NCBI GenBank assembly: GCA_025980435.1 | Contig: JAICXK010000017.1 | Span: 1 to 36,311 of the forward strand | Direction of reading: 5' to 3' | Origin: Bryobacteraceae bacterium | Lineage (GTDB): Bacteria; Acidobacteriota; Terriglobia; Bryobacterales; Bryobacteraceae | Length of the DNA stretch: 36,311 nt | Shown here: positions 1 to 36,311 of the stretch, piece after piece | How positions within the stretch are numbered: position 1 is the stretch's first letter | How the letters are laid out: each line of letters opens with the position of its first letter | Notes under the pieces: model-generated | What the model saw: only the letters and a program-made list of their open reading frames with translations | The model's database searches: none | What the model was told of the DNA's origin: nothing | Translations under genes and position numbers: made by a program

Positions 1-464
1 CGCAGCACAACGACCGTCCGATAGTCCTCCGGCAACCTGTCGACTGCGCGTTCAAGGATGATCTTCAGCTCGTGATCATAGGTCTGGTGTTCCGGATTCT
101 CGCTCTGCCCCGTGTTCCTCGCGGTCATATGTAGCTCTGCATTCGGAAATGAGTCCAGTTCTTCAGTCCTTGCGCGTTTCCGAACTCGCGCCAGTGCTTC
201 GTGAATCGCAATCCGGGTCAGCCAGGTCGAAAACTGTGCCGTGCCCCTGAAATCTGCAAGATGCTCGTAGGCCCGAACGTAGGTCTCCTGCATCACATCT
301 TCCGCATCGGCCTCATTCCGCAGAATGGAGCGACCCACCCGAAACAGCCGTTGGTTGTAGCGGCGCATCAGGATTTCATAAAGCGCCGTCTCGCCCGCGC
401 GAACCCGCCGGACAACCTCCGTATCGGGGATCGCATCCCACGTAGCGCGATCCGCCTCCGCCAT
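1..464 (-). CDS. ECF-type RNA polymerase sigma factor (C-terminus cut by window edge)
   Basis: About 154 N-terminal residues are visible on the complement strand. Region 2 is clear: a helix ending in LMRRYNQRLFRVGRSILRN, then the acidic DAEDVMQETYVRAY core recognition segment and the FSTWLTRIAIHEAL DNA-melting segment (residues about 25-95). The start of region 4 (LPEDYRTVVVLR) runs off the left edge. The ATG at 464 is chosen because homology begins just after it. A TTG at 482 with an AGGAG eight bases upstream is an equally good alternative that adds six residues. A sigma-E-like promoter lies directly upstream (501-528), so the gene probably activates itself. No anti-sigma gene is seen inside the window; it could lie further left. 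The divergent DoxX cluster has a matching promoter. Confidence 0.93.
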   Translation of the reverse strand, partial: MAEADRATWDAIPDTEVVRRVRAGETALYEILMRRYNQRLFRVGRSILRNEADAEDVMQETYVRAYEHLADFRGTAQFSTWLTRIAIHEALARVRKRARTEELDSFPNAELHMTARNTGQSENPEHQTYDHELKIILERAVDRLPEDYRTVVVL

Positions 465-500
465 TACTTCCAAAGTGCCCAAAACACAATCTCCTACTAA

Positions 501-528
501 ACAGAGTTTGCAACTGTCGAAAGGTTCC
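501..528 (-). promoter_or_regulatory. Sigma-E-like promoter of the ECF sigma gene
   Basis: On the complement strand GGAACCT (528-522), a 16-base spacer and TCTGT (505-501) sit upstream of the sigma factor gene. This closely resembles the GGAACTT-N16-TCTGA consensus of RpoE-type ECF factors. It suggests autoregulation. Transcription would start near 494, about 30 bases before the ATG at 464. Confidence 0.6.
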
Positions 529-551
529 CACTTTGTTGCGCATTCTTTCCT

Positions 552-579
552 GCAACCTGATCGAGGCCCGGCACTCTGT
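552..579 (+). promoter_or_regulatory. ECF-type promoter of the DoxX cluster
   Basis: GCAACCT (552-558), 16 bases and TCTGT (575-579) match the divergent sigma gene promoter at all but one base of the two elements, with identical spacing. The predicted transcript would begin near 586, about 32 bases before the DoxX ATG. This is the sequence basis for assigning the cluster to the sigma factor. Confidence 0.55.
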
Positions 580-617
580 ACTTACGCAAGGGGTTGAGAA
601 AGGAACCTTTAAAGATT

Positions 618-1055
618 ATGAACTGGAATAAAAAGCTGAACTCCTGTTGGTGGGCTCTCCGGGTCGGCATTGGCCTGGCCGCCTGTCTGGCGGGTTTGGA
701 TAAGAACTTTGACCTGCTAACGAACTGGGATATGTATCTGAGCCCTGCCGTAGCCGGCATGCTGCCGGTCAGTGGAAGGGCATTTATGCTCATCATTGGC
801 CCGGTTGAAATCCTTGTGGGACTAGCCATTCTTACACGATGGACCCGAATCGGGGCTTACGCGGCAGCGGCTTGGCTGGCCCTAATTGCTCTTCAGTTGA
901 TAATGACTGGTACGTTTTATGATCTTGCGGTCCGGGATATCGAAATTGCCATTGCCGCATACGTGCTTGCCAATTTGACCGAGCTCCGTTCCGCCGCTGA
1001 TCCAACCCGGGTGGTAGAAGAAGGCCGATTGAGACGTCAGGTCTCCGTGAGGTAA
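618..1055 (+). CDS. DoxX-family membrane protein
   Basis: A 145-residue hydrophobic protein with four predicted membrane helices. The first, after a basic N-terminus (MNWNKKL), reads ALRVGIGLAACLAGLDK, the G-rich first helix ending in a charged patch that is usual in DoxX/DoxD-like proteins. Helices near residues 50-75, 80-100 and 110-128 follow. DoxX-type proteins are often tied to redox or thiol stress, but the substrate here is unknown. The ATG at 618 is preferred to an upstream in-frame TTG at 594. The only upstream purine-rich site is AGGAA at 601-605, which is a little distant. It leads a cluster with a secreted Cys protein (33 bases downstream) and an FAD monooxygenase, and has an ECF-type promoter. 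Confidence 0.85.
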   Translation: MNWNKKLNSCWWALRVGIGLAACLAGLDKNFDLLTNWDMYLSPAVAGMLPVSGRAFMLIIGPVEILVGLAILTRWTRIGAYAAAAWLALIALQLIMTGTFYDLAVRDIEIAIAAYVLANLTELRSAADPTRVVEEGRLRRQVSVR

Positions 1056-1088
1056 CCGGGAGGAAGTTTTTATTAAGGAGGAAAATCG

Positions 1089-1424
1089 ATGAAAGCTACT
1101 AAACGGTTTGCCATTGTTCTGTTTCTTGTGCTGCCGGGACTGTGCGCGGCAGAGACTTGGAAAGACGTTTCCCTCGTGGACGTGAACTGCTCGACGAAGG
1201 CAAAAGCCAATGCGGATGCCCACACGCGCCAGTGCGCTTTGCAATGCTCCAGGAGCGGTTACGGTATCGTAACTGCCGATGGAGATTTTTTGAAGCTGGA
1301 TGCAAAGGGGAATGCCGAAGCAGTCAACCTCTTGAAGAACTCCAAAAAAGAGAACCATCTGAGAGTTACAGTTAACGGCGAGCGCGAAGGAGACGCCATC
1401 AAAGTTCAATCGCTCCAGATGTGA
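1089..1424 (+). CDS. Small secreted protein with conserved-looking cysteines
   Basis: A 111-residue protein with an N-terminal signal peptide: basic MKATKR, a hydrophobic core, and probable cleavage near LCAA/E at residues 18-20. The mature part starts with a TWKDVSLVDVNC segment and has three cysteines (VNC, RQC, LQC) in its first half, suggesting a disulfide or a metal or heme contact. A beta-rich C-terminus follows (LRVTVNGEREGDAIKVQSL). The start is firm: AAGGAGG at 1075-1081 sits seven bases before the ATG. It lies between DoxX and an FAD monooxygenase, probably in one transcript. I recognise the type as a common acidobacterial hypothetical protein but know no function for it. Confidence 0.85.
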   Translation: MKATKRFAIVLFLVLPGLCAAETWKDVSLVDVNCSTKAKANADAHTRQCALQCSRSGYGIVTADGDFLKLDAKGNAEAVNLLKNSKKENHLRVTVNGEREGDAIKVQSLQM

Positions 1425-1477
1425 TGCTTCTCGTCGGCGCCCGCGCCTGGGGTGAGATCATCGTCCAAGGGCTTGCG

Positions 1478-2794
1478 ATGGCGCTTCAGACACTGGAAAC
1501 GACTTGCTGTATCGTTGGCGGCGGCCCGGCCGGCATGATGCTGGGCTATCTGTTGGCTCGCGCGGGAGTGCCGGTGACGGTGCTCGAGAAGCATAACGAT
1601 TTCTTTCGCGATTTTCGCGGCGACACAGTGCATCCCTCCACTCTGGAGCTGATGTATGAACTGGGGCTGCTCGAAGATTTCTTGAAAGTGCCGCATCAGC
1701 AGTTAACGTCCGTAGGTGGCGTGTTCGGCGGCTTTCCATTTCAGGCGGCAAACTTCCGCCACGTGCCCACGCATTGTAAGTTCGTCGCGCTGATGCCGCA
1801 ATGGGATTTCCTAAGCTTTATTTCTAAACGCGCGAAGACTTTCCCGGCTTTTCGGCTTCGAATGCACTACGAAGCCGTCGACCTGCTTCGCGAAAACGGG
1901 CGCGTGCTTGGAGTGAAAGCCAGGACTCCCGAAGGCGATGTGCATATCCGGGCTGACTTGGTGGCCGGCTGCGATGGGCGCCATTCCACAACGCGGAAAG
2001 CCGCACGGTTGGAAGTGCAGGAATTTGGGGTCCCGATCGATGTGCTCTGGTTTCGTATCAGCCGGGTTGGCAACGACCCAGAACAGCTTTTCGGAAACAT
2101 CAATTTCGGCAAAGTCCTGATCCTGATCAACCGGGGCGATTATTTTCAGGCGGGATTCATCATCCGGAAGGGCTCTTTCGAGGAAATGCAGCGGAAGGGT
2201 CTCGAAGCGTTCCGGCAAAGTGTCCACCAGATCGCGCCTTATCTGGGGGACCGGATAGAGGAGTTGAAGGACTGGGCTCAGATCAAGCTGTTATCGGTTC
2301 AAATTAACCGCCTTACACGCTGGCACAGGCCGGGGCTTTTGTGCATCGGCGATGCCGCGCATGCAATGTCGCCGGCGGGCGGGGTCGGTATCAATCTCGC
2401 GATTCAGGATGCCGTAGCCGCAGCGAATCTGCTGGCGCAACCGCTCCTGCACGGGTGTATCACTGAAGCTCTCCTGGCCCGGGTACAACGGCGGCGAGAG
2501 CTTCCTACGCGCATTACGCAACGGATGCAGGTGAATGCTCATAAAGTATTCGAACATGTTTTTCAGAATCCCGGTCCGCTCAAAGTACCGTGGCAACTGA
2601 AAATGGGATCACGCATTCCGGGTGTGCAGCGCGTGCTTGCACGTGTAGTAGGGGTTGGCATTCGTCCGGAGCACATTTCAGGCGTGAGGAATCGGCCGGT
2701 TTTTGGTGGCCGCCTGGTAAGGGGTATTGCTGTGTGTGCCGGTGCGATCACGGCAGTTACTGTTGCTTATCGCTTATGGCGCGTCCAAAACTAA
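1478..2794 (+). CDS. FAD-dependent monooxygenase (PHBH/UbiH-like)
   Basis: A 438-residue flavoprotein of the aromatic hydroxylase type. The Rossmann dinucleotide motif GGGPAG is at about residues 14-19. The fingerprint GCDGRHSTTR is near residue 165, and the second FAD motif GDAAHAMSPAGGVGINLAIQD is near residue 290. Such enzymes hydroxylate or epoxidise aromatic or isoprenoid substrates using NAD(P)H and oxygen; the substrate here is unknown. The ATG at 1478 is chosen because AAGGG lies seven bases upstream and the FAD motif follows closely. A GTG at 1421 overlapping the preceding stop would add 19 unconserved-looking residues. It is the third gene of the DoxX cluster. A hydrophobic C-terminal stretch (AVCAGAITAVTVAYRLW) could anchor it to the membrane. 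Confidence 0.92.
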   Translation: MALQTLETTCCIVGGGPAGMMLGYLLARAGVPVTVLEKHNDFFRDFRGDTVHPSTLELMYELGLLEDFLKVPHQQLTSVGGVFGGFPFQAANFRHVPTHCKFVALMPQWDFLSFISKRAKTFPAFRLRMHYEAVDLLRENGRVLGVKARTPEGDVHIRADLVAGCDGRHSTTRKAARLEVQEFGVPIDVLWFRISRVGNDPEQLFGNINFGKVLILINRGDYFQAGFIIRKGSFEEMQRKGLEAFRQSVHQIAPYLGDRIEELKDWAQIKLLSVQINRLTRWHRPGLLCIGDAAHAMSPAGGVGINLAIQDAVAAANLLAQPLLHGCITEALLARVQRRRELPTRITQRMQVNAHKVFEHVFQNPGPLKVPWQLKMGSRIPGVQRVLARVVGVGIRPEHISGVRNRPVFGGRLVRGIAVCAGAITAVTVAYRLWRVQN

Positions 2795-2821
2795 GCTCTT
2801 GTCCCCAATGCCGCCGGCAAC

Positions 2822-3205
2822 TTACCACGACAGCACATTCATCCCACGAACCCGTCGGAAATGAGTGTCTCGGGTCGCCAGTCGGTAGCCGTGTTCCCGT
2901 ACTGTGGCAGCAATCCAGATATCGTTCGTCGGTATCGGTTGCCCCACCGCCTTTAATTCATACCGGATCTCGGCGTAATGACGCGCAGTGTTTGGACCGA
3001 CTGAAAAGAGCACAAAAGTGCTCAGGTGCCGGCTCAGCCAACTCTCCTACCGGGGTCTATAACGCGATTGGCGAATTCCAAACAAATACTCGCCAAGCAC
3101 TACTGACGGCAGAGCCAATTCGTTCTCTACTGCGATGGCGCTTCGCAAATCAGGGTCGCCATCGGCAAAGGCCGAGAGCGTGTTGGTGTCAAAGATCAGC
3201 GCCAT
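2822..3205 (-). pseudogene. vapC: VapC-type PIN-domain toxin, broken by an internal stop
   Basis: From the ATG at 3205 the reading frame gives MALIFDTNTLSAFADGD, a canonical PIN-domain start with Asp6, and continues to Glu39 in VVLGEY. Codon 53 (3049-3047) is TAG. Beyond it the same frame continues without a shift as ESWLSRHLST..., with the third PIN acidic site TNDIWIAA (Asp95) and ends at a TAA at 2822-2824. The total would be 127 residues, normal VapC length. A single nonsense change therefore removes half of the toxin, including the downstream catalytic acids. An internal GTG at 3013 could make a short C-terminal piece, unlikely to be active. The start overlaps the end of vapB by ten bases, the usual coupled layout. 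Confidence 0.85.
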
Positions 3206-3453
3206 TCTTCTTCACCAATCGATTCAAATTCCGCCGCGATGATTCGATCGATTCGCAGATTCTCGCGATGCAAGGTTCGCAGACCGCCGAAGGCAGCTTC
3301 CCACGGCTTGCTCCTGTTCTGTTCCGGAGCTAGTCGCCGGAGGCGGTCGTTCACCGCTTCCGCGAAGAAGTCTTTCAGACTTTTGCCCTGTTCGGCGGCT
3401 GCGGCTTTGGCCTTCCGGAAAAGCGTATCGGGGAGTTCCACGGTGGTCTTCAC
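3196..3453 (-). CDS. vapB: VapB-type ribbon-helix-helix antitoxin
   Basis: An 85-residue protein starting MKTTVELPDTLFRKAKAAAAEQGKSL, a short beta strand followed by two helices, which is the ribbon-helix-helix DNA-binding fold of VapB/CopG antitoxins. The C-terminal half (residues 45-85) is acidic and probably the toxin-binding tail. It begins with GTG at 3453 just after GGGG, and a perfect inverted repeat (3457-3477) sits immediately upstream as a likely self-operator. The reading frame is intact while its toxin partner is broken. It can still be expected to bind DNA and repress its own promoter. Confidence 0.85.
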   Translation of the reverse strand: MKTTVELPDTLFRKAKAAAAEQGKSLKDFFAEAVNDRLRRLAPEQNRSKPWEAAFGGLRTLHRENLRIDRIIAAEFESIGEEEWR

Positions 3454-3456
3454 TGC

Positions 3457-3477
3457 CCCATTTCCAATAAAAATGGG
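3457..3477. promoter_or_regulatory. Inverted repeat, probable VapB operator
   Basis: CCCATTT and AAATGGG are exact inverted arms of seven bases separated by seven bases. The repeat lies 4 bases upstream of the vapB start, and a TTGACC -35-like element is at 3497-3492 on the complement strand. A bound antitoxin dimer here would cover the -10 region and ribosome-binding site. Confidence 0.5.
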
Positions 3478-3523
3478 TCGTCGGTACCAACGGTCAATCC
3501 GCAGATACTAGTCGGAGCGCCCC

Positions 3524-4564
3524 TTAACCAACTTCGATGAGCGCCGGCGGCTGTTGCACGGATTCCATCCCAGCCAATCCGCTTGGGGCGCCGGCTTGCC
3601 CGACTGATACTCTCGCCGAGAGACCCGCATGATCGGATGGCCACATCCCATCGGCAGTACGGTCGGATAGCCCGGTACCAACCAGGGAAGCGTGCATAAC
3701 CTCTACCGGACCGCGGCACATAATCCAGTCGATCCGCTCCCTAAGTGCCGCTTGCGGGCTGCGAAGCTCTTCATCGCGCCCGGAGGTCTGGCCGGGGCCT
3801 GTGCCGGCAGATTCCCATGAATCCATATACCCGGCATTTTTCAGGGTTTGCCACGCAGGGGATCCCGGCTGGCTGTTGAAATCTCCGGTCAGAATAACCG
3901 CCTTGCTGGTCTTCCCGGGCCCGTCGAGGATCTCGGCAAGTTGCGCGGGCTGTACTGCGGGGCTGAAATATTCCAGATGAGTTGTGATGATTCGCACTTC
4001 CTGACCATTCGCTAGCAGGTCCACGGAAGCCCAGTTCCGCTTGATCTCGAAGGGCTCGCCATCCAGGGTTGTTCGCAGATTTGCCGCAAAGTGCCCCGTT
4101 TGGGGCTTCGCCCACTCGAATCCGTTTGCTTGGCGGCCCGCACGAAGCAGAAGCGCAAGGGAATCCTCCAACCGGATGTCAGGTCCCTGTGAGGCAGGCA
4201 GTAACACGTCGATGCCCCGGGAGCGTGCTGCTGCAAAATACGTTTCGCCCCTCGCGGCCAGGGCTTCGAGCAAAATACTGAGAAAGTCATATTCCACGCT
4301 CTCCGGACTGGGATACTGACGGAGGGGGCGTCGGTAAAGCGAAGACCACCGGCAAAGCTCCTGCAACGCAACTACATCGGGCCGCTCGCGGCAGATGGCC
4401 GCGGCTATCTTTTTCGCTCTGGCTCGAAAATCTGTTCGATTCACCGTATCCCAAACCGCAGCTACCCTTGCGGGCAGCAGGGCAGAATCCACCGCTAGAA
4501 CACGGCTAACGTCGGCCCCCAGGTAGAGGTTCCAACTCATGATCGAAAGGGCGAATTTCGGCAT
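3524..4564 (-). CDS. Endonuclease/exonuclease/phosphatase-family protein
   Basis: A 346-residue protein of the DNase I-like metal-dependent phosphoesterase fold. Recognisable motifs are IMSWNLYLGADV (Asn12) at the N-terminus, DVVALQELCRW (catalytic Glu) near residue 65, IITTHLEYF near 190, GDFNSQPGSPAW near 225, and the C-terminal SDHAGLSARV (Asp-His pair) near 310. All the metal and catalytic residues of the family therefore appear present. There is no signal peptide. Members act on nucleic acids, phosphoinositides or sphingomyelin, so the substrate cannot be named. The ATG at 4564 is the first one before the conserved NLYLGAD segment. The Shine-Dalgarno is weak. It is a single-gene unit with vapBC downstream. 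Confidence 0.88.
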   Translation of the reverse strand: MPKFALSIMSWNLYLGADVSRVLAVDSALLPARVAAVWDTVNRTDFRARAKKIAAAICRERPDVVALQELCRWSSLYRRPLRQYPSPESVEYDFLSILLEALAARGETYFAAARSRGIDVLLPASQGPDIRLEDSLALLLRAGRQANGFEWAKPQTGHFAANLRTTLDGEPFEIKRNWASVDLLANGQEVRIITTHLEYFSPAVQPAQLAEILDGPGKTSKAVILTGDFNSQPGSPAWQTLKNAGYMDSWESAGTGPGQTSGRDEELRSPQAALRERIDWIMCRGPVEVMHASLVGTGLSDRTADGMWPSDHAGLSARVSVGQAGAPSGLAGMESVQQPPALIEVG

Positions 4565-4634
4565 CTTCTGAAGAAGAGAGCCGCGGTTGGAAAAATTCTT
4601 ATCGGTTACGCCCTCATGAGGCGGTCACGGCAGA

Positions 4635-4662
4635 TTGCCTCTGCGGCTGGCCGTGTTATGCT
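4635..4662 (+). promoter_or_regulatory. Putative housekeeping promoter upstream of deoC
   Basis: TTGCCT (4635-4640), 16 bases and TATGCT (4657-4662) form a reasonable -35/-10 pair. Transcription would start near 4669, leaving a leader of about 45 bases before the deoC ATG at 4716, or a nearly leaderless message for the in-frame ATG at 4671. Confidence 0.35.
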
Positions 4663-4715
4663 TGACGCACATGCGCGTCCGGCGCGTGAATCTCGCCTCC
4701 CGATTCATCGAAAAC

Positions 4716-5468
4716 ATGAGCGTTGACGAGACACTGGAAAATCCAAAGACCGCCGCGTCACTGATTGATCATACGGTTCTGAGACCAGAAGCCACGCAGG
4801 AAGACATCGCAAGCGCTTGCGCGGAAGCTCGTCAGTTTGGGTTCGCATCGGTTTGCGTCAACCCGTACTGGGTTCGTTTCGCTGCTGCCGCCTTGGACGG
4901 TTCAGATGTTAAAGTTTGTGCGACGGTAGGCTTCCCATTGGGTGCAAATGAATCCACTACAAAATTGGCGGAGGCCGATCTGGCCTTGTTGGAAGGTGCG
5001 AAAGAACTGGATATGGTTCAGAATATCGGCGCGCTCCGGTCCGGCCATTTGGAAGTCCTTCGGAAGGAAATCCGACAACTCGTGGAGCGAGCACATGCCC
5101 AGGGCGCCATTCTTAAAGTGATACTGGAAACTTGCCTCCTTTCCGATCAAGAGAAGAAGTCGGCGTGTCATATTGCGGTCGAATCTGGCGCGGATTTTAT
5201 CAAAACTTCAACCGGATTCTCAAAATCGGGCGCAACGCTGGAAGATGTGCGGCTCATGCGTCAAATTGCGGGCAACTCCGCAGGTGTGAAGGCGGCCGGC
5301 GGCATCCGGACATTCGAAATGCTCAGGACCATGGTGCTCGCCGGAGCCAATCGCATCGGTACCAGCGGGGGAGTGCAAATCATACGGGAGCTTGAAGGCG
5401 GCGCGCCTGCCAAAACTCAACCTTTGCCCGCTACCCACGTGCCAGGCGGTCATCCAAATACATATTGA
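4716..5468 (+). CDS. deoC: Deoxyribose-phosphate aldolase
   Basis: A 250-residue class I aldolase that splits 2-deoxyribose 5-phosphate into glyceraldehyde 3-phosphate and acetaldehyde in deoxynucleoside catabolism. The Schiff-base lysine is Lys163 in GADFIKTSTGF. The second lysine of the active site is Lys192 in GVKAAGGIRT, and the acid Asp99 is in KELDMVQNIG. The start IDHTVLRP is typical. The ATG at 4716 gives a normal family length, while in-frame starts at 4671 and upstream add residues without similarity; none has a clear Shine-Dalgarno. The stop overlaps the ATG of the next gene by one base, so it is probably co-transcribed with the phosphatase gene and perhaps lysA. Confidence 0.95.
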   Translation: MSVDETLENPKTAASLIDHTVLRPEATQEDIASACAEARQFGFASVCVNPYWVRFAAAALDGSDVKVCATVGFPLGANESTTKLAEADLALLEGAKELDMVQNIGALRSGHLEVLRKEIRQLVERAHAQGAILKVILETCLLSDQEKKSACHIAVESGADFIKTSTGFSKSGATLEDVRLMRQIAGNSAGVKAAGGIRTFEMLRTMVLAGANRIGTSGGVQIIRELEGGAPAKTQPLPATHVPGGHPNTY

Positions 5469-7252
5469 TGGCTACGACACGTAAATCTCAGGTGCGCTTC
5501 CGCGAGCGGGTGGAATTGCTCGACTTTCTTCTGGAAGTCAGTACCGTTACTGCCGAGACTCTGGATCTGGACCGGCTGCTGTCGAACGTCGCGGAGATTG
5601 TCAAGGAGGTGGTGCCCTACGAGCTTTTCGCCATTCTCCTGTACAACGAACGGAGCCGCGCCTTACGCATGCGGTACTCGATCGGCCATCGCGATGAGGT
5701 GGCGAAAAGCCTGTCCATTCATCTGGGTGAAGGCATAACAGGTTGGGCGGCTCAATCCCGTCAGCCGACCCTTCTCGGCGATGTACGCACCGATTCGCGA
5801 TACCTGAACGCGTTGGATGCCGTGCGCGCCGAGTTGGCTGTTCCCATGCTCGTGCGCGGCAAACTCGTCGGGATCATCGATCTGCAATCCACCCGTGTCA
5901 ACGCTTTCTCCGAACAAGACAAAGCTTTGCTCGCGCTCATCGCCAGCCGCGTCGGAACAGCGATAGACAACGCCCGTCTGTACCGGCGGGTAAACGGCCA
6001 GAACCGGACTTTGCGGGTTCTCGCCCATCTATCCCAGGAGTTCAGCTCCATTCTGGAAATCGATGAGCTGCTGACCAAAATCACGGTTACGATACGAGCG
6101 TTAATCAACTTTGATGCATTCAGCGTCTACCTCGTCGATCTGGAGAGAAATCTACTCCGCTGCCGGTTCAGCCAGCGCTACGACGAAAAGGCGACTATCG
6201 AAACTATTGAAATCGGGAAGGGAATCACCGGCGCGGCGGCCGAATCGCGACAGGTGATACGCGTTGCGGATGTAACTCAGGACCCGCGTTACATCGCCGC
6301 ACACAGCGATATCCGTTCGGAAGTCGCGGTTCCGCTCATTCTGCGCGACCGCGTGATCGGGGTTCTGGACCTGGAGAGCGTGCGCCTGGCGTTCTTCACC
6401 GATGATCATGTCCGCGCTCTTACGCTCCTTGCGCCCCAGATTGCGACCTCGGTTGAAAACGCCAGGCTGTATCAGGAACTTGCGCAGCGTGAACAGCGCA
6501 TGGAGCAGGATCTGCAGGCCGCTTACAAACTTCAATCCCTGCTGATGCCGCGAGCGATTTCGGGAGTTGCCGGAGTCGAAATCGGCCTGAATTCGCGGCC
6601 CGCCCGCGAGATCAGCGGCGACCTCTACAACTTTTTCGAGCCCGGAGACGAGTACACTCTGATTGCATTCGGCGATGTGAGCGGGAAGGGAGCAGCCGCG
6701 GCGCTCTATGGCGCGCTTATCACCGGGCTTTTGCGCATGCTTGCTCCCAGGCGGCACAGCCCATCGGAGCTTATGAAATCTCTGAACGAGGCGCTTCTAG
6801 AGCGAAGAGTGGACGCCCAGTATGCAACGTTATCTCTGATTACCTGGACGGCGCGGACCCGAACGTTCACGGTAGTCAGTGCCGGAACTCTTCCGCCTAT
6901 GCTCTGCCGGGCTGGAAAGATTATCGACTCCCGCGCCGAGGGCATGCCCATCGGGCTCCTCGAAGACCAACAGTACGATCAGGTCGAAATCACCGCTGAA
7001 GCTGACGATCTGCTGATCTTGTATTCCGATGGCGTTGAAGACCAACTGGGCGATCATAGCTCGCCCGATTCCATCGCCGTTGATGACGATCCCGAGACGT
7101 ACGGACGGGGCCGGTTGAAAAAGGTAGTCACTACTCATTACAAACTTCCGCCTCAGCAGATTGTGAAGAAGATATTCAATGACATCGACGTTTTCCGCGG
7201 CGCAACTCCGCTAACGGACGACCAGACCGTCATTGCGCTTAGGGTGCTTTGA
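5468..7252 (+). CDS. GAF-GAF-PP2C (SpoIIE/RsbU-type) protein phosphatase
   Basis: A 594-residue cytoplasmic signalling protein. Two GAF sensor domains cover about residues 30-170 and 195-338; each has the LGEGITGWAAQ / IGKGITGAAAE type core and a VPLILRDRVIGVLDLES-like strand pair. A short coiled linker (AQREQRMEQDLQAAYKLQSLLMP) leads to a SpoIIE-type PP2C domain at about 370-590. Its metal-binding acids are present: EISGDLY, FGDVSGKGAAAALYG, LYSDGVEDQ, and DDQTVIAL. It is therefore likely an active Ser/Thr phosphatase. Relatives act on anti-anti-sigma proteins, but no STAS or anti-sigma gene is nearby. Its ATG overlaps the deoC stop, indicating translational coupling. The GAF ligand is unknown. 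Confidence 0.93.
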   Translation: MATTRKSQVRFRERVELLDFLLEVSTVTAETLDLDRLLSNVAEIVKEVVPYELFAILLYNERSRALRMRYSIGHRDEVAKSLSIHLGEGITGWAAQSRQPTLLGDVRTDSRYLNALDAVRAELAVPMLVRGKLVGIIDLQSTRVNAFSEQDKALLALIASRVGTAIDNARLYRRVNGQNRTLRVLAHLSQEFSSILEIDELLTKITVTIRALINFDAFSVYLVDLERNLLRCRFSQRYDEKATIETIEIGKGITGAAAESRQVIRVADVTQDPRYIAAHSDIRSEVAVPLILRDRVIGVLDLESVRLAFFTDDHVRALTLLAPQIATSVENARLYQELAQREQRMEQDLQAAYKLQSLLMPRAISGVAGVEIGLNSRPAREISGDLYNFFEPGDEYTLIAFGDVSGKGAAAALYGALITGLLRMLAPRRHSPSELMKSLNEALLERRVDAQYATLSLITWTARTRTFTVVSAGTLPPMLCRAGKIIDSRAEGMPIGLLEDQQYDQVEITAEADDLLILYSDGVEDQLGDHSSPDSIAVDDDPETYGRGRLKKVVTTHYKLPPQQIVKKIFNDIDVFRGATPLTDDQTVIALRVL

Positions 7253-7260
7253 CCGGCGCG

Positions 7261-8538
7261 ATGCTCGACAAGACCTTCACCTATCGGAACGGTTTCCTGT
7301 TCTGCGAAGATGTTGCGCTATCCGATATTGCCGCTTTACATGGAACTCCGGCGTATATTTATTCCAAATCGGCGATCATTGACAGGTTCCGAGCCTATAA
7401 GGCTGCTCTGAAAGGGCTGTCACACCGTATCTGTTATTCGGTTAAGGCGAACTCCAATCTCGCGATTCTGGCTGCGCTCAAAGCCGAGGGCGCGGGTTTT
7501 GACATCGTGTCCGGAGGCGAACTATATCGAGTACTGGCCTGCGGCGGCGATCCGCGTTCCGTCGTGTTTTCCGGAGTCGGAAAAACGGAAGCGGAAATTC
7601 GCTTTGCCCTCGAGCGAGAGATACACAGCTTCAATTGCGAATCGGAAGCGGAAGTTTATTTGATCTCGCGAATTGCCGTGGAACTGGGGCGAACGGCAGT
7701 CATTGCCATCCGAGTGAACCCCGATGTCAACGCGATTACCCATCCTTACATCTCAACGGGTCTCAGGGAGCATAAGTTTGGCGTGGATATCGGAGCGGCC
7801 GAACGCATCTATGCGGCGGCGGCTCACCTGCCCGGCATCTCTGTCCAAGGGGTGAGCTGCCATATAGGCTCGCAACTACTCGACGTCGAGCCCCTGCTCG
7901 AAGCTGCTGGTAAGGCGCTGGAACTGGTTTCACGATTGCGCGCACAAGGTATTCCCATTCGGAACCTTGACCTTGGGGGCGGCCTTGGCGTACCCTACCG
8001 GGCGTCTGAGCGAGCGGCTGATATTGAAACTTTTATAAACCGGCTGCGGCCAAACGTGGAAGGCGCGGGCTTGACGCTCACACTCGAACCCGGCCGGTCG
8101 ATTGTAGCCGAGGCGGGTCTCCTGTTGACGCGTGTACTTCTTAACAAGTGTAACGGTCAGAAAACGTTCGTGATCGTCGATGCCGCCATGAACGATCTGA
8201 TCCGGCCTTCGCTGTACCAGGCTCATCATGAGATCGTTCCGGTGTGCCAGGATCCAAGGGCGGACAGAATCCGGGCGGACGTAGTAGGGCCTGTGTGCGA
8301 AACAGGCGACTTCTTTGCGCGCGGACGCGAACTGCCTTCCGTTCACCCCGGTGATTTGCTGGCCATCCAGACCACCGGCGCGTACGGGTTTGTTCTCGCC
8401 TCGAACTACAATTCACGCCTGCGACCCTGTGAACTTTTAGTAGATGGGACACGTATTATCCTCGCGAGGAGACGTGAGACCTACGAAGACCTCATTCGCG
8501 GCGAATTATCTAACATCGGAACTGAACCGGGAGCATAA
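7261..8538 (+). CDS. lysA: Diaminopimelate decarboxylase
   Basis: A 425-residue PLP enzyme of the fold III (alanine racemase-like) class, catalysing the last step of lysine synthesis from meso-diaminopimelate. Lys62 in CYSVKANSN is the PLP lysine. GGGLGVPY binds the phosphate, EPGRSIVAEAG contributes the specificity helix, and GPVCETGDF carries the catalytic Cys from the partner subunit. GAYGFVLASNYNSRLRP is the typical C-terminal Tyr motif. The ATG at 7261 is chosen; a TTG at 7249 overlapping the previous stop would add four residues and neither has a strong Shine-Dalgarno. It lies eight bases after the phosphatase gene in the same run. Confidence 0.96.
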   Translation: MLDKTFTYRNGFLFCEDVALSDIAALHGTPAYIYSKSAIIDRFRAYKAALKGLSHRICYSVKANSNLAILAALKAEGAGFDIVSGGELYRVLACGGDPRSVVFSGVGKTEAEIRFALEREIHSFNCESEAEVYLISRIAVELGRTAVIAIRVNPDVNAITHPYISTGLREHKFGVDIGAAERIYAAAAHLPGISVQGVSCHIGSQLLDVEPLLEAAGKALELVSRLRAQGIPIRNLDLGGGLGVPYRASERAADIETFINRLRPNVEGAGLTLTLEPGRSIVAEAGLLLTRVLLNKCNGQKTFVIVDAAMNDLIRPSLYQAHHEIVPVCQDPRADRIRADVVGPVCETGDFFARGRELPSVHPGDLLAIQTTGAYGFVLASNYNSRLRPCELLVDGTRIILARRRETYEDLIRGELSNIGTEPGA

Positions 8539-8556
8539 GCGGCCGGTTTAGGCGAA

Positions 8557-9483
8557 ATGAGCGATCCTCCCATTCTGGTTCGAAATCTTTACAAGTCGTA
8601 CGGCAACGTTGAAGCCGTACGAGGGATTGATCTCGAGATCGCTTCGGGAGAGGTTTTCGGCTTGCTCGGACCGAATGGGGCGGGGAAGACGACGACGATC
8701 GAAATCCTGGAGGGTTTGCGGCCCCGTACGAGCGGGCAGGTCTCGGTACTTGGTTTTGATCCAGCCCTGCAGAGTAAGGAGATCAAAAACCATATCGGCG
8801 TTTGCCTGCAGGCGACGAACCTGCCTGACAAAATCAAAGTTCATGAAGCGCTCGACCTGTTTGCGGCATTTTACGACCGTCAGGCGGATCGCGACAAAAT
8901 TCTACAGCGCCTTCAGCTTTGGGAGAAGCGTGAAGCCTTCTATAAATCTCTTTCCGGAGGGCAGAAGCAGCGCGTCGCTCTTGCCTTAGCTCTATTGAAC
9001 GAGCCCACGCTTCTCTTTCTGGACGAGCCTACAACCGGCCTGGACCCGCAGGTTCGCCACGAGATTCATGGAGTAATTCACGAACTGAAGGAGAATCACC
9101 GCTCGATCCTGATTACGACGCATTACATCGAAGAGGCGGAACGTCTTTGCGACCGGGTCGCCATCATCGATGGCGGGAAGATCATCGAACTTGGAACGCC
9201 GCGGGAGATACAACAGCGAGTTCTGGGCGAATCGCTGGTTGAAGTGACCACGAACGGCGTAATGCCATTCGACAAACTCCCGGATGCTTTACGCGACATG
9301 AAGCACACGACGCACGATGAGGGCCGTACACTTTCCATTCAGACGGACTCTCCGCCGGCAACTATTGTTGAGCTGGTCAAATGGATCGACCAGCACGGCT
9401 TAACATTGACCGACATCCATCTGAAGCGGCCTACGTTGGAGGACGTGTTTATTGAGCTCACCGGACGGAAACTGCGGGAATAA
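8557..9483 (+). CDS. ABC-2 type transporter ATP-binding protein
   Basis: A 308-residue ABC ATPase of the DrrA/CcmA/NatA type that drives ABC-2 permeases. Walker A is GPNGAGKTTT (about residues 39-48), the Q-loop is GVCLQATN, the signature is LSGGQKQR (about 133), Walker B is LLFLDEPTTGLDP and the H-loop is ITTHYIEEA. After residue 220 there is a C-terminal extension of about 85 residues ending PTLEDVFIELTGR, usual for this subfamily. It begins 18 bases after lysA and its TAA is followed directly by the ATG of the permease-amidohydrolase fusion, its obvious partner. The cargo is unknown. Confidence 0.95.
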   Translation: MSDPPILVRNLYKSYGNVEAVRGIDLEIASGEVFGLLGPNGAGKTTTIEILEGLRPRTSGQVSVLGFDPALQSKEIKNHIGVCLQATNLPDKIKVHEALDLFAAFYDRQADRDKILQRLQLWEKREAFYKSLSGGQKQRVALALALLNEPTLLFLDEPTTGLDPQVRHEIHGVIHELKENHRSILITTHYIEEAERLCDRVAIIDGGKIIELGTPREIQQRVLGESLVEVTTNGVMPFDKLPDALRDMKHTTHDEGRTLSIQTDSPPATIVELVKWIDQHGLTLTDIHLKRPTLEDVFIELTGRKLRE

Positions 9484-11676
9484 ATGAGACCGTATCTCGC
9501 GCAGATCAAGAGCAGCCTGCAGCTGATGGGCCGTGACCGCTCGATGTTGTTCTTCAGCTACGTTTTTCCGCTGGTCTTCTTTTTTCTGTTCGCGCAATTG
9601 TTCGATGGCCGCCAGAGCGCAGCTGCAATGGCCCAGGTCATCTCGATGGTCCTGATTATCGGCATATTGGGAAACGGTTTTTTCGGCGCGGGCATGCGAG
9701 CCATTCAGGACCGTGAGACTAACGTGCTGCGGCGATTCAAGGTGGCTCCCATCAGTGCGGCGCCCATCATCGTCGCCTCACTGGTATCGGGCCTGGTGGC
9801 CTTTTTGCCCTCTGTTTTCCTGTTCTTCTTTTTTGCTGCGACCATCTATCGCATGCCGCTGCCCCACAATCTGTTTTCAATTGTTGTGTTTGTCTCTATC
9901 GGCGTGATTGCCTTTCGCGCCATGGGCATGATTATCGCGGCGGTGGTGAACTCGGCGCAGGAAGGGAGCGTTCTCACACAGATTCTGTACCTTCCCATGC
10001 TGTTTCTGAGCGGTGCGACATTCCCTCTCAGCATCATGCCTATTTGGGTGCAGACCATCGCCCAGTTCATGCCCGCGACGTATTTGTATCAAGGTACGCA
10101 AGCGATCATGATAGGCGGTCAGGGAGTGCTGGCCAATCTCGTCGCCGTCTTCGCGCTGCTGATCACTCTGGCTGTTGCTCTGATTGTCGGCACGAAGCTG
10201 TTCCGCTGGGAGAAGGAAGAGAAAATCTCCGGAACCGCTAAGCTTTGGATTCTTGCGGTTCTGGCTCCGTTCTTTATTATGGGCGTCTACCAGGCGCGAA
10301 CGAAGCAGAACATCGAGCAGGCGAAGATCCTGGCGCGCGCCGCCGCCCGCAATCGCTCTGTACTGTTTCAGAACGCGCGAATATTCGTCGGTAATGGAAC
10401 GGTCATCCCGGATGGCGCGGTGCTGGTCCGTAACGGAAAAGTCGCGCAGGTCTTTACGGCTCCAGCCAACACAAAATCGCTTGATGCCGATGTGGTTGAC
10501 GCCGCAGGCAAGACTCTGATTCCCGGGCTGATCGACTTGCACGTCCACATTGGCGCCCCGGGAGGCGTTTACCGGGATATTGCAAAGTATGCCGATCCGA
10601 ACGCGCCAAAGCGAAGGTTGGCAGCCTATCTCTATAGCGGGATCACCGCCGTCCGAAGCACCGGCGATTGGCTTAACCAATCTCTCAATCTGCGCGCGGA
10701 GATCGAATCCGGCAAGTATCTCGGTGCGCAATTCTTCGCCTGCGGGCCCCTGTTCACCGCCGAAGGCGGACACCCGACGGAGCTCCTGAAGGTCCTTCCG
10801 GAGAGCCTGCGCAAGGAGGGCGAAGAGCAGTTCCTCCGGGTGCCGAAATCGCCGGAGCAAGCTCGAAGAATGGTCGACGATCTGAAGCACGCCGGAGTTG
10901 ATTGCATTAAGGGCGTCCTGGATGCCGGAAACGAAAATTGGGGCCGCTTCAATCGCCTGGATACGAAAATATATGATGCCGTGATCGCGGAGGCCATTCG
11001 CGACGGACTGCCTTCGGTAACCCACACCGGAAGCGCCGCCGACGTGAAAGACGCAGCCGATGCGGACACGAGCAGCGTCGAGCACGGTTCGATGGTTGAT
11101 TTGATTCCGGATTCAACCTTCTCGGAAATGAAGAGGAAAGGCATCGCCTATGATCCGACGGTCAGCGTATTTGAAGCGATGGTGGACATGCGAACAGGCA
11201 ACCCCGAACTGCTGAATCGCTCGTTGCTACAGCAGGCCGCTCCGGCGGATTTGCTCGAATCTACTCGCGCTGTAGTTCAGAAAGAGAATAAGACAGATCC
11301 CGAACGCTTCAATGGCCTCATGAATCGGGTCAACAAAAATCTACTGAACGCATATAAATCCGACGTGATGCTGATCGCTGGCTCCGACGCCGGAAATATG
11401 CTGGTGATTCACGGCCCAACCGTGCAACACGAGATGGAACTCTGGGTGAAGGCCGGCATTCCAGCGGCCGTAGCCCTGCAGGCGGCCACCTACAATGCCG
11501 CGAAGATCTTACGCGCTGATGATCGGATCGGCAGCATTCAGCCCGGCCGCGATGCGAATCTCGTTCTCCTGGATGGCGATCCTGTTAAAGATATTTCGAA
11601 CACGGAGCACATCTACTCGGTGATGTTCCGCGGGGAACGCATCGACCGTTCGGAATTGCTGAAACAAGATCAGTGA
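9484..11676 (+). CDS. ABC-2 permease fused to an imidazolonepropionase-like amidohydrolase
   Basis: One 730-residue frame holds two families. Residues 1-240 are an ABC-2 permease with six predicted helices (about 20-40, 50-70, 95-122, 129-155, 163-182, 213-238), including the LSGATFPLSIMP loop and PATYLYQGTQ segment of DrrB-like permeases. A seventh hydrophobic stretch lies at 253-269. Residues 290-730 are an amidohydrolase: HVH (His353, His355), Lys476 in DCIKGVLDAG, His514 in THTG, His534 in EHGS and Asp635 in GSDAG, so the binuclear metal site is complete, and an AATYNAAKIL...GSIQPGRDANLVLLDGDP ending is typical. With six helices plus one the enzyme would sit outside the cytoplasmic membrane. 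The ATG directly follows the ATPase stop. I know no characterised protein with this architecture. Confidence 0.9.
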   Translation: MRPYLAQIKSSLQLMGRDRSMLFFSYVFPLVFFFLFAQLFDGRQSAAAMAQVISMVLIIGILGNGFFGAGMRAIQDRETNVLRRFKVAPISAAPIIVASLVSGLVAFLPSVFLFFFFAATIYRMPLPHNLFSIVVFVSIGVIAFRAMGMIIAAVVNSAQEGSVLTQILYLPMLFLSGATFPLSIMPIWVQTIAQFMPATYLYQGTQAIMIGGQGVLANLVAVFALLITLAVALIVGTKLFRWEKEEKISGTAKLWILAVLAPFFIMGVYQARTKQNIEQAKILARAAARNRSVLFQNARIFVGNGTVIPDGAVLVRNGKVAQVFTAPANTKSLDADVVDAAGKTLIPGLIDLHVHIGAPGGVYRDIAKYADPNAPKRRLAAYLYSGITAVRSTGDWLNQSLNLRAEIESGKYLGAQFFACGPLFTAEGGHPTELLKVLPESLRKEGEEQFLRVPKSPEQARRMVDDLKHAGVDCIKGVLDAGNENWGRFNRLDTKIYDAVIAEAIRDGLPSVTHTGSAADVKDAADADTSSVEHGSMVDLIPDSTFSEMKRKGIAYDPTVSVFEAMVDMRTGNPELLNRSLLQQAAPADLLESTRAVVQKENKTDPERFNGLMNRVNKNLLNAYKSDVMLIAGSDAGNMLVIHGPTVQHEMELWVKAGIPAAVALQAATYNAAKILRADDRIGSIQPGRDANLVLLDGDPVKDISNTEHIYSVMFRGERIDRSELLKQDQ

Positions 11677-11708
11677 TGCGAACTGAACCGGGCGCGAAAG
11701 CAAGCGGC

Positions 11709-12812
11709 CTACAAAAACGTCTTAAACTCGATCACATCGCCATCCTGTACGACGTACTCCTTTCCTTCCGTGCGAAGTTTGCCCAGTTCGCGAGCGCGCG
11801 CGAAGGAGCCCGCTGCGACTAGATCGCCGTAGGAAATACACTCCGCCGAAATGAAGCTCTTTTCGAAATCGGAGTGAATCACGCCCGCCGCCTGCGGAGC
11901 CTTGTCGCCCGCCCGGATGGTCCAGGCGCGGCTTTCTTTCTCACCGGTGGTGAGAAAGGTTCGAAGGCCCAGCAGATGATATGCTTCGCGGATCAAGTTG
12001 GTTGCGCCGGTGTCGGATACCCCCAGGCCCGCCAGGTACTCTTGCCGCTCCTCCTGCGATAAGGTCACCAGTTCGGATTCAATTTCCGCCGACACGACCA
12101 CCGCCCCCGTATCGTGGTGCTTTTGTACGTATTCCCTCACTTGCCGCACGAACCCGTTGGTTTCAGCGGTCGCGAGGTCGCCTTCCGCGACGTTGCAGGC
12201 GAACAGTGTCGGTTTCGATGTCAGAAGAAAGAATGTCCGCACAAGCGACCTCTCCTCGGGGGTCAAATCAAGTGTCACGACTGTTTTCCCTGTATTCAGG
12301 TGCCGCTCCAGTGTCTCGAGTAGATCCACTTCCGCGAGCGCTTTCTTATCTCCACTTTTGGCAGCCTTCTGCTGTTTGGCCCTGCGCTTCTCAACGGATT
12401 CCAGATCTGCAAGCACTAGCTCCGTATTAATGATTTCGATATCGCGAACCGGGTCCACGGTATCCATCACGTGTTCAATATTCGAATCTTCAAAGCAGCG
12501 CACAACCTGAACGATTGCATCCACTTCGCGAATGTGGCCCAGAAACTGATTGCCCAGACCTTCCCCCTTGCTGGCCCCTTTCACCAGTCCGGCAATGTCG
12601 ACGAACTCAAATACCGCAGGTATGACCTTCTGGGATGCGCTCATTTTAGCGAGCACTTCCAGGCGGTCGTCGGGAACCGTTACGATTCCGGTGTTCGGTT
12701 CGATGGTGCAAAACCGATAATTCGCTGCCAGCGCCTTTCTGGTTTGCGTGACCGCGTTGAACAGGGTGCTTTTTCCTACATTGGGAAGCCCCACGATTCC
12801 AGCCGTTAACAT
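11709..12812 (-). CDS. ychF: YchF/Ola1-type ribosome-associated ATPase
   Basis: A 367-residue universally conserved P-loop protein. The start TAGIVGLPNVGKSTLFNAVT is the G1 motif, VDIAGLVKGASKGEGLGN is G3 with its switch region, and NVAE (about residue 205) replaces the usual NKxD, which is the YchF feature giving ATP rather than GTP preference. The helical insertion (about 130-190) and the C-terminal TGS domain ending GDVIEFKTFL are present. It binds ribosomes and is linked to oxidative stress control of translation. It is divergent from rsmG with only 33 bases between the start codons, and convergent with the transporter operon. Confidence 0.97.
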   Translation of the reverse strand: MLTAGIVGLPNVGKSTLFNAVTQTRKALAANYRFCTIEPNTGIVTVPDDRLEVLAKMSASQKVIPAVFEFVDIAGLVKGASKGEGLGNQFLGHIREVDAIVQVVRCFEDSNIEHVMDTVDPVRDIEIINTELVLADLESVEKRRAKQQKAAKSGDKKALAEVDLLETLERHLNTGKTVVTLDLTPEERSLVRTFFLLTSKPTLFACNVAEGDLATAETNGFVRQVREYVQKHHDTGAVVVSAEIESELVTLSQEERQEYLAGLGVSDTGATNLIREAYHLLGLRTFLTTGEKESRAWTIRAGDKAPQAAGVIHSDFEKSFISAECISYGDLVAAGSFARARELGKLRTEGKEYVVQDGDVIEFKTFL

Positions 12813-12845
12813 TCAATCCATTTTCGCGGATGCCATGATGAAAAC

Positions 12846-13478
12846 GTGCAGTTTGAGGAGGAGCTTGCCCGCGTATTGCCGGCCGATGTGCCATATCGGG
12901 AGCAACTCATCGTCAAAGCGGGGCGGCACCTCCACTTGATACTCGCCGCAAATCAGCACATGAACCTCACTCGCATCACGAGCCCGGAGGAGGCGGCGGT
13001 TAAACACGTGTATGATTCGGTCGCACCCTGGAAACACTTCTCCCGCGCAAAACGCGTCCTGGATGCCGGAACCGGCGCCGGATTCCCCGGGCTTCCTCTT
13101 TCAATCGTGCTGCCCGGAACGCGCTTCACTCTTGCGGAATCGACTCAAAAGAAAGCCCGGTTCGTCGATTCGGCGGTTGAAGCGCTGGAACTGTGTAACG
13201 TGCATGTATCGGCCGAGCGAGCCGAAGACAAGGCGTTGTCACAGCACCCGGAAATCATCATCGCTCGGGCGGTTGCTCCCATGCACCGGTTGCTTGATCT
13301 GTTTGCGAAATCTCTGAAACGCGGTTCGCGCCTTATGCTCTACAAGGGGCCGGAGGTGGAAACGGAACTTCAGGACGTTAACTCCCACCGGGTAAGAGCC
13401 GAAATCATCTTCCGGTATGAATTGCCGAATGGCATGGGCGCCCGCACCCTCGTGCAGGTGCAGGCTCAGCCGCGCTGA
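12846..13478 (+). CDS. rsmG: 16S rRNA (guanine-527-N7) methyltransferase
   Basis: A 210-residue SAM-dependent methyltransferase modifying 16S rRNA G527. NLTRITSPEEAAVKHVYDS is the family-specific N-terminal motif, and VLDAGTGAGFPGLPLSI is the SAM-binding motif I (about residues 69-85). FTLAESTQKKARFV is motif II, and IIARAVAPM is the late conserved segment. The start is a GTG at 12846, preceded by no good Shine-Dalgarno; the length is normal for RsmG. Its -35 region must lie inside ychF because the genes start 33 bases apart. The 3' end overlaps the convergent DUF423 gene by 13 bases. Confidence 0.94.
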   Translation: MQFEEELARVLPADVPYREQLIVKAGRHLHLILAANQHMNLTRITSPEEAAVKHVYDSVAPWKHFSRAKRVLDAGTGAGFPGLPLSIVLPGTRFTLAESTQKKARFVDSAVEALELCNVHVSAERAEDKALSQHPEIIIARAVAPMHRLLDLFAKSLKRGSRLMLYKGPEVETELQDVNSHRVRAEIIFRYELPNGMGARTLVQVQAQPR

Positions 13479-13843
13479 GCTCTCAAAACTTCATACGCCA
13501 GCACCAGCCATCCGGCGATGAACGCGATCCCTCCAATTGGCGTAATCGCTCCAAGAATACGGATTCCGGAGATCGCCAGAGCGTACAGGCTGCCTGAGAA
13601 CAGGACGATGCCGATCAGCAGCAGCCAGCCCACGCGCGCCTGCCCCGCCGGGGAAATAGCGCTGGTACGTGCTAAAAGGGCAACCACCAATATGCCTAAG
13701 GCGTGTATGAAATGATAGAACACGGCTTTCTCATATACCGACATCGAATATGCGTCCAACCGGTTTCTAAGGCCGTGGGCTCCAAACGCGCCGAAGCCCA
13801 CCGCAAACGCCATCAGGAATGCTCCAACCGCTGACCAGTTCAT
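13466..13843 (-). CDS. DUF423-family membrane protein
   Basis: A 125-residue protein with about four transmembrane helices. The N-terminal segment VGFGAFGAHGLRNRLDAYSMSVYEKAVFYHFIHALG contains the GAFGAHGL and YHFxHAL signatures of the DUF423 (YgdD-like) family. No function is established. The gene is convergent with rsmG and overlaps its end by 13 bases. Its start codon abuts a perfect inverted repeat at 13843-13857. Confidence 0.9.
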   Translation of the reverse strand: MNWSAVGAFLMAFAVGFGAFGAHGLRNRLDAYSMSVYEKAVFYHFIHALGILVVALLARTSAISPAGQARVGWLLLIGIVLFSGSLYALAISGIRILGAITPIGGIAFIAGWLVLAYEVLRAQRG

Positions 13844-13857
13844 TACAACCGTTGTAA
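13843..13857. promoter_or_regulatory. Inverted repeat TTACAA-N3-TTGTAA
   Basis: Six-base arms with a three-base centre form a perfect palindrome that touches the ATG of the DUF423 gene and lies in the 85-base divergent gap before the aldo/keto reductase. This is a plausible operator; no regulator gene is visible beside it. Confidence 0.3.
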
Positions 13858-13866
13858 CAGGGTGAG

Positions 13867-13882
13867 TGCGGACCCATCCGCA
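13867..13882. promoter_or_regulatory. Inverted repeat TGCGGA-N4-TCCGCA
   Basis: A second perfect palindrome in the same divergent gap, nine bases after the first, with six-base arms and a CCCA centre. It could be an operator or a small hairpin in the leader of the aldo/keto reductase transcript. Confidence 0.3.
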
Positions 13883-13928
13883 ATTCTCCTGATCATGTCA
13901 AGGTTCAATTAGGTCTAGAGTATGTGGT

Positions 13929-14915
13929 ATGGACCGAAGACAAGTCCTGAACATCATTGCCAGCGCCGGAATAGCGGCTGTGGCTTCCGCGCAGTCGAAT
14001 GAAACGGCGCACTCAAACGGAATGATCTACCGGAAGTTGGGCAGTACGGGTGAGCGCGTTTCGGCCATCGGGCTGGGCGGCTATCACATCTCAGTGCCAA
14101 GTGAAGAGGATGGTATCCGGATCGTTCGCTCCGCCCTGGACCGCGGGATCACGTTTCTGGACAACTGCTGGGACTACGCCGATGGCGTGTCCGAAGTTCG
14201 CATGGGGAAAGCGTTGCGCGATGGTTATCGCCGGAAGGCATTTCTCATGACGAAGTTCGATGGGCGCACAAAAAAGGCCGCGGCACAGCAGATCGACCAA
14301 TCGCTGCAGCGGCTCCAGACGGATCATATCGACCTCATCCAATACCACGAAAACATCAGGCTCGACGATCCGGACAGATTCTTCGCAAATGGCGGTGCTC
14401 TGGAGGCCGTTATGGCGGCCAAACAGGCCGGCAAAATTCGCTATATCGGATTCACCGGGCACAAAGACCCGCTCGTTCATGAACGCATGCTCGAGGTCGC
14501 CAAGCAGCGCCATTTCCATTTTGATGCCTGCCAAATGCCCCTGAACCCGATGGATGCTCATTTCCGCAGCTTCGCGAATAACGTCGTTCCGAAACTCGTG
14601 GAGGAGGGGATTGCGGTGCTCGGGATGAAGCCGATGGGGAGCGGCCTGATTCTGAAGAGCAATACCGTCACACCTCTCGAATGTTTGCACTACGCCCTCA
14701 ATCTTCCTACTTCAGTCGTCATTACCGGCTGCGAGAGCACGAAAGATCTCGATCAGGCGTTTGGAGCCGCACGGAGCTTCAAGCCGATGACCGAGGCGCA
14801 GGTGATTGCGATTCTCGACAAAACGCGAACGGCCGCTCAGCACGGCCAATACGAGCAGTTCAAGATCAGCACCATGTTTGACGGCACAATCCAAAATCCG
14901 CAATGGATGGGATAA
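13929..14915 (+). CDS. Aldo/keto reductase with an N-terminal export-like signal
   Basis: A 328-residue NAD(P)H-dependent reductase. After a 22-residue N-terminal segment with MDRRQVL and a small hydrophobic AGIAAVASA core, which resembles a Tat signal peptide, comes the TIM-barrel domain starting YRKLGSTGERVSAIGLG. The catalytic tetrad looks present: Asp in FLDNCWDYAD, Tyr four residues later, Lys in MTKFDG and His in IQYHEN. SVVITGCEST is the cofactor-binding C-terminal part. Exported aldo/keto reductases with this layout are frequent in Acidobacteria and Planctomycetes. The substrate is unknown. Confidence 0.9.
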   Translation: MDRRQVLNIIASAGIAAVASAQSNETAHSNGMIYRKLGSTGERVSAIGLGGYHISVPSEEDGIRIVRSALDRGITFLDNCWDYADGVSEVRMGKALRDGYRRKAFLMTKFDGRTKKAAAQQIDQSLQRLQTDHIDLIQYHENIRLDDPDRFFANGGALEAVMAAKQAGKIRYIGFTGHKDPLVHERMLEVAKQRHFHFDACQMPLNPMDAHFRSFANNVVPKLVEEGIAVLGMKPMGSGLILKSNTVTPLECLHYALNLPTSVVITGCESTKDLDQAFGAARSFKPMTEAQVIAILDKTRTAAQHGQYEQFKISTMFDGTIQNPQWMG

Positions 14916-14926
14916 GGCTTAGCCAG

Positions 14927-15247
14927 TCACCGCGCCACGAGCGCGTGCTTTGCCTTGCAGTCTTCCGAACAATAATAGAAAGTTTGTCCGCCAGCCTGGC
15001 GCCGGAACTGAGTCGATTCCGCCACGTACGTTCCGCAAACCGGATCTTTGTGTAGCTCGCTCCCTTTGGGCGGAGTGTTGGAGGGTGCGTTCTGGCTTGC
15101 GCCACTTGCGCTCGGTTGATCCTGCGGCCCGCGCTGGAAAGCCGTGGCGGAGCTGTTTGCGACGCCCTTCAGAAAACTGGTTAGGATCGCTCGTGCCGCG
15201 ATCACAAGGATGATCGTGACCAGAAGTTCAATAGCTGCGCGGAGCAT
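14927..15247 (-). CDS. Small membrane-anchored protein with TRASH/YHS-like zinc domain
   Basis: A 106-residue protein. An N-terminal helix (residues 4-24, AAIELLVTIILVIAARAILTS) anchors it, followed by a Ser/Pro/Gln-rich linker. The C-terminal domain is DPVCGTYVAE...FYYCSEDCKAKH, a Cys-x(n)-Cys-x3-Cys metal-binding pattern like YHS/TRASH domains. These bind metals and often accompany heavy-metal handling. The ATG at 15247 is chosen because it begins the membrane helix; an in-frame TTG at 15298 would read through the hairpin upstream. It is read in the same direction as the TPR gene before it, but a terminator-like hairpin lies between. Confidence 0.8.
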   Translation of the reverse strand: MLRAAIELLVTIILVIAARAILTSFLKGVANSSATAFQRGPQDQPSASGASQNAPSNTPPKGSELHKDPVCGTYVAESTQFRRQAGGQTFYYCSEDCKAKHALVAR

Positions 15248-15263
15248 TCCAGTAAAGCACGGA

Positions 15264-15288
15264 GGCCAGGAGTTGTTGCCTCCTGGCC
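15264..15288 (-). terminator. Terminator-like hairpin after the TPR gene
   Basis: Nine-base perfect arms GGCCAGGAG and CTCCTGGCC are separated by seven bases. The hairpin lies 20 bases past the stop codon of the upstream TPR gene. There is only a weak T-rich tail on the complement strand (TGCTTT), so termination may be partial. Confidence 0.5.
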
Positions 15289-15307
15289 CTTGATGCAATC
15301 AATTCGA

Positions 15308-16495
15308 TTATTTCTTCTTCTTAGCGCCGGGGACGGTAATCTTTGTTTGGACCTTTTCACCCATGGCTTGCAGCATGGCCGTAGCCTCCTGCGCATGTTT
15401 GCCGCTGGGCTCCAGTTCCAGGTACTTCTTCAGCGCGGTGGCCGTATCGGGCGGATAGGTCTGCTGTCCCGTTTTCGGATCCACCGAGCCTTTCATCATC
15501 AGAAGACTGCCGTACTGATACCAGGCGTCCGCGTAGTTGGGGTCCGCATCCGCTGCTTTCTTAAAGAAGTCTGCCGCTTCAGCCGGATGTCCGCTGTTCA
15601 CCATGTTGGCGCCCATGTTGAAATACGCCTTCGCGGCCATGGCGGGATCCAGTTGCGCCGCCTTCGTCAACGCTTCAGTGGCCTCCGGCATCTTTTTCTC
15701 TGCGCCATAAATGTTCCCAATCTGGTTATAGATGGCTGCGTTACCCGGGTCATTCGGTTTCAGCGCCAGGCTTTTTTTATATGCTTCAATCGCCTGATCG
15801 TAAGATTTTGTCTTCGCATCTCCGGTCTGCGTTGCGGCCAATCCGGTGTAAGCTTCACCAAGGCTGTCCCAGATTGCTACCTGATTGGCATCCATCTGGG
15901 CCGCTTTATTCAAATTATCGATGGCGCTGTTATAATCGGCTGCCTTCTTTGCCGGGTCTGTTTCGGCCGGCGCGGCCTTCAAGGCGGTCTGAGCCAGGTT
16001 GTACGTATCGTTCAGCGCCTTGTTCTTCTTAATAGCCTCGGCGTTCTTCTTCAGTTGTTGCTCGTACTGTTCCTTTTGCTCCTTGCTCATTCCGCGAGCT
16101 TGTTCTTTTGTCAATTCGCCGCTCTGGTTGGCTGCGGCGGCGGCCGCTTGCGCCTGCTTCGCTTTCTCCGCATTGAAATCCACCGTCACCGATTCGCCGT
16201 ACTTCGATTGAACATTGTTCACCTTGTCTACAACTTGCCCGTTAATGGAACACGTGATGTCGTACGTTCCGTAAGGCAAGCCAGTGTACAGCCAGTGGCC
16301 TTTCTTGTCGGATTTAACCGTGTAGTGGCCCTTGATATCGGTGCGAGTGAGGTTGATGACCGCGCCTTTATACGGCTGCCCGTCTGGACCCTTCACTTGG
16401 CCTTCAAGCGTCGTCGTTTGAGCGAAGGCGCTGCCGGCCAAGAGGAGAAAGAAACCGCTTGAGACTATCAAACGTCGCAACTGGGCGAGCATCAT
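15308..16495 (-). CDS. Secreted TPR protein with carboxypeptidase-regulatory-like domain
   Basis: A 395-residue protein. The signal peptide covers residues 1-25 (ending GSAFA/Q). Residues 28-105 form a beta-sandwich of the carboxypeptidase-regulatory type (LEGQVKGPDGQPYKGAVINL... GTYDITC). Residues 110-165 are an Ala/Gln/Glu/Lys-rich helical, probably coiled, region. Residues 165-375 contain about five TPR units (AIWDSLGEAYTGLA, AIYNQIGNIYGAEKKMPEA, AKAYFNMGANMVNSGHPAEA, ADAWYQYGSLLM). It ends in a run of lysines. The ATG at 16495 is preferred: GAAGG lies eight bases upstream and the signal peptide starts there, although the frame is open for 128 more codons. A TATAGT -10 element is at 16540-16535. 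This is a scaffold-type protein common in Acidobacteria. Confidence 0.88.
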   Translation of the reverse strand: MMLAQLRRLIVSSGFFLLLAGSAFAQTTTLEGQVKGPDGQPYKGAVINLTRTDIKGHYTVKSDKKGHWLYTGLPYGTYDITCSINGQVVDKVNNVQSKYGESVTVDFNAEKAKQAQAAAAAANQSGELTKEQARGMSKEQKEQYEQQLKKNAEAIKKNKALNDTYNLAQTALKAAPAETDPAKKAADYNSAIDNLNKAAQMDANQVAIWDSLGEAYTGLAATQTGDAKTKSYDQAIEAYKKSLALKPNDPGNAAIYNQIGNIYGAEKKMPEATEALTKAAQLDPAMAAKAYFNMGANMVNSGHPAEAADFFKKAADADPNYADAWYQYGSLLMMKGSVDPKTGQQTYPPDTATALKKYLELEPSGKHAQEATAMLQAMGEKVQTKITVPGAKKKK

Positions 16496-16534
16496 TCGTT
16501 GTACCTTCCCTTCCGTGAACTTCAATCTAGAACT

Positions 16535-16540
16535 ACTATA
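16535..16540 (-). promoter_or_regulatory. -10 element of the secreted TPR gene
   Basis: TATAGT on the complement strand lies 39 bases before the ATG at 16495. I see no convincing -35 element at 16-18 bases upstream, so this is a partial promoter call only. Confidence 0.3.
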
Positions 16541-16668
16541 CCGTTCGTGCTCAGCCGAAAGTGATCTGAAATATGGACGCACTGTGCCCGGATCAGTGAG
16601 GGACCGGCTGAGGCCAACCACATCTCTCAAGAGACACACGCAACTTCGCTCATCTGAGCAGCATCTTG

Positions 16669-16697
16669 TTGATTGGGTTCGGGATAAGACGTACAAT
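16669..16697 (+). promoter_or_regulatory. Promoter of the second TPR gene, overlapping its nominal ATG
   Basis: TTGATT (16669-16674), exactly 17 bases, and TACAAT (16692-16697) form a good sigma-70 type promoter. The -10 element overlaps the ATG at 16696. If it is used, transcription starts near 16704 and translation must begin downstream, for example at the in-frame TTG at 16711. Confidence 0.45.
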
Positions 16698-17580
16698 GCG
16701 AGGTAACGAGTTGCCAGGGGTGTGGATTTGGAAAGCCGGGTTGATTTGCGCGGGCGCAATGCTCTGCAGTATGCCTCTGTTTGCGCAGACGCTAACCAAA
16801 GCGGAAGACTTGTACCAACATACCGACTATCAGGCTTCTCTCGACTTACTGGATAAGAACAGCGCGGATCCGGCGACAAATTTCCTGATCGGCCGCGACT
16901 ATTTCATGCTTGGTGATTTCAAGCAATCCACAGACTACCTTCAAAGGGCAAGTGATGGCCGGCCTGACAACGCCGAGTATACGGATTGGCTGGGCCGCGC
17001 GTTCGGCAAAAGAGCTGAAACCTCCAACCCGCTTTTAGCGCCTGGTTTTGCCTCAAAAGCCCGCCAGGCCTTTGAGCGATCCGTGCAGTTGAATCCGAAG
17101 AACAGCGATGCGCTTAGCGATCTTTTCGACTACTATTTGGAGGCGCCCGGCTTTCTAGGGGGCGGCCACGATAAAGCCATGAAAGTGGCCGACCAAATCG
17201 CCGCGGTGGACCCCGCCGAAGGCCATTACGAGAAAGCCAAGCTTGCCCAAAAGCGGAAGGAGTACCAGAGCGCGGAGGACCAGCTTCGGCAGGCCGTAGC
17301 AGTGTCCCCGCACAGCGTCGGGCAGTTGATTGAACTGGCTAAGTTCCTTGCCCGGCAGGGCCGCACGAGCGAAAGCGATGCGGTGTTCCAACAAGCCCAG
17401 GAAGTAGCTCCGGAATCTCCGCGCGTGTGGTTTGCGCGCGCGGACCTATATATTAAGCAGAAGAGAAATCTGGATGAGGCAAAGAATTTGCTTCGGAAAT
17501 ACATGCGCGCCCCCGTTACGGTCGACGATCCGCCTAAAGAGGAAGCTCTTCGTTTGCTGAAACAGGCCGGCGGCGTCTGA
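16696..17580 (+). CDS. Secreted TPR-repeat protein
   Basis: A protein of 294 residues from the ATG at 16696. A hydrophobic signal segment (WKAGLICAGAMLCSMPLFAQ) ends at about residue 30. It is followed by TPR-like helical pairs: AEDLYQHTDYQASLDLLDK, FLIGRDYFMLGDFKQSTDYLQRA, ARQAFERSVQLNPKNSDALSDLFDYY, YQSAEDQLRQAVAVSPHSVGQLIELAKFL. The start is uncertain: the ATG has no Shine-Dalgarno and sits in a -10 element, while TTG at 16711 has GAGG seven bases upstream and still keeps the whole signal sequence. It is nine bases upstream of the MacB-like permease, so the two are probably co-transcribed. TPR proteins of this sort mediate assembly; the partner is unknown. Confidence 0.85.
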   Translation: MRGNELPGVWIWKAGLICAGAMLCSMPLFAQTLTKAEDLYQHTDYQASLDLLDKNSADPATNFLIGRDYFMLGDFKQSTDYLQRASDGRPDNAEYTDWLGRAFGKRAETSNPLLAPGFASKARQAFERSVQLNPKNSDALSDLFDYYLEAPGFLGGGHDKAMKVADQIAAVDPAEGHYEKAKLAQKRKEYQSAEDQLRQAVAVSPHSVGQLIELAKFLARQGRTSESDAVFQQAQEVAPESPRVWFARADLYIKQKRNLDEAKNLLRKYMRAPVTVDDPPKEEALRLLKQAGGV

Positions 17581-17589
17581 TCTCTAGCG

Positions 17590-18795
17590 ATGAACATCAC
17601 AGAGGCGGTTAGTTTCAGCCTGCAGGCCTTGCGGGCGAATCGCCTCCGCACATTCCTGACCGCTCTCGGTCTCATTATCGGTAATGCCTCCGTCATTCTC
17701 GTCGTAACCATCTCATTGGCGGGTAAGAACCTGATTCTCGATCAGATTCGTGGAATCGGTTCGAATCTCGTTTATGCCGATTACGAAGCGGGAGGAGAGA
17801 ATCTGGCCCAGGTGGAGGCCGATTTCGTCAAGCTCTCCGATGTTCAGGCCATCCGTGAAGACTTGGGGAACACAATTGTGGCCGCGTCCGCCGTCATGAA
17901 CACGCACGAACACATCGTCGTGAACGGCAAAGTGCGAATCGTTACGGTCGATGGTGTGGACGATCAGTACGCACGCGTTCGCAATCTGGTTCTCCTGGCG
18001 GGCCGTATCTTCGATCAAAGCGATATGACGCTGCGGGAGCATGTGGCGATGCTCATCGATAAGCTGGCAATCCGCATGTTCGGAAGCCAACAGGCGGCGT
18101 TGGGGCAGACCATTAAAATCAGTCAGCTTCAATTCACCGTGATCGGCACATTCCGGGAAAAGACCAGCACCATGAATCAGGGCGAAATCACAGATGACAC
18201 GATCCTGATTCCGATCACAGTGATGAAGTACTTCATGGAATACGAGCGGATCAACCCGGTTTATATCGAAGTTCGCAATGCCGCCGACGTGCCGATGGTC
18301 ACACAGCGGGTCAACGATATCCTGGAGCGCCGCCACCGTCCAGGCGCAAAATACAATGTCCAGAACCTCAGCGCCATTCTGGAGACTGCCGACAAAATCG
18401 CCTCCGTTCTCACTATCGTTCTGATCATTGTCTCGGCTATTGCTCTCATCATTTCCGGTATCGGCATTATGAACATCATGCTTGTAACGGTGACCGAGCG
18501 AACGCGCGAGATCGGTTTGCGCATGGCGGTGGGAGCATCGCGCCGCGACGTTATGCTTCAGTTCCTCATCGAGTCCGTGTTGATCAGCCTCGCCGGCGGA
18601 AGTGTCGGTATCGTGCTCGGACTCGCTCTGCCGATAAGTGTCCGGCTACTTTTCGAGCAGGTTCGGGTCCCCATCTCGGCGCTTTCCGTGCTGGTCGCGT
18701 TCGGCGTCTCCTTTGCGGTCGGGGTTGGCTTCGGCCTGCTTCCCGCGCGCCGCGCTTCGCAGTTGAATCCTACCGAAGCGCTGCGTTACGAGTAG
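17590..18795 (+). CDS. MacB/FtsX-like ABC transporter permease
   Basis: A 401-residue permease of the MacB type. The first helix is at about residues 22-45 (FLTALGLIIGNASVILVVTISLAG). A periplasmic MacB core domain spans about 46-265. Three helices follow: about 272-300 (VLTIVLIIVSAIALIISGIGIMNIM), 330-355 and 365-390. The cytoplasmic signature VTERTREIGLRMAVGASRRDVMLQFLIE is the FtsX/MacB coupling segment. LLPARRASQLNPTEALRYE is the characteristic C-terminus. No ATP-binding subunit or membrane-fusion protein is adjacent, so it must pair with an ATPase encoded elsewhere. The upstream secreted TPR protein is its likely operon partner. The 3' end overlaps the convergent hydrolase gene by 26 bases. 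Confidence 0.93.
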   Translation: MNITEAVSFSLQALRANRLRTFLTALGLIIGNASVILVVTISLAGKNLILDQIRGIGSNLVYADYEAGGENLAQVEADFVKLSDVQAIREDLGNTIVAASAVMNTHEHIVVNGKVRIVTVDGVDDQYARVRNLVLLAGRIFDQSDMTLREHVAMLIDKLAIRMFGSQQAALGQTIKISQLQFTVIGTFREKTSTMNQGEITDDTILIPITVMKYFMEYERINPVYIEVRNAADVPMVTQRVNDILERRHRPGAKYNVQNLSAILETADKIASVLTIVLIIVSAIALIISGIGIMNIMLVTVTERTREIGLRMAVGASRRDVMLQFLIESVLISLAGGSVGIVLGLALPISVRLLFEQVRVPISALSVLVAFGVSFAVGVGFGLLPARRASQLNPTEALRYE

Positions 18796-20683
18796 CTGTG
18801 AGTTGCCACTCTTTCTCCGCGCGCTGACGCAAGGCGGCCAAATCGTCTACAAGCACAAAGCCACGTCGCACGAGATCCCGTCCCGCGGCATCGATCCGAT
18901 TCAGGTAATCCTGCTCGTTCGCATAGCGCTTCGCAATGGTACCCTTCGAAAACGGAATCCAGGAGCCGATCATGCTGAGCAGTTCGGTAGGCGCACCGAT
19001 CGAAGGGCTTCTCAGGTTCCACCCCGTGTTGGACGCCAAAGGGACCGCAATCTCCGGCATGCGAATGCCTCCGAGTTCGTTGCCGTCGGGATCTACCTGG
19101 GGCACAAAGGTCGGGAACGGAGGGCCAAGGCGGGGTGGCTCGGTTGAAAAATCGAGCCGATAGGCTTCGCGCTTATGCTGCGGGATTTCCACGCCCGGGA
19201 TGCGCGGGAAGTGTAGCCCCGCAATCGTGGTGAGTTCGCCATTTTTTAAACGCGGGAATTGAGAAGGCGGAGGTTCGGTCCCGTCTTTTACCCATTTCTG
19301 CATCGCTAATAACAGCGCACGCAAGCCATACCGGTAATCGTTTATATTGGCCAGATTTTGGGCGGGGACGGGCTGAGGTGGAATCATTCCTACCCCGTGC
19401 TGCGAACCGGCGAAAAAGTAGATGCGTGCGTCAGGGGAAGGCATCTCATCCGCCCTGCCATCGATGGTCGTGTGAATGAGCGACGCGCAGCGGCCCCAGT
19501 ACTCATACGATCCGTTCGTCAGAAAGAGCTTCGGAACGACATGCGCCTGGCGCGCCCTGGCCAGCAGATGCTCTTCATCAAACGGAGGAACATCAACCGG
19601 GTACAGAACGTTCATGAACGGATGTCCATCGCGCGAGGGTTGCGCGAAGCGCAGATTGAAGCTTCCGCGGCCCGCCCCTGCCACGTGCGCCCAAATGCCG
19701 TCAAAGACTTTGCGATGGGCTTCATCTTCATTGAAGCCGTCGTACAGAAACTCGCGGAGAAACCGCCCGCTCTGCGATACTCCGAAACCAATCGCTCGCC
19801 GGATGTGGTCGTGTTCCTCGCTGAGCGGCGTTTGGGATCCGCCGTACTTCAGAAACGAGACAAAATCGCGTACGCCCGCCAGGCCGAGGCCTGCCACGAC
19901 GGGATCTTTCGTCTCGTAGACCACCTCGTAAATTCGGCCCGGAGTAAATCCGCCGTTCAGCGTCACGTGGGTCGGATCGCTGAATCGCCACTCGGAGCGG
20001 GGAACCCATGTGCGCGTCGCTGTCACGGCATCGCGAACGAACAACTTGTCTTTTGGCGAATTCGAATCCAGTACTGCATATCCGATCTGGTCTCGATCGC
20101 CTAACGGAATACTGCGTTGCCGCTTCTCTCCGGTCCATTCGGATCGAACCATGCCGGTGATCGTTTTCCTGTGATCGGTAGCGATTGGAAGCTCCGCGCG
20201 AAGGATTCCTGGGCGCTCTGGGACGTCGAATTCCCATCCGATCCAGACCAGGGTGAATCCCTGGCGCAACAAGAAACCATCGCCCAACGTTTTGGTGGAC
20301 CCGGCGTTCAGGCGTCCTTTGGCGAAGTCGAATACAAATGGCAATCCCTTACCGCCGCGATTCGATATTTCTACCAGAGCCGTTCCGTTTCCCTTTGACG
20401 GATCAGCAGGCCGCAGGATATAGAAGTCCGCGGAAAACTCCACCCGTCCCGCCGAACTGGGTGGAGCAAGGTCTATATCGGTCACAATGCGATTCGGCCC
20501 CAGGCGCGGATCGACAGCGAAATGAACCTTGCCGCCTACACATTCGTACGGTCCGGTGTTGCCGAATGGAATGCCGCCGGCAACCGGCTGTTGTGCGGAA
20601 ATCTCGATGTGAGTGACTGCGGCTCTGCCGTGAATACAGGCAACCGCGGCTGTGATCGCGAGAAGAAATGCGCCTTTATACAT
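18770..20683 (-). CDS. Secreted alpha/beta-hydrolase-domain protein
   Basis: A 637-residue protein with a signal peptide (MYKGAFLLAITAAVACIHGRA). The mature part matches the alpha/beta hydrolase domain-containing type common in Acidobacteria: VTHIEISAQQPVAGGIPFGNTGPYECVGGKVHFAVDP at the start, an IGFGVSQSGRFLREFLYDGFNEDE nucleophile elbow (GxSxSG) near residue 300, and AGSQHG near residue 420 as a candidate catalytic His. Its substrate is unknown; esters are likely. The ATG at 20683 is chosen for the signal peptide and AGGG just upstream; the frame is open for 73 more codons. It starts 25 bases after the DUF6580-like membrane gene and probably shares a transcript. Confidence 0.85.
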   Translation of the reverse strand: MYKGAFLLAITAAVACIHGRAAVTHIEISAQQPVAGGIPFGNTGPYECVGGKVHFAVDPRLGPNRIVTDIDLAPPSSAGRVEFSADFYILRPADPSKGNGTALVEISNRGGKGLPFVFDFAKGRLNAGSTKTLGDGFLLRQGFTLVWIGWEFDVPERPGILRAELPIATDHRKTITGMVRSEWTGEKRQRSIPLGDRDQIGYAVLDSNSPKDKLFVRDAVTATRTWVPRSEWRFSDPTHVTLNGGFTPGRIYEVVYETKDPVVAGLGLAGVRDFVSFLKYGGSQTPLSEEHDHIRRAIGFGVSQSGRFLREFLYDGFNEDEAHRKVFDGIWAHVAGAGRGSFNLRFAQPSRDGHPFMNVLYPVDVPPFDEEHLLARARQAHVVPKLFLTNGSYEYWGRCASLIHTTIDGRADEMPSPDARIYFFAGSQHGVGMIPPQPVPAQNLANINDYRYGLRALLLAMQKWVKDGTEPPPSQFPRLKNGELTTIAGLHFPRIPGVEIPQHKREAYRLDFSTEPPRLGPPFPTFVPQVDPDGNELGGIRMPEIAVPLASNTGWNLRSPSIGAPTELLSMIGSWIPFSKGTIAKRYANEQDYLNRIDAAGRDLVRRGFVLVDDLAALRQRAEKEWQLTATRNAALR

Positions 20684-20708
20684 TCGCCCTGCGCAGTGCC
20701 AGGGACGT

Positions 20709-21266
20709 CTATGCAGCAGCCGAAGTCCTATTTGATCGGTACAGCTTGCGACTGAGGAATGCGTGTGCGCTGAACAATGCGCCGGAGTAGAACAAGTCAC
20801 CCAGAAGGGTACGGCCGAAGAAGGGCAGTCCGGCAATGTAGCAGGCGGCGAGTCCGCCAACCGTGTGTGGGTACTCGGGAACTCCAGTCCACCATGCCGC
20901 AAGATTGGTGATCAGGTAAAACTGAATGCTGCCCGCGGCGACCACGGACGCGATGCGTGCCGGGCTCGTCGAATGACGAAGAAAAACGCGTCCCAGCGTG
21001 ACGTTAATCAGGAAGCAGCCGTAAATCAGCAGTGTGGCCCAGGAGTACGCCGAATACCCAGCCATGTGACTCAGAATAGGATCGGTCACGACCATGGCGA
21101 GTATAGGGATCAGGTAGGCCTGCCAGCCGCGCAGCCTTGCGCCTCCAAATAGCGCGACGCTCCCGACTGGCGCAAAGTTCGGCGGGTGCGGTGCCAGGCG
21201 TAACAGCGCGGCCGCGACGGTTAGGGATAATGCAATTGGTTGAAAAGAAGAGTTCTTCTCGCGCAT
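20709..21266 (-). CDS. DUF6580-like integral membrane protein
   Basis: A 185-residue protein with five or six membrane helices. The segment RLAPHPPNFAPVGSVALFGGARL near residues 23-45 and the MVVTDPILSHM segment resemble a family annotated as putative transport proteins (DUF6580), which is reminiscent of ECF transporter S components. No partner energy-coupling genes are nearby. The function is unknown. It is followed 25 bases later by the hydrolase gene. Confidence 0.75.
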   Translation of the reverse strand: MREKNSSFQPIALSLTVAAALLRLAPHPPNFAPVGSVALFGGARLRGWQAYLIPILAMVVTDPILSHMAGYSAYSWATLLIYGCFLINVTLGRVFLRHSTSPARIASVVAAGSIQFYLITNLAAWWTGVPEYPHTVGGLAACYIAGLPFFGRTLLGDLFYSGALFSAHAFLSRKLYRSNRTSAAA

Positions 21267-21306
21267 GGTCAGGCTTTAGTATAGCGGAAAGCCGGCGCGA
21301 ATAAAG

Positions 21307-21501
21307 TCACCAGTTTGCGGGTGGATCGCTGGCCGGAAAACTGTCTTCTACCGCGATTTCCTGCAATCGTTCCTGTTCCCTTTTCTTGCGGCACGCTTGC
21401 ATTCCGCCGCTCTTGCACCATAAAAAGTACCCGCCCAACGGCACGGCGATCCCGAGCAAAAAATAGGTAAGTTTGTGACTGCGGTGCTGGCTGGTTGACA
21501 T
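21307..21501 (-). CDS. Small single-helix membrane protein
   Basis: A 64-residue protein with one hydrophobic helix (LTYFLLGIAVPLGGYFLW, residues 11-28) and a basic amphipathic region (ACRKKREQERLQ). It ends with EDSFPASDPPANW. That short acidic, proline-rich ending recurs at the C-terminus of many unrelated small bacterial proteins, which supports it being a real gene. GGAGCC upstream of the ATG is a modest ribosome-binding site. The function is unknown. Confidence 0.7.
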   Translation of the reverse strand: MSTSQHRSHKLTYFLLGIAVPLGGYFLWCKSGGMQACRKKREQERLQEIAVEDSFPASDPPANW

Positions 21502-21558
21502 GGAGGCTCCCGTGTCTATGGATGCGACTCAACCACTAACCGCTACTGCGGAATCGCT

Positions 21559-22356
21559 TCATTTCATGGCCGCGGTTCGGGTGTTCCGGAGCGTGGATTC
21601 CAAGGATTCCCGCGGCACGTTCTGTATCAGCGGCTTGATCGCCCAAGCCAGTCCCAGCGGAATGTCTCGGGAGAGAGAAAGACTGCGGCATTCCGCCAGA
21701 ACACCGCCGTTCATCGCTTCCAGGCTCCAATATCCGTACAGCCGCCAGAGAAGTCCATACCCTTTACCGGAGGGTAGCTTCTTCTCCTTTGATGTTCCTG
21801 GGTTGTCCACTTCTGAGATGTCGTTTGCGTAAGCGCGGCAAATCCACTTACCGGGCCCGATCTGTTTGTAATGCGCCTCCTCTATGACATCCAGTGCGAT
21901 CGGTATCATCGGGCCTTTTTGTTTCAACCTCCATGACCCTGTGAAATCTTCGCCGTTCCGCCGAATCAATTTCGATTGAATAATCTCCGGGTAAATTTCG
22001 TGATGCCGGTCGAAATCCTGCAAAACAGCCAGAACTTTGCCGATCGCCGTATTCGGAATGAATACGTCGCCCAGCCAATCGTGAATCAAGCCGTGTGGAG
22101 CACTGATAGGGTTATCCGCAGAGCCGGGCCGGATTAGCAATTCGCCTGCCAGAACTTTCGTTCGGTCAGACGGTGTTTCGCTAACGGATAGAAACGCCCG
22201 CTTCCCGTCCCAACGGCTCTGCAACTGCCGTTCGATCTTGGTCGCATAAACTGAAAAATCCTTGACCGTGCCAGGCTGCAGCGTCGTCTGGAACTGGCCG
22301 AAAGCGGGACCGGCCGTAAGCACGAAAGCGGCGGAAAAGGCAAAGGAGATATGCAT
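21559..22356 (-). CDS. Secreted START/SRPBCC-like lipid-binding protein
   Basis: A 265-residue protein. The signal peptide (MHISFAFSAAFVLTAGPAFG/Q) lacks basic residues before the hydrophobic core. The region from about residue 85 to 250 (HGLIHDWLGDVFIPNTAIGKVLAVLQDFDRHHEIYPEIIQSKLI...) has the order of strands and helices of START/SRPBCC folds, which bind hydrophobic ligands. This is a fold-level call. The ATG at 22356 is preceded by GGGGGAAG at a good distance. Its start codon overlaps that of the divergent SDR gene, each ribosome-binding site lying inside the other gene. Confidence 0.75.
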   Translation of the reverse strand: MHISFAFSAAFVLTAGPAFGQFQTTLQPGTVKDFSVYATKIERQLQSRWDGKRAFLSVSETPSDRTKVLAGELLIRPGSADNPISAPHGLIHDWLGDVFIPNTAIGKVLAVLQDFDRHHEIYPEIIQSKLIRRNGEDFTGSWRLKQKGPMIPIALDVIEEAHYKQIGPGKWICRAYANDISEVDNPGTSKEKKLPSGKGYGLLWRLYGYWSLEAMNGGVLAECRSLSLSRDIPLGLAWAIKPLIQNVPRESLESTLRNTRTAAMK

Positions 22357-23125
22357 GAGCGACTTCCCCCAGTTTGACTTGCCCGGGCAAGTGGCCCTCG
22401 TTACAGGCGCTGCTCGCGGCTTGGGCCGTGCGATCGCGCTCGCCTTGGCGAACGCCGGCGCGAACGTGGCAATCGGCCTCCGTGACCTGCATGCAGACGC
22501 CGGATTGGCGGCGGAAATCGAGCGCCTGGGCCGGCGCGTTTTGCCTCTACAGATGGACGTTGCGCGCATGGATCAGATCGCCGCCTCCGTGAACTGCGTC
22601 GTGCGGCACTTTGGACGCATCGACATTCTCGTCAATAACGCCGGCATTGCGCCAGAGAATCTCGCCGAAAACGTGCGCGAGGAAGATTTTGACAACACGC
22701 TCGCCGTCAATCTGAAGGGTACGTTCTTTACGAGTCAGGCGGTTGGACGCGTGATGATCGAGCAGCAGAGCGGGCGCATTATCAATATGAGCTCTCAGGC
22801 AGGTTTTGCCGCGCTTCCGACAGAATCTGTCTACTGTATGACCAAAGCAGGCATCGCGCACCTCACGAAATGCCTGGCAATCGAATGGGGAAGATACAAC
22901 ATTACGGTGAATGCTGTCGCTCCGACCTTCATCCGCACTCCGGGCACGGAGCAAGCGCTGGCCGATCCTGAATTCCGTACCGATGTGATTACGCGGGTTG
23001 CGGCTCTTCACCGTATTGGCGAACCCATGGATGTCGCCGGGGCGGTCGTGTTTCTGGCATCCCCGGCCGCATCGCTCATCACCGGCCACACGCTCCTGAT
23101 CGACGGCGGTTGGACGGCGCGTTAA
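22355..23125 (+). CDS. Short-chain dehydrogenase/reductase (FabG-like)
   Basis: A 256-residue classical SDR. The cofactor motif TGAARGLG is near residue 16, NNAG near residue 93, and the catalytic Ser-Tyr-Lys set is in SSQAG...SVYCMTKAG (about 145-165). The C-terminus SLITGHTLLIDGGW is standard. The enzyme oxidises or reduces a hydroxyl/keto substrate; 3-oxoacyl-ACP or a sugar/steroid alcohol cannot be told apart from sequence alone. The ATG at 22355 has AAAGGAG six bases upstream. Ku follows after 56 bases. Confidence 0.93.
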   Translation: MSDFPQFDLPGQVALVTGAARGLGRAIALALANAGANVAIGLRDLHADAGLAAEIERLGRRVLPLQMDVARMDQIAASVNCVVRHFGRIDILVNNAGIAPENLAENVREEDFDNTLAVNLKGTFFTSQAVGRVMIEQQSGRIINMSSQAGFAALPTESVYCMTKAGIAHLTKCLAIEWGRYNITVNAVAPTFIRTPGTEQALADPEFRTDVITRVAALHRIGEPMDVAGAVVFLASPAASLITGHTLLIDGGWTAR

Positions 23126-23181
23126 GTTCCCGTAGCTGAAACGCTTTACGCTCCCTCGCAATCCCACTAGTAGAGGAATAA

Positions 23182-24072
23182 ATGGCTTCCACAGTCTGGC
23201 GCGGTTATCTTGCCTTCGGGCTGATCTCTATTCCGGTACGCTTGTTTCGTGCGGCGCGCGCCGAGCGCGTCAGCCTGCACCGCGTCTATCGCACAGAAGC
23301 ATCGTCCTCGGAACGGCCAAGCCGAGGGCCTGCTCACGATGGACCCGCAGAAGCGGCGGTTCAGCCCGTGCAGCAGATCTCAGTCCGCAAGGGTACCGAC
23401 GAGGTTGTTCCTCAAGGAGCCGTAGTAAAGGGCTACGAGTATGAAAAGAACCGCTTCGTCGCCGTCGATCCGGAGGAACTGAAGAGCCTGGCGCCGAAGA
23501 CGTCGACCGCCATGGAAATCCAGGAGTTCGTCAAACTGACCGAGATCGATCCCGTTTACTACGAAACCTCCTATTACGTAAATCCGGAGGAAGCGGGCGA
23601 AAAAGCGTACGGTCTCCTCTACCGCGCGATGTCGTCCACCGGCCTTGCCGCCATTGCCCAGTTCGCGATGCACACCCGCGAGCACGTGATTGTTTTGCGG
23701 CCCGGAAGGAAAGGTATACTCGGGCACACCATGTTTTACGAGAACGAGGTCCGGGCGGATGAAGAGTTTCGCGCCGACACAAAGGCTGTTTCAGAAAAGG
23801 AACTCAAGCTGGCCGAAACCCTCATTCACTCGCTCGCCGGACCATTCGAGCCATCCCGCTACCGCGATACCTACCGCGAGCGCGTGGAAGCGATGCTTAC
23901 TAAGAAAATGCAAGGCCAGCCAATCGAAATGCCGCAGAAGGTTCAAAAGACGGCCGAGGTCGTCGACATCGCGGACGCGCTTCGCAAGAGCCTTGCGAAT
24001 TTGAAGAAGCCCGCCGCTTCCGAGGAGCACGCTCGCAAACCGGCCAAAAAATCGCGAGCCGCGGGAAAGTAG
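23182..24072 (+). CDS. ku: Ku-type DNA end-binding protein of NHEJ
   Basis: A 296-residue Ku. The start MASTVWRGYLAFGLISIPVRLFRA is the family's N-terminal strand, VVKGYEYEKNRFVAVDPEEL and VKLTEIDPVYYETSYYVNPEE are core signatures, followed by the HVIVLRPGRKGILGHTMFYENEVR strands. The C-terminal tail is basic (KKPAASEEHARKPAKKSRAAGK) like that of other bacterial Ku proteins. Between residues 35 and 70 lies a Pro/Ala/Ser-rich stretch (EASSSERPSRGPAHDGPAE) that is longer than usual. Ku holds double-strand break ends and recruits LigD. No ligD is in this window. AGAGGA lies before the ATG. Confidence 0.96.
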   Translation: MASTVWRGYLAFGLISIPVRLFRAARAERVSLHRVYRTEASSSERPSRGPAHDGPAEAAVQPVQQISVRKGTDEVVPQGAVVKGYEYEKNRFVAVDPEELKSLAPKTSTAMEIQEFVKLTEIDPVYYETSYYVNPEEAGEKAYGLLYRAMSSTGLAAIAQFAMHTREHVIVLRPGRKGILGHTMFYENEVRADEEFRADTKAVSEKELKLAETLIHSLAGPFEPSRYRDTYRERVEAMLTKKMQGQPIEMPQKVQKTAEVVDIADALRKSLANLKKPAASEEHARKPAKKSRAAGK

Positions 24073-24082
24073 CAGCTAGGTG

Positions 24083-24502
24083 CTAAGCCGGCTTCGACGA
24101 GAGCCATGCCGCAACAATTAAGCACACCGAAATTACGGCCGAGAAGACGACAGGCGCCAAAAAGAAGTACCTCCAGCAAAGGATTGTTACGATCACAAAG
24201 CAAATGGCGAGCGCCCATGCCGGAACCCGCATAAGGCCCAGCATACTTGTGGGAAGACCTCCCAAATACCAAGCCAGGACTGCCGCGAATACGAAAAACA
24301 CAGACACCAACAGTCCGAACCCGGTATAGAATTCCCAGTAAGTCCGGGTGAAGCCCTGTGCCTCGAAGTGAATCGACTGCATGGATGCGAGGAGCGAATC
24401 CACGCCCCATTTGGGCTCACTTTTGCGGAACCCTGCGCTGTGGCCCACAGCAAACAGAAAAATAAGAACCGAAGCGATTCGATAGAAGATAGAGGCTTTC
24501 AT
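24083..24502 (-). CDS. Four-helix membrane protein, third gene of the ECF42 operon
   Basis: A 139-residue integral membrane protein with helices at about 5-22, 60-82, 88-108 and 113-133. FAVGHSAGFRK, FEAQGFTRTYWEFYTGFGLLVSVFF resemble a small uncharacterised family of bacterial membrane proteins. Its ATG overlaps the stop of the sigma factor gene in an ATGA, so translation is coupled and the two are functionally linked. The role is unknown; it may be a stress sensor or an output gene. Confidence 0.82.
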   Translation of the reverse strand: MKASIFYRIASVLIFLFAVGHSAGFRKSEPKWGVDSLLASMQSIHFEAQGFTRTYWEFYTGFGLLVSVFFVFAAVLAWYLGGLPTSMLGLMRVPAWALAICFVIVTILCWRYFFLAPVVFSAVISVCLIVAAWLSSKPA

Positions 24503-25755
24503 ATAGCGTTGTGAGTTGCTCCAAGCTCGTTCATTCGCCGCCGCAGATACCGCCGCTCTACCGCGTTAGCCGTCAGCGAAAGAGCACGCCGGTATGCGAT
24601 AAGGGCTTCTTCACGTCGCGATAGACGGCGGAGCAAATCGGCACGGGCAGCGTAGTAGAGATGATAAGAGTCGAGCGCGCCCGACGCACCGAGGCCATCG
24701 ACCAAATCGAGGCCTTGCTCCACACCTCCAGACATCGCCACCGCAACAGCATGATTCAGGAAGACCGTCGCGGAGGGTTGCCGAATCATCAGCTCTTTGT
24801 ATAGTGCGGCAACCTGCCTCCAGTCTGTCTGCCCGGATGTAGCGGATTCGGCGTGCACCGCCGCGATCGCGGCTTGCAACTGATAAGGCCCGGGATCGTG
24901 TCGGCTGAGAGCGCGTTTTGTTAAGTCCAGGCCCTCCTCGATTTCGGCTTTATCCCAGCGAGTGCGGTCCTGCTCTTCCAATATCACGAGCTCGCCATTA
25001 TTGTTTACCCGCGTTTCGCGGCGGGAATCGTGCAGGAGCATGAGCGCCAGCAAACCCTCGTTTTCGGGCACGGCCGGTACGAGTTCGCATAGCGTGCGAG
25101 CCAGCCGAATGGCCTCGATACACAGCTCGCGGCGGATCAGGTTGTCGCCCGAGCTCGCACTATAGCCCTCATTGAAGATTAAGTATAGAACCGCTTGGAC
25201 GGCACAGAGCCGCTCTGGAAGGGCGCCGGACGCGGGCACCACGTAGGGGATTCGGGCTTGCTGTATCTTGCGTTTTGCGCGGACCAGACGCTGCGCAAGC
25301 GTCGATTCGGGAAGCAAGAAGGCCCGCGCTATTTCCGTTGTAGTGAGCCCGCCAAGAGTGCGCAACGTGAGTGCAATCTGGGCATCCTCATTCAGAGCAG
25401 GGTGGCAACAGGTAAAGATCAGACGCAGACGGTCGTCTTCACAGCTCATCTCCGATTCAGCCTGTGCATCCAACGTTGCGTCCTTTGTTTCGTAGCGCAG
25501 CTGGTCTTGATGGTTGCGGCGCGTCTGCTCCCGCCGTGCATAATCGATGAGTTTGTGCTGCGCGACCGCAGTGATCCAGGCTGAAGGATTAGCCGGTACG
25601 CCGGTCGTCGACCAATGGGCGAGAGCGGCCGCGAAGGCGTCCTGCATCGCCTCTTCCGCCAGATCGAACGAGCGCGAAAGCCGGATAAGGCTCGCAATAA
25701 TGCGTCCCGATTCTTGACGGAAGATGGTGTCTACAGTCGCCCGAAGCTCATCCAT
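24499..25755 (-). CDS. ECF42-type sigma factor with C-terminal TPR-like extension
   Basis: A 418-residue protein. Region 2 is at about residues 10-75 (LIRLSRSFDLAEEAMQDAFAAALAHW), region 4 at about 110-165 (LIFTCCHPALNEDAQIALTLRTLGGLTTTEIARAF LLPESTLAQRLVRAKRK). The rest, about 250 residues, is a helical extension with NEGYSASSG, ALMLLHDSRRETR and TPR-like HLYYAARADLLRRLSRREEALIAYRRAL segments. This matches the ECF42 group (DUF6596 domain), in which the extension is needed for activity and a DGPF/YCII gene is the usual neighbour. The ATG at 25755 overlaps the end of the YCII gene by eight bases, and its own stop overlaps the next gene. No anti-sigma factor is expected for this group. Confidence 0.93.
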   Translation of the reverse strand: MDELRATVDTIFRQESGRIIASLIRLSRSFDLAEEAMQDAFAAALAHWSTTGVPANPSAWITAVAQHKLIDYARREQTRRNHQDQLRYETKDATLDAQAESEMSCEDDRLRLIFTCCHPALNEDAQIALTLRTLGGLTTTEIARAFLLPESTLAQRLVRAKRKIQQARIPYVVPASGALPERLCAVQAVLYLIFNEGYSASSGDNLIRRELCIEAIRLARTLCELVPAVPENEGLLALMLLHDSRRETRVNNNGELVILEEQDRTRWDKAEIEEGLDLTKRALSRHDPGPYQLQAAIAAVHAESATSGQTDWRQVAALYKELMIRQPSATVFLNHAVAVAMSGGVEQGLDLVDGLGASGALDSYHLYYAARADLLRRLSRREEALIAYRRALSLTANAVERRYLRRRMNELGATHNAI

Positions 25756-26119
25756 TTGCGGAAGGTCCGCGCATCTCGCGAATCGGGCGGACCTCAACGC
25801 AGCCCGGTTCCCCTTGACACCCGGTTGGGATCCTTGCGGCCCATTCGAGCGCTTCATCAAGATCTTTGCAGTCGAGAATGTAGTACCCGGCCAATTGCTC
25901 TTTCGTTTCCGCAAACGGTCCGTCGGTTAACCGAACCTTCCCATTTTGCGCGCGGACCGTGGTGGCGGTTGCGACCGGTTCAAGCGGCTCGGCAGCGCGG
26001 AACACTCCGCGCCGTGCTGCATCCTCCATCACAGTACGATGGGCCGCCGCAATTTGCTCCAATTCGTCAGCCGTAACATTTTCGCTCTCACGACTGTAGA
26101 TCAACATCATGTAACGCAT
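25748..26119 (-). CDS. YCII/DGPF-domain protein
   Basis: A 123-residue protein with the typical start MRYMMLIYSRE and the diagnostic LTDGPFAETKEQLAGYYIL motif, ending EVRPIREMRGP. This is the DGPF branch of the YCII ferredoxin-like fold. GAGGTG precedes the ATG at 26119. It is the first gene of the ECF42 sigma operon and overlaps the sigma start. Its biochemical role is unknown, but the tight linkage suggests it is a target of, or works with, the sigma factor. Confidence 0.92.
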   Translation of the reverse strand: MRYMMLIYSRESENVTADELEQIAAAHRTVMEDAARRGVFRAAEPLEPVATATTVRAQNGKVRLTDGPFAETKEQLAGYYILDCKDLDEALEWAARIPTGCQGEPGCVEVRPIREMRGPSANG

Positions 26120-26217
26120 TCGCACCTCAGTGTATCCCGGCAATTGCAGCAGCATCTGTACACGCAATGTTATCCACCGGGAAGAGATATTGCGTCTTTT
26201 CTTCCTTCTGTTAGAAC

Positions 26218-26243
26218 GACGGATGAGCAATCCGAAATCGACA
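26218..26243 (-). promoter_or_regulatory. Candidate ECF42 promoter of the YCII-sigma operon
   Basis: On the complement strand TGTCGA (26243-26238), a 16-base spacer and CGTC (26221-26218) lie about 100 bases upstream of the YCII start. TGTC -35 and CGTC -10 elements are typical of several ECF groups; TGTCGA is, from memory, the -35 motif linked to ECF42. Autoregulation is inferred. The rest of the 215-base gap (26120-26334) shows no other clear feature. Confidence 0.45.
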
Positions 26244-26334
26244 AGCCGTATGCAGATTTTTTAAGGGCCACCGATCCAAGCTCCGATTCCGGATCGACGC
26301 GCTGCTGACCAGTTCGCGTGCGGGCGAATTTCGT

Positions 26335-27207
26335 TTACCCGCCGTTTTTCTCGCCAAACAGAATTCGCTCCGCCTTTCTCGATGCGTTCTCGTAGAAAGG
26401 CTCCAGAGCTTTCAAAAACGGTACTTCGCCACGCCAGAATTGGAGGCTCCCCAAGCGGCGCGGCAAGGCGGCTGCAATTCGCGGCAAGTTCACATCTCCT
26501 AAGAAGCCGGCCGGCAACGGCTTTGCCTTCCAAAACTCGTCCGGTATGCAGGCCAGAGGCTCCGGGGGAAGGATTGCCTCCCCTGCTTGTGCTTCCGCAA
26601 TTCGTCCTTCGCCGAGCATCGCGGTAAACTCCTGCCGATCCGCGCCGCGCATGCGGAAAATCAAGAACGGATCTCGGTCAAATGCCTCCCCTAACAGGTA
26701 GTAAACGGCTGCGACGTGCTTGCAGGGATTAGACCAATCCGGACACGAGCAGCCGGTTGAAATCTCGTTCGACTTCTCGGGGAACAACGACAACCCAGCC
26801 TGCCTGAAGGCCTGCTCAATTTCCGGCGGCATCTCGCCGGCCAGCAGTTTGGCGGCAAAGATGGCCTGTGTCGATAGCTGACCCGCGAGGCGCTTCCACT
26901 CCGAAGGCATCAACGGACGCACTTTGATGCTTACTTGGTATGGCTCAGGTCGCGACCCCTGTACTTGTGCTTCGACTAGGCTCTTCTTGACCTCGATCGA
27001 GAGCACTTGCCCTTTGCGCGCATAAGAGCGCCCACGCTGCAGCCGCGCGCCAATATTGAAACTTTCCAGAACCTCAATCCAACGCCGGCCCCACCAGCTC
27101 TCCCCAAATTTGCCGTGTTGTGTAGCGGCTTTGATCCCACCTTTCGCCTCGCGCGGCCGGGATGGCGGAGGGAATCGTCCAAAACGGTCCCAATCGTTGA
27201 ATCGCAA
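26335..27207 (-). CDS. SWIM zinc-finger protein paired with SNF2 helicase
   Basis: A 290-residue protein with a clear SWIM motif, CxC...CxH, at Cys153, Cys155, Cys162 and His164 (CSCPDWSNPCKH). The N-terminal region (REAKGGIKAATQHGKFGESWWGRRWIEVLES) is the conserved start of this helicase-associated family, with a basic RGRSYARKGQV stretch. SWIM domains bind DNA or proteins. The start is probably the TTG at 27207, one base after the helicase stop; no ATG exists before residue 100. The position immediately after the SNF2 gene implies a joint complex. Confidence 0.88.
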   Translation of the reverse strand: MRFNDWDRFGRFPPPSRPREAKGGIKAATQHGKFGESWWGRRWIEVLESFNIGARLQRGRSYARKGQVLSIEVKKSLVEAQVQGSRPEPYQVSIKVRPLMPSEWKRLAGQLSTQAIFAAKLLAGEMPPEIEQAFRQAGLSLFPEKSNEISTGCSCPDWSNPCKHVAAVYYLLGEAFDRDPFLIFRMRGADRQEFTAMLGEGRIAEAQAGEAILPPEPLACIPDEFWKAKPLPAGFLGDVNLPRIAAALPRRLGSLQFWRGEVPFLKALEPFYENASRKAERILFGEKNGG

Positions 27208-27208
27208 G

Positions 27209-30200
27209 TTATTCCGCCACCGCCGTCTTTTGCAGCGCAAACAGATTTCGGAGCTGAGCCGTTGAGAGTTGCGTCAGCCACGCTTCTCCGCTCCCCACCA
27301 CCCCGGCTGCGACTTCCTTCTTCTGCTCAATCATCTCGTCGATTCTCTCCTCTAGCGTTCCCGCACAGACAAACTTGTGTACTTGAACGTTCTTCTCTTG
27401 TCCCAGGCGGAATGCACGGTCAGTCGCCTGATTCTCAACTGCCGGGTTCCACCACCGGTCGAAATGAAAGACGTGATTCGCTCGCGTCAAATTCAATCCA
27501 GTACCGCCGGCCTTCAGGGAAAGGATGAACAGCGGCGGCCCGTCTGCTTCCTCCTGAAAGCGCTCCACCATCCGGTCGCGCTCCTTCTTTGGAACGCCCC
27601 CATGCAGGAACAGCGCTTCGCGTCCGAACGTCTCCTGTAAGTGTTTCCGAATCATCGCTCCCATTTCCGCAAACTGCGAAAAGATCAAGGCCCGATCTCC
27701 CACCGAGAGTGCCTCTTCAATCATTTCGGTCAATCTGGAAAGCTTTCCTGAACGCCCTGGCAGAGGCGAGTTGTCGCCCAGAAACTGAGTCGGATGATTA
27801 CAGACCTGCTTGAGACGCGAGAGCGTTGCCAGTACCACGCCCTTCCGCTTAATGCCGTCTGCCGACTCAATCGCATCCATTGACTCCTTGACCACGGCTG
27901 CGTATAGAGAAGCCTGCTCTTTCGTCAACGTGCAGAAGACTTTCATCTCCAGCTTCCTCGGCAGGTCGCTGATGATCGACTTATCGGTTTTCAGCCGCCG
28001 CAGGATGAACGGTTCAGTGAGTCGCTTCAGTTTTGCGGAAGCCTGCGGATCACGGACGCTTTGAATGGGCAGATAGAAGTTTCGCTTGAAATCTGCGCGT
28101 GTGCCCAGCAAGCCTGGATTGAGAAATTCCATGATGGACCATAGATCGCCAACGTTATTTTCCACCGGAGTGCCCGTCAGAGCAACGCGATAATCGGCGC
28201 CCAAAGCGCGGGCCGCCGTGGCCTGCTTTGTCTCCGGATTCTTGATGTTCTGCGCTTCATCCAGGACAATGCCCGCCCAGGGAATCTCTTTCAGGTGCTC
28301 GAAGTCGCGATGCAAAAGCGCATAGCTCGAAACCACGATGGCATGTTCTGACGCGCTCCGGACGAATAATTCGCCCTTCACGCGTCCGAGCCCGTGATGC
28401 ACCAGGATGGGAAGTTCCGGCGTAAAGCGCGCTGCTTCTTTTTGCCAGTTGCCGATTACGGATGTTGGACACAGCAGCAATATCGGGCGATTCGTGCCCG
28501 CGCTCCGGTCTCGGAGTATGAGGCTTAGGGTTTGAATCGTTTTCCCAAGCCCCATGTCGTCGGCCAGGCATGCGCCGAGGCCCCAGTTTCGAAGAAACGA
28601 CAACCACGAATATCCGCGGACCTGATAAGGCCGGAGCGTCGCCTTCAAGCCCTCCGGCTGCGGCGCTTCCTCAAAGGGCGTGTGGCCTTCCAGTCTCTGG
28701 ATCAGATCGGCAATCCAGCCCTCCGCCGAAATACCCGAAAATTCCAATGGGCCCGCCGCTTTCGTTGCTCCGAGCGCCATCTGGAGCACTTCCCTCGCGG
28801 TCGTCCGGCCCTCCTTTTTCTTCCAGAAATCGATTGCGGCTTGTATCTCTTCCGCGCTCATCTGCACCCATTGGCCGCGAAATTTCACGAGTGGAGCTTT
28901 CAGTGCCGCCAATTCGCGCAGTTCAGCGAGTGTGAGCTTCTCGCCTCCAATCGAGATCTGCCACTGGAATTCAAAGAGCGTGTTCAGGCCGAGCCCCGCT
29001 CCCTTTTGAAAGGGACTCTTCACGTGCGCCCGGGCGGCGAGGCGTGCCTTTGTCCCTTTCCGTGTCCACCAAGCCGGCAGCATGACTCCAAATCCTGCTT
29101 CTTCCAGAGCGCCCGCTTTGGTGTTCAGGAAATCGTATGCGGCCGTCGTATCTAGCGGGTAGCCGCCCGGAACGGGCGATTGAAGGCTCTGCGCAATCTC
29201 CGGGCTAATAGACGAAGCCTGGCCAAGTGAAAAGAGCAGGTGCTCCCGCGGTTCGAAGCCCGCGTGATTCCAAATCGGTGAACGCGCCCGTTTGGATGCC
29301 TTCCCGTTCCATACGCCGGAAGCTGGAATCAGCAAGCTCGGATCATTGCGCGCCTGGAGCAAATATCGTACCTGCCACGTGCCGGCTCCGTTATCCGATT
29401 CCGGCTCTTCCAATCGAAAGCACAGGCGGTACGGAGCGTTGCTCGCGATCGACAGAGGCCGGCGCCATTCGCGAATCTTGTGTTCCAGCACCTGCAATTC
29501 GCCGGATGTGCCCGCAATGTGACCGTCCGAAGAATGCAAAGCGCTGATCCAGCGATCGTGCAGGCTATTGCCGGAGGATCGTCCTGCCGAACATGCGCTG
29601 CGGACCAGGTCGTCAACAATCGTGTCGAGAAACTGGCGCAACAACGTGTCGGCAGCAATTTCGGGAGTAAGCGCCCGGGCGGCCGAAGGCATTGCTCCAG
29701 CTAACGTGCGCCGCCGATCATCATCGCGGCCGGCATACGCGGCGCACCACCGAGCGTGGAACCCGCTATTCTCTTGAACCAGATCCGGCAAAAACTGTTG
29801 CCGGGCCACCAGCCCTCCTGCAAATCGCATGGCAGCGGCCCAGTAAATGAGATCTGCACCGGCAATGATCCCGGGCATCAGGAGTTCTTTGTCCACGCAC
29901 CTGCAAAGTAGCTCGATCGCACTTGCCGGTTCGAGGAGCACGGTGGTCACGCGCCATCTCGCAAGCTTCGCGGCGGGACCGGTGGCGATTTCACCGATTA
30001 CCGGATTCGATGGCGACGGTCGTTTACCGAGGGTGGGTAGCCATACGTCCGTGGCCTCTAAATTCCCGCTGGAGACCCGCACGCCAAGCGCGGCGAGGGC
30101 ATCGCGAAGCGTCTTTGCGGCCGCTTCGAATGGATGCACGCCGCTTTTACTTTGCCGGGTTGGGCCATCGCCGGACGATTCACCCCATACAATCAGCGAT

Positions 30201-30232
30201 CGTGTGCGGAAACCGGCGTGAAGCGCGAGCAT
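27209..30232 (-). CDS. SNF2-family DEAD/DEAH-box helicase
   Basis: A 1007-residue protein. The N-terminal half (about 1-500) has the helicase-associated region seen in bacterial SNF2 proteins (LEEAGFGVMLPAWWTRK, LTLAELRELAALKAPLVKFRGQWV, DUF3670-like). The motor begins near residue 530: LRPYQVRGYSWLSFL, Walker A DDMGLGKT (558-565), DEAQ box (658-661), SYALLHRD, ALTGTPVENN, and the second RecA lobe with IFSQFAEMG, LKAGGTGLNL and QATDRAFRLGQ. All motifs are intact, so it is likely an active DNA translocase acting on nucleoprotein. It lies 45 bases after the Ser/Thr kinase gene and directly before the SWIM gene, all in one direction. Confidence 0.96.
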   Translation of the reverse strand: MLALHAGFRTRSLIVWGESSGDGPTRQSKSGVHPFEAAAKTLRDALAALGVRVSSGNLEATDVWLPTLGKRPSPSNPVIGEIATGPAAKLARWRVTTVLLEPASAIELLCRCVDKELLMPGIIAGADLIYWAAAMRFAGGLVARQQFLPDLVQENSGFHARWCAAYAGRDDDRRRTLAGAMPSAARALTPEIAADTLLRQFLDTIVDDLVRSACSAGRSSGNSLHDRWISALHSSDGHIAGTSGELQVLEHKIREWRRPLSIASNAPYRLCFRLEEPESDNGAGTWQVRYLLQARNDPSLLIPASGVWNGKASKRARSPIWNHAGFEPREHLLFSLGQASSISPEIAQSLQSPVPGGYPLDTTAAYDFLNTKAGALEEAGFGVMLPAWWTRKGTKARLAARAHVKSPFQKGAGLGLNTLFEFQWQISIGGEKLTLAELRELAALKAPLVKFRGQWVQMSAEEIQAAIDFWKKKEGRTTAREVLQMALGATKAAGPLEFSGISAEGWIADLIQRLEGHTPFEEAPQPEGLKATLRPYQVRGYSWLSFLRNWGLGACLADDMGLGKTIQTLSLILRDRSAGTNRPILLLCPTSVIGNWQKEAARFTPELPILVHHGLGRVKGELFVRSASEHAIVVSSYALLHRDFEHLKEIPWAGIVLDEAQNIKNPETKQATAARALGADYRVALTGTPVENNVGDLWSIMEFLNPGLLGTRADFKRNFYLPIQSVRDPQASAKLKRLTEPFILRRLKTDKSIISDLPRKLEMKVFCTLTKEQASLYAAVVKESMDAIESADGIKRKGVVLATLSRLKQVCNHPTQFLGDNSPLPGRSGKLSRLTEMIEEALSVGDRALIFSQFAEMGAMIRKHLQETFGREALFLHGGVPKKERDRMVERFQEEADGPPLFILSLKAGGTGLNLTRANHVFHFDRWWNPAVENQATDRAFRLGQEKNVQVHKFVCAGTLEERIDEMIEQKKEVAAGVVGSGEAWLTQLSTAQLRNLFALQKTAVAE

Positions 30233-30277
30233 GGCAGCAGGTGGCTATCGCGAAAAGCTTAACATCCGCTGGCCGGA

Positions 30278-32059
30278 CTATCGCCAGCGGAAGCTCTTCA
30301 CTTCGAAGCCGCCCGCCTCTACCACGACCGCCTCGCTATGCTGTGTCGCACCGCTTGCGATCACCAGTTGATGGACGCCGGCTGAAAGATGCAAGGTGAC
30401 AGGTGTTGTTCCATAGTTTTTTCCGTCAACAATTACTGTGGAGCCACTCGGCGTCGAGGTTACGAGCAAGACGCCTTCGCTCTTCGCCAGCGGGACGATC
30501 AGGCTGCTGTCGTCTGGAACCGTAAAGATTCGCCGGGCAATGGCGTATCCATTCGCTCGGGCGGTCAGCGTGTGACGGCCGTTTGGAAGCGAAAGCGTAC
30601 AGGGCGCGGTGCACTTCTCGTTCGCGCGGCCATCCACTACGATGGTCGCGCCGGGCGGATCGGTCAGCAGTTCCACGGCTGCCATACCGGGGCCCGCAAG
30701 TGTCGCGTGTGAGCTTGCCTCGTGAGGCGGCTGTGCGCTTGAGGGCGCGGGGGCTGTCTTCAACACGGTCGGCAGCGCTGGTTTTTGAAGTGCCGGAAGA
30801 GGCGTAACCGGCGTCTGGCTCAATTGCTCGGGTGTTTGCTTCGGCTGATGAGTTGCCGCAGTCGACGGCGGCGGGGAGACCGGTCCAGAACTGGTATCCA
30901 GCACTTCAACTGGAACGGCTGGCCCGGAGTTCATCCGAACAATAAACACGATCACGCCTGCGATTGCCAGGCAGAGCGCCAGAAGCAACGCAATCTTCTT
31001 GCCTGTGGAGCTTCGCTCCGAACGCCGCGCGCGCGAGACCTCCTGCCCGACCGCATGCGCGCGTATGGTCGAGATTTCCGGCTCTGTTGTGAAAACGATT
31101 CGTGTGGGGCCATTGGCGGGCCGCGCCGCGGGAGGGCGCACCGCACCGGCTTCGAAACCGGCGGAGGCCCCAATGGCAGTCGCAACCGGAACCGCAGCCG
31201 GCCGGGCAGACGATCTCCAATCGGGACAATCGCCCAAAGCAATTGAAAGCGCGCCAATAAAATTGCTGCACGAATCGAACCGGTTATTGGGTTCCTTCGC
31301 CAGTACCCGCTGCATTACCTTGCCTACCGTTTCGCTCAGTAGAGGGTTGAGGCTTTCCACTGGCCTCGGATCTTCCGTGCAGATCTGATAGAGAAGCGCG
31401 CTGAAACTGTCTGCGCCAAATGGCTTCTCACCGCAAAGCAGTTCGTATGCAATTACACCGAGCGAAAATTGATCCGATCGGCCGTCCAAGGTCCGGCCCT
31501 GAATCTGCTCCGGAGACATGTAATTCGGTGTGCCCATCATCGCCTCCGTCTGCGTGATCTCGAGAGATGCGATTTTGGCAACTCCGAAATCTGTAATTTT
31601 GGCGATTCGTTCGGCTCCCGGCGCGTTGTCGGAAAGAATGATGTTCGCGGGCTTGATATCGCGATGCACAACGCCCTTCCGGTGCGCATAATCAAGCGCC
31701 TCGGCCACCTGCCGGAGAATGCGCAGCAATTCGGCGGCATCGGGCAGACGCTGTCCCTGTAACAGGTGCTCGAGCGATTGGCCCTGAACATGTTCCATCA
31801 CAATGTAGGCCACATCGCCGTGTTCGAGCACGTCATGTACCGTTACGATATTCGGATGGTTCAGCATGCCCGCCGAATGTGCTTCGCGCAGCAGTTTCTC
31901 CCGCACGCGCCGCTGGCCGCCGGCATCGGACGCATCACCCAGCCGAATGGTCTTGATAGCGACAGTTCGGCCGATCGCAGGGTCGCGCGCCTTGTACACC
32001 ACGCCCATGGCGCCGCGGCCTAACTCTTCCAGCATCTGATACCGGCCAACCTGGTCCAC
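30278..32059 (-). CDS. Transmembrane Ser/Thr protein kinase with two PEGA domains
   Basis: A 593-residue Hanks-type kinase. The glycine loop is LGRGAMGVVY, Lys36 is in VAIKTIRL, Asp134 in HRDIKPAN, Asp157 in DFGVAK and GTPNYMSPEQ closes the activation loop. The kinase domain is about 1-275. A juxtamembrane basic region leads to one membrane helix at 355-376. A Pro/Thr-rich segment (380-455) is followed by two PEGA domains (about 461-525, DPPGATIVVDG, and 530-590, TPSGSTVIVDG), which are extracellular. The GTG at 32059 has AAGG three bases upstream and a TATACT -10-like element is at 32075-32070, so the leader would be very short. It is divergent from guaB. Confidence 0.95.
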   Translation of the reverse strand: MDQVGRYQMLEELGRGAMGVVYKARDPAIGRTVAIKTIRLGDASDAGGQRRVREKLLREAHSAGMLNHPNIVTVHDVLEHGDVAYIVMEHVQGQSLEHLLQGQRLPDAAELLRILRQVAEALDYAHRKGVVHRDIKPANIILSDNAPGAERIAKITDFGVAKIASLEITQTEAMMGTPNYMSPEQIQGRTLDGRSDQFSLGVIAYELLCGEKPFGADSFSALLYQICTEDPRPVESLNPLLSETVGKVMQRVLAKEPNNRFDSCSNFIGALSIALGDCPDWRSSARPAAVPVATAIGASAGFEAGAVRPPAARPANGPTRIVFTTEPEISTIRAHAVGQEVSRARRSERSSTGKKIALLLALCLAIAGVIVFIVRMNSGPAVPVEVLDTSSGPVSPPPSTAATHQPKQTPEQLSQTPVTPLPALQKPALPTVLKTAPAPSSAQPPHEASSHATLAGPGMAAVELLTDPPGATIVVDGRANEKCTAPCTLSLPNGRHTLTARANGYAIARRIFTVPDDSSLIVPLAKSEGVLLVTSTPSGSTVIVDGKNYGTTPVTLHLSAGVHQLVIASGATQHSEAVVVEAGGFEVKSFRWR

Positions 32060-32074
32060 GAACCTTAAGTATAG

Positions 32075-33613
<1,539 letters not shown>

Positions 33614-33637
33614 GAAATCCGAGCTGGTTCGTGGGCC

Positions 33638-34810
33638 TCAGTTTGGGCTCAACACCACTTTTATGCACTCGTCCTGCTTGTTTTTAAAGATTTGATACGC
33701 CATCGGCGCGTCCTCTAAGCTCAGCCGGTGCGTGATGACAAATGTCGGATCAATCTCGCCATTCTGTATCCTCTCGAGCAGCGGGCGCATGTAGCGTTGC
33801 ACGTGCGTTTGGCCGGTTTTAATTGTCAGGGCGCGATTCATGATGGAACCGAGCGGCATCTTATCTACCAACCCGCCATACACGCCAGGTACTGAAATGG
33901 TCCCTCCGTTGCGGCATGCCATGATTGCTTCGCGAAGAGCGATCGGCCTGCCTGTTTCGAACATAAGGGCCTGCTTTACGCGATCATAGGCGTAGAGCGG
34001 ACCTGGCATGTGCGCCTCCATTCCTACTGCGTCAATGCAAGAGTCGGGTCCGCGCCCGCCCGTCATCTCCATCAGGGTGTCATACACGTTGGCATGTTCA
34101 TAGTTGATGGTTTCCGCCCCGGCTTTCTCATGCGCCATGCGCAGCCGCTCGGGTATGCGGTCGATTGCGATGACGCGTTCAGCGCCCAGTAGATAGGCGC
34201 TCTTAATCGCAAATAGACCTACAGGACCGCATCCCCACACTGCAACCGTGTCTCCCGGATGAATGTTGCAGTTCTCCGCGGCCATGTAGCCAGTGGGCAA
34301 AATATCGGAGAGAAATAAGACCTGTTCGTCGGTCAGTTCAGTCGGAACCTTGATCGGGCCCACGTCGGCGAACGGCACACGCGTATACTGGGCCTGGCCG
34401 CCGGCGTATCCGCCCACCAGGTGTGAGTAGCCGAAAATACCAGTCGGCGAATGCCCCCACAGTTTCTCGGCCATCCACGCATTCGGGTTTGAGTTCTCGC
34501 ATAACGAGTACAACTGCATCTCGCAAAAAAAGCAGTTACCGCAGGAAATCGTGAACGGAACCACCACTCGATCTCCAATCTTCAAATTGTTTACGCGGCC
34601 GCCAAGTTCAACGATCTCGCCCATAAACTCGTGGCCGAGAATGTCGCCGTGTTCCATAGTGGGAATATACCCGTCGTAAAGATGTAGATCGGAGCCGCAG
34701 ATCGCGGTCAGAGTGATCTTCACGATGGCATCTCGGGGGTTCAGAATCGTCGGATCGGGAACCTCTTTCACTCGCACATCATGCTTGCCATACCAGCAAT
34801 TTGCTTTCAT
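33638..34810 (-). CDS. Zinc-dependent alcohol dehydrogenase (formaldehyde dehydrogenase-like)
   Basis: A 390-residue medium-chain dehydrogenase. The catalytic zinc Cys is in TAICGSDLH, with [12 protein letters not shown] carrying the zinc His/Glu. The structural zinc is bound by the Cys4 lobe [15 protein letters not shown]. The nucleotide motif is [12 protein letters not shown] near residue 190, and the acidic end [10 protein letters not shown] marks NAD preference. The class is the one annotated as glutathione-independent formaldehyde or threonine-type dehydrogenases. The ATG at 34810 has GAGGATC upstream; the ORF is open 34 codons further. It lies 19 bases after the SRPBCC gene and probably forms a two-gene operon with it. 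Confidence 0.93.
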
Positions 34811-34829
34811 AGATCCTCGCTTGTACTGG

Positions 34830-35762
34830 TCAGGCGTGCGCCGCGGCAGCGCGCGCGGACTGCTCGACATGTGCGCGGCCGGAGGTCTGCCCTTCAATGG
34901 TCGCGACTTCACCGGTTTCCATCATTTGTTTGAAGCGTCGCAGATCGGTCTTGGCCTGGATAGACGGCTCTTCACCAAATAGTTTTGCGACCACCGATCC
35001 GATCTTTCCCGCCGGCGGCCTGTATTGAATGTGCGCCCTTACGATCGTGCCATGTCCGGTGGGAGCCCGCTCGAATCGGACCGACCCGGTGTTTTCGATA
35101 TCGCTTCCTTCGAGTGATCGCCACGTAATGCGGCCTGGTCTGTCCTCGGTGATCTCCGCGTCCCATTGCACCCGCATCCCGGCCGGCCCTTTCGCAATCC
35201 AGCGCGTTCGCCCTTCCGGCATAACCCGAACCGATTCCACGTGCTTCATGAAGCGTGGCAGATTCTCGAAATCACGCCAGAATTGATAGCATTCTTCCGG
35301 AGAACGATTGATTGCGATGGTCTGAACGGTTTCGGCCAATGCCGAGGGTTCTCTCTCCGCAAGCTGCTTCGTGCATAGCACGTCCAGTGCCGTTACGCCG
35401 GCGACCGCTGCGGCGGCACCCACAATTCGGCCACGCCGAGCGCCGCGCGATCCCAAGCCCGCGCTGAGCAGCCCCAGGTCAACTATGTCGCCGCTCACGC
35501 GCGCCGCCATGGAACGTGTTGGCGTTCGCTCCTTTAAGACCATGATCCCCGCTGCTATTTCTCTGGCTCCCATTGCCCGGATTAGGGTGCGATGATCGCG
35601 CACGCCGATCAGCCGTCCCAGGGGTCCGGGCAGCAGCAGTTCTGTAAATCCCAGGCCAACGCTGAACCAGCCCAATCCGCGCGCCCAACCCTGCGCCGAT
35701 CCTTTGCCGGGTTCGCCCTCCCAGGATTGGGATCCGTGATTGTACGTTGTTTGTGTGGCCAT
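34830..35762 (-). CDS. SRPBCC-domain (cyclase/dehydrase-like) membrane protein
   Basis: A 310-residue protein. The N-terminal third has hydrophobic stretches (about 28-52, 60-76, 90-110 and 112-130) that may insert in the membrane. The SRPBCC domain runs from about 145 to 280 ([34 protein letters not shown]... [22 protein letters not shown]). This fold binds hydrophobic molecules; no enzymatic residues can be assigned. Family members with this domain order are often found next to zinc alcohol dehydrogenases, as here. The ATG at 35762 follows GAGGGA. Confidence 0.88.
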
Positions 35763-35833
35763 TCCCTCGCTCCGTGCTAAGCCGGTGTATTTGCTCCCGG
35801 CTTTGTATTGGACGCAAGCGTGCGGGCGGCATT

Positions 35834-35855
35834 TCGCTGGTAGCTTGCCCAGCGA
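35834..35855 (-). terminator. Hairpin downstream of the Gfo/Idh/MocA gene
   Basis: TCGCTGG and CCAGCGA are exact seven-base inverted arms with an eight-base loop, 19 bases past the stop codon of the upstream gene on the complement strand. No T-run follows, so it may be a weak or Rho-assisted terminator or a mRNA-protecting hairpin. Confidence 0.35.
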
Positions 35856-35873
35856 TCTTCCCTTTCGGTCTCT

Positions 35874-36311
35874 TTACACGTTTTCCGGTACGATGAACGG
35901 AGCCCGGTATGTACCTCTCAGCAGCTCCGTCGCTTCCGGATCATTCGCGACCGATTCGCTGTCCGGATCGAAATTGATCGTACGGCCGAGCCGGTACGAT
36001 GCATTGGCCAGATGCACCAGCGTTGTCGAGAGATAGCCTTCCAGTATTGGGGCGTGCAAGTTTTCCGCCTTGCGGCTGCGGACGCATTCGATGAAGTTCA
36101 CGAAATGCTCATTGCGTACCGGGGCAACCCGCTTCGGTCCCGGCTCTCCTTGCGGGCCAAGGAATGACTTGTAAGAGTTGTAGTTGGAGATTGCCAGGTA
36201 GCCCTTCGAGCCGTAATACAGGTTCCCGATGGTCGATGGTTTGCCCGAAGCCGGACCGAGGTTCGCGTGCTGCCGCTTTGGTCCGCCTTCAGCGGCTTTT
36301 ATGCCGGCCGC
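35874..36311 (-). CDS. Gfo/Idh/MocA-family oxidoreductase, C-terminal part
   Basis: About 145 C-terminal residues are visible, the N-terminal NAD(P)-binding Rossmann domain lying beyond the right edge. The frame stays open to the edge: NLYYGSKGYLAISNYNSYKSFLG, then HFVNFIECVRSRKAENLHAPILEGYLSTTLVHLANASYRLGRTINFDPDSE and RAPFIVPENV. This is the C-terminal domain found in acidobacterial and planctomycete Gfo/Idh/MocA proteins, usually with a Tat signal, and often in sugar or inositol catabolism. The exact substrate is unknown. Confidence 0.9.
   Translation of the reverse strand, partial: AAGIKAAEGGPKRQHANLGPASGKPSTIGNLYYGSKGYLAISNYNSYKSFLGPQGEPGPKRVAPVRNEHFVNFIECVRSRKAENLHAPILEGYLSTTLVHLANASYRLGRTINFDPDSESVANDPEATELLRGTYRAPFIVPENV

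Follow-up and report, generated by a model that had tools for sequence, protein, structure and literature searches.

We describe here a single open reading frame that joins a predicted seven-helix ABC-2 permease to a putative extracytoplasmic amidohydrolase within one protein of 730 residues. The frame starts with ATG and occupies positions 9484-11676 of the window, that is, of the whole 36,311-nucleotide stretch of Bryobacteraceae DNA analyzed; window features lie on the forward strand unless stated otherwise. Judging from the homologous sequences compared, what is new is that the enzyme repeatedly decays while the fusion stays, and attachment itself seems to do something. Exporters that process their cargo chemically at the outer face of the membrane have hardly been studied.

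The permease core (residues 1-239, positions 9484-10200) comprises six membrane helices, assigned from Pfam matches to ABC2_membrane and ABC2_membrane_3, AlphaFold2 helices, hydropathy and the distribution of lysine and arginine. The ABC2_membrane match spans residues 8-209 (E 2.5e-23), scoring 83.2 bits against a curated cut-off of 26.9. A seventh membrane helix follows (residues 250-273, positions 10231-10302), supported by the AlphaFold2 model, its hydrophobicity and a homologous helix in three permeases that carry no enzyme, and then a basic linker helix predicted from the model and its charge count to lie on the outer side (residues 275-289, positions 10306-10350). The amidohydrolase domain of the cog1228 group (residues 291-727, positions 10354-11664) consists of a beta-sandwich and a TIM barrel, as recognized by Pfam and VIA-align, with Amidohydro_1 matched at residues 344-718 (E 1.6e-24) above its curated cut-off. 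The AlphaFold2 model of the fusion (mean pLDDT 85, pTM 0.79) has the same order, running from the permease helices through helix 250-273 and the short helix 275-289 to the first enzyme strand at residue 293. ORF coordinates and Pfam thus confirm the original prediction that a permease, an extra helix and an amidohydrolase share one frame of 730 codons. No Peptidase_M1 domain was matched in the fusion protein by Pfam, and the permease, compared with solved structures by phmmer, gave no match at E 0.01. The fold-search matches of the whole-fusion model were those of the enzyme domain and thus do not cover the permease fold independently.

Relatives with an ABC-2 domain followed by an amidohydrolase were sought, and the best of them carry the two as one frame and not as separate genes. 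A scan of named genomes yielded 177 relatives, and the best 80 of the 177, on which the frame and neighbor counts are based, are all uninterrupted single frames of 724-741 residues from independent assemblies (80/80). Their hosts are Bryobacterales and other Terriglobia (Acidobacteriota), together with Chthoniobacterales/Spartobacteria (Verrucomicrobiota). Among 60 related genomes searched, which included 16 other members of the window's genus, the full-length frame was found in 13 of these 16; in one of the others it is split over two contigs, and two had none, one of them being 55% complete. The uninterrupted frame is also present in isolate KBS 96 and in strain F-183, whose genome is nearly complete. 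Of 200 genomes from the window's family, 134 gave a match at E 1e-60, a few of these with the hydrolase or the permease alone, and in one order of Verrucomicrobiota 15 of 147 genomes matched, nearly all with full-length fusions. Since the frame is intact in 13 other genomes of the genus and in all 80 best homologues, a frameshift or missed stop at 10230-10380 can be excluded for practical purposes. That sequencing or assembly artificially joined two genes has a negligible probability: nothing found speaks for it, and dozens of assemblies made independently share this frame at 47-76% identity. These comparisons support a fusion that is genuine and old. Two fusions from Verrucomicrobiota (L206 and L207) group beside the window's acidobacterial genus, apart from the other Verrucomicrobiota, a placement which suggests a second lateral transfer.

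The ATPase gene had been placed immediately upstream, and this is where it lies: a 308-residue ABC ATPase resembling DrrA and NodI (positions 8557-9483; Pfam ABC_tran, E 6e-31) ends where the fusion begins. It carries a Walker A motif (GPNGAGKTTT), a signature motif (LSGGQKQR) and a Walker B motif (LLFLDEPTTGLD). In 67 of the 80 homologous loci an ATPase gene lies directly 5' of the fusion, most commonly with a 4-base overlap. The ATPase scores 267.7 bits against NCBIfam drrA (cut-off 312.45), and the permease 57.6 bits against drrB (cut-off 223.05). In exporters of the DrrAB/NodIJ type, too, ATPase and permease are encoded by two adjacent genes and an ABC2_membrane domain is present, whereas the fusion adds a seventh helix and an external enzyme and scores under the drrA and drrB cut-offs. 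No other neighbor recurs among the 80 loci. Deducing the substrate from the gene neighborhood was considered and rejected, as only the ATPase gene recurs. Just 5' of the ATPase gene, positions 4635-8538 hold genes for a DeoC-like aldolase, a GAF-SpoIIE phosphatase and a LysA-like decarboxylase, each with 4-base overlaps; this order is limited to about 10 loci close to the window's genus.

The topology of the protein bears on where the enzyme would act. With the N-terminus inside, the predicted cytoplasmic loops contain on average 12.2 lysines and arginines, the outer loops 2.4 and the stretch after helix 7 5.6, and the inside majority holds in 128 of 132 sequences even when the residues after helix 7 are counted as outside. 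Helix 7 is about as hydrophobic as helix 5, and no 19-mer of the enzyme domain comes close to it. Among the stand-alone amidohydrolases of these genomes, most of the nearest ones start with a signal peptide or lipobox, as judged by eye, which implies that this group of enzymes normally acts outside. The sole point against an outward enzyme is that the stretch after helix 7 is basic, which is unusual for the outer side. The amidohydrolase domain therefore likely faces outside, and the predicted role of helix 7 in placing it there is supported by the charge distribution, the hydrophobicity of the helix and the signal peptides or lipoboxes of most of the nearest stand-alone relatives.

The origin proposed for this helix did not hold up. 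It had been suggested to be the former signal peptide of a secreted amidohydrolase, an idea we rejected because in families f2 and f7 the stand-alone permeases (L029, L030 and L031) already have a homologous helix 7, followed by a short external tail. Stand-alone permeases of family f7 occur in about 20 genomes, mostly as frames of about 300-350 residues. The enzyme would thus have joined a permease that already had its end on the outer side.

VIA-align placed the modeled enzyme domain closest to 9kov (Z 43.0), 3mtw (Cc2672; Z 41.9) and 2qs8 (Z 41.7), at 24-26% identity, and by the model the fold is that of the cog1228 group of dipeptidases and carboxypeptidases. The domain has the makeup of a binuclear, lysine-bridged amidohydrolase, with HxH, Lys, His, His and Asp set in a TIM barrel with a beta-sandwich. 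Inspection of the codons located all six metal ligands at the residues first assigned to them, and in an alignment of the best 80 homologues plus the window (81 sequences) each ligand is conserved in 77-80, all six being intact in 74. His353 and His355 form the HVH motif of barrel strand 1 (positions 10540-10548; 80/81 each). Lys476, expected to be the carboxylated bridging ligand, is encoded at 10909-10911 (78/81), His514 within 11023-11031 and His534, in EHGS, at 11083-11085 (77/81; Tyr in strain KBS 96), and Asp635 of GSDAG at 11386-11388 (80/81). In the alignments, His430 of a GGH motif (10771-10773; 76/81) falls on the corresponding histidine of 2qs8 and 8ihq, which is the oxyanion-hole histidine of the cog1228 group (PMC10699109). 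Asp395 and Glu433 are also conserved in most sequences. Further on, the HGPTVQHE motif (residues 643-650, positions 11410-11433) has H643 and G644 conserved in at least 90% even of tails from which the catalytic core has been deleted.

The region after strand 5 sets the fused enzymes apart. Two residues after the strand-5 histidine lies the carboxylate-binding residue, Tyr in Sgx9260b/c; it is His in the solved relatives 2qs8 and 8ihq, while the fusion set has Thr and then an invariant Gly516 after His514. Gly516 thus stands in place of the alpha-carboxylate-binding residue of the cog1228 peptidases and N-acyl-amino-acid hydrolases, whose role has been described (PMC10699109), and because of this a simple dipeptide or N-acyl-alpha-amino-acid substrate may be the wrong assignment. 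Epsilon-lysine aminoacylases likewise lack that Tyr (PMC10699109). Enzymes of the cog1228 group cleave Xaa-Pro dipeptides and N-acyl amino acids (PMC11511702), and a secreted enzyme of the amidohydrolase superfamily cleaves tauro-bile salts (PMC13081902). By this analogy the enzyme group suggests an amide that includes an amino-acid-like moiety, but no particular compound. The match to the NCBIfam Xaa-Pro dipeptidase model NF051886 reached 157.5 bits, under the cut-off of 500. All the fused enzymes in the Bryobacterales/Verrucomicrobiota set fall into a single clade (support 100), separate from the stand-alone enzymes. With the characterized cog1228 enzymes (Cc2672 3mtw, the Xaa-Pro dipeptidase 2qs8, Sgx9260b/c and the ochratoxin amidohydrolases) the domain has in common the fold (Z about 40), the HxH-K-H-H-D ligands and the GGH histidine, at 23-29% identity; those enzymes are free-standing and have H-A-H after strand 5, in contrast to the fused domain with H-T-G.

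Among homologues the metal site is often damaged. When the window is counted together with the 80 unselected homologues, a ligand is missing in 7 of 81 sequences. We further classed 138 distinct homologues: the six ligands are complete in 83, some or all of them are missing in 49, and another 6 lack the tail (leaving 132 with a tail); the 49 were partly picked for shortness, so these counts are not population frequencies. In many damaged tails residues ~427-557 are deleted, including Lys476, His514 and His534, and these tails are still in frame and retain the beta-sandwich as well as the HGP motif. On a tree of the permease part only (73 rows, with bootstraps) the intact and damaged states change 16 times, and 16-17 times in bootstrap trees. 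At least 11 of these changes are forced by well supported branches, and 11 are also found in a 136-row tree. As the regaining of a six-ligand site is implausible, the changes would be losses, and the trees thus argue that the metal site was lost independently at least 11 times. Three tail-less sequences (L125, L153 and L154) have most likely lost the domain, since they are nested inside the fused clade. Single-ligand losses in otherwise full-length fusions were seen in the clade of the window's genus, in isolate KBS 96 (His534Tyr) and in L095 (His355Arg).

The damaged tails have nevertheless remained under selection. Their dN/dS values are 0.09-0.32, versus 0.02-0.14 for their permease parts, whereas intact tails have values of 0.06-0.14, like their permeases, and damaged tails evolve about twice as fast. 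These values suggest that intact sites are constrained as enzymes and that damaged tails are still constrained, but less. For one core-deleted homologue (L155) the best model had a mean pLDDT of 80, the other four being far lower, and the modeled tail matches amidohydrolases at Z 24-27. Because damaged tails are kept in frame and under purifying selection, and one of them is modeled as amidohydrolase-like, we infer that the tail has a non-catalytic role. As many relatives have lost the metal site, the pump does not depend on hydrolysis in every lineage.

These data could also mean that the amidohydrolase was recruited chiefly to give the pump a lid, scaffold or binding domain on the outside, catalysis being secondary and constantly lost. 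We consider this rather unlikely. At least 11 independent losses of the metal site that left the frame intact, a folded beta-sandwich and shortened barrel that are retained, purifying selection on dead tails, and the presence in the group of permeases with another external domain, CIA30, with or without an amidohydrolase, all speak for it. However, the ligands are conserved in most sequences together with His430, Asp395 and Glu433, and the evolutionary rate of intact tails is as low as that of the permease, which argues that catalysis is selected there; moreover, dead tails evolve about twice as fast, and three lineages nested in the fused clade lack the tail altogether.

The original prediction had left the direction of transport as either export followed by hydrolysis or hydrolysis during uptake. 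Export is favored by the DrrAB/ABC-2 exporter type and by a structural alignment, and uptake is less likely; the direction is strongly inferred by analogy and rests on family resemblance, the drrA and drrB scores both being below cut-off. In that alignment, the permease model of L155 matches the ceramide-bound ABCH transporter ABCH-9C with Z 20 over 240 residues, which is weakly consistent with a lipid-like cargo, the likeness being weak because helical folds readily give middling scores. Coupled scavenging, in which the enzyme would hydrolyze an external conjugate and the permease import the product, would suit the mostly secreted nature of the solitary relatives and would be permitted by the outward geometry of the enzyme. 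It is nonetheless very improbable, as a permease of the ABC-2/DrrAB type with its ATPase belongs to exporter families and no gene for a substrate-binding protein recurs beside the fusion in the 80 homologous loci.

The best explanation, which as a whole has about an even chance of being right, is an export pump with an external amidase domain that would also have a function besides catalysis. In this reading, a half-transporter of the ABC-2 (type V) export class would work with the adjacent ATPase, which would drive the permease, the assembly presumably being a permease dimer with two ATPases. Through the seventh helix, the amidohydrolase would be carried at the outer surface of the inner membrane. 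The cargo, guessed from the enzyme group and the permease fold, would most likely be amphipathic and amide-bearing, such as an N-acyl amino acid, a lipo-amino acid or a peptide conjugate, and by the same guess the external enzyme would cut the amide bond as the product emerges. Hydrolysis might then make export irreversible by preventing return, or release an active product. Given the repeated loss of catalysis, the domain would also have to serve the pump in another way, by binding, capping or assembling it, and such a role would allow the domain to persist as a pseudoenzyme where a lineage has no further need of the chemistry. Tentatively, it is possible that the amidohydrolase became a permanent external part of the exporter, which caps, gates or assembles the pump and cuts cargo only secondarily; the metal site could then have been lost at least 11 times with a folded, constrained remnant still fused because the domain is mainly a pump part.

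An export pump could also serve self-resistance or detoxification, a toxic amide being expelled and cut outside to block its re-entry. DrrA and DrrB are the nearest named families, and ochratoxin-cutting amidohydrolases (8ihq and 8yak) are among the nearest solved enzymes. We nevertheless hold this to be improbable, since no biosynthetic or resistance genes recur beside the fusion in the 80 homologous loci and its near-universal presence in the genus looks more like housekeeping.

The architecture was thought to have no characterized counterpart, which stands in part. Our literature search found no description of an ABC-2/amidohydrolase fusion, so that as far as searched the amidohydrolase version is uncharacterized, but as a kind the permease-hydrolase fusion is already known, an ABC-2 permease fused to an M1 aminopeptidase having been described in Myxococcus (Q1D520, TC 3.A.1.145.1; PMC3924187). 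Like the fusion, Q1D520 joins, in one protein, an ABC-2 export permease whose helices are odd in number to a C-terminal zinc peptidase; it has, however, 13 helices and an unrelated M1 peptidase, versus 7 helices and an amidohydrolase here. Within the window's genus or family we found four proteins of 1179-1229 residues with an M1 peptidase at the end (L294, 520-4137; L295, 772-4356; L296, 480-4166; L297, 2207-5743, reverse strand), and an ABC-2 domain was recognized in three of the four, one of the three below cut-off. This is the architecture of Q1D520, and both kinds of fusion are present in the window's genus. Peptidase-containing ABC transporters carry a cytoplasmic C39 domain that acts on cargo before transport. 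They too unite a transporter with a cargo-processing enzyme in one protein, but their enzyme works inside and before transport, whereas the amidohydrolase would act outside and after it.

Sister permeases of family f6, of the same class (38% identity), carry CIA30. One protein of 882 residues combines an ABC-2 permease, an amidohydrolase with intact-looking ligands and CIA30 (L249, 2320-4968, forward strand), and two have the permease and CIA30 alone (L250, 2635-4047, and L251, 2277-3680, both forward). Comparison of a single with a double origin of the amidohydrolase fusion in f6 gave an AU p of 0.35, a value that fits either origin. One architecture thus exists in nature as pump alone, with active enzyme, with dead enzyme, and with CIA30 with or without enzyme, a set of states which allows one to ask what the enzyme gives the pump besides catalysis. 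The fusion also points to an amide-bearing compound that would be exported by two common soil phyla.

Elsewhere in the window, a 336-residue ORF on the reverse strand (21559-22569) has no Pfam match, and a MacB/FtsX-type permease gene (17590-18795) lies immediately 3' of a gene for a TPR protein.
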